From the NCBI GenBank assembly GCA_937924905.1, contig CALDUK010000003.1, positions 1-64,000 on the forward strand: DNA of 64,000 nucleotides, written 5' to 3'. The first letter of the stretch is position 1. Each line of letters begins with the position of its first letter. Positions 1-64,000 of the stretch are shown here, one piece after another. The notes under the pieces are model-generated. The model made no database searches. It saw nothing but the letters and a program-made list of their open reading frames with translations, and was not told the origin of the DNA. The translations under genes and the position numbers were made by a program. The stretch comes from an uncultured Paracoccaceae bacterium (GTDB taxonomy: Bacteria > Pseudomonadota > Alphaproteobacteria > Rhodobacterales > Rhodobacteraceae).

Positions 1-760
1 TTCGCTTGGGCCGTTGCCGTCTTCGTCAACCTGAGACACGGTGACCGTGCCGCTTGGCTGCACCTCGGTCGAGGTGACCGAGTAGTTGCCCGAACCGTCC
101 GCCATGGTCGTGATTTCTTCGCCGGACGGCATAACAACCGTCACCATGGCGTTGGGAAGGCCAACACCAGAGACGTCAAGCAAGCCATCGTCGCGGTCTT
201 CGCCGACCACAACGGTGGGGGCTGGCACGTCGACAGGCGCTTCGTATGTGCCCGAGCTGGATTCGCTTGGGCCGTTGCCGTCTTCGTCAACCTGAGACAC
301 GGTGACCGTGCCGCTTGGCTGCACCTCGGTCGAGGTGACCGAGTAGTTGCCCGAAACCTCCGCCATGGTCGTGATTTCTTCGCCCGACGGCATAATCACG
401 GTGATGGTGGCGTTGGGGAGGCCAACACCAGAGACATCCAGCAAGCCGTCATCGCGGTCTTCGCCGACCACAACAGTGGGGGCTGGCACGTCGACAGGCG
501 CTTCGTATGTGCCCGAGCTGGATTCGCTTGGGCCGTTGCCGTCTTCGTCAACCTGAGACGCGGTGACCGTGCCGCTTGGCTGCACTTCGGTCGAGGTGAC
601 CGAATAGGCGCCTGTCGCATCGGCCACAGCCGAGACTTCTTCGCCCGATGGCATTGTGACGGTCACGGTGGCGTTGGGAAGACCGACGCCGGAGACATCC
701 AGCAATCCGTCATCGCGTTCTGCGCCGATTGTAATGGAAGGTGCAGGGATGCTTGTGCTG
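1..760. repeat. Tandem 261-bp coding repeats in adhesin gene A
   Basis: The period is exactly 261 bp (87 codons). The block starting ttcgcttggg recurs at 1, 262 and 523. Copies 1-261 and 262-522 differ at only about 15 positions by eye. The third copy, ending near 760, is more diverged. The array probably continues beyond the left edge. Such near-identical in-frame repeats can expand and contract by recombination and are also prone to assembly collapse. Confidence 0.9.
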
Positions 761-1146
761 GAGCTTGCGTCGTCACCGCCGCCGCCACCTGCGAGGGCCG
801 CTGAGCCCAGGATGCTGAGAATGCCTGCCAGTGGGCCAACACCGCCGCCGTCGAAGGCGAGAGCGCCCGCTGCGGGGTCGTCTTCGAAATCAAGCGCCTT
901 CTTGAGATCGGAGGCGAAGTAGCCTTCGAGACGGATCACCTGGCCATTTTCCAGTGTCAGGATAAGGGTATCGCCCGAGCGCTGAAGCCCGGCAACATCA
1001 TCCTGAGAAAAGCCTAATTCGACCACACGTATATCGTTGGTCACATTGTACGCCGCGCTGTCCGCAGAGGCGACGTCCAAAATTTCGTTCTGTTCAAAGT
1101 CGATATCTGGATTATTTTCCAGAATGAGATCACTTAGGGTTGTCAT
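1..1146 (-). CDS. Type I secreted adhesin-like protein (paralogue A), 5' part; runs off the left edge
   Basis: The frame is open for 382 codons from ATG at 1146 to the window edge, so the C-terminus is unseen. The first ~80 residues match the prefix domain found in BapA-type biofilm proteins (block SGDTLILTLENGQVIRLEGY, about residues 57-76). A Gly/Ala-rich hydrophobic stretch follows (about 91-125), then Ig-like repeats of 87 residues, each opening near PAPTVVVG and closing near DEDGNGPSESSSGTYEAP. There is no Sec signal peptide, as expected for a type I secretion substrate. The next gene, at 1760-3901, is a paralogue with a near-parallel N-terminus. A four-residue PAAG at 91-94 resembles a LapG-type cleavage site, but no lapG or lapD is in view. 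A perfect CRP-type palindrome lies about 145 bp upstream of the start. Function as an adhesin is inferred from family and context. Confidence 0.8.
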   Translation of the reverse strand, partial: MTTLSDLILENNPDIDFEQNEILDVASADSAAYNVTNDIRVVELGFSQDDVAGLQRSGDTLILTLENGQVIRLEGYFASDLKKALDFEDDPAAGALAFDGGGVGPLAGILSILGSAALAGGGGGDDASSSTSIPAPSITIGAERDDGLLDVSGVGLPNATVTVTMPSGEEVSAVADATGAYSVTSTEVQPSGTVTASQVDEDGNGPSESSSGTYEAPVDVPAPTVVVGEDRDDGLLDVSGVGLPNATITVIMPSGEEITTMAEVSGNYSVTSTEVQPSGTVTVSQVDEDGNGPSESSSGTYEAPVDVPAPTVVVGEDRDDGLLDVSGVGLPNAMVTVVMPSGEEITTMADGSGNYSVTSTEVQPSGTVTVSQVDEDGNGPSE

Positions 1147-1709
1147 ACTGTCCTCATTGGCCGATAGGCGGCTGCTTGATTTCTACTCATCACGTTAATT
1201 TCTGCCGAAGCCCTTTGGTTTTACCCATGAAAATGACAGATTTTCCGTCCGAAAAAGGGCAGTAACATGTTCGCCGTCCGCGATGTGATGGATATCACAC
1301 CTAATATGTGACGCAGACGTGTTCCGCCGTTTTGCGGGGTGTCGATTTGAGAGGAAATGTCGGCCTGCCGGGCCGATTTTCTGGATTGGGCCGCTGGATG
1401 TTTGACCATGGCTTTAGGGGATAAAATGCTGTTTTTATTTATTTTTTCTACCGCGCCTGTGCGTATTCGGAATTTTGCCCGCGCAGATCTTTGCCGCTGC
1501 CATTCTTCGCCCTGCGGGTCGGCTTTTGGTGGGCCCCAAGGCCCTGTTTTGCGGGCTATTCATTTACGATTGTGGACAGATTGTGGCGGTGCGTTGGTTG
1601 ATTTGTGTCTTTTCACGGTTTTGACAGGCGATTATTCGCCCGTTTCCTGCCTTAGCGATTAACAATAATCGCCATCTAAGGAGGTGTTAAAACATGGATT
1701 TTAACGCAA
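1147..1709. other. Intergenic region between the two adhesin genes
   Basis: The half near 1146 is the leader and promoter of adhesin A and contains the palindrome at 1284-1299. A block around 1225-1262 (minus strand gaaaatctgtcattttc) is also present, slightly altered, upstream of adhesin B near 3981-4018. The half near 1709 is AT-richer and holds no convincing gene. A 101-codon plus-strand frame at 1357-1662 has no ribosome-binding site or recognisable content. Confidence 0.6.
1284..1299. promoter_or_regulatory. CRP/FNR-family palindrome upstream of adhesin A
   Basis: The sequence TGTGATGGATATCACA is a perfect TGTGA-N6-TCACA inverted repeat. Its centre is 145 bp upstream of the ATG at 1146. 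The minus strand then reads GGCGAACA followed by a weak -10-like TGTTACT, an arrangement shared with the adhesin B promoter. The cognate regulator is probably the CRP-family protein encoded at 6586-7389. Confidence 0.75.
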
Positions 1710-1737
1710 GCGGGGCGCGTATAAATACGCGCCCCGC
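1710..1737 (-). terminator. Strong hairpin downstream of adhesin B
   Basis: This is a perfect 13-bp stem (GCGGGGCGCGTAT with its complement) and an AA loop. It lies 22 bp past the stop codon of the minus-strand gene at 1760. The T-run TTTTT is on the plus-strand side, so the hairpin may act in both directions. In the minus direction the T tract is poor. Confidence 0.65.
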
Positions 1738-1759
1738 ATAGGGTTTTTGATCGCTTGAA

Positions 1760-3901
1760 TTAGATGACGACGTTGACGTCCTGTTCGATCAGCAAAGTGG
1801 CCGAACCGGACGTGTAGACATCGACAACCTCGCCCTGGAAGGCGCGTTCACCGGTCTTGGCGAACCCATCGGCATTCACCTGATCATTGCCATTGCCGAA
1901 GACGTACAGCTGATCCGAGGCTGATGTATCCAGCACATCCTGCGCCGTGATCGTCACCGACTGGGAGTTTGTGCCTTCAATGTCGATATATTCGAGGTTC
2001 GAGACGTTATCGAACTGCCCGAGATCAAAATTGAGACCTGCTGTGTTTTCCAGGATCAGATAGCCATCCGAATTGCTGGCGCCATCTGCGAGTGCTGCAA
2101 GGTCCGCCGCATCGAGCGCAACATCGGCGGTGTCGGATGTACCGTCGTCATTGCTGTCGGTGTCGCGGGCTGCGATTTCGCCATCTGCGTCGGCGTCAGA
2201 CGTGCCTTCGAAGATGTCCCAGATTTTGTCGCCATCGCTATCGAAGTCGCGCGCGTCAACGATACCGTCTTCGTCGGTATCCAGTGGCCCGTCGACTTCG
2301 ACGCCCAGCGTGCTGACGTTAAAGCTCCAGGTCATGGTGCCGCCGTTGGGATTGGTGATGTAGAGCGACGCCTGTTCAACCTGTTGATCGAACACATGGG
2401 TCACCGAGTGGTTGTTGGCACTGCCTGAGACATTGAACAACGCATCCGAAGTTGTGCTGTCATGCGCCAGAATGTGGGACAACGTGCCCAATACAGATTC
2501 GTCCGCAGTTGGGCTGTTGGGGTCAACATTTGTGAACATTCCGATGCCGTCTGGCGCATTTGGGTCCAAGGCAATCGTCGCGACCGTGCTGGTTTCCGTC
2601 CATTCGCCCGGCTCGGACCAGATATAGGTGTCGCGCACATCGCTGAAGGCCGACAGGCTGTCAACGTCATTCAGCGAGATTGTATCGAAGCTGAACGGCG
2701 TTGGCGAATTCGACGTATCGAAAACCAGTTCGATGAACGTGCTGTCGCTGGTGCTGTTTGATGCACCGATTGTACCATTGCTGGTGTTGAAGCCCGGCGC
2801 GTTTGTTTCCGTTGAATTGGCGCCGTAGAAGATGTCCATCGAAAACAACCCGTCTTCGGTCGACAGGCGCATGCCATCCGGGTTCCCCGGAATTTCTTCG
2901 ATCACGCTGAACGCGCGGGTGGCCAGACCAGTTTCATCCGCATCCGCGATGCCGTCGTTGTCGTCATCGTTGTCGGTTGCGTCTGCCGTGCCATCACCAT
3001 CGGTGTCGATCATGATGTTCCGGGCTGCTGTGTCGCCCACATTGCCGACCGTGTCGGTCTGCGTGGCGCGCACTTCGGCGCCTTCGGCCAGTGGCGATGC
3101 TGGAACGACGGACCAGTTGCCGTCTGCGTCTACGGTTGCGTTGCCAATCAGGTTGTTGTCGGCATCTGTGACGCGAACCGTCGCGCCGGGTTCACCTGTG
3201 CCGGCGATAACCGTGTCCACACCGGTGACCAATTCGTTGATACCTGGTTCGGCAGGTGGGGTCACGTCGACTTCGTAGTCAGCCGAGTTTGAACCGCTGG
3301 GACCATTGCCTTCGGCATCGGTCTGAACCGCCGAGACCGGGCCATCCGGCTGTACGGTTGTCGAGGTAACAGCGTAATCACCCATCGCATCTGCCATGAC
3401 GGTGAGTTCTTCGCCGTTTGGCATGGTCACAGTGACGCTTGCGTTCGGGCGGCCGCGACCGGACACCGACACAAGGCCGTCTGCGCGCGCGGCGCCAATG
3501 ATCACCGAAGGGGCCGGAATGCCACCGTCGTCACCGCCGCCAACGGCAAGCGCCGCCAAGCCAAGCGCACCCACGCCAGCCAACTGGCCAACGCCCGAAA
3601 TGCCACCGGCGCCCAGGTCGGCAAAGCCGAGACCTTCGTCAAAGTCGAGAAACGCCTTGCGCGCGTCCGAGAAATATCCATCGAGACGGATGACCTGACC
3701 GTTTTCAAGTGTGATGATCAGCGTATCGCCTGAACGCTTAAGGCCGGCCACATCTTCGCTGTCAAAGCCAAGTTGCACGACGCGCGTGCTGTCGGCGACA
3801 TTGTATGTCGCGCTTTCAGCCGATGAGATTTCCATAACCTCGGACTGTTCGATGGACGCGTCTGGATTGCTTTCCAGAAGGAGTTCGTTAAGTGTTGTCA
3901 T
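1760..3901 (-). CDS. Type I secreted adhesin-like protein (paralogue B), complete
   Basis: The product is 713 residues with no Sec signal. The BapA-prefix-like N-terminus (about 1-80, SGDTLIITLENGQVIRLDGY) is followed by a hydrophobic Gly/Ala stretch (about 95-122) and Ig-like modules (about 128-215 and 216-297). Aspartate-rich thrombospondin type 3/EF-like calcium repeats (about 299-325, DTDGDGTADATDNDDDNDGI) come next. A ~210-residue unrecognised domain precedes a second Asp-rich calcium segment. The C-terminal ~110 residues (NLEYIDIEGTNSQSVTITAQ onward, ending in a hydrophobic tail) are typical of type I secretion substrates. The N-terminal 80 residues align closely with paralogue A, so the two probably arose by duplication. 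The ATG follows GAGGAAAG. The exporter genes at 8866-12208 and the OMF at 7574 are the likely secretion route. Low-calcium unfolding in the cell and calcium folding outside is family knowledge, not shown here. Confidence 0.85.
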   Translation of the reverse strand: MTTLNELLLESNPDASIEQSEVMEISSAESATYNVADSTRVVQLGFDSEDVAGLKRSGDTLIITLENGQVIRLDGYFSDARKAFLDFDEGLGFADLGAGGISGVGQLAGVGALGLAALAVGGGDDGGIPAPSVIIGAARADGLVSVSGRGRPNASVTVTMPNGEELTVMADAMGDYAVTSTTVQPDGPVSAVQTDAEGNGPSGSNSADYEVDVTPPAEPGINELVTGVDTVIAGTGEPGATVRVTDADNNLIGNATVDADGNWSVVPASPLAEGAEVRATQTDTVGNVGDTAARNIMIDTDGDGTADATDNDDDNDGIADADETGLATRAFSVIEEIPGNPDGMRLSTEDGLFSMDIFYGANSTETNAPGFNTSNGTIGASNSTSDSTFIELVFDTSNSPTPFSFDTISLNDVDSLSAFSDVRDTYIWSEPGEWTETSTVATIALDPNAPDGIGMFTNVDPNSPTADESVLGTLSHILAHDSTTSDALFNVSGSANNHSVTHVFDQQVEQASLYITNPNGGTMTWSFNVSTLGVEVDGPLDTDEDGIVDARDFDSDGDKIWDIFEGTSDADADGEIAARDTDSNDDGTSDTADVALDAADLAALADGASNSDGYLILENTAGLNFDLGQFDNVSNLEYIDIEGTNSQSVTITAQDVLDTSASDQLYVFGNGNDQVNADGFAKTGERAFQGEVVDVYTSGSATLLIEQDVNVVI

Positions 3902-4040
3902 TCTTTCCTCTTAGGCCATTTTGGCCGCTGTTTGGTTGCTGCTCGACGTCGAATTTTCGACCGAAGCCTGTTTGATCTATTTGCGGAAATGACAGTTTTT
4001 TCGTTTGGAAATGGACGGATTAGTGTTCGCCATATTTGAG

Positions 4041-4056
4041 TGTGAATAGAGTCACA
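4041..4056. promoter_or_regulatory. CRP/FNR-family palindrome upstream of adhesin B
   Basis: The sequence TGTGAATAGAGTCACA is a perfect TGTGA-N6-TCACA repeat centred 147 bp upstream of the ATG at 3901. Spacing to the gene and the following GGCGAACA block match those of adhesin A within 1-3 bp, which argues that the arrangement is conserved for a reason. Confidence 0.75.
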
Positions 4057-4374
4057 TGAGAATTTTGACGCTGACGTAGAGGTCAGTTCCTTGCCCTTTC
4101 ACGCCGCCAGAGTCGCGCGTGCGGCAAGACCCTTACGTTGCGGAAGTCAATACAGATGGGCGGCGCCCAACGGCCTGTTTTTATGACTTTTATCGCGCCT
4201 CAGGTTTTTTACCCCGACAGGCGCGTCTGTGTCGCGCAATCCCAAGAGCTTGGCATTTGGCGGCATGAACGCGGCGCATTTCCGTTAACGATTGTGATCG
4301 GGATTGGGCGGGAAAAGGGCCGCAATAGGGCAAGGACTTTCAAAAGTTGAACGAATGTTCCCGCTTCAATTTAT

Positions 4375-4394
4375 GGGCGAACGCGTTTTCGCCC
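4375..4394 (-). terminator. Possible terminator of the Amt-cyclase gene
   Basis: A 7-bp stem (GGGCGAA/TTCGCCC) with a 6-nt loop lies just beyond the stop codon at 4402. There is no clear T-run on the minus strand, so its activity is uncertain. Confidence 0.4.
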
Positions 4395-4401
4395 CGGCCC
4401 C

Positions 4402-6375
4402 TTAGCCCTTGTCGCGACCTTCGATTGAGTAAAGCACGGTTGGCCCGACACCCCGGAGGCGCGCACGACCTTGGCGTTCGGTTTTGTACAGGCTGCCGAT
4501 GCGGTCGAGCACGGCTTCGGTCACTGTAATCTTGCCGGGTTTGCCCGCCTGTTCCAGTCGCGAAGCGATGTTCACGGTGCTGCCCCAGAGATCGTAGATG
4601 AACCGGTGCTGGCCGACGACTCCAGCGACGATGGGGCCGCTGTGAAGCCCGATCCGGATTTGAATGTTCTCACCCCGCGCGATGGCCATTTGTTTCGTTT
4701 CAAACAAAAGATCAAGCGCCGCGTCGACGGCAACCTCGCAATGGTCGGGCCGGGCATTTGGCGAGCCCGCGACGAACATATAGCAATCGCCGATGGTTTT
4801 GATCTTTTCCAGATCATAGCCTTCGATCACATTGTCGAACCGTGAAAACAGATCGCGCAAAAGCTCCATCGAGGCTGAGGGTTCGTGTTCCATCGAGTAT
4901 TCGGTGAAACCGACCACATCGGCAAAGACGACGCTGGCATCCGAGAATTGATCGACGATCTGGTCTTCGCCTTCGTTGATGCGTCTGGCGATGGCTTTGG
5001 GCAGAATGGTTTCAAGAAGCTTGTTCTTGTTTTCCACCGCCTCGATCATTTGATCGTGCTTTTCCTGAATGCGGTGGGCGGATTTTTCCAGTTCGTAGAT
5101 CACCGAGTTGTAAAACAGCCCGATCTGGCCAACTTCGGTGAACGGGGATTGTGGGGCGCGCAAGGACAGGTCGCGTTCGCGGGCCTGGCGCTGCATGACT
5201 TCGAACAGTTCGTTCAAATCGGTGTTGGCGCCGTGTTCGCCGACATTCAGGCCGATCTGTTCGATATGTTGCGACACCCGAAGCGGGAAGACCGTGTCGA
5301 GCAGCTTGAGCAGCACAAACGGCACAGCAAACCCATAGGCGACAAGGGCCACCATACCTGTGATTTGCGGGATAAATCCGACATCGCTGAAGATGGCGAC
5401 GGCAAGAAGCCCCCATAGGCCGCAAGCGAAATGTACTGGCACCGCGCCGACCGCATCGTCGATCCGAAAGCGTTCAAGAAGGATATCGACCCCATAGGTC
5501 AACACCCCGCCAATCCCGCCAATCAGAATAGCCGCGTGCGGTTCGACCACGTCGCAAGCTGCGGTGATGGACACCAGACCGCCAAGGCCGCCATTCATTG
5601 AATAAAACACTTTGGGCTGGCCGGTCACAAGCCAGCTTGCGCCCTGGGCCGTCACAATGGCGGCCGCCCCGGCCATTAGCGTGTTGACCAGAATTTGGGG
5701 GACTTCATCGGAAAAGGCCAGCGCGCTGCCACCGTTGAAGCCGAACCAGCCGAACCACAGAAGAAGCACGCCCAGCATGGTCATTGGCAGGTTCGAGCCA
5801 TTGAACCGGCGCGCGCTGCCATCGTTCAGAAACCGCCCATCGCGGGGCCCGATAATCAGAATTGCCGCCAGGGCGATACCGCCGCCGACGCCGTGGACAA
5901 CACCCGAGCCTGCGAAATCGTGGAAGCCCAACTGGCCAAGCCAGCCCGCCGCCGCGCCGGTTTCATCGACGGCCCAGGCCCAGTGGCCGAAGACCGGATA
6001 AATGATCAGCGCTGTCATGCAGGTGATGATCAGATAGGCCGCAAAGCTGCATCGTTCTGCCACAGCACCTGCAAGGATGGTTGCCGCCGTGCCGCAAAAC
6101 ATGGCTTGAAAGACAAAGGTCACTTTTTCGGTCTGCGTTGCGGGTTGATAGCCCAGACTGCCGATCCAGCCGAAGTTCGAGCTGCCGAACATCAGCGAGT
6201 AGCCAACCAGCCAGAAGAGAAGAAGTGCGATTGAGATATCGCAAAGGTTTTTAATTGCGACCGAGATGTTGTTTTTGCTGCGCGTCATGCCGGCTTCGAT
6301 GCACATGAAGCCTGCCTGCATGGTGAAGATGAGCGCGGAGCACATCAAAACCCATAATTGATCTATCTGGGACAA
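4402..6375 (-). CDS. Ammonium transporter domain fused to class III adenylate cyclase
   Basis: From TTG at 6375 (AGGGG seven bases upstream) the product is 657 residues; the frame stays open to a TTG at 6435. Residues ~5-365 are a complete Amt/MEP/Rh domain. They include the DFAG...VVH block with His161, the second pore histidine His315 (VPVH), and WFGFNGGS with Phe213 and Ser217. A ~90-residue linker, partly coiled-coil, leads to a cyclase domain (~470-650). It has both metal aspartates (Asp486 in FADVVGF, Asp530 in KTIGD), the ATP-selecting Lys526 and Asp595, and Asn602/Arg606 of VNIASR, so all active-site residues are present in one chain. Function inferred: cAMP synthesis controlled by ammonium passage or binding. 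The promoter has a near-perfect CRP-type site centred about 34 bp from a TATACC -10, as in class II activation. Amt-histidine-kinase fusions are known; I do not recall a characterised Amt-cyclase. Confidence 0.9.
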   Translation of the reverse strand: MSQIDQLWVLMCSALIFTMQAGFMCIEAGMTRSKNNISVAIKNLCDISIALLLFWLVGYSLMFGSSNFGWIGSLGYQPATQTEKVTFVFQAMFCGTAATILAGAVAERCSFAAYLIITCMTALIIYPVFGHWAWAVDETGAAAGWLGQLGFHDFAGSGVVHGVGGGIALAAILIIGPRDGRFLNDGSARRFNGSNLPMTMLGVLLLWFGWFGFNGGSALAFSDEVPQILVNTLMAGAAAIVTAQGASWLVTGQPKVFYSMNGGLGGLVSITAACDVVEPHAAILIGGIGGVLTYGVDILLERFRIDDAVGAVPVHFACGLWGLLAVAIFSDVGFIPQITGMVALVAYGFAVPFVLLKLLDTVFPLRVSQHIEQIGLNVGEHGANTDLNELFEVMQRQARERDLSLRAPQSPFTEVGQIGLFYNSVIYELEKSAHRIQEKHDQMIEAVENKNKLLETILPKAIARRINEGEDQIVDQFSDASVVFADVVGFTEYSMEHEPSASMELLRDLFSRFDNVIEGYDLEKIKTIGDCYMFVAGSPNARPDHCEVAVDAALDLLFETKQMAIARGENIQIRIGLHSGPIVAGVVGQHRFIYDLWGSTVNIASRLEQAGKPGKITVTEAVLDRIGSLYKTERQGRARLRGVGPTVLYSIEGRDKG

Positions 6376-6455
6376 TGCCCGACCCCTGCTACAGTCACCC
6401 GCTTCCGCTATCAACTGGAACAGCGCGGTATACAAGCGCTACCAAGATCGACGAT

Positions 6456-6471
6456 TATGATCCGGATCACA
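6456..6471. promoter_or_regulatory. CRP-family palindrome upstream of the Amt-cyclase gene
   Basis: The sequence TATGATCCGGATCACA matches TGTGA-N6-TCACA with one mismatch and has a symmetrical spacer (tccgga). On the minus strand, TATACC at 6432-6427 is centred about 34 bp downstream. That would place the site near -43, the class II activator position. It supports translation starting at 6375 and suggests feedback of the regulator on its own cyclase. Confidence 0.6.
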
Positions 6472-6585
6472 TAACAGTCGTTCAACACAAGCGTTCATAC
6501 AAGTCTTGATTGCCCGTAATCGCCCGGTCAAACGCGCCGATTACGCTGCGAGAGCCATTGTTTAACCAGCAAAACGCCTTGTGGC

Positions 6586-7389
6586 TTATAGCAATTGGGG
6601 GCTGGTGCGCGGGTTTTCTTCGGCGCGTTCGATCAACGCTTCCAGGTCGGGCACGACCAGCCGCGCGCCCTGGTTGACGACAAGGCCTTCGCGTTCGAAC
6701 GCCTTGTATCGTTTGTTGACCGCTTCGCGGGAAACGCCAAGCATGCGCGCCAGTTCATTTTGCGAAAACTTGCGATGGAAAGTGGCGCGGTTGTCTTCGA
6801 CGCTGGCGAAGTCGATCGAGAGTTCATAGATCAATTTGGCCAATCGAATATCGAGGCTTGCAAAGGCAAGGCTGCTGATTGTGCCAAGGTTGCGGCGCAT
6901 CATTTCGCAAAGCGAATAGATCAGGTGCTTCGCCAGTGCATGGTCGCGGTTGACCGCGTCTGCCATCGCGTCGGCTGGCAGGAACAGGCATTCAGTGTCG
7001 CGCGTGGTGGTTGCATTTGCTGTGCGTTCCAGCCCGTCGAGCATCGCGACCTCGCCAAATGCGTCGCCGCTGCTCATGTAGGCCAGCGTCATTTCGCGGC
7101 CGTCTTTGGCTTCTAGCCAGATGCGGACTTCGCCCGACAGCACGATGCGCAGCCCGTCGGGTTCGTCCCCGACGGAAAAGACCACCTGCCCTTTCGGCGT
7201 GTGTTCAACATAGCTGGCTGCCGCGATGGGATAGAGGCTTGTGTCATCCGCGTCTGCGAACATGAAACAGCTTCTGATTTTCGCAACGCGTTCCGCGACG
7301 AAGCTTTGAGAAGGTGCTTTGGACTGTGCTGTTTGAATATCACGCATTCTTTGCTTACCGAGACACCAGCCAAAAACCGGCTGCGACAT
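6586..7389 (-). CDS. CRP-family transcriptional regulator, likely cAMP-responsive
   Basis: The product has 267 residues: a cyclic-nucleotide-binding domain (about 40-165) and a winged HTH (about 205-250). The phosphate-binding cassette FGEVAMLDGLERTA keeps Glu113 and Arg122 and has Thr123 where E. coli CRP has Ser83, so cNMP binding is plausible. The recognition helix SREAVNKR carries Arg221, Glu222 and Lys226, matching the Arg-Glu-x3-Arg/Lys pattern that reads TGTGA. FNR-type iron-sulfur cysteines are absent. The start is taken at ATG 7389; ATG 7347 is also possible and neither has an ideal ribosome-binding site. The gene is divergent from the TolC-type gene with a perfect palindrome between them, so autoregulation is likely. 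Neighbouring genes encode an adenylate cyclase and the secretion system that I infer it controls. Confidence 0.88.
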   Translation of the reverse strand: MSQPVFGWCLGKQRMRDIQTAQSKAPSQSFVAERVAKIRSCFMFADADDTSLYPIAAASYVEHTPKGQVVFSVGDEPDGLRIVLSGEVRIWLEAKDGREMTLAYMSSGDAFGEVAMLDGLERTANATTTRDTECLFLPADAMADAVNRDHALAKHLIYSLCEMMRRNLGTISSLAFASLDIRLAKLIYELSIDFASVEDNRATFHRKFSQNELARMLGVSREAVNKRYKAFEREGLVVNQGARLVVPDLEALIERAEENPRTSPQLL

Positions 7390-7480
7390 AACACAACTTG
7401 CGACCCCTCGCTACATTGCGACAGTAACACATCCCTAGTGACTTTAGCTGGCATTGGCCCTTCGGAGTTGCAAGGCAATG

Positions 7481-7496
7481 TGTGAATGGGGTCACA
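7481..7496. promoter_or_regulatory. CRP-family palindrome between the regulator and the TolC-type gene
   Basis: The sequence TGTGAATGGGGTCACA is a perfect TGTGA-N6-TCACA repeat. It is centred 85 bp upstream of the TolC-type ATG at 7574 and about 100 bp from the divergent regulator start. Possible plus-strand -10 elements are TATAAA at 7501 and TATCCT at 7536. The first would leave the site in a repressing position and the second in a class I activating position. Confidence 0.75.
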
Positions 7497-7573
7497 GGTC
7501 TATAAATTGGTTTGCCAATGTGCCGTACAAATTTGTATCCTAACAAAAAATAATAAGCGAATTGAGGCAAAAA

Positions 7574-8869
7574 ATGATCCGGGCAATTCACGGGGGTAGC
7601 ACCCCGTTTTTCTGCGTGTTCTGTTTTCTTGCGGCCTGTTCTTCCGAGACCGGGCCCGCATTTTCAGTGCCCGAACGGGCGGCGCAGCAGATATCAACCG
7701 AGCTTGAAGATGGCGGATTGCAGGTCACGCCGGATGGTGGGTTTTTGAACGCCAACCCCACCTATCGCGCCGTTGCCACCAGCATATTGACCACCAATCC
7801 GGGCGGAGACGCCAAACTGATCGAGGCCGCGCGCTTGCAGTCGCAAGCTCTGGATCAAACGCTTTTACCGCAATTCCGGCCAACCGCGTCCGTCAATCAG
7901 GACGGCGATCCGGTGGCCCGGCTGGGGGTGACGCAGATTGTCTTTTCAAACGGGCAGTTTCAGGCCGAAAAAGGTGCTTTGCGCGCGGGCGAGATTGAAG
8001 CGATTGCCACGTATCTTGTGTCTTCCAATCAGCGTGTGGCCGACGGAATTACAGCCTATCTTGAGGTCGATTTCTTCAGCCGGCTGACCGAAACGGCCCG
8101 CGATCTGGAAATGCGGTTTCAAACATTGGTCGATCAGGCCGAACGCCGGGTCTCGGGCGGTGTGGGCGACGAGACCGAGATTGCCACGTTCCGGCTGAAA
8201 CTGTTGGAAGCGCAGTCTGATATTCAAACCAATCGCGCCAATCGCGCACTGGCCGAAGCGCGGTTGCGCGATCTGACCGCGGGGCTGGATTTGCCCGCGA
8301 CACCGCCTGCGATGCAAACGGTGCCGCCGCGTGCAGAACCGCCCGAGGTCGTGCTGTTGCTGGCCGAGGTCGCAGCGGCGGAAAGTGATCTGGCGCTGGA
8401 ACGCGCACGGCGGCGCCCTGCGCTGTCGTTGGAAGCGTTCAGCGAAACCAACCTGTCCACCGGGACAACAGATGACGGTCTGTCGCTGGGCGTCGGGGTT
8501 TCGATGCCTTTGGGACTGAAGAACGGACTGGAAATAGACGCGGCCGAGGCACGGTTGACCGCGCTGGAGGCGGAACTGGCCACGACCCGCGCCGATCTTG
8601 CCCGCGAGGTGGCGCAACTGCGCGCCCGGATCGACAGCGAGACAGCGCGGCTTGCGGTTTTGACCCGTCTTGTAACCGCTGCGCGAGAACGGACGGACGA
8701 CTTCGAAGCGCAGTTTCTAAGCGGAACCGTGTCTTTGGAAGAAGCCGTCAGCGTTCTTGATACCTATCGTCGAAGCCAGGACCAGTTGACCGAAGCGCGC
8801 AACGAAGTGTTGAAAGCACAGTTGGACATCGCCCGGATATTTGGCCAGCTGATGCCGGGGACCGGTTAA
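7574..8869 (+). CDS. TolC-family outer-membrane channel lipoprotein of the type I secretion system
   Basis: The ATG at 7574 (preceded by GAGG) gives 431 residues with a lipoprotein signal. The hydrophobic FFCVFCFLAAC places the acylated Cys at about residue 18. An upstream TTG at 7562 is also in frame but less likely. The body is rich in long amphipathic helices with two related halves (ETARDLEMRFQTLVDQAERR and TARADLAREVAQLRARIDSE), as in outer-membrane factors. I infer that it forms the exit duct for the adhesins. It converges on the HlyD-type gene with a 4-bp overlap of stop codons. A CRP-type palindrome lies in its promoter. Lipidated OMFs are common, so the lipid anchor is not itself odd. 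Confidence 0.85.
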   Translation: MIRAIHGGSTPFFCVFCFLAACSSETGPAFSVPERAAQQISTELEDGGLQVTPDGGFLNANPTYRAVATSILTTNPGGDAKLIEAARLQSQALDQTLLPQFRPTASVNQDGDPVARLGVTQIVFSNGQFQAEKGALRAGEIEAIATYLVSSNQRVADGITAYLEVDFFSRLTETARDLEMRFQTLVDQAERRVSGGVGDETEIATFRLKLLEAQSDIQTNRANRALAEARLRDLTAGLDLPATPPAMQTVPPRAEPPEVVLLLAEVAAAESDLALERARRRPALSLEAFSETNLSTGTTDDGLSLGVGVSMPLGLKNGLEIDAAEARLTALEAELATTRADLAREVAQLRARIDSETARLAVLTRLVTAARERTDDFEAQFLSGTVSLEEAVSVLDTYRRSQDQLTEARNEVLKAQLDIARIFGQLMPGTG

Positions 8870-10035
8870 GGTTCCCGGAATGCTTCGCTGGTCTTGAAGA
8901 GCGGCTTCAGCAGGTACTGCATCACCGTCTTGTCGCCCACGTTCAATTCGGCTTCGGCCAGCATGCCCGGACGAATTTCGATCGACTTGCCGTTCTTTTC
9001 CAGTGCGGCCGCTTCGACCGCAATCAGAACCTTGTAATACGGGTCGCGGTCGCGGGCATTTTCGTCTTCGAATGTGTCCGCGCTGATATGCACGACTTCG
9101 CCGGGGAATGAGCCGTAGATTGTGTAATCATAGGCGGTCAGTTTCACGGTCGCACGCATGTTTGGTGTGACATAGGCGATGTCTTTGGGGCTGATCCGAG
9201 CTTCGACCCGCAGGACGTCATCCAGAGGTGTGAGTTCAAGGATTGCATCACCCGGTGAAACAACGCCGCCGATGGTGGTAATCAGGATTTTATTCACGAT
9301 ACCACGGACCGGCGCATTCAGATTGGTGCGCACCAGTTGGTCGCGCCGGACTTCGAGGCTGGCTTCCAACTGCTTTAGTTCGGTCAATGCGGCCGAGTAT
9401 TCTTCGGACCGGGACAGAACGTAATCTGTGGCATAGGCGGCCTGTTCAGCTTCGATTTCGGACAGCTTTTTCTGAGCCGCGACATAGTCGAGACGCGGCA
9501 CAAGGTTTTGCTGTGACATGTCGCGCAGCATGTCGACCTCTTCGCGTTGCAGCGACACGGTCGAGGCAAAGGCCGTCGTTGTGCTTTGATATTCGGCGCG
9601 GCGCGCCTTGAAGAGCTGTTCTTCAGACACAGCGATGCTTGGATCGAAGCTGCGGATCTTGCCGGGAAGCGCCAGCGCTTCGGCAAATTCCAGTTCCCGC
9701 TCCAGGCGGTGCAGTTTGGCTTTGAGCGCGGTGACCTGACCTTCGACTTCGTTGAAGGCACCTTCGAATTTGGTGTCGTCAAGCCGCGCCAGCACTTCGC
9801 CGCCCGGAATGATCTGACCTTCCGAGACCAGAATTTCCGACAGAATGCCGCCTTCCAGGCTTTGGATAACCTGTGTGCGGCTGGACGGAACGACTTTACC
9901 CGGCCCGCGCACGACTTCGTCGAGAACAGCAAAGTAGGACCAGACAATCGTTGCGATCAGGGTTGCGGCGATCAGCCAGATCATAATCTGGCTGCGGCCG
10001 GGATCGGGGGCTTCAGTCTGCACTTGCGTTGACAT
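8866..10035 (-). CDS. HlyD-family membrane fusion protein of the type I secretion system
   Basis: This is the periplasmic adaptor linking the ABC exporter to the outer-membrane channel. The ATG at 10035 follows GGGAAGA and gives 389 residues. One membrane segment lies near residues 20-40 (IMIWLIAATLIATIVWSYFA). The barrel/lipoyl halves flank a long coiled coil (about 90-230, with ALKAKLHRLERELEFAEAL). The C-terminal barrel ends in RPGMLAEAELNVGDKTVMQY. The start overlaps the end of the ABC exporter gene by 23 bp, so the two are co-translated. The frame also opens further upstream, but that would lie inside the exporter gene and has no better ribosome-binding site. Assignment to the family is secure; the substrates are inferred from location. 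Confidence 0.92.
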   Translation of the reverse strand: MSTQVQTEAPDPGRSQIMIWLIAATLIATIVWSYFAVLDEVVRGPGKVVPSSRTQVIQSLEGGILSEILVSEGQIIPGGEVLARLDDTKFEGAFNEVEGQVTALKAKLHRLERELEFAEALALPGKIRSFDPSIAVSEEQLFKARRAEYQSTTTAFASTVSLQREEVDMLRDMSQQNLVPRLDYVAAQKKLSEIEAEQAAYATDYVLSRSEEYSAALTELKQLEASLEVRRDQLVRTNLNAPVRGIVNKILITTIGGVVSPGDAILELTPLDDVLRVEARISPKDIAYVTPNMRATVKLTAYDYTIYGSFPGEVVHISADTFEDENARDRDPYYKVLIAVEAAALEKNGKSIEIRPGMLAEAELNVGDKTVMQYLLKPLFKTSEAFREP

Positions 10036-12208
10036 CGTTCTTCCCTTTTCCACCGTTGGATTGCAGTTTGTTGACCACATCGTCGCGTTTGCCATGCATC
10101 GAGATCGAACCATTGGTCAGGACCGCGACATTGTCGACGACGCTGAGCATTCCCATACGGTGGGTGGTCAGGATGCAGGTTTTGTTTTGCAGCCATTTTT
10201 TGAGTTTCGAGATCAGTTCCATCTCGGCGTTTTGGTCGAGGCTGGCTGTGGGTTCGTCCAAAAGCACGATCTTGGGGTTTTGCAGGTAGATGCGCGCCAG
10301 ACCGACCGCGTGACGTTGCCCCACTGACAGACCTTCGCCACCGTCTGCGATGACAAGATCAAGGCCAAGAGGATGCGCACGTATTGCGCGGTCGAGGCCC
10401 GAAAACGTCACCGCTTCGACGATTTGGTCTTCGGTATAGTCTGTATGCCCAAGCGTCAGGTTTTCGCGCAGCGTGCCGGTGAACAGGCTGACTTCCTGTG
10501 GCAGGTAGCCAATGTTCCGACGCAAATCGACCGGGTCGATCTGGCGGATATCCAGCCCGCCAATTGTGACGCTGCCTGCCGAAAAGCTGTAGATGCCGCT
10601 TAGGATCTTGAGCAGGGTCGATTTGCCCGACCCGTTCATCCCAAGAAGGCAAAGCGTTTCATTTTCTTCGATCTTGAGCGCACCGATCTTAAGCGATGCG
10701 GGGCTTTCAGGGTCATAGGTGAACTCGGTATTATTCAGGACGATATCGCCCGTCAGCGTGCCTTTGCGGGCAAACTGACGGTCAAGTCCGCGGTCCTGAT
10801 CGGCGTCGGCAATCTGTTCAAGGCCGACCAGTGCTGTTTTGACCTGTTCCCAGCGCGCAATGGTGCCGGACAATTGCGTGACAGGCGCAATCGAGCGCGA
10901 CGAAAGAATGCTGACGGCGATGATGGCACCTACCGTAAATTCGCCCGCGAAGACCATATAGACACCCGCTACGACGGCAAAGACATAGGCCGCGTGCTGA
11001 ACGCCGACGGACCAGAATTGCAGGGTCGATGCCAGCAGACGCTGTTGCGATGTTTTATAGGCGTTGAGTGCGACGATTTCTTCCCAGCGGCGCTGAAAGA
11101 GAGCTTCGCCAGAATGCGATTTGATCGTTTCCTGGTTGTAGCACACCTCGGTCAGCAATTTGCTGGCTGCCGATGTGCCGCCCTGCATTTCTTCGGACAG
11201 GCGCATCATCTTTTTGCGCATCAGCAAGCTGGGCAAGATGATCATCGTCATGCCGGCGACAATCACCCAGACGACATTGCCTGCTATTCCGTAAATCAGA
11301 AGCAGGAAGATGAAGACAAAGGGGATGTCGGCCACCGAACCGATGGAGGCGGCGGTGAAAAATTCACGCACCGAGCCAAATTCACGCATCAGATAGGCAA
11401 GCGCCCCCGGGCTGCTGGGGCGTTTCGAGAGGCTCATGCCCATGAGTTTCGAGAACAGGAAGGACGTTGCCGACACTTCGATCCGGCGTCCGGCCACATC
11501 CATCAGATGAGCACGGGAAATGCGCAGAAGCGCTTCGCAGACAATAGCGATGCCGGCGCCCGCCACCAGCACCCAAAGCGTGGCTTCGGATTGGTTCGGG
11601 ATAACCCGGTCATAAACCTGCAACGCAAAGAGCGCGATGGCGACGGCCAGAATGTTGGCGATGAACGTGCCAAGAAGGATGTCGCGCACAAGGCCTTTCT
11701 GGCCGGTGAATCCGCCCCAGAACCAATGTTGGGGTTTCTTTGTGCCGACGTGGCGGCGTTGAATGTCATCGACCTGGACCGTGGCTGACAGATAGCGGCC
11801 GGTGAAGTCCTTGTCGAAATCCTTGACCGGAATGGCGCGTTTGCCGGTTTCGGCCTTTGGGTCTGCGATATAGGCAAAATCCTTGTCGCGTTCGATCAGA
11901 ACGGAATATCCACCGTTGCTCATCAAGACGCAGCACGGCAATTGCTTGGACTTCAGCTTGCGCGATGTTTCGAACCGGCCCGAAAGCCCAATACGATCGA
12001 GCGCCCGGATCGCAAGCGCGTCGGGCAGATCATTTTCGACAATCGGTAAGCCAAGCAAGAAATCCTCGCGGCTGACCTGTTTGCCGAAGGTTCGGCAATA
12101 AATAAGAAGCGCATCGACAATAGATGTCGGTGCGGTCGACGACCTTTCAAAAACCACTTCAGCTTTCGACACGCCTTGCCCCAAAGTGACAACAGGTGAC
12201 TTTTTCAT
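10013..12208 (-). CDS. Type I secretion ABC transporter, LapB/HlyB type
   Basis: This inner-membrane exporter should drive secretion of the adjacent adhesins by ATP hydrolysis. The ATG at 12208 (MKKSPVVTLG) gives 731 residues; the frame extends 36 codons further up but without a good ribosome-binding site. Residues ~25-140 form a C39-like domain without the catalytic cysteine, typical of LapB exporters that recognise C-terminal signals rather than cleave leaders. Six membrane helices follow (about 165-430). The nucleotide-binding domain has Walker A GMNGSGKST and Walker B IVLLDEPTASLD. The ABC signature reads LSVGQ instead of LSGGQ, a mild deviation. A CRP-type site lies about 127 bp upstream. 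The gene is followed by and overlaps the HlyD-type gene. Confidence 0.92.
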   Translation of the reverse strand: MKKSPVVTLGQGVSKAEVVFERSSTAPTSIVDALLIYCRTFGKQVSREDFLLGLPIVENDLPDALAIRALDRIGLSGRFETSRKLKSKQLPCCVLMSNGGYSVLIERDKDFAYIADPKAETGKRAIPVKDFDKDFTGRYLSATVQVDDIQRRHVGTKKPQHWFWGGFTGQKGLVRDILLGTFIANILAVAIALFALQVYDRVIPNQSEATLWVLVAGAGIAIVCEALLRISRAHLMDVAGRRIEVSATSFLFSKLMGMSLSKRPSSPGALAYLMREFGSVREFFTAASIGSVADIPFVFIFLLLIYGIAGNVVWVIVAGMTMIILPSLLMRKKMMRLSEEMQGGTSAASKLLTEVCYNQETIKSHSGEALFQRRWEEIVALNAYKTSQQRLLASTLQFWSVGVQHAAYVFAVVAGVYMVFAGEFTVGAIIAVSILSSRSIAPVTQLSGTIARWEQVKTALVGLEQIADADQDRGLDRQFARKGTLTGDIVLNNTEFTYDPESPASLKIGALKIEENETLCLLGMNGSGKSTLLKILSGIYSFSAGSVTIGGLDIRQIDPVDLRRNIGYLPQEVSLFTGTLRENLTLGHTDYTEDQIVEAVTFSGLDRAIRAHPLGLDLVIADGGEGLSVGQRHAVGLARIYLQNPKIVLLDEPTASLDQNAEMELISKLKKWLQNKTCILTTHRMGMLSVVDNVAVLTNGSISMHGKRDDVVNKLQSNGGKGKNDVNASAD

Positions 12209-12327
12209 TTTTTGCCCCGTCCAACAGTCTCGGATTGGTTTCGATTGAGAAACAATCCTGTGCTCGCCAGAGTTTTGGTGGTGCTTTGGGGCGAGATTGT
12301 TGGCGAAATGAGGCAAAATTGTGGAAA

Positions 12328-12343
12328 TGTGTTCAAGATCACA
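12328..12343. promoter_or_regulatory. CRP-family palindrome upstream of the secretion ABC gene
   Basis: The sequence TGTGTTCAAGATCACA matches TGTGA-N6-TCACA with one mismatch. It is centred about 127 bp upstream of ATG 12208 and sits 35 bp past the end of mch. It is the fifth such site in 12 kb, each before a secretion, adhesin or signalling gene. Confidence 0.6.
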
Positions 12344-12378
12344 TGCCCGGGTACGTGCCCGACGCCTGCTTTTCTGGG

Positions 12379-13416
12379 TCAGGTTGGCATCAAGGCCCAG
12401 TAGTCGAGATCGAGAAGTACCCCCGGGGCGTATTTGCCATCGTCGCCGCGAAGCGCAAATGGCGCGGTTTCAGGCTTGTGCGCGACAAGGCGCAAACGGA
12501 TGGCGCCCACGCCGGGCGTACTGGTTTCGGCCTTGTCCAGCACCTGCGACCAAGCGCAGATGGTATCGCCCGCGAACAAAGGGCTGACGTGGGTGCCTGC
12601 GTTGAGCGCGGCCATGATCGGCGCATTGGCCAGACCGTTGAATGAAAGCGCGCGGGCCATAGACAGGACGTGGCCGCCATAGATCAGCCGTTTGCCGTCG
12701 TCGCGATGGGTGGTGTCGAAATGAACCTTGGCCGTGTTCTGCCAAAGCCGGGTTGCGGCCATGTGATCGGATTCCTCGACCGTGACGCGGTCGACATGGT
12801 CGATGGTTTCGCCGATGTCATAGTCGCCCCAACGGTGCGGCTCCCCGGCTTTGGTCGTGTTGTAGCGTGTAAAATCAAGGCCTTGCGGCACAATCAGGTT
12901 GTCTGGCGTCACAACAGGTGCGAGATCGGGGATCACGGTTGCCGGCGGCGGGGCGTCGTTGTCGCGTTTGCGAACCATGACCCAGCGCACATAGTCCAGC
13001 ACATCGTCGCCAGTCGCGTTCTGACCTGTGGTTCGGACCCAGACGACGCCGGTTTTGCCATTTGAATTTTCCTTAAGCCCGATAACCTTGGATGTGGCGT
13101 TCAGCGTGTCGCCGGGGAAGACAGGCCGCAGCCAACGGCCTTCGGCATAGCCGAGATTGGCGACGGCATTCAGCGAAACATCGGGGACGGATTTGCCAAA
13201 TATTGTATGAAAGACGATCAGGTCATCGAATGGCCCGCCCGGCAGGCCGCAGGCGGCCGCAAATTGGGTCGAGGAATAGAAGGCATGGCGGGCCGGATAA
13301 AGCGCGTGGTACAGCGCCTTTTCACCGCCCGAAAGTGTCCGCGGGACGGCGTGGTGCAGTGTTTGACCAACGGTATAATCTTCGAAGAAACGGCCCGGAT
13401 TGGTTTTCAACGTCAT
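12379..13416 (-). CDS. mch: Mesaconyl-CoA hydratase
   Basis: A MaoC-type double-hotdog hydratase of 345 residues that hydrates mesaconyl-CoA to beta-methylmalyl-CoA in the ethylmalonyl-CoA pathway of acetate assimilation. The start at 13416 (MTLKTNPGRFFEDYTVGQTL) is chosen because its ATG overlaps the previous stop as ATGA and the N-terminus then matches known Mch. The N-terminal hotdog has GRWLRPVFPGDTLNA. The C-terminal half has the FDTTHRDDGKRLIYGGHVLS block, typical of the family's active site. Length agrees with Rhodobacter Mch (about 343, from memory). The adjacent mcl2 encodes the thioesterase of the same pathway, which strengthens the call. Confidence 0.9.
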   Translation of the reverse strand: MTLKTNPGRFFEDYTVGQTLHHAVPRTLSGGEKALYHALYPARHAFYSSTQFAAACGLPGGPFDDLIVFHTIFGKSVPDVSLNAVANLGYAEGRWLRPVFPGDTLNATSKVIGLKENSNGKTGVVWVRTTGQNATGDDVLDYVRWVMVRKRDNDAPPPATVIPDLAPVVTPDNLIVPQGLDFTRYNTTKAGEPHRWGDYDIGETIDHVDRVTVEESDHMAATRLWQNTAKVHFDTTHRDDGKRLIYGGHVLSMARALSFNGLANAPIMAALNAGTHVSPLFAGDTICAWSQVLDKAETSTPGVGAIRLRLVAHKPETAPFALRGDDGKYAPGVLLDLDYWALMPT

Positions 13417-13973
13417 GCTCCGAACGGGGAATAGCCAAGCCATATGTGAATGCCCGAGATCAAGGTAAAAACCACCAGCGTGGCGATGATTGCTTTGACT
13501 TCCTTGGACGCTGGATAGTCGGTCTGCGGCGCGGGGCGCGGGGTTTGGCGGTTGATCACGATCACCTCGACCACGGCCCAGACCAGAAGTCCACCAAACA
13601 GCAGGAACGATGCCGTGTCACCGTTGACCAGCAGATGCGCGATGGCCCAAAGTTTAAACGCGGTCAATTGCGGGTGGCGGATAAACCGGGTGATGCGGGT
13701 TTTGGCGCCAGAGGCCGCAAAAAGGTAGACAGCCAGAACCATAAGCAGGTTGTTGATGCCCGTGGTTGCGGCGGTGCGCCCCCAGAAGACGGTGCCGGTG
13801 TAGTTTTGATAGCCGATCACCATCAACACGACCGAGCCAAGGATGAGAACAGCAAACACACCACGGGAGGCGTCGCCTATCCGATCTTGCAAGGTGGCGC
13901 GTGCATCAGGGGCGACCCGTTTCATCAGATGTGCAACCGACCAGAGAAGCAAACCGAGGATGAGCATTGTCAT
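13413..13973 (-). CDS. NnrU-family membrane protein
   Basis: The product has 186 residues with about five hydrophobic segments and the NnrU signature. It opens MTMLILGLLLWSVAHLMKR and has an FIRHPQLTAFKLWAIAHLLV block (about 95-115) characteristic of NnrU/isoprenylcysteine-methyltransferase-like proteins. NnrU was named from a denitrification locus, but no denitrification genes are here. It is overlapped on both sides by ATGA junctions with mcl2 and mch, so it is translated as the middle gene of that operon. A role in the ethylmalonyl-CoA pathway is not known, and its function remains open. Confidence 0.85.
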   Translation of the reverse strand: MTMLILGLLLWSVAHLMKRVAPDARATLQDRIGDASRGVFAVLILGSVVLMVIGYQNYTGTVFWGRTAATTGINNLLMVLAVYLFAASGAKTRITRFIRHPQLTAFKLWAIAHLLVNGDTASFLLFGGLLVWAVVEVIVINRQTPRPAPQTDYPASKEVKAIIATLVVFTLISGIHIWLGYSPFGA

Positions 13974-14824
13974 GTGGCGCGCCTTTCGCGAATGGCGTCG
14001 GCCTTGGCAAGAAGCGCGCGGGCCGACGCGACATGGAGGTTTTCGACGATACTGCCATTTACGACCGCGACACCTTCGCCTGCCGCCTGAGCCGCGTCAA
14101 ACGCCTGAATTTGGCGACGCGCAAGATCAATCTGATCATCGCTGGGCGAAAAGAGCCGGTTGGCGATGTCGATCTGGGCGGGGTGGATCAAGGTCTTGCC
14201 GTCCATGCCCAAGGCGCGGCCCTGACTGCATTCGGCTTCCAGACCGGTTTCGTCTTTGAACATGTTATAAACACCGTCAACGCAGGCGATATTTGCGGCG
14301 CGCGCGGCCAACAGGCAGGTTTGCAGCGCGACCATCAGGGCCATGCGGTCACCGCCGGTGGCGCAACCAATGTCTTTTGCCAGATCATTGGTGCCCATAA
14401 CAATGCCTTCGACCGCCGGATGGTTGGCGATATCGGGCGCGTTGAGCATGCCGCGCGGCGTTTCCATCATGCACCAGACCGGCGTATCGGGCAGGATGGC
14501 AGTCAATTGGGTGATCTGTGACGTCGTTTCGGTTTTCGGCAAAAGCACCGCGTCGCAATTCATCTGCGCCACGGCATGCGCGTCGTCCGTCCCCCAAATG
14601 CTGTCTAACCCGTTGATGCGAACGATTCGCTTGCGGGACCCATAGCCGCCATTTGCCAGTTCTGCGGCAAGGGTTTTGCGGGCTGAGGCTTTTTCATTCG
14701 GCGCGACGGCGTCTTCCAGATCGAAGATGATCGCGTCGACGGGAAGGGTGCGCGCCTTGTCCAACGCGCGTTCTTTCGCGGCGGGAATGTATAGAACCGA
14801 TCGGCAGAGGAACGCGGCTGGCAT
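13970..14824 (-). CDS. mcl2: (3S)-malyl-CoA thioesterase (CitE-like)
   Basis: A 284-residue HpcH/HpaI-CitE fold enzyme. It releases malate from (3S)-malyl-CoA and with Mcl1 gives an apparent malate synthase activity in Rhodobacter. Visible motifs are RSVLYIPAAKERALDKA at the N-terminus, FDLEDAVAPNEK (metal/substrate aspartate), CMMETPRGM (catalytic glutamate region) and GMDGKTLIHPAQ. It is shorter than Mcl1, the beta-methylmalyl-CoA lyase of about 318 residues, and lies in an operon with mch, as I recall for R. sphaeroides mcl2. A lyase activity instead of thioesterase cannot be excluded from sequence alone. It is the first gene of the operon. The 221 bp upstream is shared with a divergent gene. 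Confidence 0.8.
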   Translation of the reverse strand: MPAAFLCRSVLYIPAAKERALDKARTLPVDAIIFDLEDAVAPNEKASARKTLAAELANGGYGSRKRIVRINGLDSIWGTDDAHAVAQMNCDAVLLPKTETTSQITQLTAILPDTPVWCMMETPRGMLNAPDIANHPAVEGIVMGTNDLAKDIGCATGGDRMALMVALQTCLLAARAANIACVDGVYNMFKDETGLEAECSQGRALGMDGKTLIHPAQIDIANRLFSPSDDQIDLARRQIQAFDAAQAAGEGVAVVNGSIVENLHVASARALLAKADAIRERRAT

Positions 14825-15045
14825 GAATCAACTCCTTGATCTTTAGGCGGTTTGTGCACCCTGAAAATTGCCCGCGCAAGATTATTTCGCCGCGGCACGG
14901 TGGTTGCTTTCTCAAATTGTCGCCATCACCGAACGCAACGTTAACCACATATTCTTGTTCTGTTCCCAAGCTTATGCTGCGTAGCCCTGCAAAAGGCCGG
15001 GCTGGCATCTGAAAGGGGGCCGAATGCCTCCGGAAAGGACAGACC

Positions 15046-15351
15046 ATGAAACTGATGTCTGCTTTGTGTGTCGCAGCCGCAATCATCCTTCCCGCCGCCG
15101 TACAGGCGCAGGGCCAGAATTGCGGGAACCGCGAATTGGTTGTTGAACGGCTGACCACGAAATACGGCGAAAGCCGCCAATCCATCGGCATGGCGCCGAA
15201 AGGCCGTGTGGTGGAAGTGTTTGCGTCGATGGAAACAGGAACCTGGACGATCACGGTGACCATGCCAAATGGCGTCACCTGCCTTGTCGCCAGCGGCCAA
15301 TCTTTTGAAGAACTGGACGAACCGGTTGCGCCTGCGGGCATTCGAAGCTGA
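15046..15351 (+). CDS. Small secreted protein of unknown function
   Basis: The product has 101 residues. A clear Sec signal peptide (MKLMSALCVAAAIILPAAVQ, cleavage near AQA at 20-22) is followed by an ~80-residue mature part with two cysteines (about 27 and 84), suggesting one disulfide. The mature part contains ELVVERLTTKYGESRQSIGM and resembles conserved hypothetical proteins of Rhodobacterales. The ATG follows AAAGGACAG. I do not recognise a function. It is divergent from mcl2 and precedes mdh by 247 bp with no obvious link. Confidence 0.8.
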   Translation: MKLMSALCVAAAIILPAAVQAQGQNCGNRELVVERLTTKYGESRQSIGMAPKGRVVEVFASMETGTWTITVTMPNGVTCLVASGQSFEELDEPVAPAGIRS

Positions 15352-15577
15352 AGGCGGGTGTGCTTTTTTGACCAAGGTCGCCGTTTCGGGCGCGGCTGCC
15401 ATGGGATGGATGGGAAAGGGCGGGATGCGGCAATTTTTGCAATCCACCCTTAACCGTCTGATTGTAAATACGTTTCGAGTATTCCTTGGGATCAATCCGT
15501 TCCGATTTCCCGGCAGTTTCACGCGCTGGCCTTGATCTGCAAGGCGTCTATGGCTAGGCACGCGCCGAAACAATTGA

Positions 15578-17495
<1,918 letters not shown>

Positions 17496-17504
17496 CTCAA
17501 AGTC

Positions 17505-17536
17505 TTGTGATCACACTTATTTTGGTGTGATCACAA
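17505..17536. promoter_or_regulatory. Paired palindromes upstream of sucC
   Basis: TTGTGATCACAC (17505-17516) and GTGTGATCACAA (17525-17536) each contain the 10-bp palindrome TGTGATCACA. Their centres are exactly 20 bp apart, about two helical turns. The whole also forms a 12-bp hairpin with an 8-nt loop. Lack of a following T-run disfavours a simple terminator. An operator for the suc operon is plausible, 107 bp before the sucC ATG. It is not a TGTGA-N6-TCACA site. Confidence 0.5.
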
Positions 17537-17642
17537 AATGTGGAATTTTCGGGGTTTTCCGCGATGATCACCGGGAAGTTTATGTAATTCTTCAGAACTC
17601 ATGCGATGGGTTTCCTAGATTGCTTTTGTCAGGAGTCCCTCA

Positions 17643-18836
17643 ATGAACATCCATGAATATCAGGCGAAAGGCTTGCTGCGCGATGCCGGGGCCCCGGTGT
17701 CGGACGGGCGTGTCGTTTTGCGCGCCGAAGAAGCCAAGACTGCAGCAGGCGCGATGGATGGCCCGATCTGGGTTGTGAAAGCGCAAATTCACGCGGGCGG
17801 GCGCGGCAAAGGATCGTTCAAGGAAACTGATGCAGGCGACAAAGGTGGCGTGCGCCTGACGAAATCGGTCGCGGAAGCCGCAGAAGAAGCACGGCGCATG
17901 CTGGGCCGCACTTTGGTGACCAAACAGACCGGCCCGGCCGGCAAGCAGGTCAACCGCATCTACATCGAAGACGGCAGCGGCATCGACCGCGAGATGTATC
18001 TGGCCCTTCTGGTCGACCGGGTCACAAGCCGCGTGTCTTTCGTCGCGTCGACCGAAGGCGGTATGGATATTGAAGAGGTGGCCGAAGAAACGCCGGAAAA
18101 GATTCTGTCGTTCAGCGTTGATCCTGCCACCGGCTATCAGGCGTATCACGGGCGCCGGATCGCCTTTGCGCTGGAACTGCAAGGCGCCCAGGTCAAGCAA
18201 TGCGTCAAACTGATGGGCCAGCTTTACGAATTGTTTGTGTCGAAAGACATGGAGATGCTGGAGATCAATCCGCTGATCGTCACCGATGGCGGTGATCTGA
18301 AATGTCTGGATGCGAAGATGGGGTTCGATTCAAACGCGCTTTATCGCCATCCCGACATCATGGAGCTGCGGGACACCACGGAAGAAGACCCGAAAGAGCT
18401 GGAAGCATCGAAATATGACCTGAACTACATCGCCTTGGACGGTGAGATCGGGTGCATGGTGAACGGCGCGGGTCTGGCTATGGCGACGATGGACATCATC
18501 AAGCTGTACGGGGCCGAGCCTGCCAACTTTTTGGATGTGGGCGGCGGTGCCACCAAGGAAAAGGTGACCGAAGCGTTCAAGATTATCACCAGCGACCCGC
18601 AGGTGAAGGGTATTCTGGTGAATATCTTCGGCGGCATTATGCGGTGCGACGTGATTGCCGAAGGCGTGGTTGCCGCTGTGAAAGAGGTTGGTCTGAAAGT
18701 GCCTTTGGTCGTACGCCTGGAAGGCACGAATGTGGAAGATGGCAAGAAGATCATCAATGAAAGCGATGTCGATGTTATCGCGGCCGATGACCTGAAAGAC
18801 GGTGCCGAAAAGATCGTGAAAGCGGTGAAAGGATGA
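17643..18836 (+). CDS. sucC: Succinyl-CoA synthetase, beta subunit
   Basis: With SucD it converts succinyl-CoA to succinate with substrate-level phosphorylation. The product is 397 residues, standard for the ADP/GDP-forming beta subunit. The N-terminus [20 protein letters not shown] and the ATP-grasp region are intact: [14 protein letters not shown] and [14 protein letters not shown] with the metal-binding Glu/Asn. The C-terminal [18 protein letters not shown] is the power-helix region. The ATG follows AGGAG. The gene ends in an ATGA overlap with a lipoprotein gene, which in turn precedes sucD, an unusual interruption. Confidence 0.97.
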
Positions 18837-19348
18837 AACCGCTTCTTTCCGTACTGGCCTTCCTGGCCCTGACGGCTTGCGGCGGTGGCATTGGCGTCAA
18901 CATGGACACCGCACGCGATCTGGCCGCGCGCAACGGCGAGGTTGTTCCCCGCGTTGAAACCAAGACCGCGATCCGGGCGTTTGACAAATATTGCGCGCAG
19001 CATGCTGGCAATGTCGGGCGCACTGTCGCGGCGTTAAAGCAAGATGGCTACAAGCTGCTGATCACATCCGAACGTGACCGCATGTTCGGCTATGTGCACC
19101 CAAGCCGCCCGTTTGTTTCGGTGATTGATGATCGGATTCAGCCGGGCTGTATGGTGATGGTGCAGCGCGACCGAAACGTAGGCAGCGCTTTTGACCGCTT
19201 TGTAAACGCAAAGCACCGCGATGCGGTTGACGCCGGATTCAGCCCCGGCCTGGACCGCACCTGGATTGTCACGGGCGGTTCGCGCGACCGCATCTATTCC
19301 CGCAGCTTGGACGGCACTGAAGAAGTGCTGTTGCTCTTTATCCGTTAG
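18833..19348 (+). CDS. Putative lipoprotein between sucC and sucD
   Basis: The product is 171 residues with a lipoprotein signal ([19 protein letters not shown], acylated Cys at about 16). The remainder has no motif I recognise. Two cysteines (about 44 and 94 in FDKYCAQH and IQPGCMVM) may pair. The basic stretch [20 protein letters not shown] is predicted soluble. Its ATG overlaps the sucC stop (ATGA) and it ends 12 bp before sucD, so it is surely cotranscribed. A periplasmic or membrane-anchored protein has no obvious place in succinyl-CoA synthetase; the linkage may only reflect shared expression. Confidence 0.82.
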
Positions 19349-19360
19349 AAAGGCCCTTTC

Positions 19361-20242
19361 ATGTCCGTTCTTATCGACAAAAACACCAAGGTCATCTGCC
19401 AGGGTCTTACCGGCAGCCAAGGGACCTTTCACAGCGAACAGGCTATCGAATATGGCACGCAAATGGTGGGCGGTGTCACGCCCGGCAAAGGCGGTCAGAC
19501 GCATCTTGATTTGCCTGTTTTCAATTCCTGCCACGAGGCGGTTGCGAAAACCGGCGCGAATGCCAGCGTGATCTATGTGCCGCCGCCGTTTGCTGCAGAT
19601 TCCATTCTGGAAGCGTTGGATGCCGAAATTCCCGTGATTGTCGCGATTACCGAAGGCATTCCGGTCATGGACATGATGCGCGTAAAGCGAGCATTGATGG
19701 ACACTGACAGTATTCTGATCGGCCCGAATTGCCCCGGCGTGATTACGCCCGGTGAATGCAAGATCGGGATCATGCCAGGGCATATCCACCGCAAAGGTTC
19801 GGTGGGCGTTGTGTCGCGATCTGGCACGCTGACCTATGAGGCTGTGAAGCAGACCAGCGATGTTGGTCTGGGCCAGTCGACCTGTGTGGGCATTGGCGGC
19901 GACCCGATCAAGGGGACCGAACATATCGACGTGCTGGAATGGTTCCTGGCCGACGATGAAACCCAGTCGATCATCATGATCGGCGAAATTGGCGGCAGCG
20001 CCGAAGAAGAAGCCGCGCAATTCCTGAAGGACGAGGCCAAGAAGGGCCGATCCAAACCTTGCGCCGGGTTCATTGCCGGGCGTACGGCACCTCCGGGTCG
20101 TCGCATGGGCCATGCGGGCGCGATTGTGGCCGGTGGCAAAGGTGGCGCCGACGACAAGATCGAAGCGATGCGATCAGCCGGCATTGTGGTGGCCGACAGC
20201 CCGGCCGGGCTGGGCGAAGCGATGCTGGAGGCGATTGGATAG
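19361..20242 (+). CDS. sucD: Succinyl-CoA synthetase, alpha subunit
   Basis: The product is 293 residues. [24 protein letters not shown]-type CoA-binding N-terminus and the covalent phosphohistidine region [20 protein letters not shown] (His about 249) are both present. [14 protein letters not shown] and [10 protein letters not shown] are typical of the subunit. The ATG at 19361 follows AGAAAGGCCC. It lies 69 bp before sucA, so the order sucC-lipoprotein-sucD-sucA-sucB-orf-lpd reads as one operon on the plus strand. This is a confident core-metabolism assignment. Confidence 0.97.
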
Positions 20243-20311
20243 CCCTTTGAGCCAGGTGTCCTTTGTGTGTCGCCCGGCGGGCAAACCTCGCCTTACATAG
20301 GAACGATTGAA

Positions 20312-23275
20312 ATGACCGACCAATCCCCGAACGATATCTTCAAGGCCTCGTCTTTCCTGCAAGGGCACAATGCCGAATATATCGAACAGCTTTATGCGCG
20401 TTATGCGAACGATCCGAATGCGGTTGACGAAGCCTGGCAACAGTTCTTCCGCGAGCTGGGTGACGCAGATGTGGATGCCAAGCGCGAAGCTGCCGGGCCA
20501 TCCTGGGCCCGGGCCGATTGGCCGCCCGCGCCGACGGATGAATTGACCGCGGCATTGGATGGGCAGTGGGGCGATTTGGGCCCGCAGGCGGCGGAAACCG
20601 CTGCGGTAAAACTAAAAGACACAGCAGCGGCCAAAGGTGTCGAGGTCAGTGACGAGGCGATCAAACGCGCCGTGCTGGACAGCATTCGCGCGTTGATGAT
20701 CATTCGGGCCTATCGCATCCGGGGCCATCTGGTGGCCGATCTTGACCCGCTGGGCATGACCGACCAGACGCCCCACCCTGAGCTTGACCCGCAGTCCTAT
20801 GGTTTCACCGAGGCTGATATGGACCGGCCGATTTTCATTGATAACGTGCTGGGGCTGCCGATGGCCTCAATGCGGGAAATCCTGGCGATCGTGCAGCGGA
20901 CCTATTGCGGTACATTCGCGCTGCAATACATGCATATTTCGAACCCCGAGGAAGCGTCCTGGCTGAAAGAGCGGATCGAAGGGTACGGCAAAGAAATCGG
21001 GTTTACCCGCGAAGGTCGCAAGGCCATTCTGAACAAGCTGGTCGAAGCCGAGGGCTTTGAGAAGTTCTTGCACGTCAAATATACCGGCACCAAGCGGTTT
21101 GGTCTGGACGGCGGCGAAAGCCTGATCCCTGCGATGGAACAGATCATCAAGCGCGGTGGCGCATTGGGTGTACAGGACATCATCGTTGGCATGCCGCACC
21201 GGGGCCGTCTGAGTGTTTTGGCGAATGTGATGGGCAAACCTTACCGCGCGATTTTCAACGAATTTCAGGGCGGCAGTTTCAAACCCGAAGATGTCGATGG
21301 CTCGGGCGATGTGAAATATCATCTGGGCGCGTCGTCAGACCGTGAATTTGACGGCAATTCGGTGCATCTGTCGCTGACCGCAAACCCGTCGCACCTGGAA
21401 GCTGTGAACCCCGTCGTTCTGGGGAAAGCGCGTGCGAAACAGGATCAGCTGAAAGACGAAAGCCGGACACAGGTTCTGTCAATCCTGCTGCACGGCGATG
21501 CGGCTTTTGCCGGTCAGGGCGTTGTGGCTGAATGTTTCGGCCTGTCGGGTCTGAAAGGTCACAAGACGGGTGGGACAATCCATATCGTTGTGAACAACCA
21601 AATCGGGTTTACGACAGCGCCGCATTTCAGCCGGTCATCGCCCTATCCGACGGATATTGCTTTGATGGTGGAAGCACCGATTTTCCATGTGAACGGCGAT
21701 GATCCCGAAGCTGTCGTGCATGCGGCCAAAGTTGCAACCGAGTTTCGCCAGAAGTTTCAGAAAGACGTCGTGATCGACATCTTCTGCTATCGCCGCTTTG
21801 GACATAACGAAGGCGACGAGCCGATGTTCACCAACCCGGTGATGTATAAGAAGATCAAGGGTCACAAGACGACGCTGTCTTTGTATACTGACCGCTTGGT
21901 GCAGGATGGCCTTATTCCGGAAGGTGAAATCGAGGATTTGAAGGCTGGCTTTCAGTCTTTCCTGAACGAAGAGTTTGAAGCCGGTAAAGCCTATAAACCC
22001 AACAAGGCCGATTGGCTTGATGGCCGTTGGAGCCATCTCGACCAAGAAAGCGAAAGCTATCAGCGCGGCCAGACTGCCATCGAGAAGACGACGCTCGCAG
22101 AAATTGGCGATGCGCTGACACGGGTGCCCGAGGGTTTCACCATTCACCGCACGGTCGAGCGTTTGCTGGAAGCGAAGCGCAAAATGTTCAAAGAGAGCAA
22201 AGGCTTTGACTGGTCAACCGCCGAAGCTTTGGCCTTTGGGTCACTTTTGCTGGAAGGCTATCCTGTACGGCTGGCCGGGCAGGATTCGACGCGTGGCACG
22301 TTCAGCCAGCGCCATTCAGCCTTGATCAACCAGGACACCGAAGAACGGTTCAAGCCCCTGAACCATATCCGCGAAGGTCAGTCGCGGTATGAAGTGATCG
22401 ATTCCATGTTGTCGGAATACGCAGTCTGCGGGTTCGAATATGGCTATTCACTGGCGGAACCGAACGCATTGGTTCTGTGGGAAGCGCAGTTTGGTGATTT
22501 TGCCAATGGCGCTCAGATCATGTTTGATCAGTTCATTTCATCGGGCGAACGCAAATGGCTGCGGATGAGCGGTTTGGTTATGCTTTTACCCCACGGGTTC
22601 GAAGGCCAGGGGCCCGAACATTCCAGTGCGCGGCTTGAGCGTTTCTTGCAGATGTGCGCCGAAGACAATTGGATTGTCGCCAATTGCACGACACCTGCCA
22701 ATTATTTCCACATTCTGCGCCGGCAATTGCACCGATCTTACCGCAAACCATTGGTGATGATGACGCCGAAATCGCTGTTGCGCCACAAGCTGGCCACCAG
22801 CGAGATGCAGGATTTTCTAACCGGTTCAAGCTTTCACCGTGTTTTGTGGGATGATGCCGAAAAAGGGCAATCGGACACCAAGCTAAAAACGGACGACAAG
22901 ATCAAGCGCGTCGTGATGTGTTCTGGCAAAGTTTACTATGACCTTTTGGAAGAACGCGATGCGCGCGGCATTGACGATATTTATCTTTTGCGGGTCGAAC
23001 AGTTCTATCCGTTCCCGGCCCAGGCGATGGTGAAGGAACTGAAACGCTTCTCGAACGCTGACTATGTCTGGTGCCAGGAAGAGCCCAAGAACCAGGGCGG
23101 CTGGACATTTATGGAACCCAATATCGAATGGGTGCTGTCGCGGATTAACGCGAAACACACACGCCCTGCCTATGCCGGACGCGCGGCAAGCGCGTCGCCC
23201 GCAACGGGTCTGGCTTCGGCCCACAAGGCACAACAACAAGCGCTGGTTGACGACGCGCTGACGCTGAAAGGATAA
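20312..23275 (+). CDS. sucA: 2-oxoglutarate dehydrogenase E1 component
   Basis: The thiamine-diphosphate decarboxylase of the 2-oxoglutarate dehydrogenase complex, 987 residues from ATG 20312 (preceded by AGGAACG). A GTG further upstream at 20267 would add 15 residues without family support. The N-terminal segment ([20 protein letters not shown]) binds E2. [20 protein letters not shown] begins the thiamine domain, with [12 protein letters not shown] close by. [20 protein letters not shown] and [20 protein letters not shown] are the signatures of the pyrimidine-domain half. The gene sits 4 bp before sucB. Confidence 0.97.
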
Positions 23276-23279
23276 TCGA

Positions 23280-24788
23280 ATGGCCACTGAAATCAGGGTC
23301 CCGACGCTGGGGGAAAGCGTCACCGAAGCGACCGTTGCCACTTGGTTCAAAAAGCCCGGTGACAGTGTCGCCGTGGATGAAATGCTGTGCGAGCTTGAGA
23401 CCGACAAAGTCACAGTAGAAGTGCCTTCGCCCAGCGCAGGCAAACTGACGGAAATTGTGGCGGACGAAGGCGACACAGTGGGTGTCGACGCTTTGCTGGC
23501 AACGCTGGAAGAAGGCGCGGCGGGCGAAACATCGGCGAAAGCCGCGACCCCCGAACCGGAGGCGCCCAAATCGAACGGGACCGCGCCATCGGGGAAAACA
23601 CTGGACGTCATGGTCCCGACACTTGGCGAAAGCGTGGCGGAAGCAACAGTGTCCGATTGGTTCAAAGCCCCGGGCGACGCCGTCGCCGCGGATGAGATTT
23701 TGTGTGAGCTGGAAACTGACAAGGTGTCGGTCGAGGTGCCTGCCCCTGCAGCGGGTGTTTTGTCGGAAATCGTGGCCGCCGCTGGCACGACCGTTGAAGC
23801 AGGCGGCAAGCTGGCCGTTTTGGCACCATCGGGAAGCACGCCTACGGCAGCACCCAAGGCTGCGGCCCCGACGGCTGCGCCCACACCAACGGGCAAAGAC
23901 GTCGAAGACGCCCCATCGGCCAAGAAGTTGATGGCCGAAAACAACCTGTCGCGCGATCAGGTTGCCGGTTCTGGCAAAGACGGCCGCGTGATGAAGGAAG
24001 ACGTGCAAAAAGCACTGACCTCGCCCACGCCAGCCGCCGAAGCCCCTGCCCCGGCTGTGCCCCGCGCGCCTGTGGCGGCCGAAGATGCAGGGCGCGAGGA
24101 ACGGGTGAAAATGACCCGCCTTCGCCAGACCATCGCGCGCCGCCTTAAGGACGCGCAGAACACCGCCGCGATGCTGACGACCTATAACGAGGTCGACATG
24201 AGCGCGGTCATGGGACTGCGCAAGGAATACAAGGAACTGTTCGAGAAAAAGCATGGCGTGAAGCTGGGCTTTATGTCGTTCTTCACCAAAGCCTGCTGTC
24301 ATGCGCTGAAAGAAGTGCCCGAGGTGAATGCCGAAGTCGACGGCACGGATGTGGTGTATAAGAACTTTGTCCATATGGGCATCGCGGTTGGGACACCGAC
24401 CGGCTTGGTGGTGCCTGTTGTGCGCGACGCAGACCAAATGGGCTTTGCGGCGATTGAAAAAAAGATAAACGAACTGGGCGCGCGGGCGCGCGACGGCAAG
24501 CTTTCGATGGCCGAAATGCAGGGCGGCACATTCACGATCTCGAACGGTGGGGTTTATGGTTCGCTTATGTCGTCACCCATTCTGAACCCACCGCAATCCG
24601 GCATTTTGGGGATGCACAAAATCGAACAACGCCCCGTTGTCGTCGGCGGCGAGATTGTGATCCGCCCAATGATGTACCTGGCGTTGTCCTATGACCACCG
24701 GGTTGTGGATGGAAAAGGGGCGGTGACGTTTCTGGTGCGTGTGAAAGACGCATTGGAAGACCCGCGGCGGTTGTTGATGGATTTGTAA
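23280..24788 (+). CDS. sucB: Dihydrolipoyl succinyltransferase (E2) with two lipoyl domains
   Basis: The product is 502 residues and forms the core of the 2-oxoglutarate dehydrogenase complex. It carries two lipoyl domains (about 3-78 and 104-180), each with the lipoylation motif ELETDKV. Two Ala/Pro-rich linkers, an E1/E3-binding peripheral domain (about 215-250, [20 protein letters not shown]) and the catalytic domain (about 270-500) follow. The catalytic His-Asp pair is in [12 protein letters not shown] near the C-terminus. Most enterobacterial SucB has one lipoyl domain, but two occur in alphaproteobacteria. The repeat between the two halves is visible at DNA level. The gene ends directly before the next start codon. 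Confidence 0.95.
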
Positions 24789-25289
24789 GTGTCCGTGGAA
24801 CCGCATCCAAACACAGAAATTCCAACGGCCTATGATGTTGAAAGGGGCGACTTCGGCAAGATCCGTCTCTACTACGGTCTGCGCGCGGTCTTGTTCTTGG
24901 CATGTATGGTCGTTTGCGGATCTGCTTTGACGGCCAATGATCTTCTCTCAGACCCGACGCGCGGGATGCTTTCTGGACTGGTCCTGTTTTTCGGTTTGTT
25001 TGTCGCTCTGAAGTACTCAAAGCCACTCATTGGTTACGCATTCGGAATATCACCGTTCCGAATCCCGATCTCAGTTTGGCATGGGTTGAGTGTCATAATG
25101 GCGCTCGCATATGCAGCGGACGGCTGGAACTACATCGACAAAAGTGTCGCCTATCCTGTTCTTGGCATCGCGGGGCTACTCTTCTTTGGCATTCCTTGTT
25201 CAATTGCGATGAAACTCCTGCTTAAACCTGCCTCGGGCGGTGCAATGATCCAAATGGCGCGAGAAAGCACAGCGATGAACAGAACGTAG
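24789..25289 (+). CDS. Integral membrane protein of unknown function
   Basis: The product has 166 residues with about four hydrophobic helices (near 31-50, 60-80, 95-112 and 119-140). It starts with GTG immediately after the sucB stop, so translation is probably coupled. No family motif is recognised. Base composition is visibly lower in GC than the flanking suc genes, with more ATT, TCA and AAG codons, hinting that it joined the operon later. It lies between sucB and lpd and is absent from the standard order of that operon in my memory. A membrane role inside an otherwise soluble-enzyme operon is unexplained. Confidence 0.75.
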   Translation: MSVEPHPNTEIPTAYDVERGDFGKIRLYYGLRAVLFLACMVVCGSALTANDLLSDPTRGMLSGLVLFFGLFVALKYSKPLIGYAFGISPFRIPISVWHGLSVIMALAYAADGWNYIDKSVAYPVLGIAGLLFFGIPCSIAMKLLLKPASGGAMIQMARESTAMNRT

Positions 25290-25385
25290 GGTGCGCATTC
25301 ATTACGCACTGTGATCTGTGGCCACCGACAGTGCACCGACGCAATATCGACGTGAACCCCACGTCGCACAAAAAGGAAAGACCAC

Positions 25386-26774
25386 ATGGCGAGCTATGAC
25401 GTCATCATCATCGGCAGCGGCCCCGGCGGCTATGTCTGCGCTATTCGTTGCGCGCAACTGGGCTTGAAAACGGCTTGTGTTGAAGGGCGCGAAACCCTGG
25501 GTGGAACCTGCCTGAATGTGGGGTGCATTCCGTCAAAGGCGCTTTTGCACGCGACCGAGATGGTGCATGAGACCGAAGAGAACTTTGGCAAGATGGGCAT
25601 TGGCGTCGCAAAGCCCAAAATCGATTGGAAACAAATGCTTGCCTATAAGGGCGAGACGATTGAGACCAACACCAAAGGCATTGAGTTTCTTTTCAAGAAG
25701 AACAAGGTCGACTGGCTGAAAGGCTGGGGCAGCATCCCCGCGCCGGGCAAGGTCAAGGTCGGTGACGACCTGCACGAGGCAAAGCATATCGTGATCGCAA
25801 GCGGGTCCGAGCCGTCTTCGCTGCCGGGGGTCGAGGTAGATGAAAAGGTTGTCGTCACTTCGACCGGTGCTTTAAAGTTGGGTAAAATCCCAAAGAAAAT
25901 GGTTGTGATCGGCGCGGGCGTCATCGGGCTGGAATTGGGCAGCGTGTACAGCCGTCTGGGCGCGGACGTGACCGTGGTTGAGTATCTTGACGTGGTCACC
26001 CCGGGCATGGATGGCGAGGTTCAGAAGACATTCCAGCGTATCCTTAAAAAGCAAGGCCTTAGCTTTGTTATGGGCGCGGCTGTGCAAAAGACCGAAGCGA
26101 CAAAGACGAAGGCGAAGGTCACGTACAAGCTTCGGAAAGATGACAGCGAACATGTACTGGACGCCGATTGCGTTCTGGTCGCAACCGGGCGGAAACCGTT
26201 TACCGATGGGCTGGGGCTGGACGCTTTGGGCGTTGCCCTGACAGACCGCGGTCAGGTGCAAACGGATGCGCATTGGCAAACAACGGTGAAAGGCATCTAT
26301 GCGATTGGGGATGCGATTGCGGGGCCGATGCTGGCGCATAAGGCCGAAGACGAAGGCATGGCGGTTGCCGAGACCCTCGCGGGTCAGGCAGGCCATGTGA
26401 ACTATGACGTGATTCCAGGCGTGATCTATACCCATCCCGAGGTTGCGAATGTGGGCCTGACGGAAGAACAGTTGAAAGACCAAAATCGCGCCTACAAGGT
26501 TGGTAAATTCAGCTTTATGGGCAACGGGCGCGCGAAAGCGAACCATGCTGCCGATGGTTTTGTGAAAATCCTGGCCGACAAAGACACCGACCGTATTCTG
26601 GGCGCGCATATCATTGGCCCGATGGCGGGGGATCTGATCCACGAGATTTGCGTCGCGATGGAATTTGGCGCGGCTGCCGAAGATCTGGCGCGGACATGCC
26701 ATGCGCATCCGACCTATTCCGAAGCTGTGCGCGAAGCCGCCCTGGCCTGCGGGGACGGTGCGATACACAGCTGA
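25386..26774 (+). CDS. lpd: Dihydrolipoamide dehydrogenase (E3)
   Basis: The product has 462 residues, normal for E3. The FAD-binding motif is [17 protein letters not shown]. The redox disulfide is in [18 protein letters not shown]. The second nucleotide-binding motif is [20 protein letters not shown], and the C-terminal dimer-interface His-Glu is in [14 protein letters not shown]. It reoxidises the lipoyl arms of SucB and probably also of pyruvate dehydrogenase and other complexes. The ATG follows AAAGGAAAGACC. An oddity is the preceding membrane-protein gene between it and sucB. Confidence 0.97.
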
Positions 26775-26853
26775 CGCGGTCGTCTGCAAGTTTCCCTTTT
26801 ACGGACGCTTTCGTCTCGCCTACCCTGAGTACAAATCAGGGAGGTTCCAACAC

Positions 26854-28488
26854 ATGCGTATTTTGTCGGTTATTGCTATCTGTGGCGCGCTGATGCCCTT
26901 TGCGGCCAGTGCCGAGCCTACAGGGCTTGTGTTGTCCAATGAAGATTACAACACGCTTCGGGATGTGCGCCGCGGTGATCGCATGTCGCGCGCGGTCAAG
27001 CCGTTGCAAGATGCGGGCTATGAACTGACCGGCTTTCTTGAAGCGGGCTATGACGACATGCAGGCCGAGTTGGCCAATTTTGCACAGCGCGCCGCCGAAG
27101 CCGAAGCGCTGTTGGTGGTTTTAAGCGGACGTTTCCTGCAAACGCCGACAGAAACGTTCTTTATGCCGATTGATGGTGAGGCCGGGCCTTTGGTGTCATT
27201 GCCCGCGCAGTCACTGCCGCTTTCGACAGTACTGGCAATTTTGTCGACAAAGCCGGAACGCGCCGTTCTGGTTCTTTCGACGGATGGGCGCGAAGCCGAT
27301 TATGGACCAACATTGAAAAGCGGTATTGGCGAGTTGAACATCCCCGACGGCGTTACCGTTTTGCAGGCCGGCCCGCGCGTCATGCCGAATTTCGTAGCCG
27401 ATGTGCTGACCCGTCCGGGGCGGCCCTTTGTCGGGATGGCGCGTCAGAAAGGCATTGAGATTGCAGGCTATCAGGCGGACACAATGATCTTGTTGGATCA
27501 GCCGACCCCGCCACCAACCAGTTTGTCAGATCGCCTGGCGGATATCCGCGATTGGCGTGCAGCAAGCCGGGACAATTCGCTCGATGCCTATGAGAGCTAT
27601 CTTGAAACGCATCCGCAGGGCGAATTCGTGGCAATGGCCGAAAATCGGATCAAGACCTTGACCGATACGCCCGAAGCGCGCGCCGAACGGGCGGAACAAG
27701 CCTTGGATCTGAACCGGAACACGCGGCGCGAGGTTCAGCGTGACCTGTCGATCCTTGGGTTCGACCCGCGCGGTATCGATGGCATTTTCGGGCCCGGCAC
27801 ACGGGCGGCGATTTCAGCCTGGCAAACCCGGGAACGGCTAGAGGCGACAGGCTTTTTGTCTGGCGATCAAATCGCGCTGTTGGGCGAACAGGCCGAACTG
27901 CGGGCCGCGGAATTGCAGGCTGAAGCAGAAAAGCGGCGGGAAGCCCTGCGGTTGGAAGACCTGGCCTATTGGGACCAGACCGGCGCCGCTGGCGACGAGG
28001 CGGGGTTGCGGGCGTATTTGAAGAAATTTCCCGATGGCGAATATGCCGAGCTTGCAGGGGAACGTCTGGCTTTGGTTGAAGACCAAAAAATGTCCCGTGC
28101 TGAACGCGAAGACCGCGAGCTTTGGGACGAAGTCACCGCTGCGGACACCGTGGCCGCCTATCGCGTCTACATCATCCGCAAACCTGACGGCGCTTTTGTC
28201 GAAGAAGCAAGGGCGCGCATCGAACAGTTCGGGCGGAAAGACCAGTTTGCCGACGCCGCACGCGAAGAAAACGCGATGGGGCTGTCACCTCGCACCCGAC
28301 AGGTTGTCGAAGCCCGTTTGACCGGGCTTGGTCTGCGGCCCGGCAAGGTCGACGGCGTTTTTGACGATGATACGCGTCGCGCGCTGCGCCGCTATCAAAG
28401 CCAGCGCAAATTACCTGAGACTGGCTATATGTCAGACAAAGTTATGGTGCAGTTGATGGCCGATACGGTGCGCCAGATTTTTCAATAA
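26854..28488 (+). CDS. Secreted caspase-like protein (degenerate) with two peptidoglycan-binding domains
   Basis: The ATG at 26854 (GAGG nine bases upstream) gives 544 residues with a Sec signal (MRILSVIAICGALMPFAASA). Residues ~22-200 look like a caspase/peptidase C14 fold. However, the expected Ser-Gly-His-Gly reads SGRF at about 91-94, and no catalytic Cys stands after the next strand (LVLSTDGREADYG). It is therefore probably a pseudo-peptidase. Two PG_binding_1 domains follow (about 288-340, ILGFDPRGIDGIFGPGTRAA, and about 485-540, GLRPGKVDGVFDDDTRRALR), with coiled-coil/TPR-like repeats between them. It should act in the periplasm on or near the cell wall. It starts 79 bp after lpd and may be cotranscribed. 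Confidence 0.8.
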   Translation: MRILSVIAICGALMPFAASAEPTGLVLSNEDYNTLRDVRRGDRMSRAVKPLQDAGYELTGFLEAGYDDMQAELANFAQRAAEAEALLVVLSGRFLQTPTETFFMPIDGEAGPLVSLPAQSLPLSTVLAILSTKPERAVLVLSTDGREADYGPTLKSGIGELNIPDGVTVLQAGPRVMPNFVADVLTRPGRPFVGMARQKGIEIAGYQADTMILLDQPTPPPTSLSDRLADIRDWRAASRDNSLDAYESYLETHPQGEFVAMAENRIKTLTDTPEARAERAEQALDLNRNTRREVQRDLSILGFDPRGIDGIFGPGTRAAISAWQTRERLEATGFLSGDQIALLGEQAELRAAELQAEAEKRREALRLEDLAYWDQTGAAGDEAGLRAYLKKFPDGEYAELAGERLALVEDQKMSRAEREDRELWDEVTAADTVAAYRVYIIRKPDGAFVEEARARIEQFGRKDQFADAAREENAMGLSPRTRQVVEARLTGLGLRPGKVDGVFDDDTRRALRRYQSQRKLPETGYMSDKVMVQLMADTVRQIFQ

Positions 28489-28509
28489 GGGTCAGCGGGC
28501 GGCGAAGTC

Positions 28510-29061
28510 CTATCTTTTGCCGCCCATCTTCGTCAGCTGATCTTGCATCGCTGCAAGTTGCTGACGGATCTCGGCCAGTTCGACATTGTCGTCGTCGCCA
28601 TCATCATCGTCATTGGCCGACGAAGCGGTCCAGCCGTTAGCCAAATTACCGGTCATGGCCTTCATAAACGCCTCTTGCTGCGCGCGCATTGCATCGAACC
28701 CCGGCATCGCCGAGATCGGGTTTGCCATGCTTTCCATCATCTTTGACTGGCCGTCGCGCAGCATGTCAAAGCTCATGGCCAGAAACTGTGGGACAACGGA
28801 TTGTGCCTGGGTCGTATAGGATCGGACAAGGTCAGTCAGCACCTCAAGCGGCAACACGTTCTCGCCGCGGCTTTCGTGATCGGCCACGATTTGCAGCAGA
28901 TATTGCCGGGTCAGATCATCCCCGCTTTTAAGATCAATGATCTGCACTTCGCGCCCGTCACGGATAAAACCCGAAATGTCTTCCAGCGTGACATAGTCCG
29001 AGGTCTCGGTGTTATAGAGCCGTCTGCTGGCATAGCGTTTTATCAACAATGGCTTGGCCAC
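28510..29061 (-). CDS. phaR: Polyhydroxyalkanoate synthesis repressor PhaR
   Basis: The product has 183 residues. The PHB/PHA-accumulation regulator DNA-binding domain is at the N-terminus (IKRYASRRLYNTETSDYVTL), followed by the second PHB_acc domain (VLPLEVLTDLVRSYTTQAQS). The C-terminus contains an acidic stretch (NDDDDGDDDN). PhaR represses phasin and PHA genes and is released by binding PHA. A GTG start at 29061 has AAGGAG upstream. No phaC or phasin gene is in view, so the regulated genes lie elsewhere. It is convergent with the caspase-like gene and lies near hemC. Confidence 0.93.
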   Translation of the reverse strand: MAKPLLIKRYASRRLYNTETSDYVTLEDISGFIRDGREVQIIDLKSGDDLTRQYLLQIVADHESRGENVLPLEVLTDLVRSYTTQAQSVVPQFLAMSFDMLRDGQSKMMESMANPISAMPGFDAMRAQQEAFMKAMTGNLANGWTASSANDDDDGDDDNVELAEIRQQLAAMQDQLTKMGGKR

Positions 29062-29161
29062 GCCGCGTCTCCTTAATGCGGTTTCTGCGTTGCAGCTTAA
29101 GCGAAGTCAGTTTGAAATCAATGACTTTCTGCGCAGCATAGATTTGCTGCATTGCAGCATT

Positions 29162-30112
29162 TTAATGTGTGAGAAACCCAGGCCCTGCCCTGTCCAGAAG
29201 CGTTGCTGCCAGCGCCCGGCCCATTTCCGGGCCGTCTTCGATCGCCCCGTCTGTTCCATCTGCCTGCGCTTCTGATCCGTCGATCCGCAAGATCTCGCCC
29301 CGCAGTTTCATCGATCCGCCGTCCAGTTCGGCCAATCCAGCGATAGGTGTCTGACACGACCCATCAAGCGCTTTCAGAAACGCGCGTTCTGCGGCAAGGC
29401 GCTGGACGGTCGGCGTGTCACTGATAGCAGAAAGCATGTCGCCTGCGCGCGTGTCATCGCGTCGGCGTTCGATGCCGATGGCACCCTGGGCAACGGCTGG
29501 CAACATCTCGTCTGTTGGGATTGGCGTTGCGGACAAATCGGTCAACCCGAGACGGCGCAGACCGGCCATAGCCAGAAACGTGCCGGTGGCGACCCCGTCT
29601 TCCAATTTCCGAAGGCGGGTTTGAACATTGCCGCGAAATTCGACGATTTGCAGATCGGGGCGTTTGTGCAGCAATTGTGATTTGCGGCGCAGGCTGGATG
29701 TGCCAACAACGGTGCCTTCGGGCAAATCCGCCAATGCGGTGCCGTCAAGCGTTAGAAAGGCGTCGCGCACGTCTTCGCGCGGCAGACAACAATCAATGAT
29801 CAATCCTTCCGGTTGCAGGACCGGCATGTCCTTCATCGAATGCACCGCGATATCGATACTACCATCAAGTAGGGCGTCTTCGATTTCGCGGGTAAAGAGA
29901 CCTTTGCCGCCAATCTCGCCCAGAGGCCGGTCAAGTATCTTGTCACCGGTGGTTTTGATCACGACGATTTCGAACGCGTCTTCGGGCAGATCAAAAGCCT
30001 TGCCCAGACGTGCGCGCGTTTCGTGGGCTTGGGCTAATGCAAGCGGGGACCCACGGGTGCCGATGCGAAAAGGCGCATCCGGATTTGGTAGCGAAGTCAT
30101 GGGAATAGACAT
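29162..30112 (-). CDS. hemC: Hydroxymethylbilane synthase (porphobilinogen deaminase)
   Basis: Polymerises four porphobilinogens to hydroxymethylbilane in tetrapyrrole synthesis. The product has 316 residues. The substrate-binding blocks are IGTRGSPLALAQA, AVHSMKDMP and VGTSSLRRKSQL. The dipyrromethane-cofactor Cys is in ALDGSCQTPIAG (about residue 250). The start is ATG 30112; an in-frame ATG at 30100 is equally weak in ribosome-binding site. It is divergent from hemE, with starts 64 bp apart, so their promoters overlap. Confidence 0.95.
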   Translation of the reverse strand: MSIPMTSLPNPDAPFRIGTRGSPLALAQAHETRARLGKAFDLPEDAFEIVVIKTTGDKILDRPLGEIGGKGLFTREIEDALLDGSIDIAVHSMKDMPVLQPEGLIIDCCLPREDVRDAFLTLDGTALADLPEGTVVGTSSLRRKSQLLHKRPDLQIVEFRGNVQTRLRKLEDGVATGTFLAMAGLRRLGLTDLSATPIPTDEMLPAVAQGAIGIERRRDDTRAGDMLSAISDTPTVQRLAAERAFLKALDGSCQTPIAGLAELDGGSMKLRGEILRIDGSEAQADGTDGAIEDGPEMGRALAATLLDRAGPGFLTH

Positions 30113-30176
30113 ACGCGGTTGACAAAGAAGTGTCTACTTGGGACGACAGTTTTCGAAGATATGGAAGGGTCGAATT

Positions 30177-31211
30177 ATGTCCGAGAAACTGCTGATGCGC
30201 GCGTTGGGCGGCGAAACCTTGGATGTCCCCCCAATCTGGATGATGCGGCAAGCCGGGCGGTATCTGCCGGAATACCGCGCCACCCGGGCCGAAGCGGGCG
30301 ATTTTCTCAGCCTGTGCTACAACCCGGACCTTGCGGCCGAGGTGACCCTGCAACCGATCCGGCGCTATGGTTTTGATGCGGCAATCCTGTTTGCCGATAT
30401 TCTTTTGATCCCAGACGCCTTGGGTAGTGATCTGTGGTTCGTGACCGGCGAAGGCCCCCGCCTGTCGACAATCGAAACCGAGGATGATTTTGCCGCCCTG
30501 AAACGAGGGGACGACATTCATGGTCATTTGGCTCCGGTATATGAAACCTTGCGTATCCTCTCGCGGGAGCTGCCGGAAGAAACAACATTGATCGGGTTCG
30601 CGGGCATGCCGTGGACGGTGGCAACCTATATGATTGCAGGACGCGGGACGCCCGACCAAGCGCCGGCCCATGCGCTTAAGGCGGAAAACCCAACTCTGTT
30701 TAACGCATTGATGGACCGGCTGACCGACGCGACGATCGCCTATCTTTCGGCCCAGATTGAAGCCGGGGCCGAGGTGGTCAAACTGTTCGACAGTTGGGCC
30801 GGTTCGCTGAAAGGTCAGGACTTTGATGATTATGCATTGGCGCCGGCCAAGCGGATTGTCTCTGCGCTGAAGGCCAAGCACCCGGACGTGCCGATCATCG
30901 CATTCCCGCGTGAAGGCGGGGACCGCTATGTCGGCTTTGCCAAGGCAACCGGCGCGGATTGCGTGGCGCTGGACAATTCCGTTGATGCCGCGTGGGCCGC
31001 CCAGCATGTGCAATCAGATGGCTGTGTTCAGGGCAATTTGGCGTCGTCCCATATGGTCACCGGCGGCGATGATATGGTGCGCGAGACACGCGAGATTGTT
31101 GAAGTCTTTTCAAAAGGTCCGCATATTTTCAATCTGGGCCACGGGATCACGCCCGATGCCGATCCCGAAAACGTTCAATTGATGATCGATACCGTACGGT
31201 CGACGAGCTAA
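30177..31211 (+). CDS. hemE: Uroporphyrinogen decarboxylase
   Basis: Decarboxylates the four acetates of uroporphyrinogen III to give coproporphyrinogen III. The product is 344 residues from ATG 30177, preceded by [24 protein letters not shown] is the N-terminal signature, [13 protein letters not shown] holds part of the active site, and [16 protein letters not shown] closes the barrel. It is divergent from hemC, which acts two steps earlier, with uroporphyrinogen-III synthase between them in the pathway. hemD is not visible here. Confidence 0.96.
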
Positions 31212-31332
31212 AGCAGGCGACGTCAGCAAAAACTTGCGCGACCTGGGCTTGCGACAATTCGACGGACATAAATCTGACAGGTTTCCCGCCATATTTGCGG
31301 AAACGCCTATTCGCAATTTGTTGGGAAAATGC

Positions 31333-31866
31333 ATGACTTTTGTGAAAGCCGCGTGCGCGGCCACCGTGACGCTTTTGATTTTAGCCGCTTCGGTTTCAGC
31401 CGGGGACAAAGTGGATGACCACGGCGAAAGTATGGCCGAGATGAAAATGGTCGAACACACGGTTGGCGACCTGACACTGACGGGCGCGTTTGCGCGTGCA
31501 ACTCTTCCCAATCAGCCGGTTGCGGGCGGTTTTCTTCGCATCACGAATACAGGCGATATGGATGACCGGCTTGTGTCGGTGTCTGCCTCTTTTGCCCTAA
31601 AGGGCGAGGTCCACGAAATGGCGATGGATGGCGACACCATGAGAATGCGCAAACTGAGTGACGGACTTGTGATTCCCGCCGGCGAAACGGTGGAGTTGCA
31701 ACCGGGCGGATATCACTTGATGTTTATGAAGCTGAACACGCCGCTGGTGGAAGGCGAAATGGTTGATGCCACCCTGCTATTTGAAAATGCAGGTACCGTG
31801 ACCATTCCTTTGGCGGTTCTAGGTAAAGGCGCGAAAAGCATGGATCATTCAGAGCACGGGTCCTGA
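31333..31866 (+). CDS. PCuAC-family periplasmic copper chaperone
   Basis: Carries Cu(I) to the CuA or CuB site of cytochrome oxidase. The ATG at 31333 gives 177 residues with a signal peptide (MTFVKAACAATVTLLILAAS, cleaved near SAG). A short His/Met-rich mature start precedes the PCuAC fold. The copper-binding pattern is near canonical: His94, Met105, His128 and Met130 in VHEMAM...MRM...GYHLMFM. Another His-rich tail (SMDHSEHGS) lies at the C-terminus and may load copper. A SCO gene follows 30 bp later, a usual pairing. Confidence 0.88.
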   Translation: MTFVKAACAATVTLLILAASVSAGDKVDDHGESMAEMKMVEHTVGDLTLTGAFARATLPNQPVAGGFLRITNTGDMDDRLVSVSASFALKGEVHEMAMDGDTMRMRKLSDGLVIPAGETVELQPGGYHLMFMKLNTPLVEGEMVDATLLFENAGTVTIPLAVLGKGAKSMDHSEHGS

Positions 31867-31896
31867 CGGACAAGTTGCAAAGAACAGGAATAGGCG

Positions 31897-32484
31897 ATGT
31901 CAGGTAAGAAGCTGCGTCTTTTGTTGTGGGGTCTGGTGGGGATCAACCTTGCCGCTCTTGCGTGGGTGGGCATTGTCTCGCCTCGCATCAATCAAAACGT
32001 GCTGGATACACTGGGCCAGGGTGACTATGCGCTGCAAACAACAAGCGGCGCTGTTTTCACCGACGATGTATTGGCCGAAGGTCCGACAATGGTGTTCTTT
32101 GGCTTCACCCATTGCCCCGATGTCTGCCCAACCACGCTGGGCGACATTCTGACCTGGCAGGATACTGTGCCGGAAGCGGCCGATATGAACGTCTTTTTCG
32201 TAACCGTCGATCCAGATCGGGATACAACGGATATTCTTGCGGATTACGTTGGCTGGGTTGATGGCGTCCAAGGCGTCACAGGCACGCAGGAAGAGGTCGA
32301 TAAAGCTCTACAGGCGTTCCGCATCTATGCTTCCCGCGTTCCGTTGGAAGACGGGGACTATACGATGGATCATTCGGCTTCGGTTCTGCTGTTCGACAAA
32401 AAGGGCCGGTACACGGACCGCATTCGGTATCAGGAAGATATCGACAGCGCGGCCGAAAAGCTGCGCAGCGCTGTTAATTCCTAA
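31897..32484 (+). CDS. SCO1/SenC-family copper metallochaperone
   Basis: A membrane-anchored thioredoxin-fold protein required for assembly of the oxidase CuA site. The product has 195 residues with an N-terminal membrane anchor (about 8-26). The CPDVCP motif has Cys73 and Cys77, and the third copper ligand His159 is in MDHSASVLLFDKKG. It follows the PCuAC gene 30 bp downstream, and the two proteins are thought to act sequentially in copper transfer. Its stop overlaps the stop of the convergent TerB-like gene by 4 bp. No oxidase subunit is visible in the window. Confidence 0.94.
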   Translation: MSGKKLRLLLWGLVGINLAALAWVGIVSPRINQNVLDTLGQGDYALQTTSGAVFTDDVLAEGPTMVFFGFTHCPDVCPTTLGDILTWQDTVPEAADMNVFFVTVDPDRDTTDILADYVGWVDGVQGVTGTQEEVDKALQAFRIYASRVPLEDGDYTMDHSASVLLFDKKGRYTDRIRYQEDIDSAAEKLRSAVNS

Positions 32485-33218
32485 GCTGGCCGCAGTGTCA
32501 GCGCGCGGTTCCTGAGCAGTGCCACAGGCGAAACGCCCTGAAGCGGTTCCACGCCATCTTGCCACTCATTCAATGCGGCTTTTGCCGCGCGGATGTCATC
32601 GGCAGACGCGCCTATGTCGTCTGACAATTGCTCGATCAATTCGGTAATGGCGGGAGATGGTGGTCGCCCGACACAGCCCACCATGAAGGCCGCAGCCAAA
32701 GCGCGCCGGCGCCCGATGGACGTCTGGACCGGATCAAGACGCATGGTCGTTTGATCCTGCAGCGCGTCGCCAAAACGGCTGAGGAAATGGTCCAGCAAAC
32801 GCGGTTCCAGATCATGACCTGTGACGATTTTATAGACATCGCGCACCTCGTCACGGGCGATTTTTCCGTGCGCGCGGGCCATCAGAAACATGGCAGATAG
32901 AATTGCCGCGCTTTCCTGCGCGTCAGGTTCCGATCGTCCGTCGGCGATGCGGCGTTGGTCGCGTGTCATAAGAAAAATCGCGGCCCCTGTGAAAGCAAGG
33001 CTTAGCCCAATGATCGGCACAGGTTTGATTTCCATCGCCATTCCGCCCATGCCTTCGCCGCCTGCGTCCCCTTCCAGGATGGTTCGGCAAATGTCGGCCA
33101 AAAGCGCACCACCGCCAAGGCCAAGGGCCTGGTCCAGCGTGGCGAGAACGGCAAAGCCGCAGAGCCCGATCAGACTGTAGGTCGATGCAGTGTTCACAAT
33201 GACATCCCCATGCAACAT
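32481..33218 (-). CDS. TerB-like membrane protein
   Basis: The product has 245 residues. Two N-terminal hydrophobic segments (about 13-34 and 66-84) are separated by a Gly/Met-rich loop (GDAGGEGMGGMAMEIK). A soluble C-terminal part (about 100-215) with ESAAILSAMFLMARAHGKIA and helical repeats resembles the TerB/DnaJ-associated helical fold. Its role is unknown; tellurite resistance is only a family label. It converges on the SCO gene. Confidence 0.65.
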   Translation of the reverse strand: MLHGDVIVNTASTYSLIGLCGFAVLATLDQALGLGGGALLADICRTILEGDAGGEGMGGMAMEIKPVPIIGLSLAFTGAAIFLMTRDQRRIADGRSEPDAQESAAILSAMFLMARAHGKIARDEVRDVYKIVTGHDLEPRLLDHFLSRFGDALQDQTTMRLDPVQTSIGRRRALAAAFMVGCVGRPPSPAITELIEQLSDDIGASADDIRAAKAALNEWQDGVEPLQGVSPVALLRNRALTLRPA

Positions 33219-33296
33219 GTGCCTGATGTTTCTGACAAGAATTTATGGCAGCTTTGAGGCTACGTGCGGCCGATGAATGCACAGTAAACAAAGCAA

Positions 33297-33321
33297 AAGG
33301 CCCCCGTAAATCGGGGGCCTT
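33297..33321 (-). terminator. Terminator of the atp operon
   Basis: A 10-bp stem AAGGCCCCCG/CGGGGGCCTT with a 5-nt loop lies 25 bp after the atpC stop. On the minus strand it is followed by TTGCTTTG beyond the AAGG-closing pairs, giving a T-rich tail. It is a good intrinsic terminator. Confidence 0.9.
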
Positions 33322-33345
33322 CACAAATCAGAATTTGGGCGATTG

Positions 33346-33741
33346 TCAGCCGAGCGCGTCGCGCAAAGCCTCAAGATCAGCAACACGTTTGGCCGCATCG
33401 TCGGCACGCGCTCCGTCTGCACCGTCACGCGCCGCTTCGGCAGTGGCGATCCGTTCGGCCAACATATCCATCGACACCTCGCCGCGCGGCACCGCTTCGT
33501 CAGCCAAAATGGTCGCGCCGTCTGCCGTGATCTGGGCGAAGCCACCGGTCACTGCATATTCCTGCGTACCACCGTCCATATCGACAACCAAAATGCCAGG
33601 ACGCATCGTTGTGACGACAGGCGAATGGTCCGGCATTGCCGTCAGGTCGCCGTCAGAGCCCGGGATAAGGACAGACGTGGCCTGCCCAGACGCCAGTTTG
33701 CGTTCGGGCGAGACCAGATCGAATTGCATCGTGTCAGCCAT
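33346..33741 (-). CDS. atpC: F1-ATP synthase epsilon subunit
   Basis: Part of the central stalk; it regulates ATPase activity. The product has 131 residues. The N-terminal beta sandwich (MQFDLVSPERKLASGQATSV, LIPGSDGDLTAMPDHSPVVT) is complete. The C-terminal helical hairpin is present (AERIATAEAARDGADGARAD). Last gene of the operon, 9 bp after atpD, with a terminator following. Confidence 0.96.
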   Translation of the reverse strand: MADTMQFDLVSPERKLASGQATSVLIPGSDGDLTAMPDHSPVVTTMRPGILVVDMDGGTQEYAVTGGFAQITADGATILADEAVPRGEVSMDMLAERIATAEAARDGADGARADDAAKRVADLEALRDALG

Positions 33742-33750
33742 AAGGCCCCC

Positions 33751-36062
<2,312 letters not shown>

Positions 36063-36095
36063 CTACCCTATCCTTCCCGGGTGTCTGCGTTGGTC

Positions 36096-37634
<1,539 letters not shown>

Positions 37635-38195
37635 TTATCCGACCTCTTTCATAGTATTCTGCAGGCTCATGAGCTTGGAGCGGATCGAGGTGTCGATCAT
37701 CTTCGAGCCCACTTTAACGATAAGACCGCCGATGAGGGTTTCATCAACGGTCACATTCATCTTCACATCCTTGCCGACGGCTTTCTTCAGCGTGGCAACA
37801 AGGTCTTTTTCCTGTTTGGCTGTCAGCTTTTTCGCCGCCTGCACTTCGGCAGTAACTTCGCCTTTTTCGTCCGCAATCCGGTCGCGCAATGCGTCAACCA
37901 ATTGAGGCAGAACGAAAAGCCGACGCTTCGCGGCCATCAGTTTAAGCGTATTGGCAACGGTCGCTGACAGGCCCATCTTGTCGGCCAAAGCCGAAACGGC
38001 TGCGCCTTGCGCATCTCGCGAATAGATGGGCGAGTGGATCAGGTCACGGAAATCGGAACTGTCGCTGATGGTTGCATCAAGCGTTTCGATGTCCTTTTCC
38101 AGCGCTTTCAAATCCTTGCCGTCTTTGGCAAGCTCGAAAACCGCTGTGGCATAGCGCGCCGCTATACCCGAGGAGATTGACGCAGTTTCTGACAC
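37635..38195 (-). CDS. atpH: F1-ATP synthase delta subunit
   Basis: Connects F1 to the peripheral stalk. The product has 186 residues from a GTG start with AGGGG just upstream. The N-terminal helical bundle includes [16 protein letters not shown], and [20 protein letters not shown] is the C-terminal signature. It leads the F1 operon; the F0 genes (atpI, B, E, F) are not in the window, in line with the split F0/F1 arrangement of alphaproteobacteria. Confidence 0.96.
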
Positions 38196-38463
38196 GTGTC
38201 CCCTTTCCCACGTTAGTATCTCGGTCTTGTCACTGGTCCAGACACGACGTTTGGACCTTTGGCGACGACCCCGCCGAACGGCATAAAGTACGAAGCCAGC
38301 GGTCTCCTAACAGAGGGTTCCGTCGCTCGCAACACCCATGGGTGCAGGAGTTGAATGAAAGGTTAACGATTTATCAATCACTTAGCACAAGGTGCGACCC
38401 TTTGTTCATTTGTTTGGCTGTGGGATTTGCCCGATTCCGTAAATTTGGACCGTTTTGACCGGC

Positions 38464-39210
38464 TCAAACAGGCTTCGGCTCGGGAACGGCGATGCCATCG
38501 AGGACCCGCAAAGGCCGCCGGATTGCTTCGGGCAGGCCTGTGCGCGGCGGGGCCGGCACTTGTTTTGACACTTCGACAATCAAAACACCGCCTGCAAACC
38601 GGTTTGACACTCGTCCCCCAACACGTTCCCAGAACGCACTGGTTTTAAGCCAGAACTTGGTTTCTTTGGGTGGATGGAAAAGCGCTGCGACATGCCGTTC
38701 GGGCCGCAACCCGATTGCGGCCAGCATCGCTTCTAGTTGGCCCAACGAATATGGGCGGCCAAACCCAAACGGCGTTTGATCCCGCCTTGCCCAAAGACCG
38801 GCGCGATTTGGAACGATGAACAGCCCGCGACCTTCGGGGGCCAAAACCCTGTAACATTCGTCCAATAGCGCAATCGGGTCTTCGCTGGTTTCCAACCCGT
38901 GCAGCACGACGAGGCGGTCAAGGCTGTCGTTTTCAAGCGGCCAGTTGGTTTCTTCGCAAAGGACTGACACGTTTTCCATGCCCGCAGGCCACGGCATGAC
39001 CCCCTGCTGTCCCGGCATCAACGCAACAACGCGGCGCGCTTTGGCCATGTAGGGGCGCAGCAATGGGGCTGCAAAGCCAAAGCCCGCGCAATTCAGACCA
39101 TTCGCCTCTGGCCACAGCATCTGAACCTGCTCGCGTATGGCTTTCTGTGCGGCACGCCCAAGTTGCGTCCGATAGTAGAAAGTTCGAAGATCGAGCACAT
39201 CAAGATGCAT
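38464..39210 (-). CDS. Class I SAM-dependent methyltransferase
   Basis: The product has 248 residues. A Methyltransf_11-type domain is visible: [20 protein letters not shown] near the SAM-binding start, [18 protein letters not shown]-like block at about 90-108 ([17 protein letters not shown]), and [20 protein letters not shown]. The usual glycine-rich GxGxG motif is modified (GFGFA). The C-terminal part is Arg/Pro-rich. The substrate is unknown. The gene is divergent from gloB with 59 bp between starts, a pairing I believe common in Rhodobacterales. Confidence 0.85.
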
Positions 39211-39269
39211 TGCGTCGCGCCCGGCTTTGTTCGACAGTTGTCACCAAGGATAAACAAAGGACCGGACGG

Positions 39270-40025
39270 ATGTCTTTCGAAATTGTCACGATTCCCTGCC
39301 TTTCGGATAATTATGCATATCTTGTCCGCGTCGGAGGCCGAACTGCCTTGATCGATGCGCCCGAAGCCGAGCCTATCGCGGCCGAGGTTGCAAAACGCGG
39401 TTGGTCAATTGACGAGATCTGGATCACCCATCACCACGACGATCATATAGCCGGGGTCGAGGCGCTGCGCGATGGGGCTATCGTGCGCGGGGCTGAGCGC
39501 GATGCGCACCGCCTGCCAAAACTTGATTTTGCCCTCAGCGATGGCGACGGTTTCGACTTTGCCGGGTCGTCCGTGTCGGTCATGGATGTCTCGGGCCACA
39601 CCATCGGGCACATTGCTTTTCACGTGCCGGATGCCAAAGCCGCTTTCACCGCCGACAGCCTGATGGCTTTGGGGTGTGGGCGGGTCTTTGAAGGTACGTT
39701 CGATCAAATGTGGGCGAGCCTGTCCAAACTTGCAGCCTTGCCCGGGGACACCTTGATTTGTTCAGGACACGAATACACCGAAGCAAATGCCCGCTTTGCC
39801 CTGACAATCGAGCCTGAAAACGCCGATTTGCTGGCCCGGATCACCCGCATCAAACAAGCGCGCGCGGACGGAAAACCAACGGTGCCATCGCTTTTATCCG
39901 AGGAATTAGAGACAAATCCGTTCCTGCGCGCGGGGTTGGCAGAGGTCAAAACGCACCTAAATATGGCTGAAGCGGACGATGCAGCGGTTTTCGCAGAAAT
40001 ACGACGCCGCAAGGATTCGTTCTGA
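39270..40025 (+). CDS. gloB: Hydroxyacylglutathione hydrolase (glyoxalase II)
   Basis: Hydrolyses S-lactoylglutathione to lactate and glutathione in methylglyoxal detoxification. The ATG at 39270 gives 251 residues. The metallo-beta-lactamase metal site THHHDDH is present, together with VSGHTIGHIAFHVP and the C-terminal CSGHEYTEANARFAL. The C-terminal substrate domain ends with EIRRRKDSF, typical of the family. An ORF extension upstream would run into the divergent methyltransferase gene and is rejected. Confidence 0.95.
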   Translation: MSFEIVTIPCLSDNYAYLVRVGGRTALIDAPEAEPIAAEVAKRGWSIDEIWITHHHDDHIAGVEALRDGAIVRGAERDAHRLPKLDFALSDGDGFDFAGSSVSVMDVSGHTIGHIAFHVPDAKAAFTADSLMALGCGRVFEGTFDQMWASLSKLAALPGDTLICSGHEYTEANARFALTIEPENADLLARITRIKQARADGKPTVPSLLSEELETNPFLRAGLAEVKTHLNMAEADDAAVFAEIRRRKDSF

Positions 40026-40204
40026 TATCGCCACATTTTGCCTCAAATTTATGCCCAACATTCCCTGCAAGGGAAAAATGTGAGCGGTTGTGAAGAAAAA
40101 ACTCTTGAAGGTTTGGGATTCTAACCGAACTCTAAGGGTAAGATGTATAGGTCTGTCGGGGGCCATCCACGTCCCCAGGACCCTTGTGAAAGGAGCACTA
40201 GAGC

Positions 40205-42535
40205 GTGCCATCGTTTTCCAAAACGCTCGAAGACGCGATACATGCGGCACTTGCCATTGCCAATTCGCGTCGCCACGAGCTCGCCACGCTGGAGCATTTG
40301 CTGTTAGCGCTGATCGACGAACCGGACGCAGCCAAGGTGATGCAGGCCTGTTCTGTAGATCTGGACGAGCTTCGCAGAACATTGAATGATTTCATCGACG
40401 ACGACCTGTCGACGCTGGTAACTGAAATCGAAGGGTCGGAAGCCGTACCAACGGCAGCCTTCCAGCGGGTCATTCAGCGCGCAGCCATCCACGTTCAGTC
40501 GTCGGGCCGCACCGAAGTCACAGGCGCCAATGTGCTGGTCGCCATTTTCGCTGAACGCGAGTCGAACGCGGCTTATTTCCTGCAGGCACAGGACATGACC
40601 CGCTATGACGCCGTCAACTTCATTGCCCACGGTGTTGCGAAAGACCCCTCTTTTGGCGAAAGCCGGTCTGTCAGCGGCGCCCCCGAATTTGAAGAAGAAC
40701 AACCCAGCGGCGACACGCCAACAGAAGAAGAAAACAAAGAATCCGCGCTGGCGAAATATTGCGTGGATCTAAACACCAAGGCCATTCAGGGCGATGTCGA
40801 TCCGTTGATCGGGCGCGCGCATGAGGTTGAACGATGCGTGCAGGTGCTTTGCCGCCGGCGCAAAAACAATCCCTTGCTGGTTGGCGACCCCGGCGTTGGC
40901 AAAACTGCCATTGCCGAAGGTCTGGCGAAAAAAATCGTCGAAAAATCCACGCCCGAGGTTTTGCAGGGTGCGACGATCTATTCGCTGGATATGGGCGCGC
41001 TTCTGGCCGGGACCCGCTATCGCGGCGATTTTGAAGAACGTTTGAAAGCCGTTGTGACGGAACTGGAAGAACATCCAGACGCCATCCTCTTTATCGACGA
41101 AATCCATACAGTGATCGGCGCAGGGGCAACCAGCGGCGGGGCGATGGATGCATCGAACTTGCTGAAACCCGCATTGCAAGGCGGCAAGCTGCGGTGCATG
41201 GGGTCGACCACCTACAAAGAATTTCGGCAGCATTTCGAAAAAGACCGTGCGCTGTCGCGCCGGTTCCAGAAAATCGACGTGACCGAGCCTTCGGTGGATG
41301 ACAGCGTTCAAATCCTGTTGGGCCTGAAGCCCTACTTTGAAGATCACCACAGCGTCACCTACACCGATGATGCCGTGCGCACGGCTGTCGAGTTGTCGGC
41401 GCGTTATATCAACGACCGGAAATTGCCCGACAAAGCCATCGACGTCATTGACGAAGCTGGCGCGGCGCAACATCTGGTCGCAGAGGCCGAGCGCGCAAAA
41501 ACCATTGATGTGACGCAAATCGAAAACGTGGTCGCAAAAATTGCGCGCATCCCGCCGAAAAACGTCAGCAAAGATGATGCGGCAGTTCTGAAAGACCTGG
41601 AAGCCACGTTGAAGCGCGTGGTCTTTGGACAGGACAAAGCAATCGAAGCCCTGTCCTCTGCCATCAAACTGTCGCGCGCAGGTTTGCGCGAACCGGAAAA
41701 ACCCATCGGCAACTACCTGTTTGCCGGTCCAACGGGCGTCGGCAAGACCGAGGTCGCCAAGCAATTGGCGGACACTCTGGGTGTCGAGCTTCTGCGTTTC
41801 GACATGTCGGAATACATGGAGAAACATGCGGTCAGCCGCCTGATTGGCGCACCGCCGGGCTATGTCGGGTTTGACCAGGGCGGTCTTCTGACCGATGGCG
41901 TAGATCAGCACCCCCATTGCGTCTTGTTGCTTGACGAGATTGAAAAAGCGCACCCGGATGTGTTCAACATCCTTTTGCAGGTCATGGACCATGGGTCACT
42001 GACCGATCACAACGGGCGCAAAGTCGATTTCCGGAACGTTATCCTGATTATGACTTCAAACGCGGGGGCCGCTGATATGGCCAAAGCTGCGGTTGGGTTT
42101 GGCCGCGACAAGCGCGAAGGCGAAGACACCGCAGCAATTGAACGGACCTTCACACCTGAATTCCGCAATCGTCTGGACGCGGTGATTAGTTTTGGTGCGC
42201 TGCCGAAAGACGTCATCCTGCAAATCGTCGAGAAATTCGTATTGCAGCTTGAGGCGCAGCTGATGGATCGCGGTGTTCACATTGAACTGACCCGGCCCGC
42301 GGCAGAAATTCTGGCCGACAAAGGGTATGACGACAAAATGGGCGCCCGCCCCTTGGCCCGCGTCATTCAAGAAGAAATCAAGAAACCGCTGGCAGAAGAA
42401 TTGCTCTTCGGCAAGCTGGCCAAGGGCGGCATCGTCAAGGTCGGCGTCAAAGACGGCAAGCTTGAGCTTCGGATCGAACACAAAACCAAGCGAATTTCTT
42501 CAAAGAAGAAACCGCCATTGCTGACAGCGGATTAA
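40205..42535 (+). CDS. clpA: ATP-dependent Clp protease ATP-binding subunit ClpA
   Basis: The unfoldase partner of ClpP, 776 residues from a GTG with AAAGGAG upstream. The N-domain (about 1-145) binds ClpS and substrates. The first AAA+ module has Walker A GDPGVGKTAIAEGLAKKI and the second has FAGPTGVGKTEVAKQLADTL. The ClpP-docking loop reads VGFGRDKREGED near residue 635. The clpS gene, often immediately upstream, is not there: the 179 bp before clpA contain no reading frame for it. Confidence 0.96.
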   Translation: MPSFSKTLEDAIHAALAIANSRRHELATLEHLLLALIDEPDAAKVMQACSVDLDELRRTLNDFIDDDLSTLVTEIEGSEAVPTAAFQRVIQRAAIHVQSSGRTEVTGANVLVAIFAERESNAAYFLQAQDMTRYDAVNFIAHGVAKDPSFGESRSVSGAPEFEEEQPSGDTPTEEENKESALAKYCVDLNTKAIQGDVDPLIGRAHEVERCVQVLCRRRKNNPLLVGDPGVGKTAIAEGLAKKIVEKSTPEVLQGATIYSLDMGALLAGTRYRGDFEERLKAVVTELEEHPDAILFIDEIHTVIGAGATSGGAMDASNLLKPALQGGKLRCMGSTTYKEFRQHFEKDRALSRRFQKIDVTEPSVDDSVQILLGLKPYFEDHHSVTYTDDAVRTAVELSARYINDRKLPDKAIDVIDEAGAAQHLVAEAERAKTIDVTQIENVVAKIARIPPKNVSKDDAAVLKDLEATLKRVVFGQDKAIEALSSAIKLSRAGLREPEKPIGNYLFAGPTGVGKTEVAKQLADTLGVELLRFDMSEYMEKHAVSRLIGAPPGYVGFDQGGLLTDGVDQHPHCVLLLDEIEKAHPDVFNILLQVMDHGSLTDHNGRKVDFRNVILIMTSNAGAADMAKAAVGFGRDKREGEDTAAIERTFTPEFRNRLDAVISFGALPKDVILQIVEKFVLQLEAQLMDRGVHIELTRPAAEILADKGYDDKMGARPLARVIQEEIKKPLAEELLFGKLAKGGIVKVGVKDGKLELRIEHKTKRISSKKKPPLLTAD

Positions 42536-42554
42536 GCTGACACGAATATCAGAG

Positions 42555-42582
42555 AAGGCGCCCTTTGCGGCGCCTTTTTTGT
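42555..42582 (+). terminator. Terminator of clpA
   Basis: An 8-bp stem AAGGCGCC/GGCGCCTT with a 6-nt loop is followed by TTTTGTTT, starting 20 bp after the clpA stop. It is a textbook intrinsic terminator. Confidence 0.93.
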
Positions 42583-42742
42583 TTGGACGTCGCTCAGACA
42601 AGGCGACGTCGGGGCGACAGATATAGCGAACATAGAGCCAGAGTCCGGCGCATCTTAACCAACGAAACAAATCGTAAGACCGTCGGTTTTTGCTGCGTTG
42701 CCTAAATCAAAGCGCGGCAACCTTCAGCCCCGGGACTGAGAA

Positions 42743-43330
42743 ATGACCTCTGATCTTACTATCCGTGAATTGCGCGCCGAAGATCGGGTGGATGTGTGCC
42801 GAATTTGGGTGGACGGGCTTACCCAATCCAGATTGGCGGTACATTGGCCGTTTCGCCATTGGTTCATGCAAAACATGCAAAAGATGCGAGATGCGTCACT
42901 GTCCGAGACAGGAGACATCGGTCCAAACGGCAAAAATCTGCTCCACACCTATGGCGGCAAGGATGACCGCTGTATGTTTGTCGCATGTTTGGGGTCTCAA
43001 AAGGTGATCGTCGGTTGCTGTTCTGTCAAAAAGGGAATGGACGAAATCAAGCCCGAACCTGACAGCCAGACAGGCTCTATCTGGCGGATGTCTGTTGACG
43101 AAAGTTACCGGGGCTACGGGACCGCGACAGCCTTAATGGCGGCATGTGAAACCTGGTCACGCAAAGCCGGTTGCACGAAAATGGGGCTCTTTACGATCAA
43201 CCCGGTCGCCGCGAATTTCTATGTCAACCGCATGGGATACACGGCGGTTGATCACTTCCACGTCGCCAAGACCGCGTTCTCAAAACTTGTCGTCCCACCG
43301 GTCTTTCAGTACGAAAAAGCGCTTTGCTAG
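42743..43330 (+). CDS. GNAT-family N-acetyltransferase
   Basis: The product has 195 residues. The GNAT core is at about 100-165: SIWRMSVDESYRGYGTATAL supplies strand beta-4 and the acetyl-CoA pyrophosphate loop (RGYGTA), and GLFTINPVAANFYVNRMGY is the usual C-terminal motif. The N-terminal half is Trp-rich. The substrate is unknown. It is flanked by the clpA terminator and a convergent OmpA-like gene, so it is probably a single-gene unit. Confidence 0.87.
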   Translation: MTSDLTIRELRAEDRVDVCRIWVDGLTQSRLAVHWPFRHWFMQNMQKMRDASLSETGDIGPNGKNLLHTYGGKDDRCMFVACLGSQKVIVGCCSVKKGMDEIKPEPDSQTGSIWRMSVDESYRGYGTATALMAACETWSRKAGCTKMGLFTINPVAANFYVNRMGYTAVDHFHVAKTAFSKLVVPPVFQYEKALC

Positions 43331-43463
43331 GGGTTTGCAGCACGCCTCATTCAGCAGTTTTGATTGGCTTGGCACTGATACCCAAAACCACCATTTTCGC
43401 CTGCACAACCAAAACTGATCATTGGATCAACAACCGCGACAGCCCGCTTTGCCCCCCTAGCGA

Positions 43464-43489
43464 AAAACGGCGGATCAAATGACCCGCCG
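43464..43489 (-). terminator. Terminator of the OmpA-like lipoprotein gene
   Basis: On the minus strand CGGCGG pairs with CCGCCG across a loop that also contains a TCA/TGA pair, then TTTTT follows. It lies 24 bp past the stop at 43513. Confidence 0.8.
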
Positions 43490-43512
43490 CTCTTTTATTG
43501 ATAAACCTGCGA

Positions 43513-44172
43513 TCAGCCGGTTGGTGTGATCGTGATGTCGACGCGACGGTTTTGGGCCCGTCCCGCGGCGGTTTGGTTGGTGGCGATCGGGCTGTTTTCG
43601 CCCGCGCCGACCGTGCGGACGCGGAAACTGTCAACGCCGCCGCTGCGCAGCACCGAGGCGACCGAAGCCGCACGACGTTGCGACAAGTCCTGATTGTATG
43701 CCGCTGATCCGGTGTTGTCGGTGTGTCCTGTCACCGTCACAACCGATTGGGGGTACTTGTTCAGGCTTTCGGCCAGAACAAACAAATCCGACCGCAAATT
43801 CGGGTTCAACGCGGCACTGTCGGTGGCGAACAATACGGCCTCGGGCATGCGCACGATCAATTCGTCGCCGGTGTTGATCACTTCGATCTCGCCATTGCCG
43901 AAATCATTCCGCAGCTCGGCGGCTTGCCGATCCATAATATTGCCGGCTACGGCCCCTGCGACACCGCCGATCACGGCACCCCGCACGATGTCATCGCCGC
44001 GGCTGCCGTCGCCGGTGATTGCCCCAAGCACACCGCCAATTGCCGCGCCTGCAATGGCGCCTTCCTGTGTCCGATTGCCGTCTGTTCCCGGGAACTGAGA
44101 CGGATCGGTTGAACAAGCTGAAAGTCCCAAAAGCCCCACAACGCCCAGCACGATAGTTTTCTTATTCTGCAT
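43513..44172 (-). CDS. OmpA-family lipoprotein with glycine zipper
   Basis: The start is taken at ATG 44172 because GAGG lies six bases upstream; it gives 219 residues. A lipoprotein signal (IVLGVVGLLGLSAC, Cys at about 18) precedes a glycine-zipper segment (about 38-80, AIAGAAIGGVLGAITG and GAVIGGVAGAVAGNIM). The C-terminal OmpA domain (about 100-215) has the peptidoglycan-contact residues in VTGHTDNTGSAAYNQDLSQR RAAS-type sequence and NRRVDITITP at the end. It anchors the outer membrane to peptidoglycan, like YiaD. The frame upstream to 44250 has another in-frame ATG at 44187 with GGAG, a second possibility. Confidence 0.88.
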   Translation of the reverse strand: MQNKKTIVLGVVGLLGLSACSTDPSQFPGTDGNRTQEGAIAGAAIGGVLGAITGDGSRGDDIVRGAVIGGVAGAVAGNIMDRQAAELRNDFGNGEIEVINTGDELIVRMPEAVLFATDSAALNPNLRSDLFVLAESLNKYPQSVVTVTGHTDNTGSAAYNQDLSQRRAASVASVLRSGGVDSFRVRTVGAGENSPIATNQTAAGRAQNRRVDITITPTG

Positions 44173-44302
44173 GGTGTTCCTCATCATAGCACATCTCCAT
44201 AGTGACGCGGTTCGCCCCTGTTCAAAAGGAGATAGCACGCCTATGGGCAAAGATCAGCGCAGCCCACGCTGCTAGACAAGTACAGCGGCCTGTTATCAGA
44301 TA

Positions 44303-45142
44303 TCATGCGGTTTCAGCGGCTTCCCAGGCAAGCATCGCGCGTTTGACCGGCAGACCCCAGTGATACCCCCCCAATCCACCTGATTTGCGCAACGCCCGGT
44401 GGCACGGGATCAGCCAGGACACCGGGTTGCGCCCGACGGCAGTGCCGACAGCGCGCACCGCTTTTGGGCGACCGATCACACGGGCGATGTCGGAATAGGT
44501 TGTGACATGGCCGGTCGGAATCGACAAAAGCGCTTCCCATACTTTGATCTGAAACGGTGCCCCGATCAGGAACAACTTCGCGGTGGATGCGCCGTTTGCC
44601 GGGAACGCGGCGTCGGCATGGGGCTGCAACGCCCCCTTGTCCTGAACAAAACGGGCGTTCGGCCATCGCGCGCGCAAGTCATCCATGGTCACGTCAGCGC
44701 CCATTTCGGCTGAAAAGCCAATGCCGCAAAGCCCCCGATCTGTCCCCATCAACAAAGCCGGGCCAAACGGGCTGTCGAACCAGTCCCACGCAATCTCCAG
44801 CCCGTCGCCCGCGCGGGCGTATTCGCCCGGGCTCATGGCTTCCCAACGGACGAAAAGATCGTGCAACCGACCCGAGCCGGATAAACCAACTGCATCCGCC
44901 GTTTCCAGCATCGTGTGGCGCGTCTGCAAAAGCGATTTCGCATGATCCAGCGTCAGCCATTGCTGAAAACGCTTGGGCGACACCCCGGCCCAGCGGCTGA
45001 ACAGGCGTTGGAAATGTGCGGGGCTCATATGCATTTGCCCGGCAATGTCTTCCAGTGTCATCTCGCGGCCATCTTCGCTGTCAATCAGCTCAATCGCGCG
45101 CCGCATAAGATGATAATGATATCCGGTCTCGCCGTCGGTCAT
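44303..45142 (-). CDS. AraC-type HTH fused to O6-methylguanine-DNA methyltransferase
   Basis: The product has 279 residues from ATG 45142 (AGGA eight bases upstream; an ATG five codons earlier is less likely). The N-terminal ~100 residues are an AraC HTH (LEDIAGQMHMSPAHFQRLFS). The C-terminal ~160 are a methylated-DNA cysteine methyltransferase, with the acceptor Cys in LIPCHRALRKSGGLGGYHWG. It corresponds to Ada without the zinc domain that repairs phosphotriesters. It removes alkyl groups from guanine; the HTH may activate repair genes, but how it would be switched on without the N-terminal Cys is unclear. It is divergent from nth, another repair gene. Confidence 0.92.
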   Translation of the reverse strand: MTDGETGYHYHLMRRAIELIDSEDGREMTLEDIAGQMHMSPAHFQRLFSRWAGVSPKRFQQWLTLDHAKSLLQTRHTMLETADAVGLSGSGRLHDLFVRWEAMSPGEYARAGDGLEIAWDWFDSPFGPALLMGTDRGLCGIGFSAEMGADVTMDDLRARWPNARFVQDKGALQPHADAAFPANGASTAKLFLIGAPFQIKVWEALLSIPTGHVTTYSDIARVIGRPKAVRAVGTAVGRNPVSWLIPCHRALRKSGGLGGYHWGLPVKRAMLAWEAAETA

Positions 45143-45243
45143 AGCATTTCCTTCCATGAAACAGACCTAAGACCTTGGCGGCTTTGGTGCGACCCGGAAG
45201 TTGCGGGATTGCATGCACCGGGGCATTCGGCCAAAACCGCGCC

Positions 45244-45888
45244 ATGGCAAAACAACTTCCCTATCCTACGCTCGTCGAAATCTTTACGCGTTTTCGCGAC
45301 GCCGAGGCAAAACCCGAAGGCGAGTTGCACCACGTCAATGCCTATACACTGGTCGTCGCTGTGGCCCTGTCTGCGCAAGCGACGGACGCGGGCGTCAACA
45401 AGGCGACAAAGGCATTATTCCAGATTGCGGATACCCCCGAAAAAATGCTGGCCCTTGGGGAAGAACGTCTGATCGAACATATCAAGACCATCGGACTTTT
45501 CAGGAACAAAGCCAAAAACGTGATAAAGATGGCGCGCATTCTGGTTGAGGAATTTGGCGGCCAGGTGCCATCGTCCCGCGCGGCGTTGCAATCTTTGCCT
45601 GGCGTCGGGCGCAAGACCGCCAATGTTGTGCTTAACATGTGGTGGGGCCATCCGGCGCAAGCGGTGGACACCCATATTTTTCGCGTAGGCAACCGAGCGG
45701 GCATTGCCCCTGGCAAGGATGTCGATGCGGTCGAACGCGCCATCGAAGACAACGTTCCGGCCGAATTTCAGCTTAACGCGCATCACTGGTTGATCCTGCA
45801 CGGGCGCTACACTTGCGTCGCGCGCAAACCGAAATGTCAGGCTTGCCTGATCAAAGACCTGTGTTCGTTCGAGGAGAAAACCACATGA
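45244..45888 (+). CDS. nth: Endonuclease III (DNA glycosylase/AP lyase)
   Basis: Excises oxidised pyrimidines. The ATG at 45244 gives 214 residues. The HhH motif LPGVGRKTANVVLNMWWG contains the catalytic Lys, and the catalytic Asp is in AVDTHIFRVGNR. The iron-sulfur motif Cys-x6-Cys-x2-Cys-x5-Cys is complete in CVARKPKCQACLIKDLC. Its stop overlaps the next start as ATGA, so it is coupled to the PfkB kinase gene. It is divergent from the AraC/Ogt repair gene. Confidence 0.96.
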   Translation: MAKQLPYPTLVEIFTRFRDAEAKPEGELHHVNAYTLVVAVALSAQATDAGVNKATKALFQIADTPEKMLALGEERLIEHIKTIGLFRNKAKNVIKMARILVEEFGGQVPSSRAALQSLPGVGRKTANVVLNMWWGHPAQAVDTHIFRVGNRAGIAPGKDVDAVERAIEDNVPAEFQLNAHHWLILHGRYTCVARKPKCQACLIKDLCSFEEKTT

Positions 45889-46865
45889 GCTTCGATGTTG
45901 TGGGCATTGGTAATGCTATCGTTGATGTCATTGCGCCCGCCGACGACAGTTTCCTTGAACTGATGGGGATTGAAAAAGGCATTATGCAACTGGTCGAACG
46001 CGACCGTGGCGAAGTACTTTATGCCGCGATGAACGATCGGGTACAGGCGGCCGGCGGGTCAGTGGCCAACACGCTGGCTGGTCTGGGCAATCTGGGGCTG
46101 AACACAGGTTTTATTGGCCGCGTGCACGATGACGCGCTTGGCCGATATTATGCAGGCGCGATGGCCGACGGGGGCACGGCATTTGTTAACGCGCCGGTGC
46201 GGGGCGGCGAATTGCCGACGTCGCGCTCGATGATCTTTGTCTCGCCTGATGGCGAGCGGTCGATGAACACCTATCTCGGCATTTCGTCCGAGCTTGGGCC
46301 AGACGATGTGTCTGACGACGCAGCGGGTGCCGCGCGCATCCTGTTTCTGGAAGGCTATCTTTACGACAAGGACAAAGGCAAAGCCGCATTTGAACGCGCC
46401 GCCCGGCTTTGCCGCGAAAGCGGTGGGCGCGCGGGCGTTTCGCTGTCTGACCCATTTTGCGTTGACCGGCACCGGGGTGACTTTCGCCGCTTGGTCCAGG
46501 AACTCGATTATGTGATCGGCAACGAACACGAATGGGAATCGCTCTATCAAACCAACTTGACGGAGGCTTTGAAACAAGCGTCCCAGGACGCGGGTACAGC
46601 GGTTTGCACCCGTTCCGGCGACGATGTTTTGCTGGTGCGGGGTGACAAAACCGCGTCTGCGCCTGTAAAACGCACAACCCCTGTTGATGCCACGGGCGCA
46701 GGTGATCAATTTGCCGCTGGGTTTCTTTACGGCTATGCCACCAACCAACCGTTAGACATCGCGGGCCAGATGGGCAATGTCGCAGCGGCCGAGGTGATCA
46801 GCCACTTTGGAGCGCGGCCAGAAACCGATTTGCAGGCGCTGTTTCGGGCCGAGGGGTTGATTTGA
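45885..46865 (+). CDS. PfkB-family sugar/nucleoside kinase (adenosine-kinase-like)
   Basis: The product has 326 residues. The ATG overlaps the nth stop. GGSVANTLAGLGNLGLNTGF is the N-terminal PfkB signature and TTPVDATGAGDQFAAGFLYG carries the catalytic Asp and anion hole. LEGYLYDKDKGKAAFERAAR lies between. Alphaproteobacterial homologues are usually annotated adenosine kinase, but substrate specificity cannot be read from the sequence. It is the middle gene of a three-gene run (nth, kinase, small protein) joined by 4-bp overlaps. Confidence 0.87.
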   Translation: MSFDVVGIGNAIVDVIAPADDSFLELMGIEKGIMQLVERDRGEVLYAAMNDRVQAAGGSVANTLAGLGNLGLNTGFIGRVHDDALGRYYAGAMADGGTAFVNAPVRGGELPTSRSMIFVSPDGERSMNTYLGISSELGPDDVSDDAAGAARILFLEGYLYDKDKGKAAFERAARLCRESGGRAGVSLSDPFCVDRHRGDFRRLVQELDYVIGNEHEWESLYQTNLTEALKQASQDAGTAVCTRSGDDVLLVRGDKTASAPVKRTTPVDATGAGDQFAAGFLYGYATNQPLDIAGQMGNVAAAEVISHFGARPETDLQALFRAEGLI

Positions 46866-47254
46866 CGCAGCCCGACATCCGGCCACAATACCATTCCCGC
46901 GACACGAAAGCCGGGCGATTGATCTGGGATGTACGCAAACTGATCAAGCTGGCGCACGATTTACCCATCAAGAAAGTGCCTTTGGTGCAAATCGCCGAGA
47001 TTGACGAAAACTGGTGGTATCAGGACGGCGAAGTGCCCTCTGTCCGCAGTTTTGTTCATCACACCCAGCTAATGGAAGCCGCCGATTTGTCTTACCCGGT
47101 GCTGCTTTGTGCCGAAGGACGCTTGATGGATGGCATGCACAGGGTTGCAAAAGCGCTGATGCAAGCAAAACCACGTATACAAGCGCGGCAATTCCCAAAG
47201 ACACCGCCACCAGATTTTCGGGATGTCGCTTTAAGTGACCTTAACTATCACTGA
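46862..47254 (+). CDS. Small conserved protein, possible ParB/sulfiredoxin-like fold
   Basis: The product has 130 residues from a TTG that overlaps the kinase stop (TTGA), which suggests translational coupling. The segment EGRLMDGMHRVAKALMQAKP resembles the Gly-x-His-Arg box of ParB/sulfiredoxin-like domains (compare DGHHR). IKKVPLVQIAEIDENWWYQD precedes it, as the strand before the box does in that fold. No DNA-binding HTH is seen. The function is unknown; adjacency to a nucleoside kinase may be informative because ParB-like domains can bind nucleotides. Confidence 0.75.
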   Translation: MTQPDIRPQYHSRDTKAGRLIWDVRKLIKLAHDLPIKKVPLVQIAEIDENWWYQDGEVPSVRSFVHHTQLMEAADLSYPVLLCAEGRLMDGMHRVAKALMQAKPRIQARQFPKTPPPDFRDVALSDLNYH

Positions 47255-47258
47255 CGGC

Positions 47259-48680
47259 TCACGCGGCTGATTTTGACAGACGCGCCGGCAGGTTATTTGC
47301 CCAAACGCTGATGGTGCCAGCACCAAGACACACCACGATATCGCCCGGACGCGCCTGTTCGCGGACCAACAGTTCCAGGTCGTTTTCATCATGGACCGCA
47401 AGCGCATGACGATGGCCGTGACTGATCAACCCTGCCACCAGATCGTCGCCCTCGGCCCCGGGGATAGGGTCTTCTCCCGCCGCATAGACCTCCGTGATGG
47501 CGACGACATCGGCTTCGTTGAAACATGTGCAGAAGTCATCAAAGAGAGATGACAGACGCGAATACCTGTGCGGCTGGTGAACCGCAATCACACGCGAGTC
47601 CGTATCAGCACCGACCGCTTGCCGCGCCGCTTTCAAAACGGCGGTGATTTCAACCGGGTGGTGGCCATAGTCGTCGATGATCGTCACACCATCCACTTCG
47701 CCCACCCGGGTAAAGCGGCGGTTCACACCTTTGAAGGCCGCCAGCGCATCGCGTATTTCTGCGCCTTTCATCCCCAGATGTCGGGCAACCGCCACGGCAG
47801 CCAGCGCGTTCGAGACGTTGTGATCCCCCGGCATGGGCAAGGTGCAGCCTTCAATCACCACGCCATCGGCCAATTCGATATCAAACTGCGCCACGCCGCG
47901 ATTGTAGGTTAGGTTGGTTGCCCGCACATCCGCCTGCGCGTTGAACCCAAAGGTCACCACCCGCCGATCCGTGATGCGGCCGACCAACGCCTGAACTTCG
48001 GGATGGTCGGTGCACAGAACCGCAAGCCCATAGAACGGAATGTTCGATACGAAATCATCAAAGCCTTTGCGCAGATTTTCGATGGTGCCCCAGTGTTCCA
48101 TATGTTCGGGGTCAATATTTGTGACGATGGCGATCGTCGCTGGCAAACGGTTGAACGTGCCGTCGCTTTCATCCGCTTCGACCACCATCCAGTCGCTTTC
48201 ACCAACCCGCGCGTTCGATCCATAGGCGTGGATGATTCCGCCATTGATCACCGTCGGGTCTATGCCGCCACCATCCAGCAATGCCGCAACCATGGTTGTC
48301 GTCGTCGTTTTGCCATGGGTGCCTGCCACCGCAATGTTTGACCGCAAACGCATCAATTCCGCCAGCATTTCAGCACGTCGAACCACGGGCAAACCCAAAC
48401 GGCGGGCTTCGTCCAGTTCCGGGTTGCCCCGTTTGATCGCGCTTGAAATCACGATCACCTCGGCCCCATCCAGATTTTGGGCGTTCTGACCTTCGAAAAT
48501 GCGCGCGCCCAGCTCTTCCAGTCGGTTCGTGATTTTCGAGCGTTTCAAATCCGACCCCTGCACCGAATAGCCTGCGCGGATCAGCACCTCGGCAATGCCA
48601 GACATGCCAATCCCGCCGATGCCGACAAAATGGATCGGCCCCATATCGGTGGGCAGTTTGGTTGCTGCTGCGGCGTTCAT
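47259..48680 (-). CDS. murC: UDP-N-acetylmuramate--L-alanine ligase
   Basis: Adds L-Ala to UDP-MurNAc in the cytoplasm. The product has 473 residues. The N-terminal Rossmann motif is [17 protein letters not shown], the ATP loop is [20 protein letters not shown], and the family [10 protein letters not shown] (about 340-350) lies in the C-terminal domain. The start overlaps the murG stop as ATGA. The gene ends five bases from the stop of the convergent small gene. Strong assignment. Confidence 0.97.
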
Positions 48681-49771
48681 GGCATTCTCCTGCCTAACTG
48701 TTCAACAATCTGGGCCAAAGCGCGGGCCGCGTCGGGCTTGCCTTGCGCGCGCGCATTGCTGGCCATCCGTTCAGCGGCGCCGGGCGTGGTCAACACAGCC
48801 ATGATTTGCTGCGACAGCGTCGCGGGGTCAAGCTTGGCTTCCGGCACAAGTATGGCTGCACCGGCATCAACAAGACCGCGCGCATTGGCTGTTTGGTGAT
48901 CGCCTGTTGCGGCGGCAAAGGGGATCAAGATGGAAGGGCGACCGATCACACTGATATCAGCCACCGAAGACGCGCCAGCCCGACTGATCACCAGATGTGC
49001 GGCAGCGATGCGCCCGGCCACATCGGAAAAGAACGGGGAAACCTCGGCGCTGATGCCTGCGGTTTGATAGACCTCGCTGACACGCGGGCCGTCTTCAGGG
49101 CGGGCCTGATGCGCGATCCGAAGACGTTCGGGCAAGTCGCCCCCCAACTGCGAAATCGCCCGCGGGACTACATCCGACAAAATGCGCGCGCCCTGACTGC
49201 CACCGATGACCAGAATGTTCACCATGTTCATGCCGGGCGCTTCGTAGGGCACGCTGGCGTGGTCCAGAATATGGCCGCGCACAGGATTGCCTGTGTGCAC
49301 GCCGTCAACGCCGTCGGGCAGATTGGTCGGCCATGTACCACAGGCCACCCTGTCGACACGGCTTATAAACAAGCGGTTCACACGCCCCAATACGCCGTTC
49401 TGTTCGTGGATCATGCGTGGCACACGCAGAACCCAGGCCGCTGACAACGCCGGGATCGACGGATAGCCTCCAAAGCCTGCAACCACCGTCGGTCGGTCGG
49501 TCACAAACCGAACAGCTGCGTTGGCGATCCCAAAGGCGATGCGAAACGGGGCGGCCAGCTTTGCGGCAAGCCCACCGCGTGCAAGCGTTGCGCTGGCAAC
49601 CTGACGGATTGCGACATTGTCTGGAAAGCCACCAGCATAGCGCGCGCCCCGATCATCGGTCGATAGGGTCACGCGCCAACCACGCCCCAGCATTTCTTCG
49701 GCCAAAGCCTGAGCCGGGAACATATGCCCACCGGTGCCCCCTGCGGCAATCACAAGATGAGGCGCACTCAC
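48677..49771 (-). CDS. murG: UDP-GlcNAc:undecaprenyl-PP-MurNAc-pentapeptide GlcNAc transferase
   Basis: Makes lipid II from lipid I at the inner membrane. The product has 364 residues from a GTG that overlaps the ftsW stop (GTGA). The N-terminal G loop [20 protein letters not shown] and the second G loop [14 protein letters not shown] are intact. [20 protein letters not shown] is the UDP-GlcNAc-binding alpha/beta/alpha motif. Ordinary length for the family. Middle gene of a minus-strand ftsW-murG-murC operon. Confidence 0.97.
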
Positions 49772-50934
49772 CGACCGCTCCGGACAAGATAATCGCGGAT
49801 TTCACCTTGCGGCCTGCTGCGCGTCAGGGCCAACAACATGCCGACCAGAATGCCACCCGCCACCAGTGACGACCCGCCATAGCTGACAAAAGGCAAGGTC
49901 ATGCCCTTGGCGGGCAACAATCGTACCGCAACGCTCATGTTGATCATCGCTTGCATGGCAAACGTACAGGCCAACCCGGTGCCTGCCAGCCGGATGAACG
50001 GGTCGCGTTCGCGCATCAGACGGAAAAGCGACCGCAGAACGATCGTCGCGTAAAGAAAGATGATCGCAAGAACCAGGATCAGCCCATATTCTTCGGCTGC
50101 GACCGCAATTATGAAATCCGTATGCGCGTCCGGCAACGACCACTTCACCGTCCCCTCGCCCACACCAACACCAAAGAAGCCGCCTTCGCGAATAGCGTTG
50201 GCCGCATAGCCAAGCTGGGTGGTCGGATCGACTTCGGCCGACAGAAAGCCATCGATGCGGCGGGCGAAATGTTCCGAGTGCTGGTAAGCGAAAGCGCCCG
50301 CCAGAACCGCCATACCGGCAATACCGGCTAAAATCAGAAACGGTGCGCCGCCCACAAAATACATGACGCCCCAGGAAAACAGGATCAGACAGGCCTGCCC
50401 GAAATCCGGCTGAAACGCCAAGAGAAGTACAATGACCAGCGCAATCGCAAAAGAATACGTCTTGCCTGGCGGGCCCGCGACTTCATTCGACGCCGCAATC
50501 ATCCAGCCAACCAAAACGATGAAACCCGGTTTCAGAAATTCCGACGGCTGAAGCGAGGCAAAGCCCAGCGAATACCACCTGACGGCACCCTTCCCAAAAT
50601 CAGTCCCGAAGACCGGTAAAAGCGCGACCGCGACGAAAGATACAGCAAAGCCCAGCACCGCCAACCTGCGCACCGTTTTCGGCGACATCATCGTGATGAC
50701 AAACATTATTGTCAGGGCCAGCGTTCCAAACACTACCTGACGTTCAACATAGTGAAAGGCACTGAACCCATTTCGTTCTGCAAGCGGCGGCGACGACGCC
50801 AGACCCAGCAAAAGCCCGATGCTGAACAGCATCAAGACACAACTCACGGACCATTTGTCGATGGTCCGCCACCACCGAGGAAGAATAGGCTCACCGGTCC
50901 CTGCGGGAACCGAACCATATACCATCTCTGTCAT
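49768..50934 (-). CDS. ftsW: Septal lipid II polymerase FtsW
   Basis: A SEDS-family peptidoglycan glycosyltransferase of 388 residues with about ten membrane helices. The family signature near the C-terminus ([20 protein letters not shown]) and the catalytic-loop region ([18 protein letters not shown]) are present. It acts with FtsI at the division septum. It begins the murG/murC operon here; ftsI and other dcw genes are not in the window. The start ATG at 50934 gives MTEMVYGSV; a second ATG three codons in is possible. Confidence 0.95.
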
Positions 50935-51143
50935 TAGGCCTGCTCGCTGCCTGCTGCCGGTTTTCCGGCTTGAACCGAATGATAGCCAATCCCGCGCCTC
51001 ATTGCCAGACTGACAGGTTCAAATTCTGGCACGGACAGTTTCCGCCCAGCCACAATCCGGTCCCAGACCCGCCACAATTTCGAGAAACCTGTGCCGCACA
51101 TAGATTCTGTCAAAAAAATACACTCGGCTCAACGGACAGCAAA
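50935..51143. other. Intergenic region upstream of ftsW
   Basis: This 209-bp stretch presumably holds the ftsW promoter. No motif stands out. Together with the remnant that follows it makes a 329-bp gap before the gene at 51264. Confidence 0.5.
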
Positions 51144-51227
51144 ATGGATCGCACTCTGCTCAACAACATCGCGCATGCTGCACACCTTCTGGGGCTGAGG
51201 ACTGGCAATTTGGCCAAGAAAAAGTGA
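51144..51227 (+). pseudogene. Remnant duplicate of the start of the following membrane-protein gene
   Basis: A 27-codon frame (MDRTLLNNIAHAAHLLGLRT and seven more) reproduces the first ~18 residues of the gene at 51264 (MNLDLLNDAARAVHLLGLAL). DNA similarity is strong over about 55 bp, for example ctgctcaac and ctggggctg. After that the reading frame diverges into AKKK and stops. It looks like a decayed partial tandem duplication or a 5' fragment left by recombination. An expressed micro-peptide is possible but its ribosome-binding site is poor. Confidence 0.6.
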
Positions 51228-51263
51228 TTTTTAAACAAAGCTCTCAGGACAACGGAAGATAAG

Positions 51264-51851
51264 ATGAACCTCGATCTGCTCAACGACGCCGCGCGTGCCG
51301 TGCATCTTTTGGGGCTGGCTCTTGGGTTTGGGGTGGCAATTATGGCGGATACGCTTGCCGCGCGATCTCTGACGCGCCCGCTTGATCAGCACGAATTCGA
51401 CGATCTTCACCGCTATCATCGCATGGTGGCCGTTGGCTTGGTCTTCTTCTGGACCAGTGGATTGGTCTTGCTGTGGTTGCGCACAGGCTTTCAGCCCGAC
51501 AACTTCTCACCCAAACTTTTGGCAAAGCTCGGCGTTATCGGCGTTTTGACTGTGAACGCCTATCTAATTGGACGGATTGGACTGCCAACCATGCAGGCTT
51601 GGGCAGGCTGTCGCTTTGGCGATTTGCCCTTTGCTCATCGGGCCCAATTGGCGGTCCTGGCGGGTGTTTCCGGGGCCAGCTGGATCAGCGCTTTTGCCCT
51701 TGGGGTTTTCAAGGGCATGAAATCACTGGAATGGGACGTGCTCAGCGAAGTCATTGGTGTGATCTATGTGCTGGGGCTGGGTGGGGCGTTGTTGACGGCC
51801 CTTATCGCCCCTGTTCTGAACTTCGCGATGGATCGGGCGCGCTCAGCCTGA
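51264..51851 (+). CDS. Integral membrane protein of unknown function
   Basis: The product has 195 residues with about five membrane segments (roughly 14-32, 52-72, 83-101, 128-150, 165-188). His12-x-Leu in RAVHLLGLALGFGV and His49/His52 in HRYHRMVAVGL recall haem-binding four-helix or CopD/DUF2214-like proteins, but I cannot place it firmly. The ATG follows GGAAGATAAG. It ends with a short overlap with the convergent SRPBCC gene. A partial copy of its start lies just upstream. Confidence 0.8.
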   Translation: MNLDLLNDAARAVHLLGLALGFGVAIMADTLAARSLTRPLDQHEFDDLHRYHRMVAVGLVFFWTSGLVLLWLRTGFQPDNFSPKLLAKLGVIGVLTVNAYLIGRIGLPTMQAWAGCRFGDLPFAHRAQLAVLAGVSGASWISAFALGVFKGMKSLEWDVLSEVIGVIYVLGLGGALLTALIAPVLNFAMDRARSA

Positions 51852-52292
51852 CAGGTCTGATGCAAATTCGGAAATACGCGATTTGAACCGTCGCGACAGC
51901 GTGCCTTTGGCAAGGCGCAAGGATTGCACAAACAGGCGTGACGACAGCGTGGTGGGCTTCAGATCAAGCGACACAAAAAGCCGGGTCCGCGTTTTTGACA
52001 GTGCCACCAGATCAACAACGCCCATGCAATCGATCCCGCTTGTCTTGCTTTCAATCGCATAACCCACGCCGGGGGTCAGCGAAACCAGCTCGGCATCCAC
52101 ATCATATTGACGTCCACGCCATTGCGCATTGGCCTTCCAGCGCGCGCCAACTTGATCAAGCGGCACCTTTTCGTCGCGTGTGACATCCACACCGCGCCGA
52201 AGCATCCGGCGTTCGAACGCATCAAAATCCGTCACGGCCTGAAATACAGTGTCGATGGGCTGATCAATGTCTTCGCGAGCCGAGAACTTCAT
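51843..52292 (-). CDS. SRPBCC-family (START-like) protein
   Basis: The product has 149 residues. The START/polyketide-cyclase pattern is recognisable: MKFSAREDIDQPIDTVFQAV at the N-terminus, the WKANAQWRGRQYDVDAELVS strand pair, and a long C-terminal helix. Such proteins bind hydrophobic ligands in a pocket; the ligand is unknown here. The gene lies 15 bp after the nudC stop on the same strand, so cotranscription is likely. It overlaps the convergent membrane-protein gene by 9 bp. Confidence 0.82.
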   Translation of the reverse strand: MKFSAREDIDQPIDTVFQAVTDFDAFERRMLRRGVDVTRDEKVPLDQVGARWKANAQWRGRQYDVDAELVSLTPGVGYAIESKTSGIDCMGVVDLVALSKTRTRLFVSLDLKPTTLSSRLFVQSLRLAKGTLSRRFKSRISEFASDLSG

Positions 52293-52307
52293 GCACCTGT
52301 TTCACAT

Positions 52308-53264
52308 CTAGTCCAGCGCATCTGCAAGCCACTTTTCAATCAAAAAGCGCGCAATAGACCCCCGCCGCGCAGGACGCATACCAGGCGTTTCGCCCAAAAC
52401 GGACTGGACCATATCTTCGCGCGTAACCCAACAGGCATCTTCCAGTTCCACCGGGTCGATGGTGATCTCGTCACTCAGCGCCAGCCCTTCACAGCCAAAC
52501 ATCAGCGAATTTGGGAAAGGCCAAGGTTGCGAAGACAAATAGCGCACATCGCCTACGGCAATGCCCGCTTCTTCAAACACTTCCCGTCGCACGGCGGCCT
52601 CAATGGTTTCACCCGGTTCGACAAAGCCCGCCAATAGCGAATACATGCCCTCGGGCCAATGCGGGGATCGGCCCATCAGAACTTTGTTGCCACGGGTGAT
52701 CAGCATGATCACCACCGGGTCCGTCCGCGGAAAGTGTCGCGCGTCGCAACTTGGGCAAATGCGCTGCCATCCGGCATCGGACATCTCGCTTGGCCCACCG
52801 CATTTCGCGCAAAACTGATGCGACCGGTGCCATTCCAAAAGGGCCTTGCCACTGGCCAAAAGCTCGGCCGCGCGGGGGGTGAACGTGCCAAGATTTGCGC
52901 GCATGTCCGCGAACCCCTGCCCGCCTGGCACATCGGGATGATGTTGTACGGACGGGTCGGTGAATTGCCCAACGGTGTCATCCGTCACCTCGGGCACCCA
53001 GCCCGACACGTCTCGCGCAAAACGCGGGCCCGCATCATCCAGACCCAAAAACACAGGCAGCTCAACTGCCGAGGCAAAGACCGGATGTGTTGCGTTCAAA
53101 AACACGGGCTGCGCGGTTTCCGGACCCAGCAATGGCTTGCCTTGCCAAAATGGCAAAACGCCCCCTTCGCCCAAAAGCTGCGCGATTTTGTCTGGGTTTC
53201 CCCGCAATTCGGCCGCCCGGTTCAGCCCCGAGCCACCGAACATTACAGTTTCCGCGTCTTTCAT
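52308..53264 (-). CDS. nudC: NAD+ diphosphatase / RNA-decapping Nudix hydrolase NudC
   Basis: Cleaves NAD(H) to NMN and AMP and removes NAD caps from RNA. The product has 318 residues. The four-cysteine zinc ribbon (CAKCG and CPSCD, about 150-170) precedes the Nudix box GFVEPGETIEAAVRREVFEE with its AG. The NudC-specific SQPWPFPNSLM follows. The N-terminal domain is longer than in E. coli (257 residues), as in many alphaproteobacteria. The start is ATG 53264. It is divergent from the cpdB-like gene with 93 bp between. Confidence 0.94.
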   Translation of the reverse strand: MKDAETVMFGGSGLNRAAELRGNPDKIAQLLGEGGVLPFWQGKPLLGPETAQPVFLNATHPVFASAVELPVFLGLDDAGPRFARDVSGWVPEVTDDTVGQFTDPSVQHHPDVPGGQGFADMRANLGTFTPRAAELLASGKALLEWHRSHQFCAKCGGPSEMSDAGWQRICPSCDARHFPRTDPVVIMLITRGNKVLMGRSPHWPEGMYSLLAGFVEPGETIEAAVRREVFEEAGIAVGDVRYLSSQPWPFPNSLMFGCEGLALSDEITIDPVELEDACWVTREDMVQSVLGETPGMRPARRGSIARFLIEKWLADALD

Positions 53265-53357
53265 TCTTCACCCCGTCTTCATAACGCATGTGCCATGCCA
53301 AAAATTCCTTGGCAATTCTCGAAGACAAGGCGGATGCAAAACGCTAGGGTCGCACCC

Positions 53358-55268
53358 ATGAAAGACGCCACCGCGCACGCCAAAGCGACCTCTGTGTTCG
53401 GGGTTTGCGCAAGCCCGGGCGACGTGCATCTGCGTGTGCTGGCGACGTCTGATCTACATATGCAAATCTGGCCCCATGATTATTTCCACGACACGGCCCA
53501 ACCCCATGGGCTTGCCGTTGCTGCGGGCCATATCGCGCAACTGGCGTCCCAGGCCGATAACACGCTGATTGTCGACAATGGCGATTTCCTGCAAGGCACG
53601 CCGATGGGCGATCTCTTTGCCGAAGAACCCCAGCGCCTGAACGACGCGCCGCACCCGATGATTGCAGCCTTGAACGCCCTTGGCATTGATGCGGCAACTC
53701 TGGGCAATCACGAATTTAACTACGGCCTGCCGTTTCTGCAAAAAACACTGGCTGGCGCTGATTTCCCCGTTGTCTGCGCAAACCTTTGTACAACGCTTGG
53801 CGCAACCGCGTCAGACGATGAACGCCTGATCCAGCCATCAGTCATATTGTCGCGATCCGTCACCACCCTTGGCGGCAAGACACATACGCTGGACATTGGC
53901 ATCACGGGTTTTGCCCCACCACAAACCACCTTGTGGGATCGGAAATACCTGGAAAACAAGCTCGTTTCCCGTGACATTCTTGAAGCCGCCCAGGCCGAGG
54001 TTCCGCGCCTTAGACGGAAAGGGGCGGATGTCGTTCTTGCCCTGTCTCATTCGGGCATTGGCGACGACGAGCCTGTCAAAAACATGGAAAACGCCAGCAT
54101 CCCGCTGGCAGCGATTGATGGGATCGACGCCCTGATCGCCGGGCACACGCATTTGGTTTTTCCGTCAGACATGCACGCCGAAACGTCGGCGGTCGATCCT
54201 GTCGCGGGGCGGTTGCATGGCAAGCCGACTGTCATGCCGGGCGTGGGTGGCACCCATATCGGTGTGATCGACATGCTGCTTTCGCCAGAAAAAGCAGGCT
54301 GGTCGGTCAAAGCGTCCCGATCCCGCGCGCATGCCGTTGATGCCCCCGCCACAGAAACCGACCAAACCAAAGCCATTTTGTCCTGCACCCGAGACGCGCA
54401 CAAAGCGACGCTGGCGTATATCCGGCGGCCCGTCGCGCAGTCAGATGTGCCGCTGCATTCGTATTTTTCCGCGATTGAACCCTGCGCTTCGGTCCGGCTG
54501 ATCAACGCGGCACAGCTTTGGAAAACCCGCGCGCTTCTCAAAGGCGGCCCGTATGAAACCCTGCCGCTTCTTTCCGCCGCTTCACCATTCAAATGTGGCG
54601 GGCGTGGCGGGCCGGACAATTTCACAGACGTGCCGCCGGGCGGCATTCAGTACAAACATCTGTCAGATATGTATCTCTACCCAAACCAGTTGCGCGCGCT
54701 TTTGATCACCGGGCGGGACCTGCGCAATTGGCTGGACCACGTTGCGGGTTACTACAATCAAATCGTCCCCGACCGCGCGGAACAGGCGCTTTTGAACCCC
54801 GCCTATCCCGGCCATGACGCTGATACGATCCTTGGCGTCAGCTATAGTTTTGACCTGACACAACCCGCGCGCTACAGGCCCGACGGCACGCTTGCGAATG
54901 CGGCGGCAAGCCGGGTTGCCCAGCTTTGCCACGACGGCAGGGACGTCACCGACACCATGCGTTTCATCGTGGCGGTCAACGACTATCGCGCCAGCGCAGA
55001 TGGCAGCTTTCCAGGCGCGCATGACGGGCGCACTGTGCTGGCGCATCCCGAACGCAATCGCGAAATTCTGGGCGCGTATCTCAAGCATGTCGGCACGGTC
55101 AAATCCCTGCCAAACCGAAACTGGGGGATCATGCCGGTCAGAAATGCCGAGGTCACGTTTGAAACAGGCCCCGGCGCCGCCCGGCAAGCCCACGATATCG
55201 CGCGTCTGGGCCTGAGGTTTGACAAACAAGCCGGCAACGGCTTCCTGCGCTATCAAATGCAGCTTTAG
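53358..55268 (+). CDS. 2',3'-cyclic-nucleotide 2'-phosphodiesterase/3'-nucleotidase-like protein without signal peptide
   Basis: The ATG at 53358 gives 636 residues; the frame is open further back, into the opposite-strand nudC gene. Calcineurin-like motifs are intact: RVLATSDLHMQIWPHDYF, DNGDFLQGTPMGD, TLGNHEFNYG, LSHSGIGDDE and AGHTHLVFPSD. The C-terminal 5'-nucleotidase domain has the substrate-stacking aromatic region (YNQIVPDRAEQALLNPAYPG). The family (CpdB) is periplasmic with a cleaved signal. Here neither the chosen start nor the upstream frame supplies a hydrophobic signal, so the enzyme may act in the cytoplasm on cyclic nucleotides or RNA ends. Confidence 0.88.
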   Translation: MKDATAHAKATSVFGVCASPGDVHLRVLATSDLHMQIWPHDYFHDTAQPHGLAVAAGHIAQLASQADNTLIVDNGDFLQGTPMGDLFAEEPQRLNDAPHPMIAALNALGIDAATLGNHEFNYGLPFLQKTLAGADFPVVCANLCTTLGATASDDERLIQPSVILSRSVTTLGGKTHTLDIGITGFAPPQTTLWDRKYLENKLVSRDILEAAQAEVPRLRRKGADVVLALSHSGIGDDEPVKNMENASIPLAAIDGIDALIAGHTHLVFPSDMHAETSAVDPVAGRLHGKPTVMPGVGGTHIGVIDMLLSPEKAGWSVKASRSRAHAVDAPATETDQTKAILSCTRDAHKATLAYIRRPVAQSDVPLHSYFSAIEPCASVRLINAAQLWKTRALLKGGPYETLPLLSAASPFKCGGRGGPDNFTDVPPGGIQYKHLSDMYLYPNQLRALLITGRDLRNWLDHVAGYYNQIVPDRAEQALLNPAYPGHDADTILGVSYSFDLTQPARYRPDGTLANAAASRVAQLCHDGRDVTDTMRFIVAVNDYRASADGSFPGAHDGRTVLAHPERNREILGAYLKHVGTVKSLPNRNWGIMPVRNAEVTFETGPGAARQAHDIARLGLRFDKQAGNGFLRYQMQL

Positions 55269-55315
55269 CGCAACTGCCAGGTTGCAATTTGCCGATCAAA
55301 CCCATAACTCGATGC

Positions 55316-55414
55316 CTGAGAGGTTGGCGCGGGCAAGCACCTCGCCAACCCGGTCAGGTCCGGAAGGAAGCAGCCGTAACGAGCCCCGCTTGGGTCGTTG
55401 TCCAACCTCTCACC
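55316..55414 (+). ncRNA. ffs: Signal recognition particle RNA, small bacterial type
   Basis: The diagnostic domain IV (GGTCAGGTCCGGAAGGAAGC) is at 55352-55371. The closing helix pairs TGAGAGGTTGG (55317-55327) with CCAACCTCTCA (55402-55412). The RNA is about 97-100 nt, the 4.5S type, and binds Ffh for co-translational targeting. The exact ends are uncertain by a few bases. Its 3' end overlaps the stop of the opposite-strand AraC-type gene by three bases, leaving little room for an independent terminator. Confidence 0.96.
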
Positions 55415-56399
55415 CACGGTCCAGCAGTTTCCTTCGCCGCGCTTGCGGCGTGGTCCCGGTCCAGGATTGAAACGCCCGAAAGAAGGAATTCGGGTCTTCA
55501 TAGCCCAGAAGAAACGCAATCTCGCCAATCGCATAGCGGGGCTGGCCCAGATATGTTTCCGCCAAACGGCGTCTCAGGCTTTGCAGGACAGATTTGAAAC
55601 TTGTGCCTTCTGCCGCCAGACGCCGTTGCAAGCTACGCTGCGAAACGCCCAGTCTGCGCGCAATCTCTTCTGTGTCCGCGCGCCCGCTTGGCAAAGCTTC
55701 CATCAGGATAGACTGCACCTTGTCCGCAAACCGCGCCTCGGCCTGCAACTGATCCAACCGCGCCCGCAAATCCGGCTCGAACACCGCGAAAAGCGCAGGG
55801 TTGGCCGCAACGAACGGCCTGCGGATATCCTCGCGCGCGAAAACCAGCCGGTTGTAAGCTCCCTGCCGGGGCATGCGCCCGAAATAGGCCTCAAACGCCG
55901 GATCGGCGGGCGGTTCGACCATCTCGACGGCCAAAGGCACCACGTTGTCTTTCACCCCCAACCGCGCCAGTTGCACCAACAAGCACAGCTCGGCCACGAC
56001 GAAATCGGCCGGCAAGTCCACATCCGGCGACCTGCATGTCGCTTCCAGACCGCCGGGGCTTTCAAACAAGTCTAGTTTCATCGGGCCGATCAGGGGCTTG
56101 TAATCTGCCAATCGCTGGAACGCTGTCAGCAGGTTCGGGCTGCAAAAGGCGGCGAAAATCGGGGGGCTGAAAACCTCGGCTGAAATCGCAGTGCACAGGC
56201 TGAGAACAGGTGTGTCAGATGCGATAGACCCAATCAGCGCATGCCACAGCCGAAAGAACGGCTCGGCCTCTAAAACCGGTCGGTCCCGCGTCAATAGATC
56301 TTCGGGCAAGTCAGCCTGGCGCAACAAATCGCCCGGGCGAATATTCAATTCGTCCAGCAACGCAGCCCAGCCCATATCAATGGCAAAAGGTCGTGTCAT
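55410..56399 (-). CDS. AraC-family transcriptional regulator
   Basis: The product has 329 residues. The N-terminal ~200 residues match the Arabinose_bd (PF12625-like) domain used by OruR/ArgR-type AraC proteins. The C-terminal double HTH (about 235-325) has GRADTEEIARRLGVSQRSLQ and IGEIAFLLGYEDPNSFFRAF. Its effector and targets are unknown; no obvious target gene is adjacent. The gene ends against the SRP RNA. Confidence 0.9.
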   Translation of the reverse strand: MTRPFAIDMGWAALLDELNIRPGDLLRQADLPEDLLTRDRPVLEAEPFFRLWHALIGSIASDTPVLSLCTAISAEVFSPPIFAAFCSPNLLTAFQRLADYKPLIGPMKLDLFESPGGLEATCRSPDVDLPADFVVAELCLLVQLARLGVKDNVVPLAVEMVEPPADPAFEAYFGRMPRQGAYNRLVFAREDIRRPFVAANPALFAVFEPDLRARLDQLQAEARFADKVQSILMEALPSGRADTEEIARRLGVSQRSLQRRLAAEGTSFKSVLQSLRRRLAETYLGQPRYAIGEIAFLLGYEDPNSFFRAFQSWTGTTPQARRRKLLDRG

Positions 56400-56474
56400 T
56401 CGCGGCCCCCAACGCCACGCCTACCCCAGCATTCGGGCAGGCGCTACTTGCAATTCACGCCAGTTTACACGCAA

Positions 56475-56774
56475 TCATGGCCAACCCTGAACCGGGGCCC
56501 AAACCCGGATGATCACCAGGCCCGTCGCAATCAACCCGGCAATCAGCAACGGCAGACGCGCCATCTGCCGCACTGGGCTGCCTTTCGCCCACGCGCGCGA
56601 CACCCCAAAGATCCCAATCGCCACAACGCCTGCGATGGCCTGCCACCCCAAAAACTGCCGCGCGCCCGTAATATCGGCATGCACAAACGCAACAAAAGCA
56701 TAGACAAAAGCCGCGAACCAGATGGCGAAAAGAACGGTCAACAGCAACCGCCGCCCATCCCCCGGCGGTGTCAC
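56475..56774 (-). CDS. Small membrane protein
   Basis: The product has 99 residues with three predicted membrane helices (about 9-31, 42-60, 72-90). Its start ATG overlaps the stop of the upstream phosphatase gene (ATGA), which supports it as a real, coupled gene. No family is recognised. Confidence 0.72.
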   Translation of the reverse strand: MTPPGDGRRLLLTVLFAIWFAAFVYAFVAFVHADITGARQFLGWQAIAGVVAIGIFGVSRAWAKGSPVRQMARLPLLIAGLIATGLVIIRVWAPVQGWP

Positions 56775-57274
56775 GACGACGTGCCCAGGCGGTCAAACAT
56801 CGGTTGCGACGCCCAGGCTTTCTGCGCCTCGGTCTCGACAGCGCAGGGCCGCGTTTCGCGCAGACGTTCCAGTGCGCGCCCTGCATCTTCACCGGATTCG
56901 ACCATAAGACGCATCAACGCCATGCCCGACCGGCCGCATCCACCAAAGCAATGTGCAAAGACGCGTCCGCCACTTGCCAATAGCCCGGCGGCCTCGCGCG
57001 CGGCATCTGGCCAGATTGCAAGGGTTCCGTCGGGTGGCGCACCGAAGTCCGGCACCGGCAAATGGCGCCATTCCACCCCGGCCAGTTCCAAATCCCGGCC
57101 AAACTCGGCCGCGCCTGCGGCTTTCAATTCCTCGGCCGTCGTCATCGTCAGCACCAGACCTGCGCCCCATTTCAAGATGGCGTTCAGGTCTGCGTCATAC
57201 CGACCGGATCGTCCGGGCATCGGACCAATCCCCAACCATCCGGGGCCAAACGACAATTCATCAATCTGGTACAT
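56771..57274 (-). CDS. Dual-specificity/tyrosine-type protein phosphatase
   Basis: The product has 167 residues with the P-loop signature His-Cys-x5-Arg-Ser in AHCFGGCGRSGMALMRLMVE (catalytic Cys at about 109). The general-acid Asp may be in PVPDFGAPPDGTL. It could dephosphorylate proteins or small phosphoesters. A ring of small coupled genes follows on the minus strand. It is divergent from dnaX. Confidence 0.87.
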   Translation of the reverse strand: MYQIDELSFGPGWLGIGPMPGRSGRYDADLNAILKWGAGLVLTMTTAEELKAAGAAEFGRDLELAGVEWRHLPVPDFGAPPDGTLAIWPDAAREAAGLLASGGRVFAHCFGGCGRSGMALMRLMVESGEDAGRALERLRETRPCAVETEAQKAWASQPMFDRLGTSS

Positions 57275-57435
57275 GCGAAAGCCATCCCAAAAGACACTCG
57301 GGCCAAGTGTTAAGCGCTTCTATTGCCAGATCAAGCCAGGCAAAGGCGAACACAGGCCAAATGAACCCTGACTGACAGGTGGACCCGCGCGCGCCCAAGG
57401 TCTACCCTCGCCAAGTTACGATTCCGGCGGGTGGC

Positions 57436-59190
57436 ATGAGCGAAACAGACGAACAAACCTATCAGGTCCTGGCGCGCAAGTACCGCCCCGAAACCTTTGC
57501 CGATCTGGTCGGGCAGGATGCAATGGTGCGCACGCTGAAAAACGCATTCGCCGCCGACCGCATCGCGCAGGCCTTCATTATGACAGGCATCCGGGGCACC
57601 GGCAAAACCACCACAGCGCGGATCATCGCCAAGGGGATGAATTGTATCGGCGAAGACGGCCAGGGCGGACCAACAACCGATCCTTGTGGTATATGCGAAC
57701 ATTGCAAAACGATCACCCAGGGCCGGCATGTCGATGTTATGGAAATGGACGCAGCCAGCCGCACTGGCGTCGGCGACATCCGCGAAATCATCGACAGTGT
57801 GCATTACCGCGCGGCCTCGGCACGCTATAAAATCTATATCATCGACGAAGTGCACATGCTGTCCACAAGCGCCTTCAACGCGCTTTTGAAGACACTGGAA
57901 GAACCACCCGCGCATGTAAAATTCATCTTTGCGACAACCGAAATTCGCAAAGTCCCTGTCACCGTTCTGTCGCGCTGCCAGCGGTTTGACCTTCGCCGGA
58001 TTGAACCCGAAGACATGATCGCCATGCTGGCGCGCATCGCCAAAGCTGAAGACGCCAAGATCACCGACGACGCGCTTGCGCTGATCACCCGCGCCGCCGA
58101 AGGCTCGGCCCGAGATGCGCAATCGCTTCTTGATCAGGCCATCAGCCACGGCGCTGGCGAAACCACCGCAGAACAGGTGCGCGCCATGCTGGGGCTGGCC
58201 GACCGGGGCCGGGTCATGGATCTGTTCCAGCACATTGTAACAGGCGATGCCGCCGCGGCCCTGTCTGAAATTGGCGCGCAATATGCCGATGGGGCCGACC
58301 CGCTGGCCATCCTGCGCGACATTGCCGAAATCACCCATTGGATCAGCGTGATCCGCATCACGCCCGAAGCCGCAGAAGACCCGACCGTCAGCCCCGATGA
58401 ACGCGCCCGCGGGCAAGCCCTGTCCGAAACACTGGAAATGCCGGTCCTGACGCGCATGTGGCAAATGGGTTTGAAAGCGCTGGAAGAAGTCGCACAGGCG
58501 CCGAACGCCATGATGGCGGCTGAAATGGCGGTAATCCGCATGACCCATGTGGCCGACCTGCCGACACCGGGCGAATTGGTGGCAAAGCTGAAAGACATGC
58601 CTCCCCCACCACAGCCATCAGGTGGTGGCGCCAGCCCCGGGCCCAGCCCGGGCGCAAATGCGGTGCAATCCCGCCAACCGGGCGCGCCGCGTTCTGGCGG
58701 GGTCAGCGCATCCGGCACACAATCGGCCCTGGCCATCGCGCCGGAAAACGCGCTGGCCCGTTTCCCGACCTTCGCCCGCATTGTCGATCTGATCCGCGCC
58801 AATCGCGATATGAAACTGTTGGTCGAAGTCGAAGACGGGGTGCGCCTTGTGTCGTACACGCCCGGTCGTATCGAATTCGAACCCTCGCCCAAAGCGCCCG
58901 CCGATCTGGCGCAACGTTTGGGTCAACGTCTTCAAGCCTGGACTGGTGTTCGCTGGGCAGTGACGGTCACAAACGACGGCGGCGCACCGACAATAGGCGA
59001 AGAACGCGACGCGACCACAGAAGACCTGCGCGCTGCTGCCATGCAGAACCCGACGGTGGCCTCAATCTTTCAGGCCTTCCCTAACGCGAAAATCGGCAAC
59101 TTGAAAACACCCGAAGACCTCGCCAAACAAGCCGAAGAAGAGGCACTTGGCGAAGTCGAAGACGAATGGGATCCGTTCGAAGAAGGCTGA
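57436..59190 (+). CDS. dnaX: DNA polymerase III subunits tau/gamma
   Basis: The clamp-loader ATPase. The start is taken at ATG 57436 (MSETDEQTYQVLARKYRPET), giving 584 residues; the frame is open from GTG 57379. Walker A is GIRGTGKTTTARIIAKGMNC, the zinc module is CGICEHCK with an upstream Cys, and Walker B is IYIIDEVHMLSTSAFNALLK. The C-terminal region after about residue 400 is Pro/Gly-rich then Pol III tau-like. I see no A-rich slippery heptamer like that producing gamma in E. coli. It leads the conserved dnaX-ybaB-recR group. Confidence 0.96.
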   Translation: MSETDEQTYQVLARKYRPETFADLVGQDAMVRTLKNAFAADRIAQAFIMTGIRGTGKTTTARIIAKGMNCIGEDGQGGPTTDPCGICEHCKTITQGRHVDVMEMDAASRTGVGDIREIIDSVHYRAASARYKIYIIDEVHMLSTSAFNALLKTLEEPPAHVKFIFATTEIRKVPVTVLSRCQRFDLRRIEPEDMIAMLARIAKAEDAKITDDALALITRAAEGSARDAQSLLDQAISHGAGETTAEQVRAMLGLADRGRVMDLFQHIVTGDAAAALSEIGAQYADGADPLAILRDIAEITHWISVIRITPEAAEDPTVSPDERARGQALSETLEMPVLTRMWQMGLKALEEVAQAPNAMMAAEMAVIRMTHVADLPTPGELVAKLKDMPPPPQPSGGGASPGPSPGANAVQSRQPGAPRSGGVSASGTQSALAIAPENALARFPTFARIVDLIRANRDMKLLVEVEDGVRLVSYTPGRIEFEPSPKAPADLAQRLGQRLQAWTGVRWAVTVTNDGGAPTIGEERDATTEDLRAAAMQNPTVASIFQAFPNAKIGNLKTPEDLAKQAEEEALGEVEDEWDPFEEG

Positions 59191-59333
59191 CCGCATTTCA
59201 TCTTGCCAAAAATACGCAAAACCCCGTGGGCGCATCGCTCCCGGCGGCTCGACGCGCAACGCGCGACGAAACCTCTCTTGTCGCTGGCGACCGGCCTCCG
59301 TATCTAGGAACTAACCGATCACAGGAGAGCGAA

Positions 59334-59678
59334 ATGCTAAAAGGTTTGGGCGGTCTGGCCGATATGGGCAAGATGATGAAAGCCGCACAGGAAATGCAGA
59401 CCAAAATGTCGGATCTGCAGGAAGAACTCGCGCAACTTACCGTCACCGGCGAAAGCGGTGCCGGGCTTGTCAAAGCCACGTCAACGGCCAAGGGCGAACT
59501 TGTCGGTCTCGACATTGATCCCACAATCTTCAACCCGGACGAAAAAGAAGTCGTTGAAGACCTCATCCTGGCCGCCATAAAAGACGCTCAATCCAAAGCC
59601 AGCGACAAAAGTCAGGAAGAAATGCGCAAACTGACCGAAGGCATGGGGCTCCCTGCCGATATGAAATTGCCGTTCTGA
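59334..59678 (+). CDS. YbaB/EbfC nucleoid-associated protein
   Basis: The product has 114 residues from ATG 59334 with AGGAG eight bases upstream. LKGLGGLADMGKMMKAAQEM and the VTGESGAGLVKATSTAKGEL beta-hairpin identify the family, which binds DNA as a dimer. It stands between dnaX and recR, its usual location. The gap of 143 bp after dnaX contains its likely promoter. Confidence 0.95.
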   Translation: MLKGLGGLADMGKMMKAAQEMQTKMSDLQEELAQLTVTGESGAGLVKATSTAKGELVGLDIDPTIFNPDEKEVVEDLILAAIKDAQSKASDKSQEEMRKLTEGMGLPADMKLPF

Positions 59679-59717
59679 CCTTTTGCTTTGCCCGATCCGT
59701 TTAACCGGACCCCAGAC

Positions 59718-60311
59718 ATGAGCGCGCCAAACGATCTGGAAAACCTGATCGACCTGATGGCGCGTTTGCCGGGGCTTGGCCCGCGGTCCGCCCGGCGCGC
59801 CGTGTTGCATCTTGTCAAAAAACGCGCGCTGACGCTGATCCCGCTTGCCGATGCCATTGCGCGCGTGGCTGAAACCGCGCGCGAATGCCTGAATTGCGGG
59901 AACATCGGTACAACCGACCTTTGCCCGATTTGCGAAAGCGAAAAACGCGCAAATGGCGAATTGTGCGTGGTCGAAGACGTGGCCGATCTTTGGGCCATGG
60001 AACGCGCCGCTGTTTTCAAAGGGCGCTATCACGTTCTGGGTGGCACGCTTTCAGCGCTTGACGCCATCGGACCGGCTGAATTGCGCATTCCCAAACTGAT
60101 CGACCGCGTTACAACCGAAAGTATCTCGGAAATCATTCTGGCCCTAAACGCCACTGTCGATGGCCAAACCACCGCGCATTACATCGCGGACCAACTGGAA
60201 GCGCGCGTCAAAGTCACGACGCTGGCTCAGGGCGTCCCTATCGGGGGCGAACTTGACTATCTGGACGACGGCACAATCAGCGCCGCACTGCGGGCGCGAA
60301 AGACTGTATAG
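59718..60311 (+). CDS. recR: Recombination mediator RecR
   Basis: Works with RecF and RecO in gap repair. The ATG at 59718 gives 197 residues, the normal length; a TTG at 59688 would add ten. The HhH segment ([20 protein letters not shown]), a C4 zinc finger ([19 protein letters not shown]) and a Toprim domain ([20 protein letters not shown]) are all present. Confidence 0.96.
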
Positions 60312-60325
60312 GCAACACTCGCGCT

Positions 60326-61081
60326 TTATGCGCCCTTGTCTTTGTCCTCATCGTCGTCGCTGGCCGGAAGATTAAAGAAGCTGTCCGCATCCAGCACATC
60401 TTCCCGGCCCCGACCTTCGTCATGCCCGTCGCCCAGGGTAAAGGTCTCCAACCCGGAAATCGCCGTTGGCATCTTCGGTTCGGCATCGCCATCAAGCGAC
60501 TGTTCGGTCGACACCAGCTTGCGCCGTTCTTCGTCCGACATCACCTCGCCAGCTTTGGCATTCTTAGCCGCCGCTTTCTGAACAATCGCATCCAGCTCGG
60601 ACTGTTTGCAAAGCCCCAGTGCAACCGGATCAATCGGCTGGATATTCGCGATGTTCCAATGCGACCGCTCGCGGATCGACTGGATCGTCGGCTTGGTCGT
60701 GCCCACAAGCTTTGAGATTTGACCGTCCGTCAATTCGGGGTGGAACTTGACCAACCACAGGATCGACGCCGGGCGGTCCTGACGCTTGGACAACGGCGTG
60801 TACCGTGGTCCCCGGCGTTTTTCTTCGCCCACTGCAGCCGCGTTGAACTTAAGCTTCAGTTTGTGTTGCGGATTTTTTTCCGCCGTATCAATTTCGTCCT
60901 GCGTCAGCTGATTGTTGGTCACCGGATCAAACCCTTTGACACCAACGGCAACTTCGCCATCCGCGATCCCCTGCACTTCCAGTTCATGCAGCTCGCAGAA
61001 ATCCGCGATTTGCTTGAAGCTAATCGTGGTGTTGTCAACCAACCAGACGGCGGTCGCTTTGGCCATGATGGGTTTGCTCAT
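60326..61081 (-). CDS. Cell-cycle transcriptional regulator TrcR (DUF1013)
   Basis: The ATG at 61081 with AGGAGACAGG upstream gives 251 residues. The conserved alphaproteobacterial block MAKATAVWLVDNTTISFKQI starts the domain; a HTH (LTDGQISKLVGTTKPTIQSI) is at about 120-140. The C-terminus is acidic (DDDEDKDK). The homologue is linked to cell-cycle control with CtrA/GcrA in Caulobacter-type bacteria; a direct role here is inferred. It is convergent with recR, with 14 bp between. Confidence 0.92.
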   Translation of the reverse strand: MSKPIMAKATAVWLVDNTTISFKQIADFCELHELEVQGIADGEVAVGVKGFDPVTNNQLTQDEIDTAEKNPQHKLKLKFNAAAVGEEKRRGPRYTPLSKRQDRPASILWLVKFHPELTDGQISKLVGTTKPTIQSIRERSHWNIANIQPIDPVALGLCKQSELDAIVQKAAAKNAKAGEVMSDEERRKLVSTEQSLDGDAEPKMPTAISGLETFTLGDGHDEGRGREDVLDADSFFNLPASDDDEDKDKGA

Positions 61082-61203
61082 TTTCCTGTCTCCTGACAAA
61101 TCTGTCCCGCTGCCGGAAATCGGCTGGTCCCGGTGGACCTTTCCTCGAATTTCGGGGAGTTGGCAGGTATATAGACAGAACTATCCGACGAGGAAAGAGA
61201 AAC

Positions 61204-61833
61204 ATGCGGTTTTTGATAGCGCTCTTGGCTCTGACAGGTGTGGCTTGGGCTGAAGGCGAACGTGCGGGCGATTTCGACTATTATGTTCTTTCGCTGTCCT
61301 GGTCGCCAACCTGGTGTGCGCTGGAAGGCGACCGCCGGGGATCGCCGCAATGCGCGGCAGACGCCGATTTTGGATGGGTGCTGCACGGGCTTTGGCCGCA
61401 GTATGAAAACGGCTGGCCCAGCTATTGCCCGACCAATGCGCGCAATCCGTCGCGGTCCGACACGCGCGCCGAAGCCGATCTTTACGGATCATCGGGCAGC
61501 GCCTGGCACCAGTGGAACAAACACGGGCGCTGTTCCGGATTGCAAGCCGATGATTTTTACGACCTATCGCGACAGGCCTATGGCCAGATCACCCGTCCAC
61601 AGATTTTCCGCAAGCTTGACCGATCTGTCGAAATACCGGCCCACGTTGTCGAAGACGCATTTCTAGAAGCAAACCCTGCACTGTCGCCGGATCAAATCAC
61701 CATCACCTGCAAGGCTGGCCGCATTCAAGAAGCCCGCATTTGCATGACCCGCGATTTGGAATTGCGCGACTGTGGCCGCGACGTCAGCCGCGACTGCACA
61801 ATGGATGACGCGTTGTTCGACCCGATCCGTTGA
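61204..61833 (+). CDS. Ribonuclease T2-family protein
   Basis: The product has 209 residues with a short signal peptide (MRFLIALLALTGVAWA). The CAS-1 motif VLHGLWPQ supplies His61. CAS-2 reads WHQWNKHGRC with His107. Where T2 enzymes usually have Glu in the HE(W/Y)xKHG motif, this one has Gln103, so activity may be altered. At least eight cysteines suggest disulfides, consistent with export. A periplasmic RNA scavenging role is the family norm. Confidence 0.9.
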   Translation: MRFLIALLALTGVAWAEGERAGDFDYYVLSLSWSPTWCALEGDRRGSPQCAADADFGWVLHGLWPQYENGWPSYCPTNARNPSRSDTRAEADLYGSSGSAWHQWNKHGRCSGLQADDFYDLSRQAYGQITRPQIFRKLDRSVEIPAHVVEDAFLEANPALSPDQITITCKAGRIQEARICMTRDLELRDCGRDVSRDCTMDDALFDPIR

Positions 61834-61857
61834 CGGCCCAAGCCGTCGGGGCGGGCA

Positions 61858-62829
61858 TCACCCGCCCGCCACGTCCAACACGATCTTGCCGATGTGATCC
61901 GCCTCCAATGCCCGGTGCGCATCGGCCGCATCCGCCAAAGCAAAGCTTTGGTCCATCACAGGCGCGATTTTCCCGGACGCCAGCATCGGCCAAACCTGCC
62001 TGCGCAAATCTTCGGCAATCGCGGCCTTTGTCGCCACCGATTGCGGCCGAAGGGTAGAACCAGTGATCGTCAATCGCCGCATCATGACTTCGGCGAAATT
62101 GATCTCGGCCTTCGATCCGCCAAGGAAAGCGATGAACACCAAACGCCCGTCATCTTTCATCGCTTTGATATCGCGCTGGATATAGCTGCCGCCGACCATA
62201 TCCAGGATCAGATCGGCCCGCCCTTCTTCGCGCAAGATGGCGACAAAGTCTTCATCGCGGTAATTGATCGCCCGCTCGGCCCCCAGCTCTGTGCAAACCC
62301 GGCACTTGTCCGCTGAACCGGCTGTCGCGAAAACGCGCGCTCCAAAGGCCCGGGCCAGTTGGATGGCAGTGGTGCCGATGCCGCTGGTGCCACCATGCAC
62401 AAGAAACGTCTCGCCTGCCGTCAGGCCGCCCCGCAAAAACACATTGGTCCAGACCGTGAAGAATGTCTCGGGCAGGCAAGCCGCCTGATCCATGCCCATG
62501 CCGTCAGGTATAGGCAGACAATGTGCGGCGGGCGTGGTGACGTATTCGGCATACCCTCCGCCCGGCAAAAGCCCGCAAACCGCATCCCCGATCGCCCAGT
62601 CCGACACGCCTGGCCCAACGGCTTCGATCCAGCCCGACGCTTCAAGCCCCGGCAAGTCAGATGCATCGGGGGGCGGATTGTACAGCCCGGCGCGTTGCAG
62701 CGCATCTGGCCGGTTCACCCCGGCATAGGCCACGCGGATCAAAACCTCGCCCTGTTTGGGGTCGGGCATAGGCCGTTCGCAAGGAACCAAAACCTCGGCC
62801 CCCCCTGGCGTGGAAATTTCTATCGCTTT
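61858..62829 (-). CDS. NAD(P)H:quinone oxidoreductase, zinc-independent MDR family
   Basis: The ATG at 62829 gives 323 residues. The GroES-like N-domain (VAYAGVNRPDALQRAGLYNP) and the Rossmann motif VHGGTSGIGTTAIQLARAFG are typical of PIG3/QOR enzymes; zinc ligands are absent. It reduces quinones or enals with NADPH. It lies 4 bp after the COQ9 gene on the same strand, so they probably form an operon. Confidence 0.92.
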   Translation of the reverse strand, partial: KAIEISTPGGAEVLVPCERPMPDPKQGEVLIRVAYAGVNRPDALQRAGLYNPPPDASDLPGLEASGWIEAVGPGVSDWAIGDAVCGLLPGGGYAEYVTTPAAHCLPIPDGMGMDQAACLPETFFTVWTNVFLRGGLTAGETFLVHGGTSGIGTTAIQLARAFGARVFATAGSADKCRVCTELGAERAINYRDEDFVAILREEGRADLILDMVGGSYIQRDIKAMKDDGRLVFIAFLGGSKAEINFAEVMMRRLTITGSTLRPQSVATKAAIAEDLRRQVWPMLASGKIAPVMDQSFALADAADAHRALEADHIGKIVLDVAGG

Positions 62830-62833
62830 CATA

Positions 62834-63496
62834 TCAGACCTGCGCCCCCGGTACGTCGTTTGGGCGTTTGGGTGCGCGAAGTTTGCCAAACACGGCGTCC
62901 TGCATCTGCATGAACGGCTTCGTCATCGGATTTTCGCGCAACTGCCCTTTCAGTTTCTCGAACTGCATCACATTTTCAATCCGGCGGTCAATAAACTGAT
63001 GCGTATTCACAAACCCGGGGCTGTCATCCCCCAGCCAATACAAGACCGTCGCCCCCCAGACGCCGGACAGGATGGCGCGCTTTGAATACCAGTTGCCGTC
63101 TTCGCTGGTGTCCCCCAGCGCAGTCCAGACGTGATCCGCTGTTTCCCAGACCAGCTTTGCCCCATCCGCCGAATGCGGGGGCAGCGAAAACAATGTTGTC
63201 GCGCGCCGAACGGCCTCGCGGTCGGTCATCGCGTCCAGCCGGAACCGCAACGCGGTCGCCACCTTTTCGTTGAACCGCACCCCGGACAGGTCAGCGGTGC
63301 CCAACCGCGTCACCATCGCCTGATCGCCGCGGCGATGATAGGCAATCGCCAGATCCAACGCACCCCGCGGCGCAAGCGCTTGCACATCGGCGTCGCTGAT
63401 TCCCAGATCCTGCCGCGCCGCCTCGACGACTGCGGGCGACCACCCGTCAAACGCGACATGGGGCAAAGCGGCGTCCAGAAGATCGGCAAGTGTCAT
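62834..63496 (-). CDS. COQ9-family ubiquinone biosynthesis protein
   Basis: The ATG at 63496 follows AAGGAG and gives 220 residues. The COQ9 pattern is clear: DLLDAALPHVAFDGWSPAVV at the start, IAYHRRGDQAMVTRL, and the C-terminal GVWGATVLYWLGDDSPGFVN, which is the family's lipid-binding region. It assists the hydroxylase steps of ubiquinone synthesis. The downstream gene is a quinone oxidoreductase. Confidence 0.92.
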   Translation of the reverse strand: MTLADLLDAALPHVAFDGWSPAVVEAARQDLGISDADVQALAPRGALDLAIAYHRRGDQAMVTRLGTADLSGVRFNEKVATALRFRLDAMTDREAVRRATTLFSLPPHSADGAKLVWETADHVWTALGDTSEDGNWYSKRAILSGVWGATVLYWLGDDSPGFVNTHQFIDRRIENVMQFEKLKGQLRENPMTKPFMQMQDAVFGKLRAPKRPNDVPGAQV

Positions 63497-63603
63497 GCGA
63501 AAACTCCTTATTTCCCGGCAGTAGACAAGCCAGAACGGCTTTGCTATACGCCCAGTTCCTGCAATTTTGCGCAATTCTAACTTAGAAAGGTGGTGACAAC
63601 CAC

Positions 63604-63810
63604 ATGCAGGTCAGTGTTCGCGACAATAACGTCGATCAGGCGCTTCGTGCCCTGAAAAAGAAACTTCAGCGTGAGGGCGTCTTCCGTGAAATGAAGCTTC
63701 GGCAGCATTTCGAGAAGCCCAGCGAGAAGAAAGCACGCGAGAAGGCAGAAGCCATCCGCCGCGCCCGCAAGCTTGCCCGTAAAAAGGCACAGCGCGAAGG
63801 GATGCTCTAA
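63604..63810 (+). CDS. rpsU: 30S ribosomal protein S21
   Basis: The product has 68 residues, small and very basic, with [20 protein letters not shown] at the start and a Lys/Arg/Ala-rich C-terminus. GAAAGGTGG precedes the ATG. It aids initiation on the 30S subunit. It is followed by a strong terminator. Confidence 0.97.
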
Positions 63811-63848
63811 GCGCCTAAGATCACTGGCGGGTTCGCCCGCAGACGACG

Positions 63849-63882
63849 ACCCCCGAGGCTTGCCCCGGGGGTTTGTTGTTTT
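63849..63882 (+). terminator. Terminator of rpsU
   Basis: A 7-bp stem ACCCCCG/CGGGGGT with a 10-nt loop is followed by TTGTTGTTTT, 39 bp past the stop. Confidence 0.9.
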
Positions 63883-63936
63883 CAGGCCCTTGCCGTCTGT
63901 GCAGTCGAAACGTAATCCGCAAGACAGGAGGCCACC

Positions 63937-64000
63937 ATGAAATCAACCATCACATGGGTGAAAGACAAAACATTCACCGGTCAGACCGAAAGCGGTCATT
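63937..64000 (+). CDS. OsmC-family protein, N-terminal fragment cut by the window edge
   Basis: Twenty-one codons are visible (MKSTITWVKDKTFTGQTESG and on). The Trp-Val-x3-x-Phe-x-Gly-x-Thr-x-Ser-Gly-His pattern is that of YhfA/OsmC-like proteins, which use a Cys pair to reduce peroxides or act as redox chaperones. AGGAGG lies six bases upstream of the ATG. The Cys residues lie beyond the edge, so the call rests on the short N-terminus. Confidence 0.6.
   Translation, partial: MKSTITWVKDKTFTGQTESGH

Follow-up and report, generated by a model that had tools for sequence, protein, structure and literature searches.

A predicted ammonium receptor with a class III adenylate cyclase output, encoded beside a CRP-type regulator and CRP boxes in a Rhodobacteraceae genome

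The window analysed here, a stretch of 64,000 nucleotides at the start of contig CALDUK010000003.1 of an uncultured, marine-type Paracoccaceae bacterium (GTDB family Rhodobacteraceae; assembly GCA_937924905.1), carries a gene, hereafter amt-AC, in which an ammonium transporter (Amt) domain is joined to a class III adenylate cyclase domain by a linker of ~90 residues. A gene for a CRP-type regulator lies upstream of it on the same strand, 210 bp away, and adhesin-like and type I secretion genes flank the pair:

4402..6375, minus strand: amt-AC gene, 657 aa, a single open frame from a TTG start at 6375 to a stop at 4402
5224..6357, minus strand: Amt receptor domain, residues 7–384 (signature Q20, E27, N43, D46, T99; pore H161/H315)
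5005..5280, minus strand: HAMP-like linker, residues ~366–457 (GLN..EH motif; helix 386–400, connector 401–413, helix 414–457)
4420..4950, minus strand: class III adenylate cyclase domain, residues 476–652 (D486, D530 metal; K526, D595 ATP; N602, R606)
6586..7389, minus strand: CRP-type regulator, cNMP-binding and HTH_Crp_2 domains, nearest solved relatives cAMP-binding CRPs; candidate reader of a cAMP signal
1..1146, minus strand: second adhesin-like protein with a BapA prefix, truncated at the contig start; predicted CRP target
1760..3901, minus strand: BapA-prefix Ig-repeat adhesin-like protein; predicted CRP target
7562..8869, plus strand: TolC-like outer membrane protein; predicted CRP target
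8866..10113, minus strand: HlyD-type I secretion adaptor
10013..12316, minus strand: type I secretion ABC transporter; predicted CRP target

Pfam assigned Ammonium_transp to residues 7–384 of amt-AC (E = 1.8e-107) and Guanylate_cyc (PF00211) to residues 476–652 (E = 5e-52), both far over the cut-off and both on the one 657-aa frame, which bears out the Amt-cyclase fusion proposed in the original prediction. The TTG at 6375 aligned with the start codons of the amt-AC homologues. Because six homologues with 61–63% identity span the whole length of the protein, an assembly or frameshift artefact is excluded as its origin, and the fusion is both real and maintained. The key residues named beforehand for the two halves (His161, His315, Asp486, Lys526, Asp530, Asp595, Asn602 and Arg606) were found at the positions given, and all eight are invariant across seven full-length homologues. 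The original prediction had mentioned neither the minus-strand orientation nor the linker.

The six full-length relatives, recovered in a scan of 84,980 species genomes, are all from Rhodobacteraceae: two named strains (Yoonia sediminilitoris and Marivita geojedonensis) and MAGs named Roseobacter, Marivita, Silicimonas and Rhodobacteraceae LH_M48. The full-length fusion is rare. Among 296 sampled genomes of the family and 385 of the class, it was present in only two, the window genome and a relative of the same genus (G185), and the other long Amts in the two samples were MCP, HK or GGDEF-EAL fusions. No full-length Amt-AC was found in the viral_contigs and plasmid collections, which yielded only Amts or other fusions.

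Sequence comparison places the Amt half of amt-AC in the receptor branch represented by Ks-Amt5 and Sd-Amt1, and not with the assimilatory transporters. In a 78-row Amt tree, the seven Amt-AC proteins grouped as a single clade (support 100) nested among the fused receptor-type Amts, with the Amt-SpoIIE proteins of SAR11 as its sister group (support 97). Besides amt-AC, the window genome encodes two unfused Amts, of which one belongs to a glnK operon on contig C16; both were placed outside the fused receptor-type Amts. At least two unfused rows (L006 and L007) fell within the receptor part of the tree, and a strict split of all fused from unfused Amts was not rejected (AU test, p = 0.14), nor is it shown by the tree. 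An alignment-based AF2 model of amt-AC (mean pLDDT 90) gave Sd-Amt1 ON/OFF as its best structural matches (44–45% identity, TMt 0.91–0.92), followed by Ks-Amt5; Sd-Amt1 (PDB 8qj3/8qj4) is the closest solved relative.

The in-membrane NH4+ site described for Ks-Amt5 comprises Q24, E31, N47, D50, T51, T109 and T112 (PMC5764959), and these positions map onto Q20, E27, N43, D46, I47, T99 and A102 of amt-AC. The five residues corresponding to Ks-Amt5 Q24, E31, N47, D50 and T109 are thus all present, while A102 differs from the S found in nearly all others and from T112 of Ks-Amt5. Across the alignment (61 fused and 17 unfused Amts in the residue counts), Q20 and D46 occur in 61/61 fused Amts and T99 in 60/61, and only 3/17 unfused Amts carry them; E27 and N43 are common to most plain Amts too. 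At the same time, the Amt fold with its selectivity filter is present and the transport residues are all kept (Phe gate, Trp134, Ser217 and the His pair). It was this pore pair, His161 and His315, that the original prediction had stressed for sensing, an emphasis that does not survive the comparison, since the same pair is present in 78/78 Amts, including Ks-Amt5, which rules it out as evidence for sensing. As Gln20, Asp46 and Thr99 are near-universal in fused Amts and found in few unfused ones, and the histidines are found in all, the informative feature of the Amt half is this receptor signature and not the pore. An assimilatory AmtB/GlnK pair was likewise rejected: no glnK was seen next to amt-AC, whose C-terminus consists of linker and cyclase and is not of AmtB type, and glnK lies instead beside the plain amt on contig C16.

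Between the two halves, receptor Amts of every output share a common linker motif (R-V-[ST]..E..GLN..EH.A.T...LF.VM..QA...DLS.R.P..PFTE.GQI...YN.V...LE). Twelve of 33 receptor-Amt linkers matched the Pfam HAMP family (PF00672, best E = 0.001) and 15/33 matched the HAMP region of DgcN/YfiN. The amt-AC linker itself aligned with this region (DgcN/YfiN 176–237, E = 7.2e-6); searched alone against Pfam, it gave no match, and its hhalign comparison with the few HAMPs of its own genome was weak (probability 9%), too weak to count alone. The AF2 model predicts a helix (386–400), a connector (401–413) and a second helix (414–457), as in a HAMP domain that continues into a coiled coil. We label the linker HAMP-like.

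The cyclase half combines on one chain the two metal-binding aspartates (Asp486 and Asp530), the adenine-contacting pair (Lys526 and Asp595) and the transition-state pair (Asn602 and Arg606), which by sequence is the catalytic set of homodimeric class III adenylate cyclases. Its nearest solved single-domain relatives are the mycobacterial cyclases; Rv1625c/Cya (PDB 4p2m, 5o5k, 7yzk) has the same homodimeric-type residue set on a six-helix anchor, where amt-AC has an Amt. In agreement with what had been proposed, Lys526/Asp595 predict ATP as the substrate and both halves look intact; the catalytic set is invariant in the seven homologues. In the window assembly, rated 93.7% complete, the amt-AC cyclase is the only PF00211 domain, and a search for a class I cyclase (PF01295) gave no match. 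PF00211 is also single in Yoonia and LH_M48, and there are 16 copies in the Roseobacter MAG. The amt-AC protein is probably the main cAMP source of the cell.

Elsewhere, the same Amt and linker are combined with kinase, GGDEF, SpoIIE, MCP or PAS-cyclase outputs, and because of this reuse we regard amt-AC as a known receptor chassis that carries a new output. The closest comparison is with Sd-Amt1 of Shewanella denitrificans (PDB 8qj3, 8qj4, 8qpf; Pflueger et al. 2024, Sci Adv, cited in PMC12245846), named 'Receptor Sd-Amt1' in the PDB, a receptor-type Amt that shares with amt-AC the core fold, the Q/E/N/D/T residues and the linker motif PLRVS..E..GLN.GE. The identity is ~44% and confined to the Amt part, and the output of amt-AC is a class III adenylate cyclase, where Sd-Amt1 has a diguanylate cyclase. 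The Sd-Amt1 authors reportedly describe Amt, HAMP and diguanylate cyclase in this receptor, with the HAMPs pairing on the trimeric Amt. Ks-Amt5 of 'Candidatus Kuenenia stuttgartiensis' (PDB 6eu6; PMC5764959) is likewise a trimeric Amt receptor with an in-membrane NH4+ site, the same five key residues and a fused cytoplasmic output; unlike amt-AC, it has a histidine kinase as output and no typical HAMP, and T51 and T112 in place of I47 and A102. The fit between a trimeric Amt and a dimeric cyclase, raised in the original prediction as a puzzle, is not new, having already been posed by these two receptors. The same prediction had set a cAMP output apart from the known Amt-histidine kinase fusions; such a kinase output is indeed known and a cAMP output fits the neighbourhood of CRP and boxes, but GGDEF, SpoIIE, MCP and PAS-cyclase outputs exist as well.

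Cyclase outputs have appeared on this chassis more than once. Proteins of several Oscillatoriales cyanobacteria (L098–L104, L107) also join Amt and linker to a C-terminal PF00211 cyclase with full catalytic residues, but differ from amt-AC in having two or more PAS domains in between. A single origin of all Amt-cyclase fusions was rejected (AU test, p = 4.8e-5 against one clade of the Amt parts), and the Oscillatoriales and Rhodobacteraceae pairings therefore arose separately. No description of an Amt-adenylate cyclase fusion was found in the literature searched, which did not include the 2024 Sd-Amt1 paper. Receptors made of Amt plus enzyme are already known from Ks-Amt5 and Sd-Amt1, and it is the complete local cAMP circuit predicted here that adds interest.

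The adjoining CRP gene and the boxes, which lie outside the coordinates of the original prediction, are the most informative part of the locus. The window genome has only five cNMP_binding genes, of which the regulator at 6586–7389 is the strongest; among its nearest solved relatives are Mtb CRP and C. glutamicum GlxR, both with structures containing cAMP. Its phosphate cassette, FGEVAMLDGLERTANA, resembles that of Mtb CRP, FGELSIFDPGPRTSSA, with the FGE...RT pattern present, and its recognition helix reads SREAVNK against SRETVNK in Mtb CRP, with the SRE typical of CRP. It is thus, by sequence, most similar to cAMP-binding CRPs and would be of the cAMP type. No CRP lies beside the other six fusions, and no close relative of this one was found in 60 related genomes, which rules out a CRP conserved with the fusion; for the same reasons, the CRP branch may be peculiar to the window genome.

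A different kind of cNMP-binding protein accompanies the homologues. In 4/6 of them, a gene for a protein with predicted transmembrane helices and a cNMP-binding domain, different from the CRP, lies ≤0.5 kb from the fusion. The neighbours in Yoonia and Silicimonas are POPDC-like at sub-threshold scores (E ~1e-4); the others are in Marivita geojedonensis (two) and LH_M48. The membrane cNMP-binding proteins beside Amt-AC are:

L086: 4885–5577
L088: 8116–8859 and 8883–9542
L089: 5299–5883
L090: 5056–5796

Two of these neighbours resemble animal Popeye (POPDC) proteins, and the classical phosphate-cassette Arg is absent in the Popeye-like ones. Related genomes hold 0–16 cNMP-binding genes each, mostly 5–9, and a cNMP neighbour at ≥5/7 loci has P ~4e-11 at a density of ~6 per 4 Mb, a value that assumes independent loci, which they are not. 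Among the other Amt loci scanned, only two had a cNMP neighbour (the plain amt of the window genome and L078). That both the kind of cNMP protein and its position vary points to a functional link formed repeatedly, and not to a single arrangement passed on by descent. In Yoonia sediminilitoris, the Popeye-like gene also adjoins a SulP-like transporter with a cNMP-binding domain (L086 2297–4513).

Matches to the textbook CRP consensus TGTGA-N6-TCACA, unfitted to these data, were found in the window as follows:

1284..1299: perfect CRP box with its centre 145 bp upstream of the truncated adhesin gene at the window edge
4041..4056: perfect CRP box with its centre 147 bp upstream of adhesin gene 1760–3901
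7481..7496: perfect CRP box, between crp (minus) and the TolC-like gene (plus)
6456..6471: CRP box with one mismatch and its centre 88 bp upstream of the start of amt-AC
12328..12343: CRP box with one mismatch, a short way upstream of the gene for the type I secretion ABC transporter

The three perfect boxes compare with 0.03 expected in the window, a count reached in 0/100 shuffles. The whole 2.98 Mb assembly contains seven (a reversed control pattern gave 0), and 3/7 fall within 6.2 kb around amt-AC (P ~3e-7). Three of the seven precede genes for BapA-type adhesins (BapA_N) at distances of 145–153 bp, one of these being the fourth perfect box, on contig C1, 153 bp upstream of a third BapA_N protein. 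The remaining three comprise an intergenic site, a site within a coding frame and a site 45 bp upstream of a gene for an acetyltransferase. The two adhesin promoters in the window are paralogous, and their boxes are therefore not independent; nonetheless, the spacer differs at most of its six bases, with all ten box bases kept. The count at one mismatch is weak alone (reached by 6/100 shuffles), and at two mismatches there was no excess (20 against 22.6 expected), so only sites with 0–1 mismatches were used; it is the perfect sites, and where they lie, that carry the case for CRP boxes. The acetyltransferase (L193 2987–3790, contig C9; PF13444) is of the ornithine-lipid or N-acyl amino acid synthase type. 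At the loci of amt-AC orthologues, no box was found except one in a Marivita MAG (L110 4364–4379), a perfect, intergenic site ~1.6 kb upstream of the Amt-AC gene.

A direct precedent for such regulation comes from Shewanella putrefaciens, where the promoter of bpfA is bound and activated by cAMP-CRP; bpfA encodes an adhesin and is the first gene of an operon encoding its type I secretion system (PMC8938473). The likeness lies in cAMP-CRP acting on a large adhesin gene with type I secretion, an action that on the side of the window is predicted. The bpfA system differs in that its cAMP source is not an ammonium receptor, whereas in the window the adhesin genes have those for CRP and cyclase as neighbours.

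The sequence shows how the protein is built, which residues are conserved, where it falls in the tree, that it holds the sole recognisable cyclase, the type of the CRP, and the boxes with their positions; NH4+ gating, cAMP production and binding of CRP to DNA we infer. It seems reasonably likely to us that amt-AC is a receptor of the Ks-Amt5/Sd-Amt1 type with a class III cyclase output, through which NH4+ would act by way of cAMP and the neighbouring CRP on attachment genes. External NH4+ would enter the Amt vestibule and, instead of or besides passing the pore, bind the in-membrane site formed by Gln20, Glu27, Asn43, Asp46 and Thr99. The resulting movement would be passed through the HAMP-like linker and coiled coil, so that two cyclase domains pair as an active homodimer and make cAMP. 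The partners could come from one Amt trimer, leaving one cyclase idle, or from neighbouring trimers, leaving none idle. The cAMP would then load the CRP encoded just upstream of amt-AC, and CRP-cAMP may bind the TGTGA-N6-TCACA boxes that precede amt-AC, crp/tolC, the type I secretion ABC gene and the genes of at least three BapA-type adhesins, tying attachment to ammonium. More tentatively, and with slightly less than even confidence, we propose a self-contained circuit from ammonium to cAMP, with cAMP serving as a dedicated signal of nitrogen availability: the only recognisable cyclase would be an ammonium receptor, the adjoining CRP would drive adhesins and secretion, and across the family Popeye-like membrane cAMP effectors would replace CRP.

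Other readings of the same locus were weighed. Membrane anchors with no known ligand are common among class III cyclases, and the amt-AC cyclase could be essentially constitutive or answer another cue (ATP/Mg, bicarbonate or redox), with the Amt mainly an anchor or scaffold. We hold this to be quite improbable, given that the Amt pore, the receptor site and the linker motif are all conserved in seven homologues at 61–63% identity and that Amt plus linker is reused with many signalling outputs, which would be needless for a mere anchor. The Amt might also still transport, with pore flux rather than occupancy of the receptor site driving the cyclase, as proposed for signalling from yeast Mep2 to PKA. 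Such a transceptor would agree with the retained Phe gate, Trp134, Ser217 and His pair, and fungal ammonium transceptors signalling to the PKA pathway have been described (PMC5890159); yet Ks-Amt5 keeps the same transport residues and is reported to lack efficient NH4+ translocation (PMC5764959). With the receptor signature and receptor-clade position of amt-AC, and two other, unfused Amts in the genome, one of them in the glnK operon, we judge a transceptor unlikely, although not negligible.

Downstream of the receptor, amt-AC could make cAMP while the boxes serve another regulator or signal, the real effectors being Popeye-like membrane cNMP-binding proteins. The arrangement at four of the six homologues, where such a gene and no CRP adjoins the fusion, and the lack of conservation of CRP with the fusion, speak for this. 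Nevertheless, none of the five cNMP_binding genes of the window genome is Popeye-like in appearance, the CRP at 6586–7389 is the strongest of them, and the boxes cluster around crp and amt-AC; for this genome, we regard the proposal as improbable compared with a route through the neighbouring CRP.

Most discussion of bacterial cAMP treats it as a signal for carbon or energy, and we know of few direct sensors of external ammonium. If amt-AC is indeed an ammonium-to-cAMP receptor, the role of cAMP and the sensing of ammonium would both become testable with one protein and one deletion, in a genome where no other class I or III cyclase is recognisable and the predicted CRP targets are few. The trimeric receptor module would gain a second cyclase chemistry, which would allow the question of threefold receptor and twofold enzyme to be compared across outputs, and bacterial Popeye-like proteins would be linked to a defined cAMP source.

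Several further variants of the receptor module were seen. In SAR11 (Pelagibacteraceae) and an uncultured alphaproteobacterium, a receptor-type Amt and HAMP-like linker are followed by a SpoIIE-type phosphatase (L109, L119, L143, L144, L152, L161 and similar loci; checked by Pfam on L109 and by motif on the others). Cyanobacterial receptor-type Amts (L108, L114–L117, L147, L150, L151) carry the linker and a second HAMP-like stretch at the end, without a recognised output domain. In the window genome itself, the plain amt of the glnK-amt operon on contig C16 is convergent with a gene for a cNMP-binding and EAL protein (L178 5844–7013), which is reminiscent of Bd1971 of Bdellovibrio and hints at a link from cAMP to c-di-GMP.
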